A stretch of DNA of 64,000 bases from Flavobacteriaceae bacterium (GTDB taxonomy: Bacteria; Bacteroidota; Bacteroidia; Flavobacteriales; Flavobacteriaceae), in assembly GCA_024644725.1 (NCBI GenBank), contig JAHEHE010000004.1, positions 1-64,000 of the forward strand. Direction: 5' to 3'. Of this stretch, positions 1 to 64,000 are shown in pieces. The position numbers were made by a program, and so were the translations under genes. Under the pieces are notes generated by a model that made no database searches, was not told the DNA's origin, and saw only the letters and a program-made list of their open reading frames with translations. Each line of letters opens with the position of its first letter. The stretch's first letter is position 1.

Positions 1-1
1 C

Positions 2-115
2 GGTGTATTTCTATATCCCATGCTTTTTGTGTTCATCGGAAAGATCTTCGGATACGAGAAACAACGTGATAAGGCGATGGCCCTGGAACAAAAATCTGCA
101 GAAAAAAATGACTAA
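2..115 (+). CDS. RND-type efflux pump inner-membrane subunit, C-terminal end (partial)
   Basis: Only the last 37 codons are in the window; the gene begins to the left. The visible residues read GVFLYPMLFVFIGKIFGYEK and then a polar tail ending in KND. This looks like the last transmembrane helix and cytoplasmic tail of an AcrB/MexB-family proton-driven exporter, which is an inference from a short piece. The stop at 113-115 overlaps the ATG of the next gene (108) by eight bases, so the two are translationally coupled. The partner downstream is a NodT/OprM-type outer-membrane factor, which is the usual last gene of a tripartite RND operon and is the main support for the call. Confidence 0.6.
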   Translation, partial: GVFLYPMLFVFIGKIFGYEKQRDKAMALEQKSAEKND

Positions 116-1700
116 GAAGCTGATTACATACGGTACGCTGGGAGTGATGGCTATTTTGTTTGCCGTTTCCTGCAAAGTTGGACCGAACTACGTTGAACCG
201 GACGACACGACCCCGATGGAGTTTCGTTCTGCCGCAGAAAAAACGGATAGTATCATAAACCTTAAATGGTGGGAGATCTTCAATGACCCAACGCTTGACA
301 CCTTGATTCATATCGCGCTCCGCGAGAACAGGAATTTATTAATTGCTGCGAGTCGCATCGAGCAGGCCCGGGCGAACTACAAATTCAACAAGGCCGATAT
401 GGGTCCGAAATTTGGTATCCAGGCGGATGCAGGCGTTCAGAACCAGTTCTTTGGTCAGAACCTGGATCAGAACCTGGAACTCTACAATGTCCAGGGAACT
501 TTCAACTGGGAGCTCGACTTTTGGGGAAAATTCAGGCGGGGCAATGAAGCGGCCCAGGCAGAGCTGATGGCTTCCTTCTATGGCAAACGCGCCATAGAGA
601 TCGCATTGATCAGCGAGGTAGCGATCAGTTATTTTCAGCTTCTGGATTTCAAAACGCGATTGGATATTTCGGAGCAAACCCTGGCGTCCCGGGATACTAC
701 CTTGCAGATCATTCAGGCGCGCTTTGATGAAGGATACACCCATATTATAGACGTAAACCAGGCGGAGATTCAGAAGGCAATCACCCAGGTCTCAGTGCCA
801 GCATTCCAGCGTGAGATAGGATTCGCAGAGAATAACCTGAGCATCCTTTTGGGAAGAAATCCCAGAGAAATCATATCACCAAAGACGCTTATCGACTATG
901 AGGTTCCAGATTCGATACCTTACGGAATTCCATCGGAACTTTTGGCGAGGCGGCCAGATGTCATGGAGTCGGCTCAACTGTACCGCGCTCAAAATGCCCG
1001 GATTGGGGTAGCCCAGGCCGCTCGTTTTCCGGCTATCAGTCTGACTGGGTTTGTCGGAGCAGGATCCAATGATTTATCTACACTCCTGGACAATGGTTTG
1101 GGATGGAGTGCAGGAGCCTCCTTGTTGGGGCCTCTGTTCGAATGGGGCAAGAATGTCCGTCGCGTTGACATAGAGCGAGAACTGGCCAGACAATCTCTGT
1201 TTGCCTACGAAAATACGGTTTTAACCGCCCTACTTGAAGTGGATAATTCCCTGATTGCGTTGCAAACGCTTCGTGATGAGCTCGCTGCCAACGAATACAA
1301 ATTGAGAGCTGCAGCCAATGCAAGCTATTTGTCAAGGCAGAGATACTATCAGGGTGTTACGAGTTACCTGGAAGTCATTGAAAACCAACGCCAGGAATTC
1401 GAGGCCCGTCTGAGCTACTCAGAGAATTATCAGGCTCTCTTAAGTGCTTATATCGCCCTCTACAAATCCCTGGGAGGGGGTTGGGTGACCGAGGCAGAGC
1501 TCGAGAAATACGCCTTGCAGCTGGCCGATGAGATGAATGTCGACGAATCCGAAATCGATCGGGACAGCCTTTATTATGCGGGTCAACTCGTCGATTACTA
1601 CCTCACCCCGGAACAGGAGAAGGAACGAAAAGAGCAGCGCAAGGAGCTCAATCGCAAAGAGCGTGAGATGCGGAAGGCCGCACGTCAGGCAGCCAAGTAA
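108..1700 (+). CDS. TolC/NodT-family outer-membrane efflux lipoprotein
   Basis: This is the outer-membrane channel of a tripartite drug or metal efflux pump and would form a trimer with an RND transporter and a periplasmic adaptor. The ATG at 108 gives 530 residues with a lipoprotein signal ending in LFAVSC (Cys22), followed by KVGPNYVEP, the N-terminal signature of OprM/NodT proteins. The two halves are long helical hairpin repeats typical of outer-membrane efflux proteins. The open frame extends upstream to position 3, but that part lies inside the pump gene. The C-terminus is a charged Lys/Glu/Arg-rich tail of about 40 residues. It is coupled to the RND gene by an ATGACTAA overlap. Substrate cannot be read from sequence. 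Confidence 0.9.
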   Translation: MTKKLITYGTLGVMAILFAVSCKVGPNYVEPDDTTPMEFRSAAEKTDSIINLKWWEIFNDPTLDTLIHIALRENRNLLIAASRIEQARANYKFNKADMGPKFGIQADAGVQNQFFGQNLDQNLELYNVQGTFNWELDFWGKFRRGNEAAQAELMASFYGKRAIEIALISEVAISYFQLLDFKTRLDISEQTLASRDTTLQIIQARFDEGYTHIIDVNQAEIQKAITQVSVPAFQREIGFAENNLSILLGRNPREIISPKTLIDYEVPDSIPYGIPSELLARRPDVMESAQLYRAQNARIGVAQAARFPAISLTGFVGAGSNDLSTLLDNGLGWSAGASLLGPLFEWGKNVRRVDIERELARQSLFAYENTVLTALLEVDNSLIALQTLRDELAANEYKLRAAANASYLSRQRYYQGVTSYLEVIENQRQEFEARLSYSENYQALLSAYIALYKSLGGGWVTEAELEKYALQLADEMNVDESEIDRDSLYYAGQLVDYYLTPEQEKERKEQRKELNRKEREMRKAARQAAK

Positions 1701-1717
1701 GACCAACCGACCAAATA

Positions 1718-1747
1718 AAAAAAAGGGAGCCGAACGACTCCCTTTTT
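1718..1747. terminator. Bidirectional intrinsic terminator
   Basis: GGGAG at 1725-1729 pairs with CTCCC at 1738-1742, and the flanking A-run and T-run extend the stem and give a U-tract on both strands. It lies between the convergent TolC-type gene and the dsrE-like gene, so it can end both transcripts. Confidence 0.75.
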
Positions 1748-1795
1748 CAATTGAAATACTAGTATTCCAAAACAATTAACATTCGATAACTCATC

Positions 1796-2299
1796 TTATG
1801 TAAAGATGATTTGGGTTCTGTCACCGTCACAAAGACCGTAAAAGTCTCCGATGGTGATGATGTCACTTACTTCTTCATGAAGGTCATCTTTTTCGAGCTT
1901 GAACATGTCAACAGCCAATTTACAGGCGTAGATTTCTCCGCCACCGGCCGTGATCATTTCAAGAAATTCATCAACTGGAGGCATGTCGAGCTCTTCCATC
2001 TGATGTCTCATCATTTTTGATACTCCGGCTTCAACACCAGGCAATCCACCCAACATGGTTGGGAAGGGAATACCTCCGGGCATTCTCATGGCCGGGTTAC
2101 CGGTTGTTGCAGTATGCAAACTGTTCATATGTTCTTTGGTGATCCCGTCAAGGCCGAAGAAGGTAAAGAACACCTTGCACTCAATCCCCTCCATAACGGC
2201 ACCATTGGCCATTACCAGGGAAGCATAAACATCTTCCAGCGATCCTTTCGCGCAGATGATACACACTTTTTCTAAGGGCTTTTTTTCTTCTGTACTCAT
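1796..2299 (-). CDS. DsrE/DsrF-like sulfur-relay family protein
   Basis: This is a 167-residue cytoplasmic protein of the DsrE/DsrF/DrsH-like family, several members of which carry sulfane sulfur on a cysteine. The N-terminal strand reads VCIICAKGSLEDVYASLVMA, giving a Cys at the end of strand 1. A second conserved-looking Cys is in IYACKLAVDMF near residue 135. A Met/Gly/Pro-rich insert (residues about 70-95) resembles the DsrE2 subgroup. No DsrF or DsrH partner is present, so a hexameric DsrEFH complex is not expected. It is the last gene of the SQR-led operon, 44 bases after the TusE/DsrC-like gene, which is its natural sulfur-transfer partner. The actual donor and acceptor are inferred. 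Confidence 0.85.
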   Translation of the reverse strand: MSTEEKKPLEKVCIICAKGSLEDVYASLVMANGAVMEGIECKVFFTFFGLDGITKEHMNSLHTATTGNPAMRMPGGIPFPTMLGGLPGVEAGVSKMMRHQMEELDMPPVDEFLEMITAGGGEIYACKLAVDMFKLEKDDLHEEVSDIITIGDFYGLCDGDRTQIIFT

Positions 2300-2343
2300 G
2301 TCTTTCTTTTTAAATTATGTGAAAATTTAATTCGCTGGAAGCA

Positions 2344-2655
2344 TTACACGCAACTTGCGGGTTTAGGAATTCCTGCAATCTTAGATGAATACTTCAGGGG
2401 TCCCTTTGGAAACAGCTTGTAAAGCCCTTTGATGTCGGTAATTCCTGATTTACCCACCTTTCGGATGGTCAGTGCCTCACCAGCTTCTGTTTTTTCTCTG
2501 AGATAATTGAGAACTTCAAAATGCTTGTCGGTAAGCTCGATTCCTATTTCACTTGCGATTTCCTTTGCAATGTTTTCGTTCCATTGATCCATATCTTCAA
2601 GATATCCTTCTTCTGAAACATTTACCTGTGCGCCTGCGATTGTTTTAACAGCCAT
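2344..2655 (-). CDS. TusE/DsrC/DsvC-family sulfur carrier, single-cysteine form
   Basis: This is a 103-residue cytoplasmic sulfur carrier. The C-terminus reads KIAGIPKPASCV, the mobile arm of the DsrC/TusE family with the penultimate active Cys (Cys102, called CysA). The second Cys of true DsrC, eleven residues earlier, is Ser91 here. The protein therefore cannot form the intramolecular trisulfide used with dissimilatory sulfite reductase and is closer to TusE or the single-Cys DsrC paralogues. The operon has no tusA, tusBCD or dsrAB. With SQR upstream and a DsrE-like protein downstream, a role in passing sulfane sulfur in the cytoplasm is a reasonable inference. Confidence 0.9.
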   Translation of the reverse strand: MAVKTIAGAQVNVSEEGYLEDMDQWNENIAKEIASEIGIELTDKHFEVLNYLREKTEAGEALTIRKVGKSGITDIKGLYKLFPKGPLKYSSKIAGIPKPASCV

Positions 2656-2728
2656 AATAGTAGTATTTAGTTTATTATTTGATATTATTATTGAATTCTT
2701 TGATTGTAAACTTTAAAGTTTGTTATCC

Positions 2729-3415
2729 TTATCCTTCAACTCTGACGTCTTTTGAGACGTTTTTCATGAAGGTGATTCCGTAACCGAGCGCCTTTTTCAT
2801 TTCCGGGCTGTTCATCTCACGCATGAGCTTCCAGACGGAGTAAGAAGGAACGGTCTCGGTTTCCATGCTGTTGAAGGCCTTGATGGCATTCTGCATGGTG
2901 TCCAGAACTTCGGGTTGGGTCATTTCTTTGAACGTAGTCAGTATCGAAACGATATTGTCCGCCAGTCCTTTCAAATCTTCTGGGCTGAAGCCGGTTACAA
3001 TGTTGTCAATGATAGGCCCGAATTCTTTGAAGAATTTGAAATAGCCTTTCTGCTCATATTCGTTCATCTGCTTGGTGAAGTCAATGATCATCTCATTGGC
3101 TATCGGACCTACATCTTTACCCAGGTCAACGGCCATCTCCAGGGTCTCAAGTACGGTTTTGATGTTGCCGATGTTTCTCAACAAGGAAACGGCGAGGTCT
3201 GTCAGCTCCGAAGGTTCCAGGACAACCTGTCTCATGTCGAGCTCCTTTACGGTAGAGTCATACGCATCCTTTCCGACGATGCTAAGATCACTCACCAGGT
3301 CCTCGACCATGTTCGAATTCATCTTCTGACGATGCACATATTCGAGGATCAGATCCATCTTCTTGTCAAGTGCGTCAATACGCTGCTCGAGGTTCTTGTC
3401 TGCTACTGCTTCCAT
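2729..3415 (-). CDS. DUF1641 domain protein
   Basis: This 228-residue helical protein has a coiled-coil-like N-terminus (residues 8-30) followed by the DUF1641 region (about residues 70-190), which includes GPIANEMI and LADNIVSILTTF. The molecular function is unknown. DUF1641 genes are commonly found beside sulfide:quinone oxidoreductase-like flavoproteins and formate dehydrogenases, and here the gene directly follows the SQR-like gene with a ten-base gap. That makes it a likely accessory or membrane-association partner of the flavoprotein. No signal peptide or clear membrane helix is visible. Confidence 0.8.
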   Translation of the reverse strand: MEAVADKNLEQRIDALDKKMDLILEYVHRQKMNSNMVEDLVSDLSIVGKDAYDSTVKELDMRQVVLEPSELTDLAVSLLRNIGNIKTVLETLEMAVDLGKDVGPIANEMIIDFTKQMNEYEQKGYFKFFKEFGPIIDNIVTGFSPEDLKGLADNIVSILTTFKEMTQPEVLDTMQNAIKAFNSMETETVPSYSVWKLMREMNSPEMKKALGYGITFMKNVSKDVRVEG

Positions 3416-3425
3416 AATTCTCGAT

Positions 3426-4658
3426 TTAAACTCTGATTTTTCCTGCCATTGTCATGTCGGCTTCAACAGGCAATTCCCTTCCCTTGAGAAGAATATGCCA
3501 GTAGATCCAACGGAACAGAATCTTTCCGTAGTGATTCATTTTTGTGTTCTTGAGCAATCCGAAGGGTCCTATGCCCGGTAGAGGGAAGGTTCCCGGTAGC
3601 GGCTCAGTCTCATAATTGAAATCGATCAGAGCACCTTTTCCATACCCGGTTTCGATATAACAGTTCGCATGACCGTCAAACTTGGCCGGCATTTCTCTGC
3701 CCTCTATAGCCGCTAAAATGTTTTCGGTAAGGATCTCTGCTGCGAAGTGTGCTACAGATCCTGCTTTGGAAGTCGGGATGTTGGAGGCATCACCAATGAC
3801 AAAAATATTCTCAAACTGCTTGGACTGCAAAGTGTGCTTGTCTGTTGGAACGTAATTCATGTCATCTCCCAGTCCGCTTCTTTCGATCATGTCGGATCCC
3901 ATGTTCACGGGTACGATGGTCAAAATGTCAAAATCCACTTCGCGCTCATCATAAGACACAATTTTCTTGTTCTCATTGTCTACGTGACTCATGTAAAAGT
4001 CTGAAACGACCTCTATATTCTTTTCCTCAAGCAAGTCTCCCAAAACTTTTGATGCCACTGGTTTGGTAAAGGCTCCAGACATTAGCGTGACGTATGATAT
4101 CTCTACTTTGTCCCTCATTCCCCTCTCAGCAAAATAGGCTTCTGCGAGGCAAACGAACTCGATTGGAGCAACGGGGCATTTGTAAGGCAGCTCAGGGATG
4201 GCCATAACCAGTTTTCCACCTTCCCAGTCTTTAAATCTTTTATGAAGGGCCACTGCACCTTCAACCGTGTAAAAGTCGAAGATGTCCTTGTACCAAAGCT
4301 TGTCTTGAAGTCCTTCGGTTTCAGAAGGACGGGTTTCGGTACCCGTTGCGATGATCAGAAAATCATAATTCAACACTTGACCGTCGTCGAGGAGAACTTT
4401 GTTTTCTTCACCTACAATCTTGTCTATAGGGCTGAAAATTACGTTCACGCCGGGAGGGAAGAAATCATACTTGGGTTTGACCACGTCTTTCTTGCTGTAA
4501 ATTCCAAAAGGAATGAACAAGAACCCGGGTTGATAATAATGGGTTTTGTATTGATCTACAATAGTGATTTCCCATTCTTCCTTATCCAATTCATGATGCA
4601 ATTTGTTGAGCATCATCGTGCCTGCAGTTCCGGCACCTAGAATCACTAATTTTTTCAT
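3426..4658 (-). CDS. sqr: Sulfide:quinone oxidoreductase-like FAD enzyme
   Basis: This 410-residue flavoprotein probably oxidises sulfide to sulfane sulfur or polysulfide and reduces the quinone pool. An N-terminal dinucleotide fold GAGTAG (residues 8-13) is followed by YQPGFLFIPFG (42-52), a hallmark of the SQR/FCC family. Cys161 in YKCPVAPIE and Cys333 in ANCYIETG match the two essential redox cysteines. The third, dispensable Cys near residue 128 is missing. A second FAD site, NIFVIGDASNIP, is near residue 285, and the C-terminus has amphipathic stretches for monotopic membrane binding. It is the first gene of the operon, with an operator at 4761-4772 and a -7 element at 4730-4737. SQR-like paralogues of unknown substrate exist, so the exact reaction is not certain. 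Confidence 0.85.
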   Translation of the reverse strand: MKKLVILGAGTAGTMMLNKLHHELDKEEWEITIVDQYKTHYYQPGFLFIPFGIYSKKDVVKPKYDFFPPGVNVIFSPIDKIVGEENKVLLDDGQVLNYDFLIIATGTETRPSETEGLQDKLWYKDIFDFYTVEGAVALHKRFKDWEGGKLVMAIPELPYKCPVAPIEFVCLAEAYFAERGMRDKVEISYVTLMSGAFTKPVASKVLGDLLEEKNIEVVSDFYMSHVDNENKKIVSYDEREVDFDILTIVPVNMGSDMIERSGLGDDMNYVPTDKHTLQSKQFENIFVIGDASNIPTSKAGSVAHFAAEILTENILAAIEGREMPAKFDGHANCYIETGYGKGALIDFNYETEPLPGTFPLPGIGPFGLLKNTKMNHYGKILFRWIYWHILLKGRELPVEADMTMAGKIRV

Positions 4659-4729
4659 GATATTATTGTTAGAAGTTATGTCTATCAGGATAAAAAATCC
4701 TTTTCGATAACTATGTTAAAATTATAGTA

Positions 4730-4756
4730 CAAAGATAAAGTTGGTTCAGAGATCAA
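4730..4756 (-). promoter_or_regulatory. Predicted promoter of the SQR operon
   Basis: The minus strand carries TATCTTTG at 4737-4730, a full Bacteroidota -7 element (TAnnTTTG), with TTG at 4756-4754 and a 16-base spacer as -33. The predicted start is near 4726, giving a leader of about 68 bases. The TGAC-N4-GTCA palindrome sits immediately upstream, centred near -41. Confidence 0.6.
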
Positions 4757-4760
4757 AACG

Positions 4761-4772
4761 TGACGAAAGTCA
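4761..4772. promoter_or_regulatory. Crp/Fnr-type operator TGACGAAAGTCA
   Basis: This is a perfect TGAC-N4-GTCA inverted repeat centred 33 bp upstream of the -7 element of the SQR operon, the position of a class II activator. The same arrangement occurs at 11022-11033, 17615-17626, 42027-42038 and 48667-48678. A weaker relative, TGACATATGTTT, lies at 4812-4823 on the ligA side. Confidence 0.6.
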
Positions 4773-4886
4773 TGCTTTTGTGTGTAACGTCACTATTTTC
4801 AGTAACTTATGTGACATATGTTTTCTAGGAATTTTGTATGTCTGTTTTTCTCAGTAGAGACCTATCGAAAAAAGGAGTATTTTTAA

Positions 4887-6914
<2,028 letters not shown>

Positions 6915-6950
6915 AGGATGAACGAAGGGTGTTGAAAAGTGATTGAGTTT

Positions 6951-7604
6951 TTATATTTCGTTCACCCTAACCCGGTTGCGAGTAGAGTAGACCTTGCCAT
7001 CGTTGTGCAATTGCTTCAGCAGCCGAGTGACTACGACACGTGATGTATTGAGGTCGTCGGCAATCTCCTGGTGGGTGATTTCAAGGTCCTGTTTGTTTTG
7101 CACTTTAGCCTTGTCTCCCAGGTATTTCATCAATCTCTGGTTCATATTCATAAAGGCGAGACCATCTATTGATTCTACCATCTCGATGAGCCTGAAGTGG
7201 TAGCTGTCGATAATGAAATATCTCCAGGACTTGTATTTGGCGAGCCAATCGTCAATGTGCTCAACGGGCAGAAATATGGCTTCCGTATCTGAATCCACAA
7301 CGGCCCTGAAGATGCTCTCTTTTCTGTTGATGCAATTGATGAAGGATATGGCGCAGGTATCTCCTTTTTCCAAGAAATAAAGGACGAGTTCATCACCCTC
7401 TTTCTCCTGGCGGATGATTTTGATCGAACCATTTAAGAGCAACGGGATATGGGTCATGTTCTCCCCAATGTCAACAAGAATCTCTCCCGGTTTGAATTTG
7501 TCGAGAAACCCAACCCTAACGATCTCGTCAATGAGATTAGCTTCAAAAATATCGGTATAATAGTCGCTGAGCTTGTCTCTTAGTAAGGCTTCCTGGGCAT
7601 TCAT
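6951..7604 (-). CDS. Crp/Fnr-family transcriptional regulator
   Basis: This 217-residue protein has an N-terminal cyclic-nucleotide-binding-type sensor domain (about residues 1-125) and a C-terminal winged helix (about 145-217). The recognition helix reads TSRVVVTRLLKQL. Residues RVxVTRLL resemble NtcA (GTA-N8-TAC sites) more than E. coli Crp (RETVGR) or Fnr. There is no Fnr-like N-terminal Cys cluster, so the effector is unknown. The open frame starts with TTG at 7634, but that codon lies in the -7 element, so ATG 7604 is preferred. The gene sits between the sulfur operons whose promoters carry a shared Crp-type palindrome, so it is a candidate local regulator; this is inference. Confidence 0.88.
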   Translation of the reverse strand: MNAQEALLRDKLSDYYTDIFEANLIDEIVRVGFLDKFKPGEILVDIGENMTHIPLLLNGSIKIIRQEKEGDELVLYFLEKGDTCAISFINCINRKESIFRAVVDSDTEAIFLPVEHIDDWLAKYKSWRYFIIDSYHFRLIEMVESIDGLAFMNMNQRLMKYLGDKAKVQNKQDLEITHQEIADDLNTSRVVVTRLLKQLHNDGKVYSTRNRVRVNEI

Positions 7605-7630
7605 AGAATGGAGATTAACATGAAATCCCG

Positions 7631-7662
7631 GCAAAGTTAGCTTAAATTGGAATTCGCACCAA
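7631..7662 (-). promoter_or_regulatory. Predicted promoter of the Crp/Fnr gene
   Basis: The minus strand has TTG at 7662-7660, a 20-base spacer and TAACTTTGC at 7639-7631, a complete Bacteroidota promoter. The predicted start near 7627 gives a leader of about 23 bases to ATG 7604 and argues against the TTG start at 7634. Confidence 0.6.
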
Positions 7663-7679
7663 GAATTCTGAAAAAATGA

Positions 7680-7693
7680 GTATCAAATGTTAC
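7680..7693. promoter_or_regulatory. Possible autoregulatory site GTATCAAATGTTAC
   Basis: This imperfect palindrome fits GTA-N8-TAC, the kind of site expected from an NtcA-like recognition helix. Its centre is about 60 bp upstream of the predicted start of the Crp/Fnr gene, a class I activator position. One arm has a mismatch (GTATC against GTTAC). Confidence 0.35.
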
Positions 7694-7731
7694 CAAAAAA
7701 GAAAAACTCTTTAAACCAGTTAAAGAGTTTT
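7691..7731 (-). terminator. Intrinsic terminator of the rhodanese-porin operon
   Basis: A perfect 12-bp stem (7703-7714 with 7720-7731) has a five-base loop. On the minus strand it is followed by a T-rich tract (complement of 7692-7706). It lies 47 bases after the porin stop codon and insulates the Crp/Fnr gene from the operon upstream. Confidence 0.85.
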
Positions 7732-7777
7732 CCACCAGAGTTTACTCTGATTAAATTCAAGCAAAACAAATAGATAA

Positions 7778-8854
7778 TTAGAACCTAACTTGAACTTGGG
7801 CTAAGAATCTGTCGTTATCTTCATTGATAACTGTTTCGATATTCGCTTGATAGTTCAATTGAACTCTGACATTTTTACTGAAGAAATAGTTCAGGCCAAT
7901 TGTCATCCTTTCGCTGTAGGCGTTCGGAATGTCCTTCACGTCGAGATCCTGATCGAAGAATTCATACTTGAACACAGGCTGCAAATTCCACTTGGTATCA
8001 TACCAGATCATACCATAGGCACCAGCGCGTCGCTCACCCAATTCCAGAGGTTCCGCACCACAACCCGCATCGGCAGCGCGGTTGTATGCACCTTCGTCTT
8101 GAATGTATTCTCCCTGAATATGGAGATTGTTGAATTCCATGAGGATTTCTCCACCCCAGGTGGTTCGGTCGGAATCATTGTCATTGGGTACAGGGTATCC
8201 ATAGCGGAAGCTCGCACCGATGTGCATCCAGTCAAAGAGCCTATAGGTGGCGCGACCAACGAAATCCTTCTTGTTGTTTTCGTCCTTGGTCAACAATCCA
8301 CTACCGTTCATAATGGCCACGGCGTAGCTAAAACGGGTCGAATGCATGTTCCCTCCGAGCATCATGAGTCCATAGTCACGTTGGGGCACAACCAGCTGAT
8401 CCGAGACAATAGCCCGGTCAATGGTCACCAGGTTGTGACACCCGGTCGCATAGACTTCCAGTCCGAAGGGTTGCTTGTAGGACCCGATGGAGAATGACGC
8501 ATATTCAAAGCGATCCCAGGTGATAAAGGCATCCATGAGATACGCTCCCGGGGTTTGGCCTCCTATGAAGGGGCTCGCTTCAAGCATGAAATAGTACGTG
8601 AAGTCATCCAAAACCCGTCCTCGCACACCAATTCGCGCCCTGCGGAACGTAAAGGTGCTTTCACCAGGATCCCCTTGGGTGTATTGGTATTCTGGTTGGA
8701 GGTATCCGAAAATCTTTATTTTCGGCTGGGCCAACGTATCGTTGGGATCATCCACATCACAACCTTGTGCAAACATGGAGGTCGTGAAGATCAACGTTGC
8801 TGCGAGCAGCAAAATCCATTCAATTTTTTTCATCTCTACAATTTTGAATTTCAT
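7778..8854 (-). CDS. OprO/OprP-type outer-membrane porin
   Basis: The protein has 358 residues from ATG 8854, or 351 from the inner ATG 8833, which gives a cleaner signal peptide (MKKIEWILLLAATLIFTTSM, then FAQ). The mature part is rich in alternating beta-strands, for example KIKIFGYLQPEYQYTQG and TFTFRRARIGVRG near the start. It ends in AQVQVRF with the terminal Phe needed for outer-membrane insertion. This matches phosphate-selective-type porins of the OprO/OprP family. ATG 8854 directly abuts the stop of the rhodanese lipoprotein gene, so translation is probably coupled. As the last gene of a sulfur operon it might pass a sulfur oxyanion, which is inferred from context only. Confidence 0.82.
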   Translation of the reverse strand: MKFKIVEMKKIEWILLLAATLIFTTSMFAQGCDVDDPNDTLAQPKIKIFGYLQPEYQYTQGDPGESTFTFRRARIGVRGRVLDDFTYYFMLEASPFIGGQTPGAYLMDAFITWDRFEYASFSIGSYKQPFGLEVYATGCHNLVTIDRAIVSDQLVVPQRDYGLMMLGGNMHSTRFSYAVAIMNGSGLLTKDENNKKDFVGRATYRLFDWMHIGASFRYGYPVPNDNDSDRTTWGGEILMEFNNLHIQGEYIQDEGAYNRAADAGCGAEPLELGERRAGAYGMIWYDTKWNLQPVFKYEFFDQDLDVKDIPNAYSERMTIGLNYFFSKNVRVQLNYQANIETVINEDNDRFLAQVQVRF

Positions 8855-9868
8855 TTATTGGACCAAAGGAAGATTCTTAGGTACAGATGACCCTACTCCC
8901 CATTGATTGGTGCTCCAGGCTTGATTTGAATGGTAGATACCATTCATTCCAAACGTCATGCTATACGCGTCGTAGCCCAAAACTCGCAGCCAGGCCGTCA
9001 TAACCGCAGATGTCTGTCCTGTGTAGCAGTATGTGATGACCTTGGCATTCTCACTGGAGTTCAGAGCCTTGTAGCCATCTCCCTCAAGTTTTAGCTCTTC
9101 CTTGATCCTGAAGGCATCTTTGATATGACCGAATCCACCGTAGTCTGTAGCAGAGAAATAGTTGTTTACGAAATAATTCGATGGGTTGGAAAGGACATCT
9201 CCTCCCTTCGCCGTTTTGAATCCCGCAGCCACAGCATCTTCAACACGTTTTCTAAGAATTTCAGATCCGTCTTGAGACAAGCTCGAGATGTCAGGATCGT
9301 CAAAAATGGTATTTGATGGTGCGCCATCGTAGGACCAATTGGAGTTATCCTTGGCTGCATCCCCCGTATTTCCGTTCCATGGCCCTGCAGTTTCAGGGTT
9401 CCAGCCGGACATACCCCATTTGAGGGACTGAGCTGTTGGGTATCCATACATGCGCAAGAGCGAAACAGCATAGCAAGCGGTTTGTCCTGTATAACACACG
9501 ACGAGAATTTGCTTGGGTGCACTGGCGGCTTCGTCCAGTATATTGGAAAACGGAACATTTTTTGCTCCCGCAATATGACCTTTTGCGAAGTCACCGGCTG
9601 CGCGAATGTCAAGAATCGTGTACTTGTTCAAAAACGCGTCCAAATCGGCCTCGGCAGGTGCGCCGGCGACAAACTTAGTTCCGCCATCGGGTCCTGAAAG
9701 AATATAGCCGATGTCCAGGTTGTTGGTCAACATATAGTCTTTGAGTGTCTCAAACGTCGGTTTGAAGATTGGGTTTTCAGCGATGATATCGTCTCCCCTG
9801 TCACAGGAAGTCAAAAAGAATCCTGAAAAAAACAGAAGGCCGATCAGATATAAACTAAACCTTTTCAT
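8855..9868 (-). CDS. Double-rhodanese lipoprotein
   Basis: This periplasmic or surface lipoprotein probably transfers sulfane sulfur. ATG 9868 gives a lipoprotein signal ending in LTSC within MKRFSLYLIGLLFFSGFF...; an upstream in-frame ATG at 9907 would add 13 residues and is less likely. Two rhodanese domains follow. Domain 1 has DIRAAGDFAKGHI and active loop CYTGQTA, and domain 2 has GHIKDA and CYTGQTS, so both keep the catalytic Cys. The neighbour at 9940 is a paralogue with matching WGMS motifs. It is second in the operon and precedes the porin. Substrate, such as thiosulfate or persulfide, cannot be decided from sequence. Confidence 0.88.
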   Translation of the reverse strand: MKRFSLYLIGLLFFSGFFLTSCDRGDDIIAENPIFKPTFETLKDYMLTNNLDIGYILSGPDGGTKFVAGAPAEADLDAFLNKYTILDIRAAGDFAKGHIAGAKNVPFSNILDEAASAPKQILVVCYTGQTACYAVSLLRMYGYPTAQSLKWGMSGWNPETAGPWNGNTGDAAKDNSNWSYDGAPSNTIFDDPDISSLSQDGSEILRKRVEDAVAAGFKTAKGGDVLSNPSNYFVNNYFSATDYGGFGHIKDAFRIKEELKLEGDGYKALNSSENAKVITYCYTGQTSAVMTAWLRVLGYDAYSMTFGMNGIYHSNQAWSTNQWGVGSSVPKNLPLVQ

Positions 9869-9939
9869 AATTTGAATTTTTGAATTGAATGTGAGTTTTA
9901 TTTTCATTGTTTTTATTGATGTTCAAAAGGGTAGTGCCA

Positions 9940-10965
9940 CTATTCGACAACCGGGTACATATTGACTTCTTTCTTGGTGAAAGCTCCCCATCCATTGTCT
10001 TTTAAAGTCTTGTGCATGTAGCTGTTGGCGCCGTAGGCGATGTTTGAAGCATCATAGCCCAATACATCTAGGTAGGCAACGACATAGGCCGTTTCCTGAC
10101 CGGTTGTGCCGTTGACTACAATCTTTTTGTCAGCAGGAAGAGTCATGAGATCTGCAGAAGAGGTCAATGATTCGTTGGGTTGATATTGAACTGCATTTGG
10201 GATGTGTCCCTTTTCGTAACGATCCAGTCTATTGTAATCCACGATGTAATAGTTGTCGGGATTGGCAAATACGTCGGAAGATTTGGCTATCGACTCCTTA
10301 TAAGGCGTTGCAAACAATTCTTCCAGGCGGGCGCGGAGTATGGCTTCGGCTTGTGTTTTTCCTGTGCTCAAAGCTGGCAAGCTTCCTTTGGGGCCTTTTT
10401 CATTCCCCGCAGTCACCACCTTGTCGGCAAAATCGTCCTTAGTGTTTTTCAACCAGGAATTCTCGGCAAAGTCGACTCTCCAGGAGCTCATTCCCCAGTT
10501 CATACTGTAAACATTGTCATAGCCGGCAATTCTCAAAAGACTTGAAAAGTAAGCAGCTGATTGGCCTGAATAGCATACCAATACAATCTTGTCAAAATCG
10601 GCAGGAGTGATGCTGTTCTCGAAATAGGTCAGAAGATCAGTTGACTTGACATTGCTGGCATTTTTGATGTGGCCGTATTCGAACCAGCTGTCGCTGCGAA
10701 TGTCAATGATGTGATACTTTTCGTTTTTAAGGTTTTTTTTCACCTCATCTGCTGGTACTATGGCAGGTGCGGCATCTGTGTTCACAAAATTGCGATTGCC
10801 TTCCAAAAACTCCAGAAGAATCTCTGTTTCCCCTGTTGAGAGAGGAGGTTCAGAATTGTTGTCTTTCGCAATGGAAAATCCGCTGAGTGCAAATGAAAGC
10901 GGAAGAACAAAAGCAAGTAGATAAAGAATTCGCTTTTTCATGGTTTCTAAGATTTTATGATTCAA
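9940..10965 (-). CDS. Secreted double-rhodanese protein, second domain lacking the catalytic Cys
   Basis: A signal peptide (MKKRILYLLAFVLPLSFALS from the inner ATG 10941; ATG 10965 adds eight residues) exports this protein, which has no lipobox. Domain 1 has HIIDIRSDSWFEYGHI and the intact loop CYSGQSA. In domain 2 the corresponding loop reads NGTTGQET, so the catalytic Cys is replaced and this half is probably not a sulfurtransferase. It is a paralogue of the lipoprotein downstream (both have WGMSxW after domain 1 and an NxWG segment near the C-terminus). It is the first gene of the operon and is preceded by the palindrome at 11022-11033. One active and one inactive domain is a common rhodanese layout, but here it is the second half that has lost the Cys. 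Confidence 0.87.
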   Translation of the reverse strand: MNHKILETMKKRILYLLAFVLPLSFALSGFSIAKDNNSEPPLSTGETEILLEFLEGNRNFVNTDAAPAIVPADEVKKNLKNEKYHIIDIRSDSWFEYGHIKNASNVKSTDLLTYFENSITPADFDKIVLVCYSGQSAAYFSSLLRIAGYDNVYSMNWGMSSWRVDFAENSWLKNTKDDFADKVVTAGNEKGPKGSLPALSTGKTQAEAILRARLEELFATPYKESIAKSSDVFANPDNYYIVDYNRLDRYEKGHIPNAVQYQPNESLTSSADLMTLPADKKIVVNGTTGQETAYVVAYLDVLGYDASNIAYGANSYMHKTLKDNGWGAFTKKEVNMYPVVE

Positions 10966-10990
10966 TTAAATATTTGTTTTTACTTGTGTG

Positions 10991-10998
10991 TAAAAGTA
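10991..10998 (-). promoter_or_regulatory. Predicted -7 element of the rhodanese-porin operon
   Basis: The minus strand reads TACTTTTA (then C), one base from TAnnTTTG. No TTG lies at the -33 distance, which suggests dependence on an activator. The operator at 11022-11033 is centred 33 bp upstream. Confidence 0.5.
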
Positions 10999-11021
10999 GA
11001 ATTGGGGTTGTGTAATAATTA

Positions 11022-11033
11022 TGACAATTGTCA
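11022..11033. promoter_or_regulatory. Crp/Fnr-type operator TGACAATTGTCA
   Basis: This is a perfect 12-bp palindrome, extended to 14 bp as ATGACAATTGTCAT (11021-11034). It is centred exactly 33 bp upstream of the -7 element of the rhodanese-porin operon, identical to the spacing at the SQR operon. Confidence 0.6.
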
Positions 11034-11111
11034 TTAAACCCTAATATAGAGTTAGTTAACTCAGTATCCTGTGTTACATTCTAATGAAACAAGGGGTACC
11101 ATTTTGGACCG

Positions 11112-11148
11112 ATTTCAAAAAAAAATACCCCGCGCGGACGCGGGGTAT
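11112..11148 (-). terminator. Intrinsic terminator of the psr-like operon
   Basis: A perfect 10-bp GC-rich stem (11125-11134 with 11139-11148) with tetraloop CGGA is followed on the minus strand by ten T (complement of 11115-11124 region). It sits 37 bases after the last rhodanese gene and ends the operon starting at 17516. Confidence 0.9.
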
Positions 11149-11185
11149 CTATCAAAACAATCAACTAAATACTCAGGAGGTCAAA

Positions 11186-11812
11186 TCAACAGCCTCCCTC
11201 GGGCATTTTCTTTTTCTTTTTCTTCTTGGGAGCAACTTTTTTAGGAGGTGGCGGCGCCACTGTTCTTTTAGCAGCCTGTTTTTTGGATTCATTTACTTTT
11301 TTTACCGAAGTTTCTATGAACCCGGCTATATCCGGGCTGGGTTTCTCGACTTCGGAATAGGTCGTTATGAGTTTGTCCTTCTCGAAGTAGTTCTCACTTT
11401 CCAGAATTTTGACCGGTCCCATGTCGAGCTGACATAGCATCATAAAAACAGGAAGGGTTTCATTGGGACTCCTTCCGTATAGCAGGATAATCTTGCCTTT
11501 TTCGAGGTATTCGTTCAATTGGGTGGTGTGGTCTTTGCTCAACAGCTCAGGGGCATATATGTTGATCGCGTCCGGCAGATGCCCTTTCTCATAATCAAAT
11601 GGATTTCTCACATCGACCAACACATAGGCTTCTGTTTTAAGCCCTTGAGGGGAGACCAGGTAGTCGGTTGTGTCCATTTTCATCAATGTTGTGGACGTGT
11701 TCTGCGCATAGAGAAAGCTGGGCTTTTTGTAGTTGAGCAGGGCAATCAATATCAGCAGGATGGACAGCACCGCTGCGATCGATATCCGTTTTGTTTTTTC
11801 TAGTTCTTTCAT
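11186..11812 (-). CDS. Membrane-anchored rhodanese-like protein with C-terminal PEGGC arm
   Basis: The 208-residue protein has one N-terminal helix (residues 9-26, ISIAAVLSILLILIALL), so the rest is probably periplasmic. A rhodanese fold follows with YVLVDVRNPFDYEKGHLP, but the active loop reads LLYGRSPNET and has no Cys. The tail (from about residue 178) is a flexible Ala/Pro/Lys segment ending in seven Lys and MPEGGC, leaving a Cys as the last residue. The gene upstream ends in the same KKKKMPEGGC sequence encoded by different codons. A Gly-Gly-Cys on a flexible arm resembles the SoxY carrier arm. A sulfur-carrier role is inference. It is the last gene of the psr-like operon. Confidence 0.8.
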   Translation of the reverse strand: MKELEKTKRISIAAVLSILLILIALLNYKKPSFLYAQNTSTTLMKMDTTDYLVSPQGLKTEAYVLVDVRNPFDYEKGHLPDAINIYAPELLSKDHTTQLNEYLEKGKIILLYGRSPNETLPVFMMLCQLDMGPVKILESENYFEKDKLITTYSEVEKPSPDIAGFIETSVKKVNESKKQAAKRTVAPPPPKKVAPKKKKKKKMPEGGC

Positions 11813-11855
11813 GAGTTTCAGAATTTTTTTGGGTGGCTGCGAAGTGTTTGTGCTA

Positions 11856-12518
11856 TCAGCATCCGCCTTCTGGCATTTTTTTCTTCTTCTTCACCGGAGT
11901 CACAGTTTTGGGCTTTGGACTGGGCTTTGGGGGAGGTGGGGTTGCTTTCACCTCATCCTCGTAGGCCACGCCGAAGAACATACTCGCTGATTTTCTGAAG
12001 GAATAAAGCTCATGCTCGCTGTTCGGCATCTTTTCATCCGGTTTCGGAGGATTGATTACCGAATTGAACCAATTTTGTATGCCTCCCTGAAGCACGCGCA
12101 AATTTTTATATCCCAACCTGTTGCAAAGAATCCAGGCCTGATCCGCATAAAAGTTGTCATCTGAGCAAAGTACGATCTCGTAGGCGGCCTGATCGAGATA
12201 TCCTTCATTTTCTTCATCCAGGATATCTTCAAGGGGTATATTGATCGCTCCCGGAATGGAATAGGATTCGAATCGTACCGAATCCCGAACATCAATCACA
12301 AGAATGGACGGGTCTCCCGAAATGATTTTGTGCGCCAACTCGTCGGAAGAGATATAGCGCTCAGGGCTGATCGAATTGGCCAGCAACGCTTCGGGGTCTA
12401 TGCCTTCGTGTTTTTCATAGGTAGGAAGAAAGAGAAGTCCTCCAGCCAGAAGTATCAGGACCACAGCGAGAATCTTGTAGCTGTGGGTGAGGAGTTTTGC
12501 TAATTTTCTGTTGTACAT
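11856..12518 (-). CDS. Membrane-anchored rhodanese protein with C-terminal PEGGC arm
   Basis: The 220-residue protein has an N-terminal transmembrane helix (residues 14-32, YKILAVVLILLAGGLLFLP) and a periplasmic single rhodanese domain. ILVIDVRDSVRFESYSIPGA leads to the active loop VLCSDDNF, so the catalytic Cys is present. After a linker, a Pro/Lys-rich arm (PPPPKPSPKPK) ends in KKKKKMPEGGC with a terminal Cys. The downstream neighbour carries the same tail. Plausibly the active rhodanese loads sulfur onto its own or its partner's terminal Cys, but this is a hypothesis. It lies 15 bases after the YeeE gene in the psr-like operon. Confidence 0.83.
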   Translation of the reverse strand: MYNRKLAKLLTHSYKILAVVLILLAGGLLFLPTYEKHEGIDPEALLANSISPERYISSDELAHKIISGDPSILVIDVRDSVRFESYSIPGAINIPLEDILDEENEGYLDQAAYEIVLCSDDNFYADQAWILCNRLGYKNLRVLQGGIQNWFNSVINPPKPDEKMPNSEHELYSFRKSASMFFGVAYEDEVKATPPPPKPSPKPKTVTPVKKKKKMPEGGC

Positions 12519-12533
12519 GATACAGGGAATTAA

Positions 12534-13124
12534 TTAATAAACCACTTTTTTGACCCGTTTTCTGACGACATCTGCGATTATGAAGGAGAGCACTGCCAGC
12601 AAGGTGAAACCGAAAACAAAAACATAGGGAGAGATCTCAAAGGCGTCCATAATGGTCATGTATCCCATGAACCCACCGTCGTACCAGGGTTCGAATCGGG
12701 AGAACAATTCTGAGAACAGGAAGATCCCGATCAGAATTCCCCCGACATAAACCAGGGCATCGATCTTGCCGATGGCAGCTGCGCAAATGCTGGTTCCCGG
12801 GCAAAATCCACCCGTGATAAAACCCAGCCCCATGATTCCGCCCCCGATCAGGGCCCCTTTCAAATAGGTCGGGTGGACGTATAGCGCTCCGAGATCCAGG
12901 TAACCCATGTAATCCAAGTAGAGAATTCCTATCGAGGAAACCAGGGCTGCGGTAAAGAAAACTTTGAGCACGGCAAAGTCATAGCCGTAGAACACACCCG
13001 CAAGCTTTCGCGACGAGGAGAATCCCGAGCTTTCCAGGATGTACCCGAAGACGATGCCGATGACAAGGGCGAAAATGCTGTTCCATTCAGCAGGTATTAT
13101 TTCATTTGGAATCAATGGTCCCAT
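12534..13124 (-). CDS. YeeE/YedE-family transporter half
   Basis: This integral membrane protein of 196 residues and about five helices belongs to the YeeE/YedE (DUF395) family, members of which import thiosulfate or other sulfur species. The signature GFITGGFCPGTS, with a Cys in the conserved hairpin, is near residue 105. Full-length YeeE proteins are about twice as long with two such repeats. Here each repeat is a separate gene, the other being immediately upstream at 13149, so a heterodimeric transporter is likely. The two lie between the NrfD subunit and the rhodanese genes, consistent with moving sulfur between periplasm and cytoplasm. Confidence 0.88.
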   Translation of the reverse strand: MGPLIPNEIIPAEWNSIFALVIGIVFGYILESSGFSSSRKLAGVFYGYDFAVLKVFFTAALVSSIGILYLDYMGYLDLGALYVHPTYLKGALIGGGIMGLGFITGGFCPGTSICAAAIGKIDALVYVGGILIGIFLFSELFSRFEPWYDGGFMGYMTIMDAFEISPYVFVFGFTLLAVLSFIIADVVRKRVKKVVY

Positions 13125-13148
13125 AGTTGTCTATTTAGTCGTTGTTGA

Positions 13149-13679
13149 TTATATCCAGTTTTTTCTAAAAAAATAAGCGAACAAGAAGGCGGTGCCGAAA
13201 ATGGCGAGCATCGTGATAAAGCCACCGACAGAAAGGACAGCTATCCCGCTTAAAGCCGCCCCGCTGGTGCATCCTCTCGCAATTTGCGCTCCGAGGCCGA
13301 ATAGCACTCCACCGATAAGAGCAAATATCAAACGTCTTTTTACGGTTATCTTTGGGGAATGCTGAACCTTAAATCCCAATCGGCCGTTGAGGCCTCCTGA
13401 GAGAAAAGCGCCCAGGATGATTCCCAGGGTCTCGAACACCAGCCAATTGTTGAGTGGCGATTCTTCATCACTGAGGAATTTGCTGTAATAGGCGTTCTCG
13501 TGGGCGTGCTCGGTATCCGCCTTGTCTACGATCGCCACGACGCCGCTTTTGAGTCCTCCCGTGGCTCCGAGTCCGCGACCGGTTATATAAAAGGTGAAGA
13601 TGATCAATATCCCCAGGAGGAACCCTCCGAAGTAAGGATTCCAGTAGACGCGCATTCTTTTTTCTTCTTTCTGTGCCAT
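13149..13679 (-). CDS. YeeE/YedE-family transporter half
   Basis: This 176-residue membrane protein is the second YeeE/YedE repeat. The signature ARGCTSGAALSG, with the conserved Cys, is near residue 137. An N-terminal helix (residues 15-33) is followed by a long soluble insert (residues about 45-75) that is His/Asp/Glu-rich (DKADTEHAHENAYY), unlike the other half. The gene follows the NrfD-like gene by 73 bases and precedes the 12534-13124 half by 24 bases. Direction of transport and substrate (thiosulfate, sulfite or sulfane sulfur) are not visible. Confidence 0.87.
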   Translation of the reverse strand: MAQKEEKRMRVYWNPYFGGFLLGILIIFTFYITGRGLGATGGLKSGVVAIVDKADTEHAHENAYYSKFLSDEESPLNNWLVFETLGIILGAFLSGGLNGRLGFKVQHSPKITVKRRLIFALIGGVLFGLGAQIARGCTSGAALSGIAVLSVGGFITMLAIFGTAFLFAYFFRKNWI

Positions 13680-13752
13680 TTTCAGCGTTTGAGTTCTATT
13701 TGAATTTTTCTTTGGTTCCTGTTTTGTTTTTTAGGTTCTGTTTGGTTCGTAT

Positions 13753-14694
13753 TTAGTACAGGTATCGGGTTATCTGCCCGGCTTCGACCATCACAAACCG
13801 GAAAATCAGTCCTCCCAAAAGAATCAGCATGGCAGGCACCGCGGCAGGAACCTTTTTTCCCAGGATCTCCATGAGCTCAATACTGGCAGGGACAAGGAGT
13901 CCCAGAATGATCACGAAACCGAAGAACATCAGGGTGAATTCTCCTCCGACCAACAACTGCATCGCCTCCAGCTGAACCTGTGAACCGGCATGCATTCCCA
14001 TGATCATATGAACGATAAGACCCAGTTCCAGTACAATAAGGGCCAGATCGATTCGGGTGAAGAGGTGTCTCTCAGCTGAGGATTTCGCCAGAAGAATGAT
14101 GGTTGCTGCCCCGGTTGAAAGTCCGGAAGTCAGGAACAGGGGGCCGAGAATGGCGTTGTTCCATAACGGTCTGGCGTTAAAAGCGGACAGTAGTATTCCG
14201 GTGTAAACACCAAGTATAATGGAAAGAGGAATCAGGGCGTAGGCCATTTGCTTGCGGTAGGGAACCAGGAATTCTTCGATTTTGACCAGAAAACCGATTC
14301 GTTTGGAAGAATTCTTCACAAATTCAGAGTAGTAGGTCAATACCCACAGGAAGGTGAGGGGAGTGGTGATCAAAAGGACCCAGGCACCCCATGACATGGG
14401 GGACTCCAAACGAATCGTGGTGTAAAGCTGGTAGGTGTAAAGAGGGTGAGTCAGGTCATAGACCAGGGCCAACAATCCGAGGGAAAGGGCCACCGGAGGA
14501 ACAAGGGTGGCGTATTTGACCGCACCCACGTACTCTTTGTCTTTGCCCAGCACCGTGATTACACTGCTGAAAAATATGATTCCGGCAGCGAGCCCGCCCA
14601 GGAAGAGGTAGACCGAAATCGGCCAGTGCCAAATCTGTAGATAGGGATCTATATTGGGGATGTCTCTTCCACTTATGAATAATTCTTCTTGCAT
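13753..14694 (-). CDS. NrfD/PsrC-type membrane subunit of molybdoenzyme
   Basis: This 313-residue protein has about eight to nine transmembrane helices and belongs to the NrfD/PsrC family. It exchanges electrons between the quinone pool and the periplasmic [4Fe-4S] subunit. The N-terminal motif WHWPISVYLFLGGLAAG is characteristic. The haem-binding pattern of NarI/DmsC-type subunits is not evident. The gene follows the ferredoxin subunit by 54 bases, giving the order catalytic, electron-transfer, membrane subunit seen in polysulfide, thiosulfate and tetrathionate reductases and in SoeABC sulfite dehydrogenase. Sequence alone does not show whether the complex runs as reductase or dehydrogenase. 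Confidence 0.92.
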   Translation of the reverse strand: MQEELFISGRDIPNIDPYLQIWHWPISVYLFLGGLAAGIIFFSSVITVLGKDKEYVGAVKYATLVPPVALSLGLLALVYDLTHPLYTYQLYTTIRLESPMSWGAWVLLITTPLTFLWVLTYYSEFVKNSSKRIGFLVKIEEFLVPYRKQMAYALIPLSIILGVYTGILLSAFNARPLWNNAILGPLFLTSGLSTGAATIILLAKSSAERHLFTRIDLALIVLELGLIVHMIMGMHAGSQVQLEAMQLLVGGEFTLMFFGFVIILGLLVPASIELMEILGKKVPAAVPAMLILLGGLIFRFVMVEAGQITRYLY

Positions 14695-14748
14695 GGTTGA
14701 AAGTTTATCTCATGTTATTTTGACATTTTACACTCAAATATTTTTTAC

Positions 14749-15282
14749 TCAAATCAAATAATAGACATGAGGTTTGGTGCCCGCTTCGGGAGCCAGGGTT
14801 TTGAATTTTCTGTTTCTCAACAAGTTTGACACTTCGCTGTTGGGATCGTCGAGGTCACCGAAGTACATGCAATTCGTCGGGCAAACCGAAACACAGGCGG
14901 GTGACTGACCTTTTTCCACGCGGTGGTGACAAAAAGTGCACTTGTCGACGTAGCCTTCGGGGTGTTGAAATCTGGCGTCATAAGGGCAGGATTCGATGCA
15001 TGCCCCGCATCCGATGCATTCTTCTGGAGTCACCAGGACGATTCCTCCGTCTATGATATGACTCGCTCCAGTAGGGCAGCAACGCACGCAAGGCGCATTT
15101 TCGCAATGATTACACCTTTCGGATTTGAGTTCCAGCTCGACGTTCGGGTATGATCCGTCGACTACCTCGGTGATCCAGTCCCGGCAGTATCCGACAGGAA
15201 CATTGTTTTCTGTTTGACACGCTACCACACAATCGCTACATCCTACGCACTTTAGGGTGTCTATGACCATTGCATATCTCAT
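14749..15282 (-). CDS. Four-cluster ferredoxin subunit (PsrB/PhsB/DmsB type)
   Basis: This 177-residue electron-transfer subunit carries electrons between the molybdopterin subunit and the NrfD subunit. Four Cys groups are visible: CVGCSDCVVAC near residues 12-22, CNHCENAPCVRCC near 57-69, CIGCGACIESC near 89-99 and CTFCHHR...CVSVC near 115-135, which together bind four [4Fe-4S] clusters. It has no signal peptide and would be co-exported with the Tat-dependent catalytic subunit. Its ATG overlaps the psrA-like stop in an ATGA tetranucleotide. Confidence 0.95.
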   Translation of the reverse strand: MRYAMVIDTLKCVGCSDCVVACQTENNVPVGYCRDWITEVVDGSYPNVELELKSERCNHCENAPCVRCCPTGASHIIDGGIVLVTPEECIGCGACIESCPYDARFQHPEGYVDKCTFCHHRVEKGQSPACVSVCPTNCMYFGDLDDPNSEVSNLLRNRKFKTLAPEAGTKPHVYYLI

Positions 15283-17516
15283 ATCTCTATAGGTTTATGT
15301 GGATTTTCACTTAGAATGCTCACGAAGTTTCCTCGCATTCCCGTACCGCCCATAATTGGGTCTACAGCAACGCTGCTGATCATCTGGGTATCATTTATCC
15401 CCTTGCCCGCAGCCCGTGACAGTTTTTTGTTCGTGTGTCCGAACCCGTGAACCATATAGACGGAGTCCCAACGTATGCGCTCTGTGACTCTTACTTTGAT
15501 GGAGAAGTCAGAAATCACCCCATCCTGGTTCTTCAGCCATACCTCCTGACCGTTTCTCAGGTCGAGAATACGCGCCACCTTAGGATTCACCCAAAGTCGA
15601 TTCTCGTCTTTAAGGTCGTTGAGGTTCGGGTTGTTCGCGGTGCGGCTGAACGTATGCATGGGCGCCCGTCCGTAGTTCAATCGGTAGTAACCTGCGGGTG
15701 GCTCGGGATGTTTTTTGTAGACGGGCATAGGGTCAAAGCCGAGGTCCTTCAACTCCTCGGAGTAGAGTTCGATCTTACCACTTGACGTGTAAAACTCATG
15801 TGATTCGCCTTTTTCGAGATACATGGAACCCGATTTCCTTGGAAACATCTTCACTCCTGATCTTTCGAGCTCGGTGAGCGAGGTTCCCATCTGCTCAAGC
15901 TGCCATTTGATGACATCCTCGTAGTCCTCGTAATCAAAATAGTCTGAGAGACCCAGGCGTTCCCCAATCTGTTTGGCTACCCACCAACCCGGTTTCGAAT
16001 CGAATCTAGGTTTTGCTGCGGGCAGGCGCACGGCTACAGAAGGCTCTCGATTGGTCGCAGAGCGAATTCCATCAACGCGTTCCAGATACGTGGCCTCCGG
16101 TAAAACGACATCTGCGTATCCGGTGACGTCCATGGGCATAGTGTCCATCACGACCATGAAATCTATGGACTCTATGGCCTCTTCCAGAAGTTTCTTGTTC
16201 GGGATGGATTTGGTTATGTTTGTTCCTGCCACCATCCAGGCCCTGACCGGGTATGGATTGTCAGGATTCGGGATCGAAGCCTTGATCACCTCCGTGGTTA
16301 TTCCCATTTGGGCCAATGGATAGGCCTTGCCAAGCTCCTTCCAACCCCATTTGTGTTCCGGGTATTCGGGATGCGGGTACTTCGGAACTTTGATGCTCTC
16401 CTTAAAGTAGAATCCACCCCGGCGACCCCAGGAGCCCAATAGCGCGTTCAATAGGGCGATTGATCTTGAACGCTGCGTGTCATCGCCGTACCATGTAACG
16501 TGGCGACCTGGGTGGACGATAACGGCAGGCGCGGCATTGGCCATTTCCCTGGCGGTTCTTCGTATATCTTGAGGTTTGATCTTTGTGATGCCATAGGCCC
16601 ATTCCGGGGTGAAGGTTCTCACATGATCCTTGAGTTGTTTGAATCCGAGAGCGTATTTGTCGATGTACTCCTTGTCGTACAGGTCTTCATAGATCAAGAC
16701 GTGCATCCAAGACAAGAGGAGTGCGATATCGGTTGCCGGCTTTATGGGCAACCAGTATTTTGATTTGCTCGCGGCGGTAGAAAAGCGGGGGTCAACGGTT
16801 ATGATGGTCGCCCCCTGGTCGATGGCATCAGACATTTCCTGGACCTGGGTATTGTGCATGTTCTCGCCGATATGTGAGCCGATGAGAACGAGACAGCGCG
16901 TGTCCCGGATGTCTGTGGGTTCAGGAGACCCAACCCAGCTTCCGAAGGTCGCGGCAAACCCGGTTTCCCTGGGTCCTCGGCATTGCGCATAGGCGGGTTC
17001 GGCAATGGTGTCCGACCCCATGGCCTTGAAAAGGTGTTCCAGGTGTTTTCCGGGGGATCCGTGCTTGAGCAGGGCTATCGATTCAGGGCCATGAGCCTGA
17101 CTGATTTCTGTGAATTTTTTGGCGATTAAATCGAGGGCCTCTTCCCAGGTAGCTTCCCGGAAAGTCTGTTCACCGTCGATCTCGGTACGTATCAAGGGCT
17201 TCTTCAAACGGTCGTTGTCGCTGTACATCCCAACGCCACCGGTTCCTCTTGGGCACAAACGGCCATAGCAATGAGGGTCGATTTCATTGCCGATGAGTTT
17301 CACCACATCGCCTTTATCATCCGTATAGGCCCAGGCGGCACACTTCCAAAAGCAAACCTCGCAATAGGTGGCGGTGCGTGTCAAGGGAACGGAACTCGCT
17401 TTGACCCCCGTGTCGTCAAAACTGACCGGATAGAGCCCGAGACCTGTTGTTCCCATTGCGACGCCTCCGGCGCCGAGAGCTGATATTCTAATAAAAGACC
17501 TTCTCGATTTGTCCAT
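15279..17516 (-). CDS. Tat-exported molybdopterin oxidoreductase (PsrA/PhsA/TtrA/SoeA type)
   Basis: The 745-residue catalytic subunit belongs to the DMSO-reductase superfamily and would act in the periplasm on a sulfur compound. The twin-arginine signal SRRSFIRI is at residues 5-12. The [4Fe-4S] motif is Cys52, Cys55, Cys59 and Cys88 (C-x2-C-x3-C-x27-C). Cys179, in AYAQCRGPRETGF, is the candidate molybdenum ligand, as in polysulfide and thiosulfate reductases. The C-terminal cofactor-binding domain has MHTFSRTANNPN. It leads an operon with ferredoxin, NrfD, two YeeE halves and two rhodaneses, which points to polysulfide, thiosulfate or sulfite. Which one, and the direction, is not resolved. 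The operator and -7 element upstream are listed separately. Confidence 0.9.
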   Translation of the reverse strand: MDKSRRSFIRISALGAGGVAMGTTGLGLYPVSFDDTGVKASSVPLTRTATYCEVCFWKCAAWAYTDDKGDVVKLIGNEIDPHCYGRLCPRGTGGVGMYSDNDRLKKPLIRTEIDGEQTFREATWEEALDLIAKKFTEISQAHGPESIALLKHGSPGKHLEHLFKAMGSDTIAEPAYAQCRGPRETGFAATFGSWVGSPEPTDIRDTRCLVLIGSHIGENMHNTQVQEMSDAIDQGATIITVDPRFSTAASKSKYWLPIKPATDIALLLSWMHVLIYEDLYDKEYIDKYALGFKQLKDHVRTFTPEWAYGITKIKPQDIRRTAREMANAAPAVIVHPGRHVTWYGDDTQRSRSIALLNALLGSWGRRGGFYFKESIKVPKYPHPEYPEHKWGWKELGKAYPLAQMGITTEVIKASIPNPDNPYPVRAWMVAGTNITKSIPNKKLLEEAIESIDFMVVMDTMPMDVTGYADVVLPEATYLERVDGIRSATNREPSVAVRLPAAKPRFDSKPGWWVAKQIGERLGLSDYFDYEDYEDVIKWQLEQMGTSLTELERSGVKMFPRKSGSMYLEKGESHEFYTSSGKIELYSEELKDLGFDPMPVYKKHPEPPAGYYRLNYGRAPMHTFSRTANNPNLNDLKDENRLWVNPKVARILDLRNGQEVWLKNQDGVISDFSIKVRVTERIRWDSVYMVHGFGHTNKKLSRAAGKGINDTQMISSVAVDPIMGGTGMRGNFVSILSENPHKPIEI

Positions 17517-17583
17517 AATCTATTTGTTTTTGCCCTCTGGAATCTATGGCTAAAACGAAGGGCATGGTTCTGCTTTGCAGTTG

Positions 17584-17591
17584 TAAAATTA
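17584..17591 (-). promoter_or_regulatory. Predicted -7 element of the psr-like operon
   Basis: The minus strand reads TAATTTTA, one base from TAnnTTTG, with no TTG at -33. The palindrome at 17615-17626 is centred 33 bp upstream. The predicted start near 17580 leaves a leader of about 64 bases. Confidence 0.5.
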
Positions 17592-17614
17592 GTTTCACTT
17601 GGTCCCAGCGAAGA

Positions 17615-17626
17615 TGATTTTCGTCA
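17615..17626. promoter_or_regulatory. Crp/Fnr-type operator TGATTTTCGTCA (proximal)
   Basis: This site has one mismatch to TGAC-N4-GTCA and is symmetric over ATGATTTTCGTCAT (17614-17627). It is centred 33 bp upstream of the psr-like -7 element, as at the SQR and rhodanese promoters. Confidence 0.55.
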
Positions 17627-17633
17627 TGAACCA

Positions 17634-17651
17634 ATGTGACACCGGTCACAT
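17634..17651. promoter_or_regulatory. Crp/Fnr-type operator ATGTGACACCGGTCACAT (distal)
   Basis: This is the best palindrome of the set, with two perfect ATGTGAC arms around ACCG, matching the classical TGTGA-N6-TCACA pattern. Its centre is 22 bp (two helical turns) from the proximal operator. It lies between the divergent psr-like operon and the twelve-haem cytochrome and could serve both; for the cytochrome it is 64 bp upstream of a possible -7 element. Confidence 0.6.
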
Positions 17652-17702
17652 ATTTGTTGATGAATCCTGCCATCGCTCATATTTTAACTTGCTTCGAAAA
17701 TG

Positions 17703-17710
17703 TACTTTTG
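17703..17710 (+). promoter_or_regulatory. Possible -7 element of the twelve-haem cytochrome gene
   Basis: TACTTTTG matches TAnnTTTG exactly on the plus strand. No TTG is present at the expected -33 position. The operator at 17634-17651 would be centred near -71 relative to the predicted start, a class I activator position. Confidence 0.4.
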
Positions 17711-17773
17711 TCGTATGAAGAGTTTGAGCTGTTTTTAGCAGAGACAGGATTTGAAGTTCCTTAAGATTCAGTT

Positions 17774-19675
17774 TTGATTTTTTTACCTTCCATAGTAACC
17801 TTGAGATCATCGACCGTCACAATACTAGTGGCCGTGACCTTTGCATTCTTGATACAATCTTGCGGAGAAGGGCCGAAGCAAAGCTCCCCTGATTCCTATA
17901 CGGAGCTTGAGGGTGAGTTGGAGACTGGAAAAGAATCCTGCCTGGTATGTCACAACCAGTTGAAAGGCTATTCGGAGTATCACAATCCTGAAAACATAGG
18001 GTGTGCGGTCTGTCATTTGGGTCAACCTGGGGAGTTTGACAAGGAAGCGGCCCATGCGTCCATGATCTTGATACCCGGAAATCTGGCCGACGCGGCCCAA
18101 ACCTGTGGGACCTGTCACCCCAATGAACTGCAGAAGGTAGAAACATCTCTCATGACGACCAATTCCGGACTGGTGGCCGTCGACAAGTATGTTTTTGACG
18201 AGGCCCATACGCCCGACGGTCAGTACGACATAAGAAAAATAGGTCACAGTGCGGCAGATGAGCATTTGCGGAATCTGTGTGCCAATTGCCACCTGGGAGC
18301 CCAAAAGTCAACGTACGGACCGATCACCGAATTGACCCGAGGAGGGGGGTGCAATGCCTGTCATCTCAACTATTCGAAGTCAGCTGAAGAAGAATTGACC
18401 CAATACCTGTCTTCAGGTAAACAGGTGCTTCCGAGTTTTCATCCGGCGACAGACATACAGGTCGGTGACACCCACTGTTTTGGATGTCACAGTCGTTCCA
18501 GTCGAATTTCTACCAATTACATGGGCTGGCAGGAGACGCTGGAAAGCAGGCAGGATGTCAGTGGAGACCCTGGCTACAGGGCCTTTCAGGATGGACGTGT
18601 TTACAAGAGCCAGCCGGAAGACGTGCACCACGCTTCGGGCATGCTTTGCGTGGATTGCCATGGAGTTCGGGATGTGATGGGCGACGGCCGGACCTACACC
18701 CATGAAGAGGATGCTGTTCACCTGGCTTGCAATGATTGTCACTACAAAGAAAAGCCAAACACGATTGATTTTGAGAGCCTGGACAGGGAATCCATTCTCG
18801 TATTCTCTCACCGTGGATTTGAACACCTCGACAAGCCCATGCTCCGGCGTGCCAAAGATAGCATTGCACTTGTCAACACATATGTGGAAGAAGAAAAGGC
18901 CTTTTTGATTGGAAAGTCAGACAAAATAGTCAGGAATATAGTGCCTCAACCCGAAGTTTGCGCCCGCGATGCCGCCCACAAAGACTTGACTTGTTCGAGC
19001 TGCCACAGTCAGTGGGCCCCAAGGTGCATTGGTTGTCACAACAGTTTTGAAAAAAATGATCCTATGGCATATGATCTCCTGGAGAAAAAGGTTGCCGAGT
19101 CGGGCTGGGTGGAACACGTCTTTGAATTTTCAGCAGATCTTCCTGCGCTGGGCGTCCGGGAAAGAGAGGGAAAGCGTCATATAGAACCAGCCGTTCCTGG
19201 AATGATACTGACGATCGATCACGACAGCTTTGAGGGAGACAGCCTGACGGGAACAGCCTTCAAACGCCTTTATGCGCCCAACTCGCCACACACCATTGGA
19301 AAAGAATCGCGTACCTGTGTTTCGTGCCACGCCAATCCTGCGACACTTGGCTATGGCAAAGGAAACCTTGAGTTGGATGTTTCCCAAAAGGAAACCGAAT
19401 GGACCTTTACGCCGGAATACGCGGACAACCCCAATGACGGACTGCCCGAAGATGCCTGGATTCCGTTTTTGGAACCGCCAAAGGCTGAGGTCCTATCCAC
19501 GCGCAGCGACTTCCGTCCGTTTGGCCTGGATGAGCAAAAAAGCATCCTGACGGTAGGAGCCTGTCTCAAGTGTCATGCCGCAGACTCTCCCTTGATGCGA
19601 AGGTCCTTGTCTTCAGGATTAAATCCTTTACTTTTGGAGAGGAGTGCAAAATGTGTGATTCCCACATTTGACTGA
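17774..19675 (+). CDS. Dodecahaem c-type cytochrome lipoprotein
   Basis: This extracytoplasmic multihaem electron carrier has twelve CxxCH motifs (CLVCH, CAVCH, CGTCH, CANCH, CNACH, CFGCH, CVDCH, CNDCH, CSSCH, CIGCH, CVSCH, CLKCH). A lipoprotein signal ends in LIQSC. No ATG is available: TTG 17774 gives 633 residues, and TTG 17801 gives a more typical signal (MRSSTVTILVAVTFAFLIQS, then C) and may be the true start. Haems 1-10 are fairly dense, then a spacer of roughly 100 residues precedes haem 11 and another precedes haem 12. I do not recognise it as a named family. It is divergent from the psr-like operon and shares the operator region, so it may be its redox partner or an independent reductase. 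Confidence 0.85.
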   Translation: MIFLPSIVTLRSSTVTILVAVTFAFLIQSCGEGPKQSSPDSYTELEGELETGKESCLVCHNQLKGYSEYHNPENIGCAVCHLGQPGEFDKEAAHASMILIPGNLADAAQTCGTCHPNELQKVETSLMTTNSGLVAVDKYVFDEAHTPDGQYDIRKIGHSAADEHLRNLCANCHLGAQKSTYGPITELTRGGGCNACHLNYSKSAEEELTQYLSSGKQVLPSFHPATDIQVGDTHCFGCHSRSSRISTNYMGWQETLESRQDVSGDPGYRAFQDGRVYKSQPEDVHHASGMLCVDCHGVRDVMGDGRTYTHEEDAVHLACNDCHYKEKPNTIDFESLDRESILVFSHRGFEHLDKPMLRRAKDSIALVNTYVEEEKAFLIGKSDKIVRNIVPQPEVCARDAAHKDLTCSSCHSQWAPRCIGCHNSFEKNDPMAYDLLEKKVAESGWVEHVFEFSADLPALGVREREGKRHIEPAVPGMILTIDHDSFEGDSLTGTAFKRLYAPNSPHTIGKESRTCVSCHANPATLGYGKGNLELDVSQKETEWTFTPEYADNPNDGLPEDAWIPFLEPPKAEVLSTRSDFRPFGLDEQKSILTVGACLKCHAADSPLMRRSLSSGLNPLLLERSAKCVIPTFD

Positions 19676-19710
19676 ACAGATCACTGATTATAAATCTTAC
19701 TGAAATTTAA

Positions 19711-20379
19711 ATGAGCCGGGACAAGCAAGGAAACAAAATTATTTGGATCTACTTTATCGTAACCGCATTGGATCTCATTGGGGTAGGATTGAAGGTGGAT
19801 TGGCTCGTTTTGATTTGCAAACCCCTGATGATGACGAGCCTGATGGCTTTTTATTGGGTGGTCTCTACCAGGCGCAGCAAACTCTACCTGGGGGCTCTGT
19901 TCTTTTCGCTGCTGGGGGACATTTTCCTGCTGGACAAGGAAGGACAGTTTTTATTGGGTATCGGAGCTTTCCTGGTCACCCAAATTCTTTTCATCATTTT
20001 GGTGCTGAAAAGGTCAAGTAGCTCTTCAAAGTCAAATTTGATTTGGAGCGCAATTCCTTTTCTGATCTATCTCGTTCTGCTCATGCGAACTCTGGCGCCT
20101 GAACTGGATGACTTATTCTATCCTGTATTGATTTACGGTTCGGTGATCTCTGTGTTTGGAATCACGGCCCTGAACTATCACCTGAACCAAAGAAATGCCG
20201 AATCCTTGATTCTGCTGAGCGGGGCCCTGCTCTTTATTGCCTCTGACAGCATGATCGCGCTGAACAAGTTCTTTTCACCGCATATGATCTATCCGGTAGC
20301 CATCATGCTGACATACGCACTTGCCCAGTACCTGATCTGTCACTCCATGCTTTTGGAGGAGCAGTCTATTGAAGAATGA
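19711..20379 (+). CDS. YhhN/TMEM86-family membrane protein (lysoplasmalogenase-like)
   Basis: This 222-residue integral membrane protein has about eight helices. The family signatures are KPLMMTSLMAFYW near residue 37, FFSLLGDIFLLD near 64 and SGALLFIASDSMIALN near 170, with the conserved Asp residues inside the membrane. Animal relatives hydrolyse lysoplasmalogens; the bacterial role is unclear. It starts 35 bases after the twelve-haem cytochrome gene on the same strand and may be co-transcribed, but nothing suggests a functional link. Confidence 0.85.
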   Translation: MSRDKQGNKIIWIYFIVTALDLIGVGLKVDWLVLICKPLMMTSLMAFYWVVSTRRSKLYLGALFFSLLGDIFLLDKEGQFLLGIGAFLVTQILFIILVLKRSSSSSKSNLIWSAIPFLIYLVLLMRTLAPELDDLFYPVLIYGSVISVFGITALNYHLNQRNAESLILLSGALLFIASDSMIALNKFFSPHMIYPVAIMLTYALAQYLICHSMLLEEQSIEE

Positions 20380-20411
20380 GCATAGTGCAAGTCGTGTGTA
20401 TCATGTAATGC

Positions 20412-20735
20412 TTATTTGAACATGTCCATGCCGGGAATGTCAGGTAACCCACCCTTGGCGGCCGCGGCCATTTCGGCTTCATGGATTTTTGAAGCTTTTT
20501 CAAGCGCTTTGTTCAATGCCAGGATCAGGTAGTCCTCCAATGCCTCCTTGTCTTCCAGGAGCTCATCGTCTATGGCTAGATTCTTGATCTGGCGATTGGC
20601 AGTAACAGTCACAACGACGAGGCCGTTTCCGGCTTCTCCATCGACCATGACCTGGTCCAGGCGTTTCCTGGTTTCTTCGATTTTGGCCTGAGCTTCCTTG
20701 AGTTTGGCCATCATTCCCTCCATATCTCCAAGCAT
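20412..20735 (-). CDS. ybaB: YbaB/EbfC nucleoid-associated protein
   Basis: This 107-residue DNA-binding protein has the family pattern: an N-terminal amphipathic helix ([20 protein letters not shown]), a beta-hairpin ([20 protein letters not shown]) and a C-terminal helix ending in a Gly/Pro-rich segment. Members form dimers with a tweezer shape and bind DNA with weak specificity. It is convergent with the YhhN-like gene and divergent from the oligopeptidase. In many bacteria ybaB follows dnaX and precedes recR; neither is here. Confidence 0.93.
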
Positions 20736-20818
20736 AATTGTAGGTGTTAAATTTAAATGTTAGTTTCGCGGTCATCGCAACCGCATTCACAAAATTACAA
20801 AATGATTATTCAGGAAGC

Positions 20819-22978
20819 ATGGTAAGCAAAATAAGTACCCTTGCAATTGTATTATCCTTTATTTTTGCAATTTCCTGCAAGAATGAAAAAACAGAACAAA
20901 GTAATCAAATGAGAGACGCCCAAAAACAGGTCAAGCCTCCTGTAGCTCAGAAAATTCCGAAAAAACTTGAAATACATGGCGACCTGCGCATAGACAACTA
21001 CTACTGGCTCAATGAACGAGAGAATCCTGAAGTCATCAAATACCTGGAGGAGGAAAACGCTTTTTATGATGAGATGTCCTCCCATACCACGAAGTTCCAG
21101 GAGGATCTGTTTGAGGAGATGAAGTCGAGGATCAAAGAAGAAGATGAGTCGGTTCCGTATCGCAAGAACGGGTTCTATTACATCACGCGTTTCAAAACCG
21201 GGCAGCAATACCCCATATACGCCAGAAAAAAGGGGAACCTCGAGGCGCCGGAAGAGCTTATCGTGGACGTCAACGAAATGGCGGATGGACATGACTATTA
21301 CGCACTCACCGGCTTGAATATCAGTTCGGACAACCGGATTGCGGCCTTTGGAGTGGACACCTTGAGTCGTCGTCAATACGACCTGAGGTTCAAGGACCTG
21401 GAAACGATGGAACTTTACCCTGAGGAAATCAAGAATACCACAGGGAACTCTGCCTGGGCCAATGACAACCGGACGGTATTCTATACCCGAAAGGACCCTG
21501 TCACATTGAGAAGTGATAGAATTTACAGGCACACCCTGGGAACAGATCCGTCGGAGGACATCTTGATCTACGAGGAAGACGACGAGACTTTCTGGACTTT
21601 CGTTTACAAGTCAAAATCTAACCGGTACATCATTATCGGGTCTTACAGCACCCTTACGACCGAATACAGGTTCCTGGATGCTGACGATCCAGAAGGGGAT
21701 TTTTCTCTCGTGCAGGAGAGAGAGCGGGGCCTGGAGTATTCAATTGCCCATTTTCAGGATCACTTTTATGTGCATACCAACAAAGACGAGGCGAAGAACT
21801 TCAAGTTGATGAAGACCCCGGTGGACAAGACTGGAAAAGAAAACTGGGTTGAGGTCATTGCGCACAGAAAGGACACTTTGCTCGAGGATATTTCTATATT
21901 CAAAGAATTTATTGTCCTTGAGGAGAGAAACAATGGCCTGAACAAGATTCGAATTCGCAAATGGGACAACAGCGAAGATTTTTATCTGCCTTTTGAAGAA
22001 GAGACTTATTCGGCATCGGTTTACAACAATCCAGAATTCGACACTCATTTGATCCGCTACAGCTACAACTCATTGACAACCCCGAATTCTGTCATCGACT
22101 TTGACGTGAATTCAAAGACAAAAGATGTAAAGAAAGAACAGGAGGTGCTCGGAGACAAATTCAAAAAAGAGAACTACAGGAGTGAAAGAATTTGGGCGGA
22201 TACAAGGGATGGTAAAAAAGTGGCTATTTCTATGGTCTACCACAAGGACACGAAACCCGGGAAGGACACCCCGCTGCTATTATACGGCTATGGGTCCTAC
22301 GGAAGTATAGTGAGGGACCGCTTCAGCAGCGTTCGACTGAGTTTGCTGGACAGGGGCTTCATCTATGCCATCGCCCACGTACGCGGTGGCGAATACCTCG
22401 GCAGATCCTGGTATGAAGACGGAAAGATGTTCAACAAGAAAAACACTTTCAATGATTTTGTCGACTCCGCCTCTCATTTGATCGATCAGGGATATACCTC
22501 TGCCGATCACCTTTATGCGGAGGGAGGCTCTGCGGGTGGTTTGCTCGTGGGTGCGGTAATCAATATGAATCCAGAGCTTTTCAACGGGGTGATAGCCGCA
22601 GTTCCTTTTGTGGATGTGGTCACCACCATGCTCGATGAGAGCATACCTCTTACGACCGGAGAGTTCGATGAGTGGGGGAATCCCAAGCAAAAGGAATCCT
22701 ACGACTATATGCTTTCCTATTCTCCTTATGACAATCTGGAAGCGAAGGAATACCCTAATTTGCTAGTTACTACGGGCCTGCACGACTCTCAGGTGCAGTA
22801 TTTTGAACCTGCAAAATGGGTGGCCAAGTTGAGGGATATGAAAACTGACAATAATAAATTGCTGCTTTACACGAATATGGATACCGGGCATGGTGGCGCG
22901 TCAGGAAGGTTCGACGCTTTGAAGGAAGTGGCTCGAGATTATGCTTTTCTTCTTGATTTAGAGGGAATTACGAATTAA
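20819..22978 (+). CDS. ptrB: S9A-family oligopeptidase B-like lipoprotein
   Basis: This serine oligopeptidase probably cleaves short peptides after basic residues. ATG 20819 gives 719 residues with a lipoprotein signal (VLSFIFAISC); the frame extends to 20744 but the extra residues are not signal-like. The N-terminal half is the seven-bladed propeller domain. The catalytic domain has the nucleophile Ser571 in YAEGGSAGGLL, then Asp in TGLHDSQV and His in DTGHGG. DYYWLNERENPEV near residue 60 is typical of oligopeptidase B. Bacteroidota versions are often secreted, unlike the cytoplasmic E. coli enzyme. It is a single gene, divergent from ybaB. Confidence 0.92.
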   Translation: MVSKISTLAIVLSFIFAISCKNEKTEQSNQMRDAQKQVKPPVAQKIPKKLEIHGDLRIDNYYWLNERENPEVIKYLEEENAFYDEMSSHTTKFQEDLFEEMKSRIKEEDESVPYRKNGFYYITRFKTGQQYPIYARKKGNLEAPEELIVDVNEMADGHDYYALTGLNISSDNRIAAFGVDTLSRRQYDLRFKDLETMELYPEEIKNTTGNSAWANDNRTVFYTRKDPVTLRSDRIYRHTLGTDPSEDILIYEEDDETFWTFVYKSKSNRYIIIGSYSTLTTEYRFLDADDPEGDFSLVQERERGLEYSIAHFQDHFYVHTNKDEAKNFKLMKTPVDKTGKENWVEVIAHRKDTLLEDISIFKEFIVLEERNNGLNKIRIRKWDNSEDFYLPFEEETYSASVYNNPEFDTHLIRYSYNSLTTPNSVIDFDVNSKTKDVKKEQEVLGDKFKKENYRSERIWADTRDGKKVAISMVYHKDTKPGKDTPLLLYGYGSYGSIVRDRFSSVRLSLLDRGFIYAIAHVRGGEYLGRSWYEDGKMFNKKNTFNDFVDSASHLIDQGYTSADHLYAEGGSAGGLLVGAVINMNPELFNGVIAAVPFVDVVTTMLDESIPLTTGEFDEWGNPKQKESYDYMLSYSPYDNLEAKEYPNLLVTTGLHDSQVQYFEPAKWVAKLRDMKTDNNKLLLYTNMDTGHGGASGRFDALKEVARDYAFLLDLEGITN

Positions 22979-23061
22979 AAAGTTTTTTTGTAATATTGTG
23001 ATTAACGTGACCTGGACCCGAATCTTATCCCCAGATTCAATGGAGGTTTGAAAAAAATAAT

Positions 23062-23070
23062 TAAATTTGC
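23062..23070 (+). promoter_or_regulatory. Predicted -7 element of the PLP-enzyme gene at 23102
   Basis: TAAATTTGC matches TAnnTTTG plus the favoured C. It lies about 32 bases before the ATG. No TTG is at a good -33 distance. Confidence 0.45.
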
Positions 23071-23101
23071 GCGGTTTTTATAATCAAAGTATTATAATTC
23101 T

Positions 23102-24139
23102 ATGAAAAAACATAACGGTATAACTAATTCTATTTTGGATTTAGTCGGAGAGACGCCTCTCATACGATTGAACAAGATAACAGAAGAGTTAGACGGTGAG
23201 TTCTTAGCAAAATACGAAGCCTTCAATCCGGGGCACTCTATGAAAGACAGAATAGCGGTGCATATTGTGGAACAGGCAGAAAAAAAAGGGATACTCAAAG
23301 AAGGGAGCACGGTCATTGAGACGACCTCGGGAAACACCGGGTTTAGTGTTGCCCTCGTTTGCATCATTAAGGGATACGAGTGCATTTTGGCAGTTAATTC
23401 CAAGGCCTCCAAAGGCAAGATCAACATGCTCAGGGCCATGGGCGCGAAAGTTTACGTTTGCCCGGCTCATGTGAGTGCGGATGATCCGAGATCTTATTAT
23501 CAGGTAGCCAAGAGACTTCATTCAGAAACAGCGGATTCCGTTTACATCAATCAGTATTTCAATGAATTGAATTCGGAAGCGCATTACCTGTCAACCGGAC
23601 CTGAGATCTGGGAACAGACGGAAGGCAAGGTGACACATGTGGTTGTTGCGAGTGGAACAGGGGGGACGATTTCAGGGGTTGGCAAATACCTGAAAGAGAA
23701 AAATCCTGATGTTAAGGTTTTGGGTGTGGATGCTTATGGGTCGATTCTCAAGAAGTTTCACGAGACCTCAGACTTTGACACCAACGAAATCTATCCCTAT
23801 CGAATTGAAGGTCTTGGAAAGAATCTTGTGCCTTCCGCGACAAATTTCGAGGTCATTGACGTGTTTGAGAAGGTGACGGATGAAGATGCAGCCCACAGGG
23901 CCAGAGAGTTGGCAACCACAGAGGGGTTGTTTACCGGATACACCAGCGGTGCTGTGATTCAGGCGACAATTCAGTATGCAACCAAAGACTATTTTGACAA
24001 AGACAGTGTCGTGGTCATGATACTTCCAGACCACGGATCACGATATATGGAAAAGGTCTATTGTGACGACTGGATGAGTGATCAGGGTTTCTTCGATACG
24101 CAGAAACAAGCCAGAGGTTCTCTGGAAAACATTCAATAA
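23102..24139 (+). CDS. Cysteine-synthase-like PLP enzyme, probable cysteate synthase
   Basis: This 345-residue fold-type II PLP enzyme of the cysteine synthase/cystathionine beta-synthase family has no CBS domains. The PLP lysine is Lys48 in GHSMKDRI, the phosphate-binding and substrate loop is TTSGNTGF near residue 80, and [11 protein letters not shown] near 182 is the second phosphate loop. The substitution of GHSMK for the usual NPxxSxK context, the C-terminal extension ([13 protein letters not shown]) and the adjacent acyl-CoA/ACP:amino-acid transferase suggest that it makes cysteate from phosphoserine and sulfite for sulfonolipid synthesis, as in other gliding Bacteroidota. A plain O-acetylserine sulfhydrylase or cystathionine beta-synthase role is the alternative. 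Confidence 0.8.
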
Positions 24140-24164
24140 AGAGATCCAAACAATTCTAAAATAG

Positions 24165-24191
24165 GGCCATTCGCACAGCGAATGGCCTTTT
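24165..24191 (+). terminator. Intrinsic terminator after the PLP-enzyme gene
   Basis: A perfect 10-bp stem (24165-24174 with 24178-24187) with a three-base loop is followed by TTTTCATTTTATTATTTT. It separates the cysteate-synthase-like gene from the acyltransferase, which then has its own promoter. Confidence 0.85.
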
Positions 24192-24241
24192 CATTTTATT
24201 ATTTTCTATAAACATCAAAAGGTGGGAATAAGAAATTTTCC

Positions 24242-24250
24242 TATTTTTGC
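24242..24250 (+). promoter_or_regulatory. Predicted -7 element of the gene at 24302
   Basis: TATTTTTGC matches the Bacteroidota -7 consensus and lies about 50 bases upstream of ATG 24302. No convincing -33 TTG is visible. Confidence 0.45.
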
Positions 24251-24301
24251 ACTTGATTTAGAAGAAGGTGTTTTTACCTTCTATCGAAATGAAATTTGAA
24301 G

Positions 24302-25567
24302 ATGAAAGACTTATTTGAGAGAATTATCAAGGATAAGGGTCCTTTAGGAAAATGGGCCAAGCAAGCAGAAGGTTATTACGTATTCCCTAAGCTTGAGGGT
24401 CCTATCTCCAATCGGATGAAATTCAACGGTCGTGAAGTTATCACCTGGAGCATCAATGACTATCTGGGCCTGGCGAATCACCCGGAAGTGAGAAAAGCGG
24501 ATGAGGAGGCTGCAGCAGAACATGGAATGGCTTACCCAATGGGTGCCCGCATGATGAGCGGCCATACAAACTACCACGAACAATTGGAGCAGGAATGCGC
24601 TGAGTTTGTCGGGAAAGAAGCTGCTTACCTGGTGAATTTTGGATACCAGGGAATGGTTTCGGCCATCGATGCACTGGTCACTAAGAATGACGTTGTGGTT
24701 TATGACATGGATTCCCATGCCTGCATCATTGACGGAGCGAGGCTTCACCAGGGGAAACGATTCACTTTCCGTCACAACGACATCGAAAGTTTTGAAAAGA
24801 ACCTGCAACGTGCAGTCAAGATAGCAGAAGAGACAGGCGGAGGAGTTTTGGTGATTAGTGAAGGTGTCTTTGGTATGCGCGGAGAGCAGGGCAAACTCAA
24901 GGAGATTTGCGCCCTAAAAGAAAAATACAACTTCAGATTATTGGTCGATGACGCACATGGTTTCGGAACACTGGGCAAATCAGGTGCCGGGGCAGGCGAG
25001 GAGCAAGGTGTTCAAGACGCAATTGACGTTTACTTTGCAACCTTTGCCAAGTCCATGGCGGGTATTGGAGCCTTTTTTGCCGGCGACAAAGAGGTGATCA
25101 AGTATCTTCAATACAACATGCGATCCCAGATGTTTGCCAAATCCCTGCCGATGGCGATGGTGAAAGGCGCTCTGAAAAGACTCGATATGATCCGGACCAT
25201 GCCTGAACTCAGAGAGAAGCTATGGGAAAATGTGAATGCCCTGCAGAACGGCCTGGTGGAAAAGGGGTTCAATATCGGAAAGACCAATACCTGTGTAACC
25301 CCGGTCTTCCTGGAAGGAGATATTCCGGAAGCCATGGCTATGGTTAACGATTTGAGAGAAAACTACGGAATATTCTGCTCCATAGTCGTTTACCCGGTGA
25401 TTCCAAAGGGAATGATTCTCTTGAGATTGATACCGACCGCAGCGCATACGCTGGAGGATGTGGAGGAAACCATCAAGGCGTTTTCATCCATACGGGAAAA
25501 ATTGAAGAAAGGCTTTTACAAGCGCATAGCTGCGGCACTTATGTCAGAAGATGCCATGACCGAATAA
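24302..25567 (+). CDS. AONS/serine-palmitoyltransferase-like PLP enzyme, probable cysteate acyltransferase
   Basis: This 421-residue alpha-oxoamine synthase condenses an amino acid with an acyl thioester and releases CO2. The PLP lysine is Lys250 in YFATFAKSMAG, and the cofactor-ring contacts are LLVDDAHGFG near residues 213-222. SPT and AONS usually carry a GT(L/F)SK context, so the TFAK here marks a distinct subgroup. Next to a cysteate-synthase-like gene, the best guess is a cysteate-C-fatty acyltransferase making the capnine base of sulfonolipids. A serine palmitoyltransferase for sphingolipids is the alternative. The frame opens with TTG 24296, but ATG 24302 is preferred. Confidence 0.82.
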   Translation: MKDLFERIIKDKGPLGKWAKQAEGYYVFPKLEGPISNRMKFNGREVITWSINDYLGLANHPEVRKADEEAAAEHGMAYPMGARMMSGHTNYHEQLEQECAEFVGKEAAYLVNFGYQGMVSAIDALVTKNDVVVYDMDSHACIIDGARLHQGKRFTFRHNDIESFEKNLQRAVKIAEETGGGVLVISEGVFGMRGEQGKLKEICALKEKYNFRLLVDDAHGFGTLGKSGAGAGEEQGVQDAIDVYFATFAKSMAGIGAFFAGDKEVIKYLQYNMRSQMFAKSLPMAMVKGALKRLDMIRTMPELREKLWENVNALQNGLVEKGFNIGKTNTCVTPVFLEGDIPEAMAMVNDLRENYGIFCSIVVYPVIPKGMILLRLIPTAAHTLEDVEETIKAFSSIREKLKKGFYKRIAAALMSEDAMTE

Positions 25568-25578
25568 TAGTCGATTTT

Positions 25579-26610
25579 TTATTTCTCCATGTCGAGACGG
25601 GAACTTGCAACTGAATCTTCCCGGTCAAAATCTTGATTCAGGTATTTTAGGTAACCCACGATGCCAATCATGGCTGCGTTGTCTGTAGTGTATTCGAACT
25701 TGGGAATGTAGGTTGTCCAACCGTCAGATTCTTGCATGGCCCTCAGGGTTGAGCGAATCTCCGAATTTGCTGACACGCCTCCCGCTATTCCAACGTGTTT
25801 GATCCCGGTCATGTCGGCGGCTTTTTTCAGCCTGTTCATCAAAATCGTGACTATTGTGCGTTGAACCGAAGCACAAATGTCGTCCATGCGCTGGTGAATA
25901 AAATCCGGGTTCTTCTTTTGCTCTCTTTGCAAAAAGTAAAGAATAGCCGTTTTGAGCCCGCTGAAACTGAAGTCCAGCGGGTTTTCCGTCTTGGGCTCGG
26001 AGAAGCTGAACGCCAACGGATCACCCTGGGACGCATGCTTGTCGATAAGCGGTCCTCCCGGATACGGGAGCCCAAGTAATTTGGCCGTTTTATCAAAAGC
26101 TTCTCCTACGGCATCATCAATCGTTTCCCCGAGTATTTCAAAAGAATCGAACGCACTGACCCTCAGAATCTGAGTATGTCCACCGCTGATCGTCATGCAG
26201 AGAAACGGAAAGGGAGGAATCTTCTGGGCCTCATCCTCGATAAAGTGAGCCAGAACATGGGCCTGCATGTGATTGACCGCCATCAGCGGAATGTTCAATG
26301 CAATTGAAAGTGATTTGGCGAAGGAGGAACCAACGAGCAGGGAACCGAGCAGTCCCGGACCCTGGGTAAAGGCAATTCCGTCCAGGTCCTCCTTTCTGAC
26401 ATTTGCCCTTTTCAAGGCGAGGTCGACCACCGGGACGATATTTTGCTGGTGGGCCCTGGACGCCAACTCCGGTACCACGCCACCATACTGGGCGTGAACC
26501 TTTTGATTCGCCACAACATTCGAGAGAACCCGCTCATTCTCAAGCACTGCGGCACTCGTGTCGTCGCAGGAAGATTCGATGGCAAGTATGTGAACAGATT
26601 TTTTTTTCAC
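25579..26610 (-). CDS. tsaD: tRNA t6A threonylcarbamoyltransferase subunit TsaD
   Basis: TsaD transfers threonylcarbamoyl to A37 of ANN-decoding tRNAs with TsaB, TsaE and TsaC. The 343 residues start at GTG 26610 (KKKSVHILAIESSCDDTSAA). The metal-binding HMQAH motif is near residue 111, SGGHTQI near 136, and AGGVSANSEI near 275. It is convergent with the PLP acyltransferase and divergent from the TamB-like gene. The GTG start directly follows an AGG, an unusually close ribosome-binding sequence, but Bacteroidota rely little on Shine-Dalgarno pairing. A -7 element is at 26649-26657. Confidence 0.97.
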   Translation of the reverse strand: MKKKSVHILAIESSCDDTSAAVLENERVLSNVVANQKVHAQYGGVVPELASRAHQQNIVPVVDLALKRANVRKEDLDGIAFTQGPGLLGSLLVGSSFAKSLSIALNIPLMAVNHMQAHVLAHFIEDEAQKIPPFPFLCMTISGGHTQILRVSAFDSFEILGETIDDAVGEAFDKTAKLLGLPYPGGPLIDKHASQGDPLAFSFSEPKTENPLDFSFSGLKTAILYFLQREQKKNPDFIHQRMDDICASVQRTIVTILMNRLKKAADMTGIKHVGIAGGVSANSEIRSTLRAMQESDGWTTYIPKFEYTTDNAAMIGIVGYLKYLNQDFDREDSVASSRLDMEK

Positions 26611-26648
26611 CTCATTTTTTTAGGCACAAAAATTGTACTTTTAAAAAT

Positions 26649-26657
26649 GCAAATTTA
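26649..26657 (-). promoter_or_regulatory. Predicted -7 element of tsaD
   Basis: The minus strand reads TAAATTTGC, a full match to the Bacteroidota -7 motif, about 40 bases before the GTG start of tsaD. It overlaps the region where the start of the divergent TamB-like gene is expected. Confidence 0.5.
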
Positions 26658-29600
26658 GAAATAAATCTCATCAGGCGCCTGAAAAATATAGTAATACGTT
26701 TTTTTCTGCTGGCCAGTTTCTTCCTGGTCATGTTGAGCGTCCTCCTTTCTTTTTCAGCTGTCCAAACGGGCCTGGCGAGAATTGTGACCAATCGAATCAA
26801 CAGCGCTTACGGGACGGAGATTCATATAGACCGGGTCGATCTTTCCTCGATCAGGAAGGTGAAGCTCAGGTCTGTATTGATTAGGGATCATATGAACGAC
26901 ACGCTAATCTCTGTAGGTGGCATTGAGACTTCCATTTTAAATTACCGAAACCTTTTTAGAACCAATCTGGAATTTGGAGATATTCTCCTCGAGCGAGGTG
27001 TATTCAACTTGAGGACCTACCAGGGAGACTCAACGAACAACCTGAGTTTGTTCGTAAAGAAGTTTAAGAAGGAGAACCCTGACTCGAACAAGACCTTTAG
27101 AATGAAGTCCTCCTCCATCGTCGCCGAGGGAATTGATTTCAATCTATACAATGAGAACAAGAAAGAAGGTCCCATAGTTTTTTATCACAACATTCATGGT
27201 GTTTTCGACAATTTCAATATCGACGGGGCCGATGTGCGAGCAGATATTCGCGACTTGCGAACCGTTGAGGACCACGATGTTGAGGTGTTGAATTTCAGTT
27301 CTCGTTTTCGCTATACCAATACGCGTATGGAGTTCGTCGATACCTGGTTGCGGACCGAGGGTTCAGAGCTAAACGCGGACATTTATTTTGACTACGAAAT
27401 CGGGGATCTGTCTGATTTTACCAATCGCGTGCAGATAAATGCTGATTTTAAACAGGCGGATATCATTCTTTCAGATCTCAAAAAATTCTACGGTCAGTTC
27501 GGTCGCTACGATCGGATTCACTTTTCGGCGAAGGCCAAGGGGACCATCAATGATTTCAAGGTTTCACAGATAAACCTGACCTCAGACAGGAATTCCTCGT
27601 TGCGTGGAAATATCCATATCAAAAATGTGCTGGACAAGGATCGTTTCCTATTGAACGGAGATATTCGGGAGCTGAGTTCCAACTACGATCACCTGGTCAA
27701 TTTGCTGCCGGATCTTTTGGGTGCCAGAATTCCAAAGGCTCTGGAAGACATAGGCTTTTTCTCCAGCTCGGGAAAGGTAAAAGTGACCAAGACTTCTCTG
27801 GACGTGCAACTCAAAACTATTGCAGAGTTGGGTTTGTCGGACGTCGACCTGAGCCTCAATGACATTGACAAGGGCGATCTGGCGACCTATAAAGGGAGCA
27901 TAGAACTTATCGACTTCAAGCTTGGGCGCTTTGTCAATGACAGTTTGATCGGGGAGTTGTCTATGACCGGCGAAGTAGAGGGTCAGGGATTTTCGATAGA
28001 CAATGTAAACATCAATGTCAGGGGGCATATCTCCAAGCATCAGTACAAGGGCTATACCTACTCAAATATCGACATCAACGGGGTTCTTATGGACAAGAGG
28101 TTCGATGGTTATCTTTTTATCAATGATCCGAATCTTCAAATAGAATTCAAAGGGCTTGCCGATCTTTCAGATGAATTTTACCAATTCAATTTCAGCGCTG
28201 ATGTGGCCCATTCGGATTTCAATCGACTCAATCTCTTCACTCGTGATGAAAAAGCTGTTCTGAAAGGTATGATCAACATCGATCTCCAGGGAAGCACAGC
28301 AGATGACATCGAGGGAATTATCAGCTTCAGGAACGCCTCCTATTCAAATGAGAATGATGATTATTTCTTCAAGGATTTCGCCATTAGCTCCTATTTCAAA
28401 GACACCCTGAGGGAAGTGACCGTAAATTCGACAGACATCATCAACGGCTACATACGCGGGGATTTTAAGTTTGGCCAGCTTAAGCGATTGGGGCAGAATT
28501 CCCTTGGTAGCCTTTTTGTAAACTATCAGAAGAAAAAAGTGCTCGAGGGACAATTCCTGGAATTCAGGTTCAATATTTACAACAAGATCGTAGAAGTGTT
28601 TTTTCCAGACCTTATTCTGGGAGCGAACACGATTATCTATGGGGAGGTCAATTCGGATCAGGACATCTTTAAGCTCAATGTGAGGTCCCCCAGGATAGAG
28701 GCCTTTGACTTTTACGTCGACAGGATCAATTTGCAGGTGGACAACAAGAATCCACTGTTCAATACGCTATTGAGTGTGGATGAGCTCGACACAAAGTATT
28801 ATAACCTGTCTCAGATAAACCTGGTCAATGTGATGTTGAATGACACCCTCTTTATGCGAGCAGACATGATCGGGGGCAAGGAGCGCAAGGAACGTTATAA
28901 TTTCAGCGTCTATCATACCTTTAATGAAAAGGGTCAATCGGTGCTCGGTATGAAACGATCCGAACTCTTTTTCAAAGACAACTCCTGGTTTGTGAATCCG
29001 GAGGACAACAATCAGAACAAAATTGTCTATGATCAGGATATTGATACCTATGCCATCGATGATTTCAACCTGATATCCGGAGATCAGGAAATTCACATGG
29101 CCGGGCTCTTAAGTGGCAAGGAATCTCGAAACATTGACGTTAATTTCACCAATGTCAATCTTTTCGACGTGACCCCAACTATGGATAGTGTCCGTGTGGA
29201 TGGAAAGTTGAATGGGAACATTCAGTTGAGGCCCGTCAACGGACAGATCTTACCCATAGCAGAGCTCGTTGTCAATTACTTCAGCATCAACGACGAATAC
29301 TATGGAGATTTCGAATTCAATGCTTCCTCGGATGATAATATCAGAAACTACAGTTTCGGGACTTCTCTGATCAATTCAGGACTTAGGACATTCAGTTCAA
29401 CTGGTGAGATTGACTTCAGCAATTCTGACCCTACGATGTTGGCCAATGTCTACTTTGACAAGTTCAAGATAGGGGCCTTCAGCCCTTTGGGTAAGAACGT
29501 GCTTTCAAATATTCGGGGAATCGCGAGCGGTGAAGTTACCATGTCAGGCATGCTGGCCAATCCCGATATCAATGGGGAAATCCAATTGGAAGAAGCTGGC

Positions 29601-31124
29601 ATAAAGCTACCTTATCTGAATGTGAACTATGATTTTGCAGGAAAATCCATAGTCAAACTTTACGATCACACGTTTGATTTTCAGCGAATCAGTGTCGTGG
29701 ACGACGTAATGGGTACCAAAGGGTGGATTGAAGGAACCATCACTCATGAGCGCTTTAAAAAATGGCTTTTGGATCTCGAGTTGAATACGAATAATCTACT
29801 GGTGCTAAATACTGAAGATGCAGAAGGTGCCTTGTATTACGGTAAGGGCCTTATGTCAGGCCGAACTACCTTGAAAGGTTACACAGATGAGCTCCAAATT
29901 ACTGTTCGCGGAACTACAATGCCCGGAACAGAATTCTATATCCCCCTTGGGAATACAAGCACGGTAAACACCACGAAGCTGATTCATTTTGAGGCTGAGG
30001 AGGAAGAGGTGGACGATGAGAGACGGGGCGAGGTGATTTTTGAGCGTCTCAAGGGTCTTAATTTGAATTTTAACCTGAACGTGACCCGTGATGCCCTGGC
30101 AGAAATTGTGATCGATCGCAATACGGGAAGTTCGCTCAGAGGTCGCGGTGATGGGAATATTCGTCTCAACATTGACACCAATGGGCGATTTGAAATGTTT
30201 GGTAGCCTGACCGTGGACCAGGGGGAATACAAGTTCAGGAACATTGTGAACAAGGACTTTGTGGTCCAACGCGGTGGAACCATAGTTTGGGATGGCAACC
30301 CCTATGATGCCCGACTTGATATCCTGGCGATCAACTATACAAGAGCCAATCCGGCGATTCTTCTCGAAGGCATTGCCAGTTCACGCAAGATAGACGTGGA
30401 ACTTCACACAGGTATAACGGGGCAACTTTCTGCACCCAACTTTGATTTTGACGTGATCATACCCAACGCAAGCTCAAACGTGACCAGTGAGCTCGAATTC
30501 AAGCTCAGGAACGAAGACGACAAGCTCACGCAATTCTTTTCCCTGCTCGCCACCGGGTCCTTTGCCGCCACAGCGAACAACAGGACTAATTTTGACGGCA
30601 ATGCAGCGATTGCAGGAACCATAGCTCAAAAGGCCTCTCAGCTTTTATCCAGTATGCTTGAAAGTGATAATGAAAACTTCCAGGTCGGCGTGACCTATGA
30701 CATTGGGACCGACAATTCGGTACAGGACGTCACTACTGACGATCAATTGGGTCTGGAGGTGTCTGGGCGTATTGCGGATAAGGTCGTGGTGAGCGGAAAA
30801 GTTGGGGTACCGGTTGGATCCAATACGAATTCCAGTATTATTGGGGAGGTGGAAGTTCGTGTCCCTTTGAATGAACCGGAAACTCTGTGGGGCAAAGTCT
30901 ACAATCGTCAGAATGAGATACAGTTTGATGTCATCGAAGGCCAGGGTTACACCCAGGGCGTGGGTATATCCTATAGTTTTGATTTCAACAACGGAGGAGA
31001 GTTCCTGGAGAAACTGGGGCTGAAGCGAACAGAGGAGGAAAAATTATTGACACGGGATCAGCTTGACAGCCTGAAGCAGGAAAAGAAAATGCTCAGGAAA
31101 GAAGACAAGGACAAATCTCCTTAA
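26655..31124 (+). CDS. tamB: TamB/AsmA-like translocation and assembly module protein (DUF490)
   Basis: This giant of roughly 1490 residues is anchored by one N-terminal helix (NIVIRFFLLASFFLVMLSV) and forms a long periplasmic beta-helical groove, thought to carry lipids or assist outer-membrane protein assembly. The C-terminal DUF490/TamB domain includes YKFRNIVNKDFVVQRGGTI and LTQFFSLLATGSFAAT. The Lys-rich end (KEDKDKSP) is a Bacteroidota feature. The start is unclear. The open frame reaches back to 26403 over tsaD, but no ATG, GTG or TTG is in frame between the end of that overlap and ATG 26727, which would cut the membrane helix in half. A non-standard start near 26655-26690 is likely, so the left coordinate is approximate. 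Confidence 0.85.
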   Translation, partial: LEINLIRRLKNIVIRFFLLASFFLVMLSVLLSFSAVQTGLARIVTNRINSAYGTEIHIDRVDLSSIRKVKLRSVLIRDHMNDTLISVGGIETSILNYRNLFRTNLEFGDILLERGVFNLRTYQGDSTNNLSLFVKKFKKENPDSNKTFRMKSSSIVAEGIDFNLYNENKKEGPIVFYHNIHGVFDNFNIDGADVRADIRDLRTVEDHDVEVLNFSSRFRYTNTRMEFVDTWLRTEGSELNADIYFDYEIGDLSDFTNRVQINADFKQADIILSDLKKFYGQFGRYDRIHFSAKAKGTINDFKVSQINLTSDRNSSLRGNIHIKNVLDKDRFLLNGDIRELSSNYDHLVNLLPDLLGARIPKALEDIGFFSSSGKVKVTKTSLDVQLKTIAELGLSDVDLSLNDIDKGDLATYKGSIELIDFKLGRFVNDSLIGELSMTGEVEGQGFSIDNVNINVRGHISKHQYKGYTYSNIDINGVLMDKRFDGYLFINDPNLQIEFKGLADLSDEFYQFNFSADVAHSDFNRLNLFTRDEKAVLKGMINIDLQGSTADDIEGIISFRNASYSNENDDYFFKDFAISSYFKDTLREVTVNSTDIINGYIRGDFKFGQLKRLGQNSLGSLFVNYQKKKVLEGQFLEFRFNIYNKIVEVFFPDLILGANTIIYGEVNSDQDIFKLNVRSPRIEAFDFYVDRINLQVDNKNPLFNTLLSVDELDTKYYNLSQINLVNVMLNDTLFMRADMIGGKERKERYNFSVYHTFNEKGQSVLGMKRSELFFKDNSWFVNPEDNNQNKIVYDQDIDTYAIDDFNLISGDQEIHMAGLLSGKESRNIDVNFTNVNLFDVTPTMDSVRVDGKLNGNIQLRPVNGQILPIAELVVNYFSINDEYYGDFEFNASSDDNIRNYSFGTSLINSGLRTFSSTGEIDFSNSDPTMLANVYFDKFKIGAFSPLGKNVLSNIRGIASGEVTMSGMLANPDINGEIQLEEAGIKLPYLNVNYDFAGKSIVKLYDHTFDFQRISVVDDVMGTKGWIEGTITHERFKKWLLDLELNTNNLLVLNTEDAEGALYYGKGLMSGRTTLKGYTDELQITVRGTTMPGTEFYIPLGNTSTVNTTKLIHFEAEEEEVDDERRGEVIFERLKGLNLNFNLNVTRDALAEIVIDRNTGSSLRGRGDGNIRLNIDTNGRFEMFGSLTVDQGEYKFRNIVNKDFVVQRGGTIVWDGNPYDARLDILAINYTRANPAILLEGIASSRKIDVELHTGITGQLSAPNFDFDVIIPNASSNVTSELEFKLRNEDDKLTQFFSLLATGSFAATANNRTNFDGNAAIAGTIAQKASQLLSSMLESDNENFQVGVTYDIGTDNSVQDVTTDDQLGLEVSGRIADKVVVSGKVGVPVGSNTNSSIIGEVEVRVPLNEPETLWGKVYNRQNEIQFDVIEGQGYTQGVGISYSFDFNNGGEFLEKLGLKRTEEEKLLTRDQLDSLKQEKKMLRKEDKDKSP

Positions 31125-31254
31125 AGTTTTTTAGTGTATTTTGTCGCGGTTTTCCTGTTTTTTGACGAAAAAGGGAAATCATAATAAATGGATCGCTTAC
31201 TTTTATTTCCGTTTGCGAGTTTAAATTGTAATCAAAACTTCTAATTTATCTGAT

Positions 31255-32565
31255 ATGTCCAAGTCATCCACGTCATCCACGTTGGTTCCGTTAATGATCA
31301 TTGCAGCGCTCTTCTTTATCTTTGGTTTTGTCACCTGGATCAACGGAGCTCTCATCCCATTTATGAAAACCATCAATGAGTTGACAGCTGCCCAGTCTTA
31401 CCTGGTGGCCTCGGCCTCCTATATTTCCTTTGTGGTCATGGCCCTGCCGTCTTCTGCGATTCTCGAAAAAATAGGCTATAGGAAGGGAATGTCCATCGGC
31501 TTGTTCGTCATGGCGATCGGCGCGCTTGTCTTTATCCCGGCAGCAAACGCAAGAATGTATTGGTTGTTTCTTGTAGGAATTTTCATTCAGGGATCCGGAA
31601 TGACTCTGCTTCAAACAGCGGCAAACCCTTATGTGACCATCCTTGGGCCCATCGAAAGTGCGGCAAAAAGGATATCCGTCATGGGAATTGCCAACAAAGT
31701 AGCGGGCGCATTGGGATCATTGATCTTTGGAGCCCTGCTCCTGAGTGGTATCGATGAGGTCAACGAAAAACTATCAACTGTCAGTGGCCCTGAGAAAGAA
31801 GTCTTGCTGGACACAATGGCGAACAGCGTATACGTTCCGTATATAGTAATGGCAGCCGTTCTGGCCCTTCTTGCGATCCTGATACGAAAGGCTCCTTTGC
31901 CACATGTGGAGGCCGAACCCATGAAGGAAACCGATAAGGGCAAAACCGAAAAAACATCTATATTTCAGTTTCCTCAGCTTATTTTAGGAGTCATCACCTT
32001 GTTCATGTATGTTGGTGTTGAAGTGATTGCGGGTGATTCGATCATTGCCTACGGGCTATCTCTCGGCCTTCCGGTGGAACAGGCCAAATGGTTCACCACA
32101 TTTACGCTTTTTGCCATGGTGGGTACTTATGCACTCGGCGTCATCCTGATCCCTAAGGTAATCAGTCAGAAAACAGCCCTGCTGCTGAGCGGGCTTTTGG
32201 GTATTGTACTCAGTTTGGTCATCGTGAACACCTCGGGCTTCACTTCGGTATTGCTCGTGGCCTCACTCGGGATTGCCAATGCACTCGTTTGGCCCGCGGT
32301 TTGGCCCCTCGCATTGGACGGTTTGGGCAAATTCACGAAAACGGCGGCTGCCTTCCTGATCATGGCGATTTCAGGGGGAGCCATCCTTACTCCGCTGTAC
32401 GGTCGCCTGGTTGATTATCTCAATGAGTCCTATCTTTCCAACGGGATGGAAGAGGCCGCGGCCATGTCGCAATCGGCCAACCAGGGCTACTGGATCCTTC
32501 TTCCCGCCTATATTATCATCTTTCTTTATGCGGTGAAGGGGCACAAGATCAAATCCTGGAGTTGA
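31255..32565 (+). CDS. FucP/GluP-type sugar MFS transporter
   Basis: This 436-residue transporter with twelve predicted helices belongs to the fucose/glucose/galactose:proton symporter branch of the major facilitator superfamily. FFIFGFVTWINGALIPFMK in helix 1 is diagnostic, and GSGMTLLQTAANPYVTILG near residue 122 matches the GluP signature. It is followed 26 bases later by a sodium:solute symporter and then murQ, so the substrate may be MurNAc, anhydro-MurNAc or a related amino sugar. The family itself is mostly hexose-specific. Confidence 0.88.
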   Translation: MSKSSTSSTLVPLMIIAALFFIFGFVTWINGALIPFMKTINELTAAQSYLVASASYISFVVMALPSSAILEKIGYRKGMSIGLFVMAIGALVFIPAANARMYWLFLVGIFIQGSGMTLLQTAANPYVTILGPIESAAKRISVMGIANKVAGALGSLIFGALLLSGIDEVNEKLSTVSGPEKEVLLDTMANSVYVPYIVMAAVLALLAILIRKAPLPHVEAEPMKETDKGKTEKTSIFQFPQLILGVITLFMYVGVEVIAGDSIIAYGLSLGLPVEQAKWFTTFTLFAMVGTYALGVILIPKVISQKTALLLSGLLGIVLSLVIVNTSGFTSVLLVASLGIANALVWPAVWPLALDGLGKFTKTAAAFLIMAISGGAILTPLYGRLVDYLNESYLSNGMEEAAAMSQSANQGYWILLPAYIIIFLYAVKGHKIKSWS

Positions 32566-32591
32566 ACCGATTCGGCAAATAAGAAGGAATT

Positions 32592-34049
32592 TTGAGCACA
32601 TATCTCATTTTTGGCATCATCATCGCCTATTTTGGCATCATCATGCTGATTTCATACCTGACCTCCAGGAAGTCCGGTGATGAGTCCTTCTTTACGGGAG
32701 ATCGACAGTCTCCCTGGTTCCTTGTCGCTTTCGGGATGGTCGGTGCAGCCCTATCAGGGGTTACATTTGTTTCTGTCCCCGGGATGGTCGGAAACAACAA
32801 CTTTTACTTTTTCCAATTCATTCTCGGCAATGTAGTGGGCTACCTGTTCATCACCTTTGTGCTGATCCCCCTGTATTACAGGCTCAAACTGGTATCTATC
32901 TACAGCTACTTGAAGGAAAGATTCGGGAATCATACCTATAAAACGGGATCCCTTTACTTTCTGGTTTCTCAGTCGTTCGGGGCCTCTTTGCGACTGTTGC
33001 TCGCTGCCAAGATTCTGCAGTTCGCTTTCTTTGACAAGTTCGGAGTTCCTTTTTTTCTGACCGTGGTGATCATATTGATGCTCGTTTGGCTTTATACGAA
33101 CAAGTCGGGAATCAAGACCATAGTCTGGACCGATACCATGCAAACATTCTTTCTAATTCTCGCCGCTCTGGTGACCATTTATTCTATAACCACTTCGATG
33201 GAGCTTAGCCTTGGGGAATCCGTTAGTCGTGTTACCAGCCATCCCTATTTCAGGGTATTTGAATGGGAGAACAAGTCGGGTAACAATTTCTTCAAGCAAT
33301 TCGTTGCCGGTATACTTATCGCGATCGCCATGATGGGACTCGACCAGAACATGATGCAGAAAACCCTCACATGTAAGAACCGGTGGGATGCTCAGAAGAA
33401 TACTTTGAGCTTCAGCTTGATACTTGCCGTCACGCAATTTCTTTTTCTCGGATTGGGGATTCTTCTGTACATCTATGCCGATTCTGTCGGCGTGCGACTC
33501 CCGGTAGATGAAAACGGGGCCTTTTTAGACACGGATACCCTTTTTCCCGACCTTGCGCTGAACCATCTCGGGTTGATAACCGGCATCAGTTTTTTACTGG
33601 GGATCATAGCAGCATCCTTTTCCAGCGTGGACTCGGCTTTGACGGCGCTAACGACATCCTTCAGCTACGACTTCCTCGATATGTCTTCGAAAACTGGAGA
33701 AGAGCGCAAAAAGATTAAAAACCGGGTGTTATTCGGTTTCTCCGTGGTCGTTTTCGTGATCATTATGGCGTTCTCCGGAAGCCGGGGTGATGTGATCTCC
33801 CTGATTTTCAAAGTGGCCGGCTACACCTATGGCCCTCTTCTCGGTCTCTACCTCATGGGCATGTTCAGTCAGATTTCAGTGAAGGATCGATGGGTTCCTG
33901 CGGTGTGCATACTTGCCCCGGTTCTGACCTACGCCAGCAGCGTCTATTTGAAAAATTCGTTTAATTTTGACTTCGGATTCATAAGCATTGCTGTCAACGC
34001 GGGCTTCACCATGGCAGGACTTTGGATCATTCGAACCAAAAAAAACTAA
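32592..34049 (+). CDS. Sodium:solute symporter (SSS family)
   Basis: This 485-residue protein with about thirteen helices belongs to the SSS family. The start is TTG 32592. SGDESFFTGDRQSPWFLVAFGMVGAALSG is close to sugar and sialic-acid symporters (the region is residues 26-54), and the sodium-site motif SSVDSALTALTTSFSYDF is near 340. The neighbours are the MFS sugar carrier upstream and murQ one base downstream, which suggests uptake of a cell-wall amino sugar such as MurNAc or sialic acid. Having two different transporter families in one small operon is notable. Confidence 0.88.
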   Translation: MSTYLIFGIIIAYFGIIMLISYLTSRKSGDESFFTGDRQSPWFLVAFGMVGAALSGVTFVSVPGMVGNNNFYFFQFILGNVVGYLFITFVLIPLYYRLKLVSIYSYLKERFGNHTYKTGSLYFLVSQSFGASLRLLLAAKILQFAFFDKFGVPFFLTVVIILMLVWLYTNKSGIKTIVWTDTMQTFFLILAALVTIYSITTSMELSLGESVSRVTSHPYFRVFEWENKSGNNFFKQFVAGILIAIAMMGLDQNMMQKTLTCKNRWDAQKNTLSFSLILAVTQFLFLGLGILLYIYADSVGVRLPVDENGAFLDTDTLFPDLALNHLGLITGISFLLGIIAASFSSVDSALTALTTSFSYDFLDMSSKTGEERKKIKNRVLFGFSVVVFVIIMAFSGSRGDVISLIFKVAGYTYGPLLGLYLMGMFSQISVKDRWVPAVCILAPVLTYASSVYLKNSFNFDFGFISIAVNAGFTMAGLWIIRTKKN

Positions 34050-34050
34050 A

Positions 34051-34872
34051 ATGAGCGAAAAATCGGTAACGGAGCAGGCCTCCTATTATGATAACCTCGA
34101 ACATATGAGCGTCCTCGAGCTGCTCAGGAACATGAATCGCGAAGACAAAAAGGTGCCTGAAGCGGTGGGGGATGCCATTCCACAGATCGAGCCCCTTGTC
34201 GAGGAGATCGTCGATCGGTTTGAAAGAGGGGGGCGACTCTTTTACATAGGCGCTGGAACGAGCGGGCGCCTTGGAGTTTTGGATGCTTCAGAATGCCCGC
34301 CCACGTACGGGGTTCCACATGACTGGGTGATCGGCTTGATCGCTGGAGGCGATGGTGCTTTTCGGAAGGCCGTTGAGTTTGCTGAGGACGACATGGAACA
34401 GGCCTGGAAGGATCTTTCCGAGTATAATATCAACACCAATGATGTCCTGGTGGGCATTGCGGCATCGGGTCGAACCCCCTATGTCATAGGTGGTCTGATG
34501 AAAGCCAATGAGAATGGGATTCTTACTGGCTGCATCACCTGCAACAAGGGATCCAAAGTGGCGGAGGTTTCCAAATACCCGATAGAAGTCATTGTCGGCT
34601 CGGAATTCGTTACAGGCAGCACCCGGATGAAATCCGGTACGGCTCAGAAACTGGTTCTGAATATGATCTCCACTTCGGTCATGGTCAAACTGGGCCGGGT
34701 ACGTGGCAATAAAATGGTGGACATGCAATTGACCAACGAGAAGCTCGTCAATAGGGGTACGCTCATGATTGCCAACGAGCTGGGTGTCGACAATGAATTG
34801 GCGAAGAAGCTGCTATTGGAGCATCAGAGTGTCAGGAAGGCCGTCGATGCCTACAGAAGCTCCAGCCAATGA
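34051..34872 (+). CDS. murQ: N-acetylmuramic acid 6-phosphate etherase MurQ
   Basis: MurQ cleaves the lactyl ether of MurNAc-6-phosphate to GlcNAc-6-phosphate and lactate in cell-wall recycling. The ATG at 34051 gives 273 residues, slightly shorter than the 298 of E. coli. The signature GAGTSGRLGVLDASECPPTY is near residues 69-88, followed by the SIS-domain loops AASGRTPYV and TGSTRMKSGTAQK. An earlier in-frame ATG (33988) lies inside the symporter gene. It overlaps aroE by ATGA. No murK/amgK kinase or MurNAc PTS is in view, so the phosphorylation step must be encoded elsewhere. Confidence 0.96.
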   Translation: MSEKSVTEQASYYDNLEHMSVLELLRNMNREDKKVPEAVGDAIPQIEPLVEEIVDRFERGGRLFYIGAGTSGRLGVLDASECPPTYGVPHDWVIGLIAGGDGAFRKAVEFAEDDMEQAWKDLSEYNINTNDVLVGIAASGRTPYVIGGLMKANENGILTGCITCNKGSKVAEVSKYPIEVIVGSEFVTGSTRMKSGTAQKLVLNMISTSVMVKLGRVRGNKMVDMQLTNEKLVNRGTLMIANELGVDNELAKKLLLEHQSVRKAVDAYRSSSQ

Positions 34873-35642
34873 ATCTCTCTACTACACGTGATTCAAAGAA
34901 GAAATTATTCGGCCTTATCGGAAAGGATATTGCCTATTCATTTTCCAGGTCCTATTTTACAGAAAAGTTCCGTGATCTCGGATTGAATGATTACCGCTAC
35001 GTCAACTTTGACCTCCAGAACCTGGATCAGTTCAAGACTGTAGTGGCTCCCCAGCTGGATCATATCGGAGGACTGAACGTTACGATTCCCTACAAGGAGG
35101 AAATCATACCCTATCTGGATGAGGTCGATCCGGAAGCTCTTCAAATCGGCGCGGTCAACACCATCAAGATTCTACCGAAAGGAAAGCTCAAAGGCTTCAA
35201 TACAGATGCTTTTGGCTTCGAAGCTTCCCTGTCGAAGATGCTTGGCCCCAAACATGAAGCAGCACTCATACTTGGCACGGGAGGCGCGTCGAAGGCCGTG
35301 GCCTTTGTCCTCGAGAAGTTGGGCTTGTCCTTTCGTTTTGTGTCGCGGCAAAAATCCGGTGAGGAGTTTTTGACCTATGCGGATCTCGACGAATCGACTC
35401 TGCGATCTCACCTGCTAATTATAAATTGCACACCCCTGGGTACTTTTCCCGAAATCGATAAAAAGCCTGACCTGCCCTATGAGTATCTCGGATCCGACCA
35501 TCTTCTTTTTGACCTGATCTACAATCCGGCAAAGACCGCTTTTCTTCTCGAAGGAGAAAAGAGAGGGGCTAAGATTTTGAATGGCAGCCAAATGCTCGAG
35601 AAGCAGGCCGATCGTGCCTGGGCCATTTGGAATTCCCTGTAA
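34869..35642 (+). CDS. aroE: Shikimate dehydrogenase AroE
   Basis: AroE reduces 3-dehydroshikimate with NADPH in aromatic amino acid synthesis. The 257 residues are the short form usual in Bacteroidota. The substrate-binding motif is NVTIPYKEEI near residue 73 with the catalytic Lys, NTDAFGFEASL is near 109, and the NADP loop GTGGASKAV is near 138. It overlaps murQ by four bases but has no obvious functional link with it; the overlap suggests only co-transcription. Confidence 0.96.
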   Translation: MNLSTTRDSKKKLFGLIGKDIAYSFSRSYFTEKFRDLGLNDYRYVNFDLQNLDQFKTVVAPQLDHIGGLNVTIPYKEEIIPYLDEVDPEALQIGAVNTIKILPKGKLKGFNTDAFGFEASLSKMLGPKHEAALILGTGGASKAVAFVLEKLGLSFRFVSRQKSGEEFLTYADLDESTLRSHLLIINCTPLGTFPEIDKKPDLPYEYLGSDHLLFDLIYNPAKTAFLLEGEKRGAKILNGSQMLEKQADRAWAIWNSL

Positions 35643-35670
35643 ATAAAGGTATCTTATTGTCAACACTGTT

Positions 35671-35700
35671 TTGCGTTTTGAAGGGCTATTAGTATCTTTC
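35671..35700 (+). promoter_or_regulatory. Predicted promoter of the DUF349 gene
   Basis: TTG at 35671-35673, a 19-base spacer and TATCTTTC at 35693-35700 fit the Bacteroidota promoter with one mismatch in the -7 element. The predicted start is about 40 bases before ATG 35745. Confidence 0.5.
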
Positions 35701-35744
35701 GAGACTTTTACAAGTGATATTATTGGAACCTTAAACATGGAATC

Positions 35745-37850
35745 ATGTTAGACGAGAATACAAAGAACCTTCCATCTGAGAACAAGCCGGTTGAAGATGA
35801 TAAAAAAGATCAGAGCAAGGAAGCAAAGGATTCGGCAGAAGAGATAAAGAAAGAGGATGCTGCGATAGACCAGGCAGAAGAGGAGACCGCTGAAACCGAT
35901 AAGATCACGGAAGAGCCCGTCAAGACAAGAGAGGTTTCTGAAAAGGTCCCTGACGAAGAAGAAACGCCTAAGGTTGAGGAAGAAACACCTAAGGACGGAG
36001 AAGAAACACCTAAGGTCGAAGAAGAAACACCTAAGGTCGAAGAGAAAACTGGGGACAAAGTGGAGTCAGAGAAAGAAGCAGAAGAATCAAATGAGGGCAC
36101 CAAGAAGGAATCAGTTGGAGAATCTGCAAAAATTGATGTTCCAAGAATACAGTTCGCCAAGCTTTCCCTGGATGATCTGACCAAAATGCTTGATGACTTC
36201 CTCAGAGACTATGACATTCAAGACATTAAGCAACAGATCGAAGAGCTTAAAACGGTTTTCACCAAGAAATTCAAGGACTTGTTGAAAGAAAAAAGGGAGG
36301 AGCATGTCAAAAGCGGTGGCGAAGAAACCGGCTTTTTCTACGACTCCCCTGTAAAAAAGAAGTTCGATTCGTTGATTCGCGAGTACAAGCGAAAAAGGCA
36401 ACAATACTACAAGGACATTGAAAAGGAGCAGAAGGACAACCTGGAGCTGAAGCTTAAGTTGATTGATGAACTGAAAGAGTTGATCGATACCGCGGAGCCA
36501 GCCACGATGTATAAAAGCTTCAAGGAATTGCAGGAGAGATGGAGAGCCGTCGGTCAGATTCCACGGGCGAATTACAATGATGTGTGGAGAACCTACCATC
36601 ATCACGTCGAACGGTTTTATGATCTGCTTCACCTCAATAACGATTTCAGGGATCTCGATTTCAAACACAACCTCGAAGAAAAGACCAAATTGGTCGAAAG
36701 GGCAGAGAAGCTGGCCCAGGACAGCGACGTGAATCACGCTTTCAAAGATCTTCAGATTTTACATCGCTTGTGGAAAGAAGAGATCGGCCCGGTTGCCCGG
36801 GAGTTTAGGGAAGACATATGGAGCCGTTTTTCGGAAGCGACTAAGGAGATCCACAGGAAAAGACATGAGCTTCAAGATAAGCTGGAGGAGAAATACAAAG
36901 AAAATGTTGACCTCAAACTGGAAGTCATAGAAAAGATCAAATCCATAGATACAAGTCAGATCAATTCACACAAACTTTGGCAGGAACAGATCAAGAAGCT
37001 TGAAGGGTTTCGCGAGGAGTTCTTCGGAATCGGCAAGGTTCCAAGAACCAAAAGTGATGAGGTATGGCAGAAGTTCAGACAGGCGACGAGAGAGTTCAAT
37101 TCGGCCAAAAATGATTTTTACAAGGGTCTGAAAAAGGGACAGACTGAGAATCTGAAGATGAAAATGGAACTGGTCGAAAAGGCCGAATCCTTGAAGGATA
37201 GCGAAGATTGGGAAGAAACGACCGAAATCTTCAAAAAGATTCAGGCGGATTGGAAAACCATTGGTCATGTTCCCAGAAAGGATTCTGACAAAATTTGGAA
37301 ACGCTTCAAAAATGCATGTAACCATTATTTCGATCGACTTCACGCCAGGAAAAGCAATATGACGCAGGAGCAGTCCAAGGTCATTGATGACAAAAAGAGC
37401 ATGCTGGATGAGTTGAAGGGCTTTATCGCTTCCAAGGAAATCACCATGGAAGGTGTTGAAGAGTATCGCACCAAGTGGAGAAACCTCGGCAGGTTGCCCG
37501 AGAAGGTGAGGCATTTGGAGTCCAGGTTCGGCAAGCAGCTGGATGCGGCTTATAAAAAGCTGGGTCTCGACAAGCAGGAATCCGAATTTCTCAAGTTCAA
37601 GAATCTCATGGACGGTTATGCCGCCTCGAACAATGAGAGAAAGCTCAATAATGAGCAGTTGTTTGTTCGAAAGAAAATTGATGAGATAACCAGAGAGATC
37701 AAACAGTTGGAGAACAACATCAGTTTTATCTCCAATGCTTCGGAAGACAATCCACTCGTAAAAAATGTTTACAAGAACATTGAAAACCACAAGAAAGAGC
37801 TTGAAGTTTGGAAACAAAAGCTGACTTACCTCTCTCAAATGGACTATTAA
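35745..37850 (+). CDS. DUF349-repeat protein with acidic N-terminal repeats
   Basis: This 701-residue cytoplasmic protein is highly charged and predicted largely helical. Residues 1-130 are a disordered Glu/Lys-rich region containing four copies of a seven-residue repeat of the EETPKVE type (DNA 35958-36041). The rest is a tandem series of DUF349 units, each with a W-x-x-I-G-x-V/I-P-R motif (WRAVGQIPR, WKTIGHVPRK, WRNLGRLPEK, FFGIGKVPRT). The function is unknown; DUF349 is typical of Bacteroidota and some proteobacteria. It precedes ettA by 24 bases on the same strand, so both may be co-transcribed. Confidence 0.88.
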   Translation: MLDENTKNLPSENKPVEDDKKDQSKEAKDSAEEIKKEDAAIDQAEEETAETDKITEEPVKTREVSEKVPDEEETPKVEEETPKDGEETPKVEEETPKVEEKTGDKVESEKEAEESNEGTKKESVGESAKIDVPRIQFAKLSLDDLTKMLDDFLRDYDIQDIKQQIEELKTVFTKKFKDLLKEKREEHVKSGGEETGFFYDSPVKKKFDSLIREYKRKRQQYYKDIEKEQKDNLELKLKLIDELKELIDTAEPATMYKSFKELQERWRAVGQIPRANYNDVWRTYHHHVERFYDLLHLNNDFRDLDFKHNLEEKTKLVERAEKLAQDSDVNHAFKDLQILHRLWKEEIGPVAREFREDIWSRFSEATKEIHRKRHELQDKLEEKYKENVDLKLEVIEKIKSIDTSQINSHKLWQEQIKKLEGFREEFFGIGKVPRTKSDEVWQKFRQATREFNSAKNDFYKGLKKGQTENLKMKMELVEKAESLKDSEDWEETTEIFKKIQADWKTIGHVPRKDSDKIWKRFKNACNHYFDRLHARKSNMTQEQSKVIDDKKSMLDELKGFIASKEITMEGVEEYRTKWRNLGRLPEKVRHLESRFGKQLDAAYKKLGLDKQESEFLKFKNLMDGYAASNNERKLNNEQLFVRKKIDEITREIKQLENNISFISNASEDNPLVKNVYKNIENHKKELEVWKQKLTYLSQMDY
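35958..36041 (+). repeat. Four 21-bp tandem repeats in the DUF349 gene
   Basis: Four in-frame units of 21 bases encode EETPKVE, EETPKDG, EETPKVE and EETPKVE. The last two units are nearly identical at DNA level, which favours copy-number slippage without frameshift. They lie in the disordered acidic N-terminal region. Confidence 0.85.
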
Positions 37851-37874
37851 AAATCCCAATCTAACATTCGAAAA

Positions 37875-39566
37875 ATGGCAGACGATAAAAAGGTCATCTT
37901 CTCGATGGCAGGTGTGAGCAAGACTTATCAGAGCACGAACAAGCAAGTCCTTAAAAACATCTACCTGAGTTTTTTCTATGGTGCCAAGATTGGCATCCTG
38001 GGCCTCAACGGTTCGGGTAAATCCACCTTGCTGCGCATCATTGCCGGAATTGAAAAGAACTACCAGGGCGATGTCGTCTTTTCTCCAAATTACACGGTAG
38101 GTTATCTGGCGCAGGAACCGGAGTTGGACGATTCGAAAACGGTCATTGAGATTGTCAAGGAAGGCGTCGCTGAAACCGTCGATGTCCTGGACCAATACAA
38201 TAAGATCAATGACATGTTTGGCCTGGAGGAAGTATACTCCGATGCGGATAAGATGGAAAAGCTCATGGCTCAACAGGCCGAGCTTCAAGATAAAATTGAC
38301 GCGCTGAACGCCTGGGAGCTCGATACGCAACTGGAAATCGCCATGGATGCTCTGAGAACCCCAGAAGGGGACACTCCGATTCGCAATCTTTCCGGTGGAG
38401 AACGCAGAAGGGTAGCGCTATGCAGGCTCTTGCTGCAGCAGCCGGACGTCTTGTTGCTCGATGAGCCGACAAACCATCTCGATGCCGAATCTGTGCATTG
38501 GCTCGAACATCACCTGGCCCAGTACAAAGGGACGGTAATCGCCGTAACCCACGACCGTTATTTCCTGGACAACGTTGCGGGTTGGATACTTGAGCTCGAC
38601 AGAGGCGAGGGGATTCCCTGGAAAGGGAACTATTCGTCCTGGCTTGAACAAAAGTCAGATCGACTGGCGAAAGAGGAGAAAACAGCCTCGAAAAGACAGA
38701 AAACGCTGGAACGCGAACTGGAATGGGTTCGAATGGCACCCAAGGGTCGCCATGCCAAATCCAAAGCAAGGCTGTCCAGTTACGATAAGCTCCTTTCCCA
38801 GGATCAAAAACACAAAGAGGAGAAGTTGGAGATCTATATCCCGAACGGACCTAGACTTGGTAACAATGTGATTGAAGCCAAGGGAGTGGCCAAAGCTTAT
38901 GGAGACAAGTTGCTCTATGACGACCTCAATTTCAACCTACCTCCCAATGGGATCGTGGGTATCATCGGGCCGAATGGAGCCGGTAAAACAACAATTTTCC
39001 GAATGATCATGGGGGAAGAAACGGCTGACAAAGGTGAATTCCTGGTTGGAGAAACGGCAAAGATCGCCTATGTGGATCAGAGTCATTCGAATATCGACCC
39101 GGAAAAATCGATTTGGGCGAATTTCTCAGATGAGCAGGAGATGATCATGATGGGTGGGAAGATGGTCAATTCAAGGGCCTATCTCGGGCGCTTCAATTTT
39201 AGCGGCTCCGAACAAAACAAGAAAGTATCTGCCCTGTCGGGCGGGGAGCGCAACCGTCTTCACCTGGCAATGACCCTTCGAGAAGAGGGTAATGTTTTAC
39301 TTTTAGATGAGCCAACCAATGACTTGGATGTCAATACGTTGAGAGCTCTGGAAGAAGGTCTTGAAAATTTTGCCGGCTGCGCGGTTATCATTTCCCATGA
39401 CAGGTGGTTCCTCGATCGGGTATGTACCCATATTCTGGCTTTTGAAGGAGATTCCCAGGTGTATTATTTTGAAGGATCCTTCTCGGAATATGAAGAGAAC
39501 AAGAAAAAGCGTCTGGGCGGTGATATGATACCGAAACGGATCAAGTATAAAAAATTAACGCGCTAG
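37875..39566 (+). CDS. ettA: ABC-F translational throttle protein EttA
   Basis: EttA is a ribosome-bound ABC-F ATPase that gates entry into elongation according to the ATP/ADP ratio. The 563 residues hold two ATPase domains: Walker A GLNGSGKST near residue 42 and GPNGAGKTT near 363, each with an LSGGERRR- or LSGGERNR-type signature and Walker B LLLDEPTNHLD or LLLDEPTNDLD. The P-site tRNA-interaction linker (residues about 250-320) separates them. The full-length match to EttA, rather than Uup or YheS, comes from the arm region and the C-terminal KRIKYKKLTR. Confidence 0.95.
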   Translation: MADDKKVIFSMAGVSKTYQSTNKQVLKNIYLSFFYGAKIGILGLNGSGKSTLLRIIAGIEKNYQGDVVFSPNYTVGYLAQEPELDDSKTVIEIVKEGVAETVDVLDQYNKINDMFGLEEVYSDADKMEKLMAQQAELQDKIDALNAWELDTQLEIAMDALRTPEGDTPIRNLSGGERRRVALCRLLLQQPDVLLLDEPTNHLDAESVHWLEHHLAQYKGTVIAVTHDRYFLDNVAGWILELDRGEGIPWKGNYSSWLEQKSDRLAKEEKTASKRQKTLERELEWVRMAPKGRHAKSKARLSSYDKLLSQDQKHKEEKLEIYIPNGPRLGNNVIEAKGVAKAYGDKLLYDDLNFNLPPNGIVGIIGPNGAGKTTIFRMIMGEETADKGEFLVGETAKIAYVDQSHSNIDPEKSIWANFSDEQEMIMMGGKMVNSRAYLGRFNFSGSEQNKKVSALSGGERNRLHLAMTLREEGNVLLLDEPTNDLDVNTLRALEEGLENFAGCAVIISHDRWFLDRVCTHILAFEGDSQVYYFEGSFSEYEENKKKRLGGDMIPKRIKYKKLTR

Positions 39567-39570
39567 ATCG

Positions 39571-40152
39571 GTGAATCCGAAAGTAAAGAACGTCGAGAAG
39601 ATTTTATTGTCTGACAATTGGTACACCCTGAATAAAGTCGTTTTCGATTACCAGAACAGGGACGGAAGCTGGTCTTCCCAGGCGCGAGAGTCCTATGACC
39701 GTGGAAATGGCGCAACCGTCCTCTTGTATAATCGAGAAAAGCAGACAGTAATCCTGATCCGGCAGTTTCGCATGCCTTCCTATTTGAACGGGAACAGCGA
39801 TGGACTGCTCATTGAAACCTGTGCGGGTGTGCTTGACGGAGACGATCCTGAGACCTGTGTTTTGAAGGAGGCCGAGGAAGAGTCGGGAATTCGACCCAGA
39901 AAAGCTGAAAAAGTCTTCGAGTCGTACATGTCACCAGGAGCCGTGACGGAGATCATTCATTTTTATGTCGCGGAATACACGGATGCCGACCGAGTCGGGC
40001 CGGGAGGCGGACTCGAATCGGAACAGGAAGACATCGAGGTGCTCGAAGTTCCGTTTGAAAAGGCCCTGGAGATGGTTTCTGACGGCTCAATACGTGACGG
40101 TAAGACCATCATGTTGCTTCAGTACGCCAAACTTCAAGGTCTGCTGGACTAA
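39571..40152 (+). CDS. nudK: Nudix hydrolase, NudK/GDP-mannose pyrophosphatase type
   Basis: This 193-residue Nudix enzyme starts at GTG 39571, four bases after ettA. The Nudix box is GVLDGDDPETCVLKEAEEES near residue 90, with Lys in place of the usual Arg before the first Glu, a common variant. The flanking RQFRMPSYLNGNSDGLLIETCAG region matches the GDP-mannose/ADP-ribose pyrophosphatase branch. SPGAVTEIIHFYVAEY is the substrate-specificity segment after the box. Its stop codon overlaps that of the convergent 601-residue gene by four bases (40149-40152). Confidence 0.9.
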   Translation: MNPKVKNVEKILLSDNWYTLNKVVFDYQNRDGSWSSQARESYDRGNGATVLLYNREKQTVILIRQFRMPSYLNGNSDGLLIETCAGVLDGDDPETCVLKEAEEESGIRPRKAEKVFESYMSPGAVTEIIHFYVAEYTDADRVGPGGGLESEQEDIEVLEVPFEKALEMVSDGSIRDGKTIMLLQYAKLQGLLD

Positions 40153-41954
40153 CTTAAGGGGAGCAATGCCAGACGTTCTTGCAGTTTGTTCATGTCTGCA
40201 TTTTGAAGGCTCAATTCTTCTTCGATACGCTCAAACCCTTCTTTGTATATATCTTTGACCTGTTCGGTGAAACTGCGATAATAGTCGATTCCATCCTGAA
40301 GATTTTTTGAAAATGCATTCAGGTACTTTTGTTGTTTTTTGCTTGGAACCCCTTGTATCTCATCTATTTTACTCGACAGATAGGACAGGTAAAGCTGTAA
40401 CTCCTTAACAAACATCTGGGGCCGGTTCTTTTTTGCAATTACGTTGATCCTTCCATAGATATGGTCAGCCATTTCTCTCAAACTCATTATGCTGCTGAAA
40501 TAGGCCATGTTAGGTCCCGGACAGATTGCAACCCCTTTCTTGTCTGCAGAAGGATCGAGATCGTAGACCTGCATGGAAGCTTCCCCCAGACCCATGCACA
40601 GACATGCTTTTTCCACGATGCCATTGTAATTCCTGTTGAATTCTTCCTCTGACAACTCGTCGCGGTCCAGGAGTTTTATCTTGTTTCTCTGGTACTGTCG
40701 GGAAGCCGTACACAGGCTTCTGGATTCGGGTTGGGCGTGCAATGCCAGGTACTCCTTGGGGCATGGGCTGCCTGGCCTTCCAGCTTGGATTTTCTCTAAT
40801 TTCTCCATATCCTTCGAGTTGTCTTTGAGATTGTTGAAGGGGACACCCAGTGGGGAAATGTTACTCAGATAGAGGTCCTTCTCATCCGCTGAAACCAGTT
40901 TGTCAAGTGTCTCTTGGTCAACTGTAGTTGCTTCCGGAACCAGGAGGAAAGGAGACCCCCAGCCCACAGAGTCCAGCTCGTATCGTTCAATCAGCAACCG
41001 ATGTTCTTCGGCAGTTCCCACTCCGCCTTGCGCCGTGATTCTAATCTTCGGGCTTTTTTCGGGTATGGTCCTGTTTTTGTCTCGAAGTGCATCTATGAGC
41101 AAGCTTTCAAGAGTTTCAGCAAGTTCTTTTCTATTTCCAACAAACTCCTCAAGTATCGGGCCCATCAGCGAACCTTCGGTTGCAAATGCATGCCCGCCGC
41201 AGTTCAAACCCGATTCAATCCGAAACTCTGAAACCCAGATTCCTTTCTTGGCCAGAAACTTACCCTGGATCAAGGCCGACCTGTAATCGCTTACTTTGAG
41301 AATGACTTTTTTCTTGATTTTTCCGTTGGAGTCGGGAAAGAAATCATCAAACTTTTCCAAATAGGTGTAAAGTCGCGGATTCATTCCCGCTGAGAACACG
41401 ACAGAGGATTCAAGCTCGCTTTTCGCATATCCTCGCAATGCAGCATGAGCGTCGTTGTGCTCATGGCCCAGGGGTTGGCCTTTGAAATGGTTGGGCTTGT
41501 CAAGTTTTGTCATTATGTTCACGTCGATGCTTCCTGGAGCAAGATTTCTATCCAACCAGATCCTCAGATCTGCCAGCGAATCGAAATTATTAGTAAGGGT
41601 TTTGAATTGAGCAATCAGCTCTTCATTGTTCGGAAGAAGGTCCAAATACTTTCTGATTTCCTTGAGAGAATCACGTGAACCGTTTTTAAGATCATTGAAA
41701 CGCGCTGTGACAAGGTCATTGAGCAAGTTGAGGTAGGATGTAATTCGCTTGGCGCGGAAGTCTTCCATCTTTTCTGAAATGGTACTGTAGGTCAGGTCGA
41801 ATTGGGAGCACAGCATCCGTCTCATTTTTTCGATCAGTACATCATCAACGATGGATACAACCGAATCAATACCCAAATGGGCTACTTTAAGCGGTGTGTC
41901 GAGGGTAAAACCGGTTCCCATGACGGGAATGTGGAATGTGTGTTTTTTTGACAT
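40149..41954 (-). CDS. Nitronate-monooxygenase/FabK-like TIM-barrel protein with Cys-rich C-terminal region
   Basis: I do not recognise a named function for this 601-residue protein. The N-terminus HIPVMGTGFTLDTPLKVAHL and two later segments, GLNCGGHAFATEGSLMG near residue 255 and RITAQGGVGTAEEH near 310, align with the FMN-binding motifs of the FabK/nitronate-monooxygenase barrel. A helical insert separates the first motif from the rest. The C-terminal third has spaced cysteines (SPCPKE, SLCTAS, KACLCMG, AICPGP) that could bind an Fe-S cluster or metal. The upstream palindrome TGACATATGTCA and -7 element match those of the sulfur operons, so it is probably in the same regulon. It stands alone, convergent with the Nudix gene. 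Confidence 0.65.
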   Translation of the reverse strand: MSKKHTFHIPVMGTGFTLDTPLKVAHLGIDSVVSIVDDVLIEKMRRMLCSQFDLTYSTISEKMEDFRAKRITSYLNLLNDLVTARFNDLKNGSRDSLKEIRKYLDLLPNNEELIAQFKTLTNNFDSLADLRIWLDRNLAPGSIDVNIMTKLDKPNHFKGQPLGHEHNDAHAALRGYAKSELESSVVFSAGMNPRLYTYLEKFDDFFPDSNGKIKKKVILKVSDYRSALIQGKFLAKKGIWVSEFRIESGLNCGGHAFATEGSLMGPILEEFVGNRKELAETLESLLIDALRDKNRTIPEKSPKIRITAQGGVGTAEEHRLLIERYELDSVGWGSPFLLVPEATTVDQETLDKLVSADEKDLYLSNISPLGVPFNNLKDNSKDMEKLEKIQAGRPGSPCPKEYLALHAQPESRSLCTASRQYQRNKIKLLDRDELSEEEFNRNYNGIVEKACLCMGLGEASMQVYDLDPSADKKGVAICPGPNMAYFSSIMSLREMADHIYGRINVIAKKNRPQMFVKELQLYLSYLSSKIDEIQGVPSKKQQKYLNAFSKNLQDGIDYYRSFTEQVKDIYKEGFERIEEELSLQNADMNKLQERLALLPLS

Positions 41955-41996
41955 ATGAAAAACATTGAATTAAAGAACAAGAATATTCACAATCCG

Positions 41997-42024
41997 TAAA
42001 AGTACGCATTGAAACTCCACTCAA
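41997..42024 (-). promoter_or_regulatory. Predicted promoter of the 601-residue gene
   Basis: The minus strand has TTG at 42024-42022, a 17-base spacer and TACTTTTA at 42004-41997, the same nine bases (TACTTTTAC) as the rhodanese operon -7 element. The predicted start is near 41993. Confidence 0.5.
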
Positions 42025-42026
42025 GT

Positions 42027-42038
42027 TGACATATGTCA
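42027..42038. promoter_or_regulatory. Crp/Fnr-type operator TGACATATGTCA
   Basis: This perfect 12-bp palindrome is centred 32 bp upstream of the -7 element of the 601-residue gene. It lies downstream of the csp terminator, so it can serve only that gene. Confidence 0.6.
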
Positions 42039-42044
42039 TGTATG

Positions 42045-42081
42045 GAAAAAAACACAAAAAAACCCGCTAGAAATTAGCGGG
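42045..42081 (-). terminator. Intrinsic terminator of the cold-shock gene
   Basis: CCCGCTA at 42063-42069 pairs with TAGCGGG at 42075-42081 around a short loop. On the minus strand the stem is followed by a T-run interrupted once (complement of 42052-42062). It lies 33 bases after the csp stop. Confidence 0.85.
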
Positions 42082-42113
42082 CTTGTACATTCGAAAAAGT
42101 GGTAATGAATATA

Positions 42114-42305
42114 TCAGATGGTTTTCACGTTTACCGCGTTCATCCCTTTTCTTCCTTCTTTCAATTCGAATTCAACCGAATCACCTTCATTGATTTGGTC
42201 GATTAATCCTGAAACGTGAACGAAATGTTCTTCGTTTGTTCCGTCTTCAACGATGAAACCGAATCCTTTGGTCGTGTTGAAGAATTTTACTTTACCTTGT
42301 AACAT
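42114..42305 (-). CDS. CspA-family cold-shock protein
   Basis: This 63-residue single cold-shock domain binds single-stranded RNA and DNA. The RNP1-like motif KGFGFIV is near residues 13-19 and RNP2-like HFVHVSG near 27-33. The length is typical of the Bacteroidota form. It is a single-gene unit with its own strong promoter (42329-42358) and terminator (42045-42081). The leader is about 20 bases, too short for the long thermosensitive leader of E. coli cspA. Confidence 0.96.
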   Translation of the reverse strand: MLQGKVKFFNTTKGFGFIVEDGTNEEHFVHVSGLIDQINEGDSVEFELKEGRKGMNAVNVKTI

Positions 42306-42328
42306 TTTGAATAATTATTATTTAAAAT

Positions 42329-42358
42329 GCAAAGATAACGCTATTTCTTTGGCTCCAA
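42329..42358 (-). promoter_or_regulatory. Strong predicted promoter of the cold-shock gene
   Basis: The minus strand has TTG at 42358-42356, an 18-base spacer and TATCTTTGC at 42337-42329. This is the cleanest full consensus Bacteroidota promoter in the window and helps fix the phylum. Confidence 0.7.
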
Positions 42359-42376
42359 GCAAAAAATCAGAAAAAT

Positions 42377-43612
42377 TCAAAAAAGGTCAAATGTACTGAC
42401 CAAATACCACAAGCAAAATCCAACGAGAAAAGCAAGCCCAAGATAGCTTAGAATGACCAGTGGCTTCGATGGCCTAAGGGGTTGAGGCATTTGTTTTCCT
42501 GTGACGAGAAGGAGGTTGGCCAGAGCATACAGCGGAGCCGTTAAGAAAGATAAGATGGTCGCAATTTTGACAAAAGTGATCATACTTGTCTGAAAATAAC
42601 TCAGAATCATCATCGTGCCGCCCGACAGCACAATGATCCAGAAAAGATAGTATCCCCTGGAACTTCTTTGGAAGAGCAGATTTGTGGTTTTAGCCATTGC
42701 CCGGGGTGAGGCGTCAAGGGTAGTCAGCGTGGTGCTGAACATGGTTGTGAAAGCCGCTACCGCTATAAAAACAGCGGCCCCGTTACCGAGGTTCGCGGTG
42801 TACATCTCGATGAGTTGTTGGGCAAAAAGTGCGGCACTGCTACTGAACTCCTTATCGGAATGAAACATGACAAGTGCTCCCAGCGACATAAAGCAAACAC
42901 CGAGAAACACCGTAGACAAATATCCAATATTGAAGTCAAATAAGGCTTTCTGTGTGCCAAAGCCGGTCTTCATATCCTTGTTCTTCTCGATGGCCCAAAG
43001 GGAATGCCAGATCGAAACATCCAGGGGTGCCGGCATCCAACCGAGGAATGCGATCAGAAATGCGACTTCGACAGTTCCCTGAGGGAGGCTTGGTGCCAGA
43101 GAAACAGCTGTTTCCGACTTTGAGAGAGCCACGGCAACCGCCCCGATCGTGCTGATCGATAGTACTGTGATTATGAGCTTCATGAGATTGTCAAGTACTT
43201 TGTACCTGCCCATTAAGAGGATTGCCAAACACACCAGGGTTATGATAATGCTCCATAGCCCTATGTCATTCGTTATTCCGAAAAGATTATTCGCAAGCCC
43301 CGCAGTGACCACAGTGACCGCCGCCTGAATGGTAAACATGGTTAGCAGGGTGATCACAAAATAACTCACGAGGACCCAGGACCCCAATTTCTTGTATCCG
43401 TCAATAAGACTTTCCCCGGTCGCAGCTGCGTAACGAGGCCCGTACTGGAAGAAGGGATATTTGAACAAGTTGACCAGGAGAAGTGCCCAGAGAAGCCCAA
43501 AGCCGAAATCTGCGCCTGCCCTTGTCGACTGCACCAGGTGTGAGACACCGATGGCCGCTCCTGCAAAAAGCAGGCCAGGCCCTAGGTTTTTTATGATCCG
43601 TAAGATTCTCAT
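42377..43612 (-). CDS. NRAMP-related membrane transporter lacking the DPGN motif
   Basis: This 411-residue protein has about eleven helices. GPGLLFAGAAIGVSHLVQST aligns with helix 1 of NRAMP divalent-metal transporters, but the metal-binding DPGN is replaced by GVSH. In helix 6, MPH becomes MPA, keeping the Met and losing the His. It is therefore NRAMP-like but probably does not move Mn or Fe by the usual site; Mg-type NRAMP relatives and Bacteroidota-specific paralogues are alternatives. It follows the ECF sigma gene with a seven-base gap, in an apparent operon with a glycosyltransferase and a small Cys-rich membrane protein. Confidence 0.8.
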   Translation of the reverse strand: MRILRIIKNLGPGLLFAGAAIGVSHLVQSTRAGADFGFGLLWALLLVNLFKYPFFQYGPRYAAATGESLIDGYKKLGSWVLVSYFVITLLTMFTIQAAVTVVTAGLANNLFGITNDIGLWSIIITLVCLAILLMGRYKVLDNLMKLIITVLSISTIGAVAVALSKSETAVSLAPSLPQGTVEVAFLIAFLGWMPAPLDVSIWHSLWAIEKNKDMKTGFGTQKALFDFNIGYLSTVFLGVCFMSLGALVMFHSDKEFSSSAALFAQQLIEMYTANLGNGAAVFIAVAAFTTMFSTTLTTLDASPRAMAKTTNLLFQRSSRGYYLFWIIVLSGGTMMILSYFQTSMITFVKIATILSFLTAPLYALANLLLVTGKQMPQPLRPSKPLVILSYLGLAFLVGFCLWYLVSTFDLF

Positions 43613-43619
43613 CCCGGTT

Positions 43620-44183
43620 TCAGCCTCGCTCCGAATTATTTATGATTTCGGCGAGAAGCTTTTTTGCGCGTAGCAGCTTGACTTTGATATTGTTCATGGG
43701 CTCGCCGATTTTCTCTGCCATTTCCTTGTAGCTGAGCTCTTGAAAAAATCTCATGTTAATCACGACCTGGTAATGGGGTTTCAGCTGTTGGATATAGGCT
43801 TTCAGTTGGGCCAGATTCTGTTCCTGAATCAACTGATCGGCCGGGGAGGGGTCTTCATCAGCGATTTTATGTATCTCCTTTGGGTTCTTGTGAATTGAAA
43901 TCGTTTCGGTTTTTTTCTTGCGCATTTCGTCGATGTACAGATTGTTCGATATGGTGAACAACCATGTTTTGAATTTGTACTGTTCATCGAACGTGTCAAT
44001 CTTGTCAAAAGCACGCGCAAAGCTCTTTATCGTTATGTCTTCGGCCTCATCTTCACTCCTGCTTTTGCCGAGCTGAAAGAGGTAGACGTCCTTCCAGTAA
44101 AGGTTGAGAAGATCGTTGAAAGCTTTTTGATCTCCTCGCTTGGCCTGGGCAACCAGTTGTTCAATGTCTTTAGATTCGCTCAT
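43620..44183 (-). CDS. ECF-type RNA polymerase sigma factor
   Basis: This 187-residue sigma-70 family protein has region 2 (DVYLFQLGKSRSEDEAEDIT, FKTWLFTISNNLYIDEMR, residues about 29-95) and region 4 (LKPHYQVVINMRFFQELSYK, residues about 130-180, with a helix-turn-helix). No anti-sigma gene is adjacent. The upstream neighbour is a glycosyltransferase and the downstream one an NRAMP-like transporter seven bases away, so regulation by an anti-sigma factor elsewhere, or control through expression, is possible. Target promoters are unknown. Confidence 0.95.
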   Translation of the reverse strand: MSESKDIEQLVAQAKRGDQKAFNDLLNLYWKDVYLFQLGKSRSEDEAEDITIKSFARAFDKIDTFDEQYKFKTWLFTISNNLYIDEMRKKKTETISIHKNPKEIHKIADEDPSPADQLIQEQNLAQLKAYIQQLKPHYQVVINMRFFQELSYKEMAEKIGEPMNNIKVKLLRAKKLLAEIINNSERG

Positions 44184-44204
44184 GGATCTTTTTTCACCCG
44201 GTAA

Positions 44205-45350
44205 TTACCACTTTTTTGGAGGAGAGAAAGTGTTGGCAACAAACAGGTATAACTGCATAAATATAATTGAAATTTCATACAGAGGTGCCAGGGTGACCAA
44301 ATCTTTTTCATGCAGTTTTTTGGCTGTTCTGTTTATTGTGAAATAGAAAACCAAAAAGCGGAGCAGGATCAATCCTATGACTAGCATCGGCTTTGTGTTG
44401 AGGGTCAGAAGAACTATTGCACCCGTGTAAAAACCGATCTGGGAAATGTAGAAGACTCCGAGTTTGAATTTCTGCTGTGATTTGTAGTGTTTTGAAGTGG
44501 TGATATGCCTCCTTTTTTGTCGAACCCAGGAGGAAAGCTCTCCTTTGGGCTCTGAAATCGTAAACGCGTCCGGATGGTCGCAGATCACGGTATTTTTTGA
44601 CGTGGCTACCTCATTGACAAAAAGATCGTCATCACCCGATCTGACATCCAGGTGGGTCTTGAATCCTCCGGCATTCTCAAAAAGCACCTTCTTGTAGGCC
44701 AGATTTCGCCCTACGCCCATATAAGCCTGACCTTGCAGGGCATATGAAAAGTATTGCAGGGCGGTCATGAAGGTTTCATACCGAATCAATTTGTTGAGCA
44801 ATGATCCCGGGATTTTACGATAGGCCCCGTATCCCAGAACGATTTCTGAACTCCCTTCGAAACCCGAAGCCATTTTGTTGATCCAGTGGGGTGAGCTCGG
44901 GCTGCAATCTGCATCCGTGAGAAGAATGTTTTCTCTTCGAGCCATTTCTATGCCCCGGCTCAGGGCGTATTTCTTGCCGTTGGATTCGGATGGAGGAATC
45001 CGCAGGACTCGCACCGGTCTCTTTTCGGAATTGAATTCATCTTGGAATTGTTTTATGATCCGAGGGGTTTCATCGGTCGATCCATCATCGACAACAATGA
45101 TTTCGTAATCCGGATATCTTTGCTCTGCGAGACTTTTGAGATTTGAATGGAGATTGTCGGCTTCGTTAAAGGCGCAAACAACAACACTTACGCCGCTGGG
45201 GAAGTCATCAACATTCCTAATTGGCGGACCTTTTAAAGATTTTGGAATGAGAAGAGGTGATGATTCAGACCGGGTGTAATAACCGAAGACAAATGCATAA
45301 AAATAGAGTTGAACAACCAGAAAAAAAACAAAGGCCAGTAAGACAAACAT
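44205..45350 (-). CDS. Membrane glycosyltransferase, family 2
   Basis: This 381-residue GT-A enzyme is tethered by an N-terminal helix (MFVLLAFVFFLVVQLYFYAF) and has two to three C-terminal helices. Catalytic motifs are VSVVVCAFNEADN near residue 55, VVDDGSTDE near 87, the DxD motif LLTDADCSPSS near 138, and an acidic GDDDLFVNE near 238 followed by QKRRH, which is the QxxRW-like motif of processive family 2 enzymes in slightly altered form. The acceptor is unknown. It lies six bases after the small Cys-rich protein gene and 21 bases before the ECF sigma gene. Confidence 0.92.
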   Translation of the reverse strand: MFVLLAFVFFLVVQLYFYAFVFGYYTRSESSPLLIPKSLKGPPIRNVDDFPSGVSVVVCAFNEADNLHSNLKSLAEQRYPDYEIIVVDDGSTDETPRIIKQFQDEFNSEKRPVRVLRIPPSESNGKKYALSRGIEMARRENILLTDADCSPSSPHWINKMASGFEGSSEIVLGYGAYRKIPGSLLNKLIRYETFMTALQYFSYALQGQAYMGVGRNLAYKKVLFENAGGFKTHLDVRSGDDDLFVNEVATSKNTVICDHPDAFTISEPKGELSSWVRQKRRHITTSKHYKSQQKFKLGVFYISQIGFYTGAIVLLTLNTKPMLVIGLILLRFLVFYFTINRTAKKLHEKDLVTLAPLYEISIIFMQLYLFVANTFSPPKKW

Positions 45351-45356
45351 GAAACC

Positions 45357-45578
45357 TTAGGCTGCACCCTTGGGGGATATTTCGGTGCTCTTGTTATCGA
45401 GGTTCGTGCTGCAACCTTCTTCATTGCCACAACCACAGGTAATTCCCTTGGCCTTCATTTTGACGTTGCTACCAGCGCAGGTTCCATCAAACTCACCATC
45501 TTTCTTCGCCCATATTTTAATTGCGATTCCGGCAAAGCCCAAACCGAGTAACACGATGCTTAACAAAAGTAGTTTCAT
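45357..45578 (-). CDS. Small membrane protein with Cys-rich tail
   Basis: This 73-residue protein has one N-terminal helix (LLLLSIVLLGLGFAGIAIKIW) followed by a Gly/Cys-rich tail with five Cys, spaced as GTCAGS, ITCGCGNEEGC. It resembles short Bacteroidota membrane proteins that carry a conserved Cys pattern and lie beside arginylyltransferase-like genes, one of which is just upstream here. A metal or redox role is possible but unproven. It leads an operon with the glycosyltransferase, sigma factor and NRAMP-like gene, with a -7 element at 45597-45605. Confidence 0.72.
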   Translation of the reverse strand: MKLLLLSIVLLGLGFAGIAIKIWAKKDGEFDGTCAGSNVKMKAKGITCGCGNEEGCSTNLDNKSTEISPKGAA

Positions 45579-45596
45579 ACGTAGAATTTCTGAGAT

Positions 45597-45605
45597 GCAA
45601 AGATA
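45597..45605 (-). promoter_or_regulatory. Predicted -7 element of the Cys-rich small protein operon
   Basis: The minus strand reads TATCTTTGC, a full -7 match identical to the cold-shock promoter, about 20 bases before the ATG at 45578. Confidence 0.5.
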
Positions 45606-45668
45606 GTGATTTCACAGGGGATATGAAAGTGAAGAATTAACCCGGAGCATCAAGTTTCCAGGTTTTCA

Positions 45669-46439
45669 TCAAATCGACATCAACCCTTCAAGAAAGAGGT
45701 CTGTATCCTGTTTGAAGACGTCGCCGACGAAGCTTTTATCGGATTTGCACTTTTGTTTAAGGAGTTTCATATCAGCATTCCATTTATTGCCATCGAAAAA
45801 GCGCAGCCCTTTGAAATCCCTCACCTTGTAGAGGGATTTTTCTCCGTAGCAGGTTCCGAGATACACGTGTTCCAGATTATTTTCAGCAGCCCATTTGATA
45901 ACGGAAAACATCATCCACTTGCCCAGGGAATAGATCTGATGGTCGAGGGAAAAGAAAGCAAACCAATAATGGAGAGTTCCTTTTTCGATTATGGCTACCA
46001 CGTATCCCACTGCGGTATCTTTTAGCGTGAACTTGAAAATATGGCTGATGCTCGGATTGTTGAGGATGTATTTCAGGCGTTTCTCACTGATCGGCTCGCT
46101 GAAGCGCTGTTCCGCGAAATGCGAACAGAACCTTACAAAAGCAGCCTCGTTCACATCAAATTTCTCGATCGGCAGGACCTCGAAATTCGGATTCATCTCG
46201 ATAATCTTTTTTGCTACCCTTCGGTTCTCTGATGATTCTCGGAACTCACCAAGGTCGACGCGAAGACTTCGGGCCAGGTAATAGACTTCTTCTTTGAGAT
46301 CGGGATTGTTTGAATAGGGGAGAAACCCCTTGTCGTAAATATCAGGTAGCTCAGACTTCGCTTCTTTCAGACAGTATACGGCATAGTTAAAGGTGTATGT
46401 GCTGTAATCGACAAGGCTCTCGGATCTGAATATCTTCAT
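45669..46439 (-). CDS. Asp/Glu arginylyltransferase-like GNAT protein
   Basis: This 256-residue protein resembles the C-terminal catalytic part of arginyl- or leucyl-tRNA:protein transferases of the N-end rule. YWFAFFSLDHQIYSLGKWMM near residue 158 and VYLGTCYGEKSLYK near 197 match the GNAT-like fold of Ate1/Bpt proteins. The N-terminal zinc-binding Cys motif of classical Ate is not obvious, so the functional claim is moderate. It lies upstream of the Cys-rich small protein, with 90 bases between, and after the EF-G-like gene's terminator. Confidence 0.75.
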   Translation of the reverse strand: MKIFRSESLVDYSTYTFNYAVYCLKEAKSELPDIYDKGFLPYSNNPDLKEEVYYLARSLRVDLGEFRESSENRRVAKKIIEMNPNFEVLPIEKFDVNEAAFVRFCSHFAEQRFSEPISEKRLKYILNNPSISHIFKFTLKDTAVGYVVAIIEKGTLHYWFAFFSLDHQIYSLGKWMMFSVIKWAAENNLEHVYLGTCYGEKSLYKVRDFKGLRFFDGNKWNADMKLLKQKCKSDKSFVGDVFKQDTDLFLEGLMSI

Positions 46440-46450
46440 GGACAGACAAT

Positions 46451-46485
46451 AAAAAACCCGTCAGGTCAAGAAAGACCTGACGGGT
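46451..46485 (-). terminator. Intrinsic terminator of the EF-G-like gene
   Basis: A perfect 12-bp stem (46456-46467 with 46474-46485) with a six-base loop is followed by six T on the minus strand. It lies 16 bases after the EF-G-like stop codon. Confidence 0.9.
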
Positions 46486-46500
46486 AAAAGTACCATTTTT

Positions 46501-48606
46501 TTATTCCTTGGATATCAATTCCTGCTGAATGTTCGTGGGTACCGGCTCGAAAGAGGCGAATTTGGTGCTGAAGGTCGCCCTTCCCTGGGTTTGGGAGCGA
46601 AGGCTGGTCGAATATCTGTACATCTCCGCTTCAGGGACTTTGGCCTTGATGATCTGGTGCGTTCCATCACTGTCCATGCCCATGATGATTGATCTCCTGG
46701 ATTGCAGGTCGGTCATGACATTTCCCATGAGTTCTTCCGGGACGCGTACTTCGAGGTCCTGGATGGGCTCGAGCAATTTTGGCTTCGCATCGAGAAAAGC
46801 AGCTTTGAAGGCATGTGCTCCTGCGATCTTGAACGAGATGTCGTTCGAATCTACGGTGTGCATCTTACCGTCAAATACCATGACCCGAATGTCACGTGCA
46901 TAAGATCCGGTCAACGGGCCTTCCTCCATGACCTCGAGTATTCCTTTGAGAATAGCCGGCAAATAGCGGGTATCGATCACACCGCCCGTAATGCAGTTGT
47001 AAAAGATGAGTTTACCTCCCCATTTGAGGTCGATTTCTTCTTTGCCCCGGATATTGAAGCCCACGGGTTCTTCCATACCCTCGTACCAGGGCTCGATTTT
47101 CAAGTGAACTTCCCCGAATTGACCCGCACCACCGGATTGTTTCTTGTGGCGATAACTTTGGGTAGCCGGTCGTTGAATGGTTTCCCTATAGGCGATTCGC
47201 GGCTGGTCAAACTGGGCCTCGATGCCATAAAGGTTTTTGAGGGTCCAGTCTATGGTCGCCAGATGCAGCTCTCCCTGGCAGGAAAGAATCTGTTGACGAA
47301 TCTCATTGGAGAATCTTACGTCTATAGTCGGGTCCTGGCTGTGCAGCCTTTTAAGGGCCTCCATGAGTTTTTCCTCATCCTTTTTGTTCACAGCACTGAC
47401 GGCTTTGCGAATCCTCGCACTGGGAAAGATTATCGGTTTTATAGTGATCTCGGTATTGGGATCCCGAAGGGTGTCATTGGTTTCGGTGCTCTTCAGCTTC
47501 AAAGAAGCGCCAATGTCTCCCGCCGTGAGTTTTTCCACAGATTCGCGCTTCTTGCCATCCATGATATACAGTTGGTTCAGACCTTCGAGCTCTTCGGTTC
47601 TTGAATTCTTGAGACGGTCATTTTGTTTGACCTCCCCGGATTTAACCTTGAAGAAAGTGACCTGACCCAGGTTGGGTTCATGGTAAGTTTTAAAGACAAA
47701 CAAGGCGGTTGGCTCGGTGGAGAGGCATTTTATTTCATTGCCCTCAAGGCTTTGTTCGGGTTTGAGGTCCGAAGCAGCCGGTGCCACGTTGTCGATAAAG
47801 CCCATTAGTCGTCCTGAACCCATGTCGTTCAGCGCGGAAACACAAAATACAGGGAAGAGCTCATGGTTGAGCATCCCTTTCTGTATCCCCAGGCGCATTT
47901 CATCCTCATTGAGGGTTCCCTTGTCGAAGTACAGTTCCATGAGCTCCTCATCATTCTCAGCCGCCTTTTCAACGAGCTCGTTGTGGAGGTGATCTGCAAG
48001 CTCTTTCTGATCTTCGGGAATCTCCAGCTTCTCAGGTTTGCCTCCTTCAGGTTTAAACTTGTACATTTTCATCTTCAACACATCGATGATGCATTGGGCG
48101 CCATCCATTACAAGAGGATACTGGACCTTGACCGCGTTGTTCCCAACAAGATCAACAATGCTCTGGAAGCTGTTGTCAAAATTCGCTTGTGGATGATCGA
48201 TCTGGTTGATGACAAAAAGCGTGGGTCTGCTGAATTTATTTATATACTGCCAGATGATCTCCGTTCCTACTTCCACCCCGTGTTGGGCATTGATCACCGT
48301 TACCAGTGAATCGGCTACCCTCATGGTTGAGGCGATCTCACCGATGAAATCGTCGAGACCCGGAGTGTCAATGATGTTGATTTTATAGTTCCTCCATTCG
48401 GTGTGCAATGGTGTCGCAAATACAGAGGCTTCTCTTTCGTGCTCTATTTCGTGATAATCCGCCACTGTGTTGTGATCCTCAACGGTTCCCCGTCGGTTCA
48501 ACAGCCCGGCTTCAAATAACATGGTTTCGGCAAGTGTGGTCTTGCCGCTGTTATGGGCGCCAACAAAGGCCACGTTTTTGATGTGCTTTTCGTCATATAC
48601 TTTCAT
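46501..48606 (-). CDS. EF-G paralogue with degenerate GTPase motifs
   Basis: This 701-residue protein has all EF-G domains but a changed G domain. The P-loop GAHNSGKTT (16-24) is kept. Switch II DTPGLDDF (80-87) has Leu84 where EF-G has the catalytic His of DTPGHVDF. G4 is NQID instead of NKxD (134-137), and the switch I Thr region reads REASVFATP. GTP hydrolysis is therefore probably weak or absent. A GTPase-deficient EF-G paralogue (EF-G2) is known in Bacteroides, where a Crp-like regulator induces it in carbon starvation. Here too a Crp-type palindrome precedes the gene. It is probably not the housekeeping EF-G. A terminator follows and murB is upstream. Confidence 0.88.
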   Translation of the reverse strand: MKVYDEKHIKNVAFVGAHNSGKTTLAETMLFEAGLLNRRGTVEDHNTVADYHEIEHEREASVFATPLHTEWRNYKINIIDTPGLDDFIGEIASTMRVADSLVTVINAQHGVEVGTEIIWQYINKFSRPTLFVINQIDHPQANFDNSFQSIVDLVGNNAVKVQYPLVMDGAQCIIDVLKMKMYKFKPEGGKPEKLEIPEDQKELADHLHNELVEKAAENDEELMELYFDKGTLNEDEMRLGIQKGMLNHELFPVFCVSALNDMGSGRLMGFIDNVAPAASDLKPEQSLEGNEIKCLSTEPTALFVFKTYHEPNLGQVTFFKVKSGEVKQNDRLKNSRTEELEGLNQLYIMDGKKRESVEKLTAGDIGASLKLKSTETNDTLRDPNTEITIKPIIFPSARIRKAVSAVNKKDEEKLMEALKRLHSQDPTIDVRFSNEIRQQILSCQGELHLATIDWTLKNLYGIEAQFDQPRIAYRETIQRPATQSYRHKKQSGGAGQFGEVHLKIEPWYEGMEEPVGFNIRGKEEIDLKWGGKLIFYNCITGGVIDTRYLPAILKGILEVMEEGPLTGSYARDIRVMVFDGKMHTVDSNDISFKIAGAHAFKAAFLDAKPKLLEPIQDLEVRVPEELMGNVMTDLQSRRSIIMGMDSDGTHQIIKAKVPEAEMYRYSTSLRSQTQGRATFSTKFASFEPVPTNIQQELISKE

Positions 48607-48634
48607 GAAATTAGTCTTTAATGGTTCACTCGCA

Positions 48635-48642
48635 TAAAGTTA
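48635..48642 (-). promoter_or_regulatory. Predicted -7 element of the EF-G-like gene
   Basis: The minus strand reads TAACTTTA, one base from TAnnTTTG, with no TTG at -33. The predicted leader is about 25 bases. An operator is centred 34 bp upstream. Confidence 0.45.
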
Positions 48643-48666
48643 TGAAATTATGGAGGAACTATTTCA

Positions 48667-48678
48667 TGACATATGTTA
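48667..48678. promoter_or_regulatory. Crp/Fnr-type operator TGACATATGTTA
   Basis: This site has one mismatch to TGAC-N4-GTCA and shares the TGACATATGT core with the site at 42027-42038. It is centred 34 bp upstream of the EF-G-like -7 element. Confidence 0.5.
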
Positions 48679-48706
48679 GTCTATGGTAGATTTTTACCTG
48701 ATTTTT

Positions 48707-48733
48707 CAGGTGGTGCAGGTGGTGCAGGTGGGT
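48707..48733 (+). repeat. Three 9-bp tandem repeats (CAGGTGGTG)
   Basis: Two exact copies of CAGGTGGTG and a third diverged copy lie between the EF-G-like promoter and murB; the last base is the first base of the murB stop codon as read on the plus strand. They are too short to say more; slippage could vary copy number. Confidence 0.7.
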
Positions 48734-49740
48734 CAAATGATGTTGACTTCGGTGGCTAGCTCAATTCCAAATCGCCTGAGGACTTCATCCTGTATGCGCT
48801 TCGACAAATTTAGAATCTCCACTCCCGTTGCGTCTCCGTGATTGACCAAAACAAGCGCCTGTTTAGCATGGACACCCGCATCTCCGAAACGCTTGCCTTT
48901 GAATCCGCTTTGTTCGACAAGCCAACCTGCGGGAACCTTAACATCTCGGGAATCAATCTTGTAAAAAGGCATATCAGGATAGGTTGCCTTGAGAGATTCC
49001 AATTGCTCTTTGGGGATGACCGGATTTTTGAAAAAACTGCCGCTGTTGCCGAGCTCCTTCGGATCGGGCAACTTGCTCTGCCTTATGGCGATTACGACCC
49101 TGGAGATGTCTTTTATCGTCGGGTTTTCAATGCCTCTCTCGGCCAGCTCGGAGCGAATGGCTCCGTAATCTGTCACCAGTTTGTGATTTCTTTTGGTCAG
49201 CGAAAAGGTTACATTGAGGATGATGAACTTTCCTTTGAGCTCATTTTTGAATACCGATTCCCGGTAACCGAAACGACAATCTTTGGCCGAGAAATTCACA
49301 ATTCTGCCACTTTCGATCTCCAGGGCTTCGAGCTCGTGGAAAACATCCTTGATCTCCACTCCATAGGCTCCAATGTTCTGCATGGGAGAGGTGCCCACCT
49401 GTCCGGGGATCAGCGACAGGTTCTCCAGGCCCCCGAGGTCATTGGCAATGCACCAGGTCACAAATTCGTGCCAATTCTCTCCTGCCTGGGCTCTGACCAA
49501 TGTGTGATCCGAATCTTTGCCCGGGATTACTTCAATGCCTTTAAGCTGTATGTGAACCACCGGCTTTTCGACATCCCGGGTGAGCAAGATATTGCTCCCA
49601 CCGCTCAGGACAAAGAGGTCTTTGTTCGTTTCTACTATGGACCTGAGTTGATCCAAGTTTTCGACGTTGGCGAATCTTCTCGCATTGGCCTCAATGCCGA
49701 AGGTGTTGTAGGGACGCAAAGAAATGTTTTCCTGGAACAT
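48733..49740 (-). CDS. murB: UDP-N-acetylenolpyruvoylglucosamine reductase MurB
   Basis: MurB is an FAD enzyme that reduces UDP-GlcNAc-enolpyruvate with NADPH to UDP-MurNAc in peptidoglycan synthesis. The 335 residues match type I MurB (E. coli-like). The FAD-binding domain starts with LRPYNTFGIEANAR and has LSGGSNILLT near residue 46. The catalytic Ser is in LGNSGSFFKNPV near 231, and the C-terminus has VHAKQALVLVNHG. The start overlaps the aminotransferase stop by one base (TGATG), so the two are translationally coupled. Confidence 0.97.
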   Translation of the reverse strand: MFQENISLRPYNTFGIEANARRFANVENLDQLRSIVETNKDLFVLSGGSNILLTRDVEKPVVHIQLKGIEVIPGKDSDHTLVRAQAGENWHEFVTWCIANDLGGLENLSLIPGQVGTSPMQNIGAYGVEIKDVFHELEALEIESGRIVNFSAKDCRFGYRESVFKNELKGKFIILNVTFSLTKRNHKLVTDYGAIRSELAERGIENPTIKDISRVVIAIRQSKLPDPKELGNSGSFFKNPVIPKEQLESLKATYPDMPFYKIDSRDVKVPAGWLVEQSGFKGKRFGDAGVHAKQALVLVNHGDATGVEILNLSKRIQDEVLRRFGIELATEVNII

Positions 49741-50930
49741 CAGCCGGGGTATTGATCCAGCGCCAGGCGAAGCAGTTCAACGGATCGCAACAAGCTTTCC
49801 TTTTTGAGAACGTAAGCAATCCGAATCTGGTTTTTTCCTGATCCAGGGGTGCTGTAGAATCCGCTCGCAGGAGCCACCATAACTGTTTCTCCTTTGTCTT
49901 CGAATTTCTCGAGCATCCATTGTGCAAAATCATCTGCATCCTCCACAGGAAGCTCAGCCATACAGTAAAAAGCTCCTTTTGGAGAGGAAACCTTGACATT
50001 TTCGATTTTTTCCAACGCACTGATCAGAATCCTCCTTCTCTCGTCGTACTCGTGAATCACATCGTCAAAATAACGCTGTGGGGTTTCCAGGGCGGCTTCA
50101 CTTGCCATCAGGGCAAAGGTGGGAGAGCTAAGTCTGGCCTGTGCATATTTCAGGGCTGTCTTTATGACCTCGTGGTTCTTTGACACGATGCAGCCGATTC
50201 TTGCCCCGCACATGCTGTAACGCTTGGATACGGAGTCAATCATGATGGCGTGGTCCTCCAGGCCTTGCTGGCTCATTACGGAGTGGTGTTGAATGCCGTC
50301 GTAGACGAATTCCCGATAGACCTCGTCGGCGATTAGAAACAGGTCGTGCTTGAGGGCAAGATTTTTCAATTTGATGATTTCTTCTTCGGAGTAGAGATAA
50401 CCCGTCGGGTTGCCGGGGTTACAGATCAAAATGGCTTTGGTCTTTGGTGTGATCTTTTTCTCAAACGCTTCGATAGGAGGAAGGGCAAAGCCGTTATCAA
50501 TGCTCGATTCGATGGGAATCACCTCGATGCCATTGGCAACTGAGAAGCCGTTGTAATTCGCATAAAAGGGCTCGGGGATGATTATCTGATCTCCAAAATC
50601 GGTTATGCTGCCCAGGGCGAAGAGAAGGGCTTCTGAACCTCCTGTGGTAACTATGATGTCGGATTCGTCGACGTCAATCTGGTGTCTTTGGTAATAGGTA
50701 GCCAATTTCTTCCTGTAAGTCTCGGATCCTTCACTTCTCGCATAGGCCAGAACTTCAATGGAATTGTTTTTAACGGCATCGAGTGCTACCTGAGGTGTTT
50801 TGATGTCTGGCTGTCCGATGTTCAGATGGTAGACCCTCGTTCCTCTTTTCTTGGCTTCCTCGGCATAAGGCACTAGTTTTCTGATCGGAGATTCGGGCAT
50901 GTTGTGCCCCTTGGCAGAGATTTTTGGCAT
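49740..50930 (-). CDS. Class I PLP aminotransferase (aspartate/aromatic type)
   Basis: This fold-type I aminotransferase has 396 residues from ATG 50930 (MPKISAKGHN); an upstream in-frame ATG at 50966 would add twelve residues of low complexity and is less likely. The PLP lysine is in DSVSKRYSMCGARIG near residue 234. NPGNPTG near 172 and DEVYREFVYDG near 203 are the other cofactor contacts. It resembles Bacteroidota aspartate aminotransferase-like proteins; the substrate could also be branched-chain or aromatic amino acids. It is the first gene of the pair with murB, which is probably co-transcription without shared pathway. Confidence 0.9.
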   Translation of the reverse strand: MPKISAKGHNMPESPIRKLVPYAEEAKKRGTRVYHLNIGQPDIKTPQVALDAVKNNSIEVLAYARSEGSETYRKKLATYYQRHQIDVDESDIIVTTGGSEALLFALGSITDFGDQIIIPEPFYANYNGFSVANGIEVIPIESSIDNGFALPPIEAFEKKITPKTKAILICNPGNPTGYLYSEEEIIKLKNLALKHDLFLIADEVYREFVYDGIQHHSVMSQQGLEDHAIMIDSVSKRYSMCGARIGCIVSKNHEVIKTALKYAQARLSSPTFALMASEAALETPQRYFDDVIHEYDERRRILISALEKIENVKVSSPKGAFYCMAELPVEDADDFAQWMLEKFEDKGETVMVAPASGFYSTPGSGKNQIRIAYVLKKESLLRSVELLRLALDQYPG

Positions 50931-51018
50931 TTTCTTAAGATCCAGAATTACATTGCAAAATTGCAAAATATTCCTCTATATTTTCGATGAATTCCTATCT
51001 TTTTTCAAGGATAATGCT

Positions 51019-51026
51019 TATCTTTA
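51019..51026 (+). promoter_or_regulatory. Possible -7 element of the YtxH operon
   Basis: TATCTTTA is one base from TAnnTTTG and lies about 30 bases before ATG 51057. No -33 TTG is present at the right distance, so support is weak. Confidence 0.3.
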
Positions 51027-51056
51027 ACTATCTGTTAAACTTTAAAATGAGATATT

Positions 51057-51419
51057 ATGTCAAGTGATTCTAAATTGTTGTTAGGGCTCATCTTAGGTGC
51101 AGCGACTGGTGCAGTGGCAGGTCTGCTTCTGGCTCCAGCTTCGGGTAAAGAAACCCGGGAGAACATTTCTGATAAGGCAAGTGAATTGAAGAGTGATCTG
51201 GACAAGAAATTCAATGAGCTGTCTCAAAAGATTCAGGATCTCGATGGAGAATCTATCGCCGAGTTCAAGGAAAAATTCAATGACGTCAAGGATTCTGTGA
51301 AGGAGAAATACGATCAGATGTCTGCCAAAGTCAAAGACCTTGAAAAGGAGCTTACCGCTAAGATGGATAAGATGAAAAAGGAAGCGAAAACTGTAGAAGC
51401 CAACGCGAATTCAATTTAA
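51057..51419 (+). CDS. YtxH domain protein (gas vesicle/stress-like)
   Basis: This 120-residue protein has a Gly/Ala-rich N-terminal helix with the YtxH signature LLGLILGAATGAVAGLLLAP followed by ASGKETR and then a long amphipathic coiled-coil (residues 40-115) rich in Lys, Glu and Asp. YtxH proteins are often induced by envelope or osmotic stress in other bacteria, but no enzyme activity is known. It leads a three-gene unit with two membrane proteins, ending at a strong terminator. Confidence 0.88.
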   Translation: MSSDSKLLLGLILGAATGAVAGLLLAPASGKETRENISDKASELKSDLDKKFNELSQKIQDLDGESIAEFKEKFNDVKDSVKEKYDQMSAKVKDLEKELTAKMDKMKKEAKTVEANANSI

Positions 51420-51435
51420 TTCAGATTGAATCTTA

Positions 51436-51786
51436 ATGGTTGAATTGGTAAAGAAATACGTCGAAAACAGGATTCAGCTTGTTAAACTAAATTTAATCGG
51501 TGCAATAGCCAATGTGGCTGCAGGAATGGTCAGTTCCTTCTTGCTGCTTGTCATGGGTATTTTGATATTGCTCATGTTTAGTATTTCTTTGGCGTTTTGG
51601 TTCTCAACTTTCTTTGAAAGCGAAATCATTGGATTTGCGCTTGTAGGTGCGTTGTATCTTATCTTCTTTATTGTTTATGCAGCCTTCGCCAAGAAGGGTG
51701 TAGAGGCAAAAATCAAAGATGAAATCGTGGCTTCTGCACTTTCGGAAGTTGATGATTTGACTGAACTGGAGGAAGATGAAAGTTAA
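51436..51786 (+). CDS. Holin-superfamily membrane protein (Phage_holin_3_6 type)
   Basis: This 116-residue protein has an N-terminal basic segment (KKYVENRIQLVKLNLIG) and two transmembrane helices (AAGMVSSFLLLVMGILILLM and GFALVGALYLIFFIVYAAFA), followed by an acidic C-terminal tail. It matches the cellular holin-like family commonly found beside YtxH genes in Bacteroidota rather than a phage lysis gene; no phage genes are near. It starts 17 bases after ytxH and overlaps the next gene by eleven bases. Confidence 0.82.
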   Translation: MVELVKKYVENRIQLVKLNLIGAIANVAAGMVSSFLLLVMGILILLMFSISLAFWFSTFFESEIIGFALVGALYLIFFIVYAAFAKKGVEAKIKDEIVASALSEVDDLTELEEDES

Positions 51787-52114
51787 TACCAAGACTCCGA
51801 TTCGCTCGATGAAGGACCTGAACCGGGCCAAGGAAGGTTTGCGCCTTGAAATAGCGGCCCAGGAAGTGGAGTTGCTCGAGCATCCTCTTGTGTCCATACC
51901 TATGGCCCTGATCGAGGGCACTTCGGTTAAAGGATCAATTCATGATTCCTTGGAATCATTTTCATTGGGTAATTACAAGAATGCCCTAATGAGTCTGGTG
52001 GGCACGTTCCTGTTGGCCAATAGAAAGACCAGAAAGATATTCATTGTCTTCATGCTCGCCAAGGAATTGGTGCCTTTCGTCATCCACAAGATGAATGATA
52101 TAGTCAAAAAATAG
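51776..52114 (+). CDS. Uncharacterised small protein of the YtxH operon
   Basis: I do not recognise a family. The 112 residues start with a charged segment (TKTPIRSMKDLNRAKEGLRL) and have one or two hydrophobic helices near the C-terminus (ALMSLVGTFLLANRKTRKIF and VFMLAKELVPFVI), so the protein is probably membrane-associated. The gene overlaps the holin-like gene by eleven bases. Its TAG stop codon is the first three bases of the terminator stem (52112-52143). Confidence 0.65.
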   Translation: MKVNTKTPIRSMKDLNRAKEGLRLEIAAQEVELLEHPLVSIPMALIEGTSVKGSIHDSLESFSLGNYKNALMSLVGTFLLANRKTRKIFIVFMLAKELVPFVIHKMNDIVKK

Positions 52115-52151
52115 CGTTTCAAAACACTGGTTTTGAAACGCTAAATTTTTC
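52112..52151 (+). terminator. Intrinsic terminator of the YtxH operon
   Basis: A perfect 14-bp stem (52112-52125 with 52130-52143) with tetraloop ACTG is followed by a T-tract. The stem begins with the stop codon of the preceding gene. Confidence 0.92.
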
Positions 52152-52209
52152 TTAAATCCATTGCTGTCTCTATTTTTTATAGTACTTTCCTGAGGCTTTA
52201 CACCTACAA

Positions 52210-53538
52210 ATGAAGGCCTCGAATGTACTGATTTCCTGCTTGTTTTTATTGGCGTTTGCCCCAGTATGTGCACAGGGGAGCTTTGTGCTGTCACCCGGTC
52301 GCCAGGACAAAGCCGTGGTGCCTTTCAAACTGGTGAACAACATGATGGTCATCAAGGCCAAAGTCAATGGGAAAGAGCTCTCATTTTTGGTCGATACGGG
52401 AGTTAAGAAGACGGTTTTGTTCAATGTGCAAGTGTCAGACTCTCTGCTTCTGAAGAATATTGAAACCCTGAAGCTGAGGGGTTTGGGTGAGGGAAATTCT
52501 ATTAATGCCGTCAGTTCGAATGGCAATTTGTTCAGTTGCAACGGGATCATCAATCCGTCTCTATCCCTTTTTATGATCACAGACAATCTGTTTGACCTTT
52601 CGGCCAAGATGGGCATTGATATCCACGGGATCATCGGAGGAGACTTATTCGAGGACTTCGTCGTGAAAATCAATTATGCCTCAGAGAAATTGACTTTTTA
52701 TGATCCGTCCACCTACAAGTATTCCAAGTGCAAAACGTGTGAGAGCTTCCCATTGGATTTTTATGGCAGCAAACCTTATCTGGACGTCTATGTGACCAAC
52801 CAGGCCGGAACCGAGCACAAGGTCAAGCTTCTTATAGATTCCGGGGGAGGGGACTCTCTTTGGCTTTTTCCATATTCGGATCCCAATATCTATGTACCCG
52901 AAAAAAATTTTGATGATTACCTCGGAAAGGGACTCAGCGGGGACATCTACGGAAAAAGGGCCAAGTTGAGAGAAATACGGATTGGGAGCTTCTTGATTTT
53001 CGATGCCAATGTTTCCTATCCCGATTCCACCTCTATGCTAACCATGCATCAAAACAAGGAGAGGAACGGTACTCTGGGGGCCGGGATCTTAAAAAGGTTT
53101 CACGTGATTATGGATTATCCGGGAAGGCGGATCACTTTGAAAAAGAACAACAGGTTCTTTAATGAGCCTTTCCTCTACAATAAGAGCGGCATAGAGATTG
53201 TTTACGGAGGAGAGATGCTGGTCAAGGAAAAGCGAACGCGGATCAACCCGGTTGAGGGCGAGAACAACCAGTCGATCACCGACATCATTTACAGTTATGG
53301 CTTAACCTATAAGCCCAGTTACAAGATTGCGGTGATCCGACATGGATCACCCGCCCACCTCGCAGGATTGCGGGAGGGGGATATCATACTCGAAATAAAC
53401 GGAAGAGAGGCGTATAACATGAAGATGGAGGAGGTCAATCATATGTTTTCTCAAAAGGCCGATAAGCGTATTCGAATGCTGGTGGATCGCAATGGAGAGC
53501 ATTTGAATTACGAATTCGTGCTCAGGAGTATGCTATAA
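52210..53538 (+). CDS. Secreted retropepsin-like aspartic protease with PDZ domain
   Basis: This 442-residue protein has a signal peptide (SCLFLLAFAPVCAQG) and two pepsin-like halves: FLVDTGVKKTVLF with the catalytic DTG at residues 62-64, and LLIDSGGGDSLWLF with DSG near residue 218. A C-terminal PDZ domain (residues about 375-435) has HGSPAHLAGLREGDIILEIN. The pair of D[TS]G motifs in one chain fits a monomeric aspartic protease fold of the PerP type. The target is unknown. It follows the YtxH operon terminator by about 60 bases and ends at a bidirectional terminator. Confidence 0.87.
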   Translation: MKASNVLISCLFLLAFAPVCAQGSFVLSPGRQDKAVVPFKLVNNMMVIKAKVNGKELSFLVDTGVKKTVLFNVQVSDSLLLKNIETLKLRGLGEGNSINAVSSNGNLFSCNGIINPSLSLFMITDNLFDLSAKMGIDIHGIIGGDLFEDFVVKINYASEKLTFYDPSTYKYSKCKTCESFPLDFYGSKPYLDVYVTNQAGTEHKVKLLIDSGGGDSLWLFPYSDPNIYVPEKNFDDYLGKGLSGDIYGKRAKLREIRIGSFLIFDANVSYPDSTSMLTMHQNKERNGTLGAGILKRFHVIMDYPGRRITLKKNNRFFNEPFLYNKSGIEIVYGGEMLVKEKRTRINPVEGENNQSITDIIYSYGLTYKPSYKIAVIRHGSPAHLAGLREGDIILEINGREAYNMKMEEVNHMFSQKADKRIRMLVDRNGEHLNYEFVLRSML

Positions 53539-53555
53539 AGACAGAAATCAGGAAT

Positions 53556-53590
53556 AAAAAAAAGCCCTTCAAATAATTTCAAGGGCTTTT
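53556..53590. terminator. Bidirectional intrinsic terminator
   Basis: AAAAGCCCTT (53560-53569) pairs with AAGGGCTTTT (53581-53590). The minus strand has a run of eight T and the plus strand a shorter T-run, so it can stop both the aspartic protease gene and the convergent DUF1573 gene. Confidence 0.85.
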
Positions 53591-53613
53591 ACTTATTTGG
53601 TTCTCAAATGAAC

Positions 53614-54063
53614 TTAATTCGTGTCAGAGACCACTGATTTTTTCTTTTCAATGTCTGCTGTTCCGGCCTCAAGAACGCGTCCTTTGATTCTCAGGACCTT
53701 TGTGTCTTCGTAGGCATTGGAAGTGATGGTCACCGTTTTGGAAAACGGACCGATGCGATTCGTAGCATACTTCACTTTGATTTCTCCTGTTTCGCCGGGC
53801 ATGATAGGCTTTTCGGGTTTTGTCGGGACAGTACATCCACAACTTCCCTTTACCTGGCTTATGATAAGGGGAGACTTTCCTACATTTTTGAATTTGAACA
53901 CACGGTTGCCATCTGAATTGGCTGCAATCTCACCGTAGTCGATGACTTCGTTTTCAAACTCGAAAACGGGCCCCGTAAAATCTTTGAGAATTTCTTCTTT
54001 TGTTTGCCCCTGCATGCTCTGAGTGAGCAGGCCGACAAACATAATGATCAATAATTTTTTCAT
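53614..54063 (-). CDS. DUF1573 secreted protein
   Basis: This 149-residue protein starts at ATG 54063 with a signal peptide (KKLLIIMFVGLLTQSMQGQ). A single Ig-like DUF1573 domain follows, with VIDYGEIAANSDGNRVFKFK near residue 35 and the conserved Cys pair GSCGCTVP near residue 69. The open frame extends upstream to 54423 but overlaps valS and lacks any signal before ATG 54063. DUF1573 proteins are abundant in Bacteroidota; their function is unknown, possibly in envelope assembly. It is divergent from valS. Confidence 0.9.
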   Translation of the reverse strand: MKKLLIIMFVGLLTQSMQGQTKEEILKDFTGPVFEFENEVIDYGEIAANSDGNRVFKFKNVGKSPLIISQVKGSCGCTVPTKPEKPIMPGETGEIKVKYATNRIGPFSKTVTITSNAYEDTKVLRIKGRVLEAGTADIEKKKSVVSDTN

Positions 54064-54143
54064 GGTACCTGATTTTGACCGTAAAATTAATGTTTTTACT
54101 TGAAAATGTAACTGAATTGGAAACGATATATTGCTTAAAATTG

Positions 54144-54152
54144 TAATTTTGC
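54144..54152 (+). promoter_or_regulatory. Predicted -7 element of valS
   Basis: TAATTTTGC matches the Bacteroidota -7 consensus, 26 bases before ATG 54178. A TTG at 54117-54119 is 24 bases upstream, slightly longer than the usual spacer. Confidence 0.5.
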
Positions 54153-54177
54153 ACACTATTTGACAAAATTTTAACAG

Positions 54178-56808
54178 ATGAAAATCCCGACCACGTATCA
54201 GGCAGAAAAAGTCGAAGACAAATGGTATGATTACTGGATGAAGAATGGTTATTTCAGATCTGTGCCGGATGGGCGCGTGCCTTACACGATCGTCATTCCG
54301 CCACCGAACGTGACCGGGGTGTTGCACATGGGGCACATGCTCAACAACACCATTCAGGATGTTCTTATTCGCCGAAAGCGGATGCAGGGCTTCAATGCCT
54401 GCTGGGTTCCGGGAACCGATCATGCCTCCATTGCGACAGAAGCCAAAGTTGTCGCCAAACTCAAGGAAGAGGGAATTGAAAAGTCAGATTTGACGCGTGA
54501 AGAGTTCGTTGACCACGCCTGGGAATGGACCCATAAACACGGAGGAATGATCCTGGAACAGCTCAAGAAGCTTGGGGCCTCCTGTGACTGGGACAGAACC
54601 AAATTCACCATGGATGAGGACATGAACCAATCGGTGACCAAGGTGTTCATCGACCTTTATAAGAAAGGCCTTATTTACAAGGGCTACAGGATGGTCAATT
54701 GGGATCCACAGGCAAAAACCACTTTGAGTGACGAGGAGGTTATCTATGAGGAAAAGCCCGGGCACCTTTACTATGTGAATTACCCGATTGAGGGAAGTGA
54801 CAAGGTGGTTCAGATCGCAACCACACGACCCGAGACGATATTGGGTGACACGGCCATCTGTGTCCACCCCGAAGATTCCAGGTTCACTCATCTTAAAGGC
54901 AAAAATGCGATTGTTCCGCTGGTCGAAAGGGTGATTCCGATCATTGAGGATGAATACGTCGACATGGAATTTGGAACAGGGAGCCTGAAGATTACACCGG
55001 CCCATGATCCTAATGACAAAGAGATAGGCGAAAAGCACAATCTCGAGGTGATCGATATCTTCAATGATGACGGAACTCTGAATGCGAATGGGATCCACTA
55101 TGAAGGTCGCGACCGTTTCGAGGTGCGGAAGGATATCGCAAAAGAGCTGAAAGAAAAAGGCTATCTCGTCAAGGTGGAAGACTACACCCATAAGGTGGGT
55201 ACCTCTGAGCGCACCAAAGTAGTCATCGAACCCAAAATATCGGAGCAGTGGTTCCTGAAGATGGAAAATCTGGTCAAACCGGCCATTGATGCGGTCTTGA
55301 ACAGCAAGGAAGTGCGCCTTGTTCCATCGAAATTTGAGAACACTTATCGTCACTGGATGGAGAACATCCGGGATTGGAACATTTCTCGCCAGTTGTACTG
55401 GGGACACAGGATACCGGCATTCTATTACGGAGATGGCACGCAGGATTTTGTGGTAGCCGCCACGGCTGAAGAGGCCCTCGCACAAGTGGTCAAGATGCCC
55501 GGAAGATCCGATTTCAAGCAATCGGATTTGCAGCAGGATGAGGATTCTCTGGATACCTGGTTCTCATCATGGCTTTGGCCCATTAGCGTTTTCAACGGAA
55601 TCAACCAGCCCTCAAATGAGGATTTCAAATATTACTATCCAACCAACGACCTGGTTACCGGACCGGACATTTTATTCTTCTGGGTCGCCAGAATGATTAT
55701 TGCGGGTTATGAGTTTGCAGACGCGAAACCCTTCGAAAACGTATATCTCACAGGCCTTGTGCGCGATAAGCAGCGCAGGAAAATGTCAAAGTCTCTCGGA
55801 AACTCTCCTGATCCGGAAGAACTGATGACTCAATACGGAGCAGATGGGGTCAGGGCAGGAATCCTCATGAGTTCAGCCGCAGGAAATGACCTTTTGTTTG
55901 ATGAAGGACTCATGATGCAGGGCAGGAACTTTGCCAACAAGATATGGAATGGATTCAGGTTGGTCAAGGGATGGGAAGTCTCGGAGGATGCGGAACAACC
56001 TCTTGCGGCCAAACTGGCGATACAGTGGTATCGTTCCAAATTCAATGCCACATTGAAGTATATTGATGAGCAGTTTGAGCAATACCGCTTGTCAGACGCC
56101 TTAACGGCGATCTATAAGCTCATTTGGGATGATTTTTCCTCGTGGTTCCTGGAATGGGTCAAACCGGCCTATGGAAAACCGATAGATTCAAAGACGCTGG
56201 AAGCCGCGGTATCCTTTTTTGAGGGGAACCTGAGATTGCTTCATCCTTTCATGCCATTTATCACAGAGGAGATATGGCAGCACTTCAGAGAAAGAAGCCC
56301 GGAAGAAGCTCTGATCGTATCCTCCTATCCGGTTCAGGAAGACTTTGACAGCAATGTGCTCAAAGAGTTTGAATCGGTCAAAGAAATTGTATCTGCTGTG
56401 CGCAACATAAGAAAGGAAAAGGGCATTTCGTTCAAGGAGAGTCTGGAACTCTGCGTGCTCGAAAGCGCGAACAGGGAGTCGGGTTACGATGCGGCCATTC
56501 AGAAACTCACAAATGTTTCCTCGATAACAAGGGTGGATGACAAAGTTGACAGGTCAGTGTCTTTCAGGGTCGGGGCCAATGAGTTTTTCATTCCTGTACA
56601 AGACAATATTGACCTAGAGGAAGAGAAGAAGAAATTGGAGAAGGAGCTGGAGTACAACAAGGGTTTTCTCCTTTCGGTTCAGAAGAAGCTGAGCAATGAG
56701 AGATTTGTCAACAACGCGCCCGAGCAGGTCATCGCGAATGAAAGAAAAAAGGAAGCGGATGCCCTTGCCAAGATCGAAGTCCTGGAACAAAGCATCCGCT
56801 CTTTGTAA
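54178..56808 (+). CDS. valS: Valyl-tRNA synthetase ValS
   Basis: ValS charges tRNA-Val and edits Thr. The 876 residues match the usual length. The HIGH-type motif is [13 protein letters not shown] near residues 41-53 and the KMSKS motif is [15 protein letters not shown] near residue 537. The editing domain (about 190-340) has [15 protein letters not shown]. The C-terminal coiled coil characteristic of ValS ends [10 protein letters not shown]. It is divergent from DUF1573 and convergent with the YceI-family gene. A long open frame on the opposite strand (54484-55521) is a shadow of this gene. Confidence 0.98.
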
Positions 56809-56816
56809 TCTTATGC

Positions 56817-57443
56817 TTATTCTCCTGTTTTAACAGCCAGAATCTTGGCATTCAGGGCAACATCGTTCCAGGTCTTGCTGACCCCGTCAGAACCCGTATG
56901 AAGTACCTTGCAGGCCTCGTTCAGTGATTCAAGGGCAGCTTGGGCACCCCATTCATTGAGGTCCATGGTTGCACTAACATGAATGGTATCCTGCTCCACT
57001 TCATAGTTGAAAGGAAGAGATTTGCTCAATCCGTTCATGGAAATCTCCAGTTTGCCCGAATTGGCAGTCTCGACATTGAATTTTCCTTTGAGGGTCATTG
57101 AATTCTCCATCACCGCAAAAAAGAACTTCTGCAATTTCCCATCCCGGATGGTGTCATTGGTAAAGATCGAATTGACAGGAATCTCAAAGCCCAGGTCACT
57201 CAGGGCGCCAGCGGCATCTTCACTTGGTTTGCTGCTGACGATTTTGACCTCTTTGAAAGTTCCTTTGACAGGGACTTTTTCAGAAGTCTTGTAGGCTGTC
57301 CACTGCATGCTGGAGCCCGCCTCGTTAGCTTCGAATTGAATGGAAGGCTTCTCGGCCTCAGTAGTTTCGGTTTTCTCTTTTTTGCAGGATATCAGCTGAC
57401 CACCCAGGACCAGTATTACTGCAATGTAAAATAAATGCTTCAT
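56817..57443 (-). CDS. YceI-family lipoprotein
   Basis: This 208-residue lipoprotein starts at ATG 57443 (KHLFYIAVILVLGGQLISC, lipobox LISC); an upstream TTG at 57452 would add three residues. The YceI lipocalin-like fold binds polyprenoid-type lipids in relatives. Here SMQWTAYKTSEKVPVKGTF near residue 45, SIFTNDTIRDGKLQKFFF near residue 97 and MDLNEWGAQAALESLNEAC near residue 160 fit the domain. It is last in a minus-strand series after psd and ACBP, 31 bases after ACBP, so it may be co-transcribed with the lipid genes. Confidence 0.9.
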   Translation of the reverse strand: MKHLFYIAVILVLGGQLISCKKEKTETTEAEKPSIQFEANEAGSSMQWTAYKTSEKVPVKGTFKEVKIVSSKPSEDAAGALSDLGFEIPVNSIFTNDTIRDGKLQKFFFAVMENSMTLKGKFNVETANSGKLEISMNGLSKSLPFNYEVEQDTIHVSATMDLNEWGAQAALESLNEACKVLHTGSDGVSKTWNDVALNAKILAVKTGE

Positions 57444-57483
57444 TGATTTCAAAAATTAGTAGTTAAAGAATTATAGCGGGTTG

Positions 57484-57753
57484 CTAGTCGATTTTCTGTC
57501 CGGTGTATTTTTCTACCAGAGCGATGTACTTCTCCTTGGCCTCCTCCACGGAAATATTGTTGAGTTGGAAATATGCGTTCAGTTTGAATGCATTTCTTAC
57601 CATGTCATTTCCTGACGGAATCACGGTAGAATCTTTCTGAGTTGCGTGCTTGTAATAAGAATAAAATCTGAGCATGACATCCGGAGGTAGCTTTTTGGTC
57701 ATTGCCGAAGCAATTTCAAAAGCTTTGTTGAATTTTCTGTCAAGATCAGTCAT
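57484..57753 (-). CDS. Acyl-CoA-binding protein
   Basis: This 89-residue four-helix protein of the ACBP family binds long-chain acyl-CoA. KLPPDVMLRFYSYYKHATQKD near residue 22 is the acyl-CoA contact region (YKxAT), and AKEKYIALVEKY near residue 73 is the last helix. Bacterial ACBPs are sporadic but regular in Flavobacteriia, usually beside psd as here. The gene overlaps psd by eight bases. Confidence 0.9.
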   Translation of the reverse strand: MTDLDRKFNKAFEIASAMTKKLPPDVMLRFYSYYKHATQKDSTVIPSGNDMVRNAFKLNAYFQLNNISVEEAKEKYIALVEKYTGQKID

Positions 57754-58402
57754 TTTTTAAGGCGATTACCGTTTCTCCACCACGCACCGACTCATTGAGG
57801 CCCACATGGATCTCAAAATCCAAAGGTACAAAAATATCCAGCCGGGAACCAAACTTGATAAATCCTGCGTCGGTGCCCTGGACCACCTGCTGTCCGACAT
57901 TGGCGTAGTTGACAATTCTACGTGCGACGGCTCCTGCGACCTGACGGTACATGACCTCACCCAACGTTTTGTTCTCAACTACGATGCTCGTGCGTTCGTT
58001 GTCCTCCGAGGACTTGGGGTGCCAGGCCACGAGATATTTTCCCGGATGGTATTTGCTGTATTTCACTACACCGCTAACCGGGTAACGGGTAACATGCACA
58101 TTCAGTGGAGACATGAAAATCGAAATCTGTTTTCGCTTTCCCTTGAAGTATTCCTTTTCTTCGACATCTTCGATGACCACCACCTTTCCATCCGCCGGAG
58201 CAATGACATGAAGGTCGTTCAAGGCTGTTTTTCTGTTCGGATCCCTGAAGAACTGCAAAATGAGCAGAAACAGCAGCAGGAAAAGGATCATCAGAGGCTT
58301 TTGAATCCAGATATTGGATACAAAGTGATCGGTGATCAGTATACCCGCGACGACTATCAGACCCGTGATCAGGATGGTTTTGAATCCTTCTTTGTGAAAC
58401 AT
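57746..58402 (-). CDS. psd: Phosphatidylserine decarboxylase proenzyme
   Basis: Psd makes phosphatidylethanolamine from phosphatidylserine in the membrane. The 218-residue short form has two N-terminal helices (residues 9-46), DPNRKTALNDLHVIAPADGKVV near residue 53, and ISIFMSPLNVHVTRYPVSG near 93. The autocatalytic cleavage that creates the pyruvoyl group is at the Gly-Ser of IKFGSRLDIF near residue 185. It overlaps cdsA upstream by one base and ACBP downstream by eight. Confidence 0.95.
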   Translation of the reverse strand: MFHKEGFKTILITGLIVVAGILITDHFVSNIWIQKPLMILFLLLFLLILQFFRDPNRKTALNDLHVIAPADGKVVVIEDVEEKEYFKGKRKQISIFMSPLNVHVTRYPVSGVVKYSKYHPGKYLVAWHPKSSEDNERTSIVVENKTLGEVMYRQVAGAVARRIVNYANVGQQVVQGTDAGFIKFGSRLDIFVPLDFEIHVGLNESVRGGETVIALKND

Positions 58403-59223
58403 CAGGTGGTAAGAAATAAATAAATATAAATAAACGGAGTGGCAAAGATAATACTATCCAGTCGATCTAAAAAGCCCCCGTGGCCCGGAAGCAGGTTACT
58501 GCTGTCCTTCAAGCCGGCCTGACGTTTGAACATCGATTCGATCAGGTCCCCCAGAACTCCGAAAACACTCACGAGTATTGCAATGGTGAACCATTGAAGG
58601 GGCTGAACGCTCGAGCAGTATTTTGCTACGATATATGCTGCGATAAAAGTGAAGATGAATCCTCCCAAAAACCCTTCGATTGTTTTGTTGGGAGACACCC
58701 TTTCAATGAGTTTGTTCCGACCAAAATTCTTGCCGATCAAAAAGGCGAAAACATCATTGCTCCAAATGAGAAAGAAGATGCCCAATATAACCGAGGTGTC
58801 AAAAGTACGGTCAAAATTGAGGTAGGGTATCTTGATCAGGAGTCCGAAGGGCAGAGCGACGTATATCAGGGTCAGGAAGTTCTTTCCCACATACTGAATG
58901 GCTATTTTCCTCGACGAGACCAGAGCCATGACAAGAGACAGGTAAATCACGCTGATAAGTACTCCGATTATGATTCGCTCATTGAGATCGTCCTCGAATA
59001 CGAGCAGGTTGTTATTGGATATCACGGCGACAGAAAAAGCCGTTATTGCCAATAGGTAAGGGTAGATGCTGTCCAGTTCTATGATTCGTATAAACTCATA
59101 GATGCATACAAGCATGAACATGAAAAACAGACCGTAGAAGTAGATGGGTCCGGAGAGTGAGGCCGCCACAATGAGAGCCACGTAAATCAATCCGAAAATG
59201 ATTCGTTTGGTAAAGTTGTTCAT
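58402..59223 (-). CDS. cdsA: Phosphatidate cytidylyltransferase CdsA
   Basis: CdsA converts phosphatidate and CTP to CDP-diacylglycerol, the precursor of phosphatidylserine used by Psd. The 273 residues hold about eight helices. The C-terminal signature GDLIESMFKRQAGLKDSSNL is followed by LPGHGGFLDRLDSI near residue 248, matching the CDS family S-x-x-KR-x4-KD-x5-GHGG pattern. It lies four bases after the LUD gene and overlaps psd by one base. Confidence 0.96.
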   Translation of the reverse strand: MNNFTKRIIFGLIYVALIVAASLSGPIYFYGLFFMFMLVCIYEFIRIIELDSIYPYLLAITAFSVAVISNNNLLVFEDDLNERIIIGVLISVIYLSLVMALVSSRKIAIQYVGKNFLTLIYVALPFGLLIKIPYLNFDRTFDTSVILGIFFLIWSNDVFAFLIGKNFGRNKLIERVSPNKTIEGFLGGFIFTFIAAYIVAKYCSSVQPLQWFTIAILVSVFGVLGDLIESMFKRQAGLKDSSNLLPGHGGFLDRLDSIIFATPFIYIYLFLTT

Positions 59224-59227
59224 GTAC

Positions 59228-59824
59228 CTATAAATCTTCTAACAGCAGCAAATATAGCGTTTTGGAATTAGTGAGGCCATAGCTCATGAAATCTGTTTCG
59301 GATTTATCAATGATGAAGTCTTTTATGGAACTGATAATGGTTGGGGCGTTCTTTTCTGACCGGCTCCGAATTCCGGATATCCCGTCTCGTCCGTCTTTGA
59401 CGATCTGACTCGTTCTTGCAAGAACTATGAAATTACTCGGAAGATCCTTGAGTTTTTTGTCCCTGAGCTGTCTCGAGGAGAACATGATGCTCCCATCCGT
59501 CGCAACAAGACACTCACAATAGGTCAGAAAGGGTAGGGAAGGGATGATCTTCTTTGTTCTCGCACTGTTAATACTCGTCAGGAGCTTGTGCAACTCCTCT
59601 TCGTGCGATATGACATTGTTCCATTGGTTTTCCTGAAGCACCTGCATCAGGTTTCTCTCAACCTCCTCCTGATCCGAGCAATAGAGGAACTTACCACCTT
59701 TGTGAATGAACTTTTTTACAAATGCTTCGTCGATTGACCCTTCCTGAATCTCCTGCGCCCTGCTCTGATCTTCCTGTTCAGTAGGTTTAATGATTTTATT
59801 CAAAAACTTATTGAAGAAACTCAT
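59228..59824 (-). CDS. LUD domain protein (LutC/YkgG type)
   Basis: This 198-residue protein starts at ATG 59824 (SFFNKFLNKIIKPTEQEDQ). The LUD fold is seen in KFLYCSDQEEVERNLMQVLQ near residue 45, CECLVATDGSIMFSS near residue 105 and the basic loop IRSRSEKNAPTIISS near 152. LutC proteins act in lactate utilisation with Fe-S partners LutA and LutB, which are absent here. The stand-alone form between ftsH and cdsA is conserved in flavobacteria and its function is unknown. Confidence 0.88.
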   Translation of the reverse strand: MSFFNKFLNKIIKPTEQEDQSRAQEIQEGSIDEAFVKKFIHKGGKFLYCSDQEEVERNLMQVLQENQWNNVISHEEELHKLLTSINSARTKKIIPSLPFLTYCECLVATDGSIMFSSRQLRDKKLKDLPSNFIVLARTSQIVKDGRDGISGIRSRSEKNAPTIISSIKDFIIDKSETDFMSYGLTNSKTLYLLLLEDL

Positions 59825-59863
59825 AGTCAATTATTATCTCTCAAATGTACAAAAAGACTTTGA

Positions 59864-61900
59864 TTATTTTGAGCTTTCCTCAGCGATTTCACTGTCCTTG
59901 GAATCGGATTTTTCAACAGGGATTTCTTCCTTGGAATCCGGGCTGGTTTCTTCGGTTTCAGCGGGCTCTTCTTTAGCAAAAGGCCGTGCTCCGAATATCT
60001 TTCTAAGGTCTCCTTCGAAGATAACCTCCTTCTCCACAAGGATTTCAGCCAATTGAATCAGCTTGTCCTTGTTTCTTTTCAGAATGTCAATGGCTCTCTG
60101 GTATTGTTTCTCAATGATTTTAGAGATCTCCTGGTCAATGGTCTGAGCCGTGAGTTCGCTGTATGGTTTCGTGAAACTGTAGTCGGTCTGGCCACTTGAA
60201 TCGTAATACGTGATGTTGCCGATCTTGTCATTTAACCCATAGACGCTTACAATGGCCCGTGCCTGTCTTGTGACCTTTTCCAGATCATTCAGTGCACCCG
60301 TTGAGATTTTGTCAAACATGACCTTTTCGGCCGCCCGACCCCCAAGGGTCGCACACATTTCATCCAGCATCTGATCGGTTTCCACGATTTGTCTCTCTTC
60401 AGGCAAATACCAGGCCGCTCCCAGCGACCTTCCACGTGGCACAATCGTTACCTTGACCAGTGGAGCCGCATGCTCGAGCATCCAACTTACCGTGGCGTGC
60501 CCCGCTTCGTGATAGGCTATGGTTTTCTTCTCCTTTGGAGTAATGATCTTATTCTTCTTTTCGAGACCTCCAATGATACGGTCTACCGCATCCATAAAGT
60601 CTTGGTGGTGAACCTTTTTCTTGCTCTTTCTGGCTGCGACCAGGGCAGACTCATTGCACACATTGGCTATGTCGGCTCCTGAGAATCCGGGAGTTTGTTT
60701 GGAAAGGAATTCCAGATCCACGTCATCAGCCAACTTGAGAGGTTTTACATGAACCTCAAAAATCTGCTTCCTTTCGTTCTTGTCAGGCAGATCGACATAT
60801 ATCTGTCTGTCAAATCGACCTGCCCTCATCAGGGCCTTGTCGAGCACATCGGCACGGTTGGTGGCTGCAACTACAATGACATTGGTGTCGGTTCCGAAAC
60901 CATCCATCTCCGTCAGAAGCTGGTTCAATGTGTTCTCTCTTTCGTCGTTGCCACCTGTAATGCTGTTTTTTCCTCGCGCTCGTCCTATGGCATCTATTTC
61001 ATCGATAAAGATGATCGAAGGAGATTTCGCAGCCGCCTGTTTGAAAAGGTCCCTTACCCTGGAGGCTCCTACACCTACGAACATTTCTACAAAATCAGAT
61101 CCCGAAAGAGAAAAGAAAGGAACTCCTGCCTCTCCTGCTACGGCTTTGGCAAGAAGGGTTTTTCCTGTCCCCGGAGGCCCTACCAGCAAGGCTCCCTTCG
61201 GAATTTTTCCTCCGAGTGCGGTGTATTTGTCCGGGCTCTTCAAAAAGTCCACTATTTCCTGGACCTCTTCCTTGGCGCCTTCCAGGCCGGCAACGTCTTT
61301 GAAGGATGTTCTGACTTTAGTATTCTCGTCAAAGATTTTTGCCTTTGATTTTCCAATATTGAAGATCTGGCCTCCGGCTCCACCGCCTCCTGCGCCTGAC
61401 ATCCTCCGCATGAAGAATATCCAAAGTCCGATGATAAAGATAAAGGGCAGCCAGACCAGAATGGAATCGAAGAAACTCGTGCGCGTCGTGTTGTCTTTGT
61501 CAAAATCCAGTTCATATTCCTTTCTCGCTTCGTTCAGGCTGTTTTCAAAATTCTGAAGGTCTCCGAAGTCGTAAATGTAAGTAGGTGAAGTTTGACCAAA
61601 AATTGTCGGATTTTTAGACTTGTTATAGCGATCCTTCGTGTTGAGGGCCTCACTTTTAATGGTCAACTGGGCGATGTCGCCATTGACAATGAGGATTTTC
61701 TCTATGTCATTGTCGTTGAGGATTTCCATGAACTCGTTTTGCGAGAGCTTGTTGCCTCCCACATCTGAGCTGTTCATCAGCTGATATCCGATCAACAGGG
61801 CGAAAATTATCCCGTATATCCAATAGAAGTTGAACTTGAAGTTGAACTGCTTGAATGGTGAGTTATTGTCGTTTTCTTTATTTGGTTCTTCTCTTTTCAT
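59864..61900 (-). CDS. ftsH: ATP-dependent zinc metalloprotease FtsH
   Basis: FtsH degrades membrane and regulatory proteins. The 678 residues have two transmembrane helices (about 28-48 and 145-165), the AAA domain with Walker A GPPGTGKT near residue 235 and Walker [10 protein letters not shown] near 295, the SRH region [18 protein letters not shown] near 345, and the zinc site HEAGH near 455. A non-conserved acidic C-terminal tail rich in Glu, Asp and Ser follows (about 640-678), usual in this phylum. It lies between rsfS and the LUD gene in the same operon. Confidence 0.98.
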
Positions 61901-61925
61901 GAATTTGTTTTAATGGTAAAGCGGG

Positions 61926-62297
61926 TCAGTAAGCGCTGGGTACCTGAGTGATCTTTCCGTCTCCCCACAATTCTTCGAGACCATAGAATTCCCTGATGTG
62001 TTTTTGAAACACGTGAACCACCACATTGACGTAATCCAACAGCACCCATTCTGCGTTCGACTCACCTTCAACGTGCCAGGGCTTTTCTTTCAATGACTTG
62101 CTGACGTTTTTCTGAACCGAACCCGATATGGCGCTCACTTGCGTATTAGAATTTCCGTCGCAGATAACAAAATAGTCACACACCGTATTTTCAATGTCTC
62201 TTAAATCAAGTATCGTAATATTCTCTCCTTTAACATCTTCAATTCCTTTGATTATCTCGGTAATCAGAAGGTCTGTGTCCACTGTAATTCTCGTCAT
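61926..62297 (-). CDS. rsfS: Ribosomal silencing factor RsfS
   Basis: RsfS binds ribosomal protein uL14 and blocks subunit joining in nutrient limitation. The 123 residues have the family motif NTVCDYFVICDGNSNTQVSA near residue 37 and AEWVLLDYVNVVVHVFQKHI near residue 82. It is the first gene of the rsfS-ftsH-LUD-cdsA-psd-ACBP series, with a -7 element at 62319-62327, and it is divergent from birA. Confidence 0.96.
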   Translation of the reverse strand: MTRITVDTDLLITEIIKGIEDVKGENITILDLRDIENTVCDYFVICDGNSNTQVSAISGSVQKNVSKSLKEKPWHVEGESNAEWVLLDYVNVVVHVFQKHIREFYGLEELWGDGKITQVPSAY

Positions 62298-62318
62298 TAA
62301 TTTAGCTCAAAATTTCTT

Positions 62319-62327
62319 GCAAATGTA
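62319..62327 (-). promoter_or_regulatory. Predicted -7 element of the rsfS-ftsH-cdsA series
   Basis: The minus strand reads TACATTTGC, a full match to TAnnTTTG plus C, about 22 bases before the rsfS ATG. No -33 TTG is at the right distance. Confidence 0.5.
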
Positions 62328-62372
62328 CCACATTTTTATCACTTTCGTGGATGTGCCACTTCAATTGTCCAC

Positions 62373-63104
62373 ATGATTCATTTCAAACTTGATGCCACAG
62401 ATTCCACTAATTCGTATTTGAAAGAACTCGTTCGGGAGGGAGAGGCTCGAAACTGGACTGTGGTGAGCACATATGAGCAAACCCGGGGTCGCGGACAGCA
62501 AGGAGCAGTTTGGTTTTCGGATGCAGGTAAGAATCTGACATTTAGCATTTTGATCAAAGATATTGGGCTCAAGGCCAAGGATCAGTTTTTGTTGAATTGT
62601 GCAGTTTCGCATGGCATTTTCAAGGTCATGGACGCATGTGAAATACCAAGGCTCAAGGTAAAATGGCCAAACGACATTATGTCAGGCGCTTCCAAATTGG
62701 CGGGCATCCTGATTGAGAATTCACTGATTCATGACAGGATCGCTCATAGCATAGTCGGAATCGGTCTCAATGTGAATCAGGAGGAATTTCCGTCCTCTTT
62801 GCCCAATGCCGTTTCCATGAAGCAGCTTACTAAAAAGCATTACGCACTGGATGGAATTCTGGAGAAATTGGAGGGAAGCATCAAAGCAGAGATCGGTTTG
62901 ATTGAAAGTGGCAAGTATGAAATCCTCAGGGCCCATTACCAGCAACGCATGTACAGGAGAAATTCTGCTCAGATGTTTCGAATTCCCGGGGGCGATCCGT
63001 TTATGGCACAAATACAGGGCACAACTGAGAGCGGTCTACTCATCTTGAGAAAAGAAGATGACAGTCTGGCTCACTTTGCTTTCAAAGAAATCGAGTATCT
63101 GTAA
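62373..63104 (+). CDS. birA: Biotin--[acetyl-CoA-carboxylase] ligase BirA
   Basis: BirA activates biotin with ATP and attaches it to carrier protein lysines. The 243 residues are the enzyme-only form without the N-terminal winged helix, so it is not a repressor. The biotinoyl-AMP motif is TRGRGQQGAVWFS near residue 39, the catalytic Lys is in LKVKWPNDIMSG near residue 92, and the C-terminal SH3-like domain follows from about 190. It is divergent from rsfS and convergent with the SRPBCC gene. Confidence 0.96.
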   Translation: MIHFKLDATDSTNSYLKELVREGEARNWTVVSTYEQTRGRGQQGAVWFSDAGKNLTFSILIKDIGLKAKDQFLLNCAVSHGIFKVMDACEIPRLKVKWPNDIMSGASKLAGILIENSLIHDRIAHSIVGIGLNVNQEEFPSSLPNAVSMKQLTKKHYALDGILEKLEGSIKAEIGLIESGKYEILRAHYQQRMYRRNSAQMFRIPGGDPFMAQIQGTTESGLLILRKEDDSLAHFAFKEIEYL

Positions 63105-63116
63105 AGTCAGCTTTTG

Positions 63117-63506
63117 TCAGTTTTTCCCAATGTTCTCTATGAGCGTGTCAATAAAGCGCTGCAAGGGGTTTTTGACCATCATGGCCACCATGGGATTGAA
63201 TTCTCCGGAAAACAAGAGCTGTGCCTCGCATTTGTCTGCTTCGAGCTCCTGGATGTCTGCCGTAAGGGAGAATGGAAATTTTTCACTGGCTGATCCGAGA
63301 ACGACCTTTTTGGGCTCCTCTCCTTCAAGCATCCGGAGTTTTATCTCGGGCATGCCTTTGAGTGCAAAGACGAAAGAATCTTCACGAGCCTCGAATTTAT
63401 CTGTGTTATCGGGCATGATGCTCTCGAAATTCTCGACTTTTGACAAGTAGTCAAAAAGTTCCTTACTCGATTTATTAACCGTTATTTTTGGACTTTCTAA
63501 ATTCAT
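63117..63506 (-). CDS. SRPBCC-fold protein
   Basis: This 129-residue START/SRPBCC-fold protein has LESPKITVNKSSKELFDYLS at its N-terminus, VENFESIMPDN near residue 27 (the lid), and the C-terminal helix AMMVKNPLQRFIDTLIENIG that closes the hydrophobic cavity. No ligand can be proposed. The gene between pyrE and birA is a regular flavobacterial neighbour. It lies 23 bases after pyrE on the same strand. Confidence 0.85.
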   Translation of the reverse strand: MNLESPKITVNKSSKELFDYLSKVENFESIMPDNTDKFEAREDSFVFALKGMPEIKLRMLEGEEPKKVVLGSASEKFPFSLTADIQELEADKCEAQLLFSGEFNPMVAMMVKNPLQRFIDTLIENIGKN

Positions 63507-63529
63507 GGAATTTTTCTAACTCTGATTTC

Positions 63530-64000
63530 CTATAGGTCCCAGTTTCCCGGGTCTTCTCGCCAGGTCTGCAGGGTTTTCAATTGTTTGCTGTCGATGAAAT
63601 TCGTGTGAAGAGCCTGGTCCAGCAGGTTTTCATAGTCGCTGAGTGTGGTCAGGTCTACGTGCGCGTCTGCAAAATTTGACGTGGCCAGGTCAAAGCCATA
63701 GCTGAAGATAGCTACCATCCCTTTGACGCGGGCACCGGCTTCTCTCAGAGCTTCAACAGCATTGAGACTGCTTCTGCCCGTACTTATCAAATCCTCTACG
63801 ACCACTACATTCTGGCCGTTATCGAGAAATCCCTCAATTTGGTTCTTACGACCGTGTTTCTTGGGTTCGGGACGCACGTAAATGAACGGTACCCCCAACT
63901 CCTGGGCTACTAAAACTCCAATGGCGATAGCACCGGTCGCCACGCCGGCCACCACGTCCGGTTGACCGTGCTTTTCCAGAATGATCTTTGACAGATTCTC
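63530..64000 (-). CDS. pyrE: Orotate phosphoribosyltransferase PyrE (partial, 5' end outside the window)
   Basis: PyrE makes OMP from orotate and PRPP in pyrimidine synthesis. The frame runs to the right edge of the window (reading ENLSKIILEKHGQPDVVAGV near the edge), so the 5' part is missing. Visible landmarks are VAGVATGAIAIG, the PRPP-loop lysines YVRPEPKKHGRKN and the PRPP-binding motif VVVVEDLISTGRSS. The C-terminus is WREDPGNWDL. It is followed by the SRPBCC gene. Confidence 0.95.
   Translation of the reverse strand, partial: ENLSKIILEKHGQPDVVAGVATGAIAIGVLVAQELGVPFIYVRPEPKKHGRKNQIEGFLDNGQNVVVVEDLISTGRSSLNAVEALREAGARVKGMVAIFSYGFDLATSNFADAHVDLTTLSDYENLLDQALHTNFIDSKQLKTLQTWREDPGNWDL

Follow-up and report, generated by a model that had tools for sequence, protein, structure and literature searches.

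Paired pseudo-rhodaneses with a C-terminal cysteine arm, candidate periplasmic sulfur carriers linked to split YeeE transporters and to PsrABC or octahaem enzymes in Bacteroidota

The window analysed here is the whole stretch of 64,000 nucleotides at the start of contig JAHEHE010000004.1, from a Flavobacteriaceae bacterium (assembly GCA_024644725.1). It contains a set of genes in the order psrA-psrB-psrC-yeeE half 1-yeeE half 2-B-A, where A and B each encode a small protein with a single rhodanese domain (Table 1). The unit closes with a strong intrinsic terminator just behind gene A. A Crp-type regulator is found downstream, along with two double rhodaneses and a porin, whilst a divergent multihaem cytochrome gene lies upstream. 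The second domain of the double rhodanese closest to A has lost its Cys (VVNGTTGQE).

Table 1. Features of the psr-yeeE-B-A region (positions are those of the window)
Feature	Position	Strand	Description
Porin_O_P family outer-membrane porin	7778..8854	-	
Double-rhodanese lipoprotein	8855..9907	-	Two intact Cys loops; terminal Cys absent; candidate sulfur donor
Double rhodanese	9940..10965	-	Domain 1 keeps Cys (VLVCYSGQS); terminal Cys absent; candidate sulfur donor
Intrinsic terminator	11123..11150	-	12-pair stem and T run; directly after gene A
Pseudo-rhodanese A	11186..11812	-	208 aa; Pfam Rhodanese E 4e-10; N-in membrane helix (about 2-27), rhodanese fold, Gly at catalytic position (LYGRSPN), Lys/Pro arm, predicted disordered, ending KKKKKKKMPEGGC
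A tail codons	11186..11221	-	Include terminal Cys (TGT) and stop
Pseudo-rhodanese B	11856..12518	-	220 aa; Pfam Rhodanese E 8e-15; N-in membrane helix (4-29), rhodanese fold, Ser119 at catalytic position, arm, predicted disordered, ending KKKKKMPEGGC
B tail codons	11856..11891	-	Include terminal Cys (TGC) and stop
Split YeeE half 2	12534..13124	-	Pfam Sulf_transp/DUF6691; GG(F/Y)CPGTS motif
Split YeeE half 1	13149..13679	-	Pfam Sulf_transp; RGCTSG motif
PsrC/NrfD membrane subunit	13753..14694	-	Pfam NrfD E 1e-46
PsrB 4Fe-4S subunit	14749..15282	-	
PsrA/PhsA-type molybdopterin subunit	15279..17516	-	Twin-arginine leader RRSFIRIS
Divergent multihaem cytochrome c, ExtM-like	17774..19675	+	Upstream of the psr-yeeE-B-A unit

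The genes adjoining A and B have the features of a Psr/Phs system, namely three PsrABC subunits, a TAT leader and kinship to the Thermus Psr enzyme. The best relative of PsrA in the structural database is PDB 2vpw (Thermus, 640 bits); against the NCBIfam PhsA model it scores 469 bits, under the cut-off of 694, and a Phs or Psr substrate cannot be assigned by sequence. The two YeeE halves carry the Sulf_transp domain and the conserved Cys motifs of the YeeE/TsuA family. The upstream cytochrome scores 227 bits against NCBIfam ExtM, under the cut-off of 800, and its orthologue in the genome G191 has 12 CXXCH motifs. ExtM-like cytochromes also adjoin the Psr-type clusters of G191, G132, G352 and G192.

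A and B have an N-terminal hydrophobic helix, a rhodanese domain, a Pro/Lys-rich arm and the shared ending KKKKKMPEGGC, as described in the initial annotation of the locus. The codons for PEGGC differ as it reported, being CCC GAG GGA GGC TGT in one gene and CCA GAA GGC GGA TGC in the other, and over the last nine identical residues seven of the nine codons differ. This tail pattern occurs at only two places in the organism's whole genome, A and B, with no match for the reversed control. In a scan of 395 genomes, true matches were restricted to G000 and G191, the remainder being out of frame, and neither the organism's own genome nor the 395 genomes of the phylum gave an unrelated protein with the tail. 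As a defining motif, MPEGGC proved too narrow, since it is the flavobacterial spelling only. Judged from the aligned proteins, what the family has in common is (G/E)GC at the end of an arm that is in most cases basic.

The position of the rhodanese catalytic Cys was established by alignment to GlpE, to the double rhodaneses of the window and to PDB 6mxv. It had been suggested that one of the two proteins lacks this residue (YGRSPN) whilst the other keeps it (CSDDNF). The former holds for A, which has Gly at the catalytic position. The latter does not hold for B: its Cys118 aligns with the preceding Tyr/Phe, one residue ahead of the catalytic position, which is occupied by Ser119. Cys118 is unconserved among 18 close homologues, and the catalytic residue is Ser in every close homologue. 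Thus, both domains are without a catalytic Cys. A and B have the rhodanese fold but fail to provide the Cys of the active-site loop, and neither is an active single rhodanese. The sole invariant Cys in the A family, and likewise in the B family, is that of the tail.

Across 107 aligned rows, the catalytic column contains Ser (45), Gly (34), Ala (21), Cys (4), Asp (1), Asn (1) and a gap (1). Of the four Cys rows, two represent intact double rhodaneses, which bear the tail as well. Cys is retained at the catalytic position at loci L067 and L069. At L082 (12031-13149) and L081 (7025-8146), an intact double rhodanese has an SGGCG tail like that of the two pseudo-rhodaneses in its cluster; the arm can therefore also sit on an active enzyme.

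AlphaFold2 models of A and B, made as single chains from shallow alignments of nine sequences, show a confident rhodanese core, preceded by an N-terminal helix and followed by an arm of low confidence. In B, pLDDT is 84-94 for residues 51-180 and 45-59 for the tail; in A, it is about 90 for the core and below 50 for the arm. The arms are thus predicted to be disordered. Foldseek searches with the two models matched rhodaneses (E about 5e-7 for B). The positive-inside N-terminus implies a periplasmic location, as do related proteins in which the pseudo-rhodanese is fused to YeeE half 2; in these, the fusion and the count of membrane segments fix the rhodanese on the periplasmic side.

The closest relatives of A and B are found in Flavobacteriaceae (Lutibacter, Polaribacter sp. 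Hel1_85 and Algibacter), which have both genes, with both tails, in the same cluster. The pair is kept in at least 12 genomes of the same genus. A search of 21 same-genus genomes and order-level relatives gave 13 matches at about 50-64% identity; the same-genus matches have both genes within the stretch examined, and every one is tailed. Two order-level relatives have three rhodaneses ending KKAVSGGCG, and an intact double rhodanese is among the three. The initial annotation had named tailless homologues, or a terminal Cys that is variable or absent, as grounds for abandoning its proposal. Neither was found in the related genomes, and every member of the family has the tail Cys.

A profile search with B of 395 Bacteroidota genomes, a sample of this phylum rather than an exhaustive set, gave strong matches in about 60 genomes. 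The matched proteins are pseudo-rhodaneses that adjoin a split YeeE pair or are fused to its half 2. All 103 distinct sequences have a Cys within the last two residues, in a set that excludes three short, weakly scoring ordinary rhodaneses without a terminal Cys. The endings are GGC (67), EGC (18), GGCG (8), MGC (4) and others (6, with one or two each of GGCS, GGCA, GGCT, DGC and FQC), and the 20 residues preceding the Cys have a median net charge of +5. The basic arm is not essential, however, since G352 has an acidic spacer (KVKVEVEEGGC). As a control, the remaining rhodaneses of four genomes, most of which are Cys-active, all lack the tail.

The reciprocal relationship also holds. Half 2 of the split YeeE type linked to A and B occurs at 67 places (E<1e-26), with a tailed partner in every case traced. 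Of the places that at first seemed partnerless, those in G279, G346 and G192 do have a tailed partner, in G362 and G327 the partner ends GGLCS, and in G350 its frame is shifted (see below). Weaker half 2 matches (G237 C94 and C34, G392, G319 C149, and G183) proved to be other YeeE types and are tailless. At two further loci (L144 and L145), a different split YeeE pair lies beside a protein with MBL-fold and double-rhodanese domains, resembling the persulfide dioxygenase Blh, with no GC tail.

Of 25 A/B pairs, each from a single genome, 16 have matching tails, where shuffling predicts 2.8. This agreement is suggestive only, because the figure ignores phylogeny and is inflated by shared descent. 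The matching tails are mostly written with different synonymous codons. Its extreme C-terminal position and its occurrence on paralogues would suit a tail acting as a sorting, processing or lipidation signal. Such a role seems extremely improbable, as the tail is carried by A and B only in their own genome and no other coding tail of this pattern was found in the 395 genomes. Moreover, an N-terminal membrane helix or a YeeE fusion is already there, and residues beyond the Cys are tolerated.

Comparison of 55 longer loci revealed that two unrelated sulfur enzymes alternate as neighbours of the tailed proteins. Thirty loci encode fused proteins, and each of these loci also encodes an octahaem cytochrome from the tetrathionate reductase family (OTR); one such cytochrome was scored at 560 bits against TIGR04315. 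A cytochrome b561 lies alongside in nearly all 30. The arrangement OTR cytochrome/cytochrome b561/YeeE half 1/half 2-pseudo-rhodanese fusion is conserved at L137, L138, L083 and about 27 more loci from many Bacteroidota. PsrABC accompanies separate, unfused tailed proteins at 15 loci, of which five also have an ExtM-like cytochrome. No PsrA match was obtained in 16 OTR-type genomes at E<=1e-60, whilst four Psr-type control genomes did match, and PsrABC was therefore rejected as the defining partner. YeeE was in turn rejected as an absolute partner, because the 99% complete genome G352 encodes PsrABC together with both tailed proteins, and YeeE half 1 was not found in it. Thus, the arm appears to work with either redox enzyme and, in at least one instance, without YeeE.

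These observations bear on whether the tail might instead gate or regulate the split YeeE channel, its Cys reacting with YeeE cysteines or plugging the pore without any carrier role. Such a function would account for the near-obligatory linkage of the tailed protein to split YeeE and for their fusion, and the YeeE halves retain the RGCTSG and GG(F/Y)CPGTS motifs. We nevertheless consider it unlikely, since G352 has no YeeE half 1, psrC directly adjoins gene B in G020, and in the flavobacterial and f2 clusters each YeeE is accompanied by two or three tailed proteins.

How sulfur from outside the cell is handed over to YeeE-family transporters and periplasmic sulfur reductases is poorly understood (PMC11582611), and a general proposal has been made that periplasmic sulfurtransferases pass sulfur to YeeE (PMC12142623). 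A and B are probably membrane-tethered periplasmic sulfur carriers in which the reactive Cys has been relocated to a C-terminal arm. This reading builds on the gene structure, the loss of the catalytic Cys, the universal tail Cys, the modelled disorder of the arm, the synteny with YeeE, PsrABC and OTR, and the YeeE fusion; from these we infer persulfide chemistry, the direction of flow and sulfur as the chalcogen. The rhodanese domain, having lost its catalytic Cys, would serve as a docking or dimerisation scaffold, and the reactive thiol would be carried on the flexible, usually basic arm ending (G/E)GC. Thiosulfate or polysulfide may supply the terminal Cys with sulfane sulfur or a thiosulfonate group, whether directly or through active rhodaneses such as the two neighbouring double rhodaneses. 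The arm would then hand sulfur to the periplasmic active site of PsrABC (or of the OTR octahaem cytochrome in other lineages) and, alternatively or additionally, to the split YeeE pore.

The initial annotation had likened the arm to that of SoxY, the subunit of the SoxYZ carrier with a C-terminal GGCGG swinging arm, and supposed it to be served by the Psr complex. The first part is strengthened by the universal tail Cys, the lost catalytic Cys, the predicted disorder of the arm and the distant relatives ending SGGCG; the second could apply to some lineages only, PsrABC not being a universal partner. Like SoxY, A and B would be periplasmic with a flexible, Gly-flanked C-terminal Cys, their relatives end SGGCG, GGCS or GGCA, and one carrier fold would serve several enzymes. 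Unlike SoxY, they have a rhodanese fold, a membrane anchor and a Lys/Arg arm, no SoxZ-like partner was seen, and they are linked to YeeE, Psr or OTR rather than to SoxXAB/SoxCD. The SoxY domain PF13501 is absent from A and B, for which the Pfam scan gave Rhodanese only, and a search without a positive control found no SoxY in five genomes. A and B may therefore work like SoxY, yet they are not SoxY.

A second point of comparison is Sud of Wolinella succinogenes, a periplasmic rhodanese-fold polysulfide-sulfur transferase that feeds a Psr-type reductase and carries sulfur on the active-site Cys of its rhodanese domain. A and B share with Sud the rhodanese fold, the implied periplasmic location and, at about 15 loci only, the linkage to psrABC. 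They differ in that the rhodanese active-site Cys is missing and the thiol is on the C-terminal arm. DsrC and LbpA also have a conserved Cys near the C-terminus, although these proteins are cytoplasmic and of unrelated folds. In LbpA this Cys is often beside a Gly (PMC6067878).

Within the YeeE/YedE family, which includes TsuA, SoxT and PmpA/PmpB, SoxT1A has been proposed to receive sulfur from SoxYZ (PMC11582611). The split halves described here are similar in having the YeeE Cys motifs and in adjoining, or being fused to, a putative carrier. In contrast to TsuA, SoxT and PmpAB, their partner is a tailed pseudo-rhodanese; other PmpAB-type YeeE pairs of the same phylum are without one. TusA (PF01206), which usually partners TsuA in the cytoplasm, was not found in four of the five genomes tested (G000, G191, G352 and G378), whereas it was present in G132 and in 11 control genomes, and a plain TsuA/TsuB-type import route is therefore disfavoured in those four. 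Three of these four genomes do have YeeE.

The neighbourhood also raises the question of whether the arm carries sulfur or another chalcogen. The clustering of rhodaneses with a Porin_O_P porin and an ExtM-like multihaem cytochrome resembles the ext cluster of Geobacter (ExtH, ExtI, ExtM), in which ExtI affects selenite and tellurite reduction (PMC5877670). Similarly, the respiratory selenite reductase of Bacillus selenitireducens (Srr), a member of the Psr family, is reported to have rhodanese-domain partners (PMC12481199). The cargo could accordingly be a selenium or tellurium species, in the service of selenite or tellurite respiration. This seems quite unlikely, as the likeness to ExtM falls far under the cut-off (227 of 800 bits), PsrA is nearest to Thermus Psr, and the octahaem cytochrome of OTR-type loci belongs to the tetrathionate reductase family. 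Neither PsrABC nor YeeE has been described in the ext cluster.

Returning to the sulfur carrier reading, the terminal Cys would on that reading be loaded and unloaded. A lone Cys with a Gly hinge would equally suit a structural or redox role, as a metal or haem ligand, in an intermolecular disulfide, or in thiol-disulfide exchange with an oxidoreductase. We regard such roles as very unlikely: neither the A nor the B family has another conserved ligand, the Cys is either the last residue or followed by G, S, A or T, and sulfur enzymes are the partners in nearly all traced clusters.

The A/B-type family thus provides a concrete carrier candidate, with one reactive residue, a transporter fusion and two alternative redox partners. 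It would also be a case in which a catalytic residue has left the pocket of an enzyme for a mobile arm, a change apparently fixed across the phylum. Automatic annotation hides the family under the name 'rhodanese-like domain-containing protein', and no earlier account of a rhodanese tailed in this way was found in the mainly open-access literature searched.

The family extends beyond Bacteroidota. A plasmid of Gemmatirosa (Gemmatimonadota) carries the same kind of unit, its pseudo-rhodanese having Ser in the catalytic column and ending RLRRRGC. It was the only relative found in the plasmid search, and none of the tailed pseudo-rhodanese was found in viral contigs; a YeeE pair on a plasmid of Fusobacteria is without a tailed pseudo-rhodanese. 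On balance, we favour the existence of a widespread, undescribed group of swinging-arm sulfur carriers derived from dead rhodaneses, which would form a periplasmic link to split YeeE and to the interchangeable PsrABC and OTR enzymes in Bacteroidota and at least one member of Gemmatimonadota. In G350 (L142, 4448-5060), the pseudo-rhodanese frame is shifted, by what may be an assembly error or the mark of a recent pseudogene, and the downstream frame still encodes KKKKREGC followed by a stop codon.
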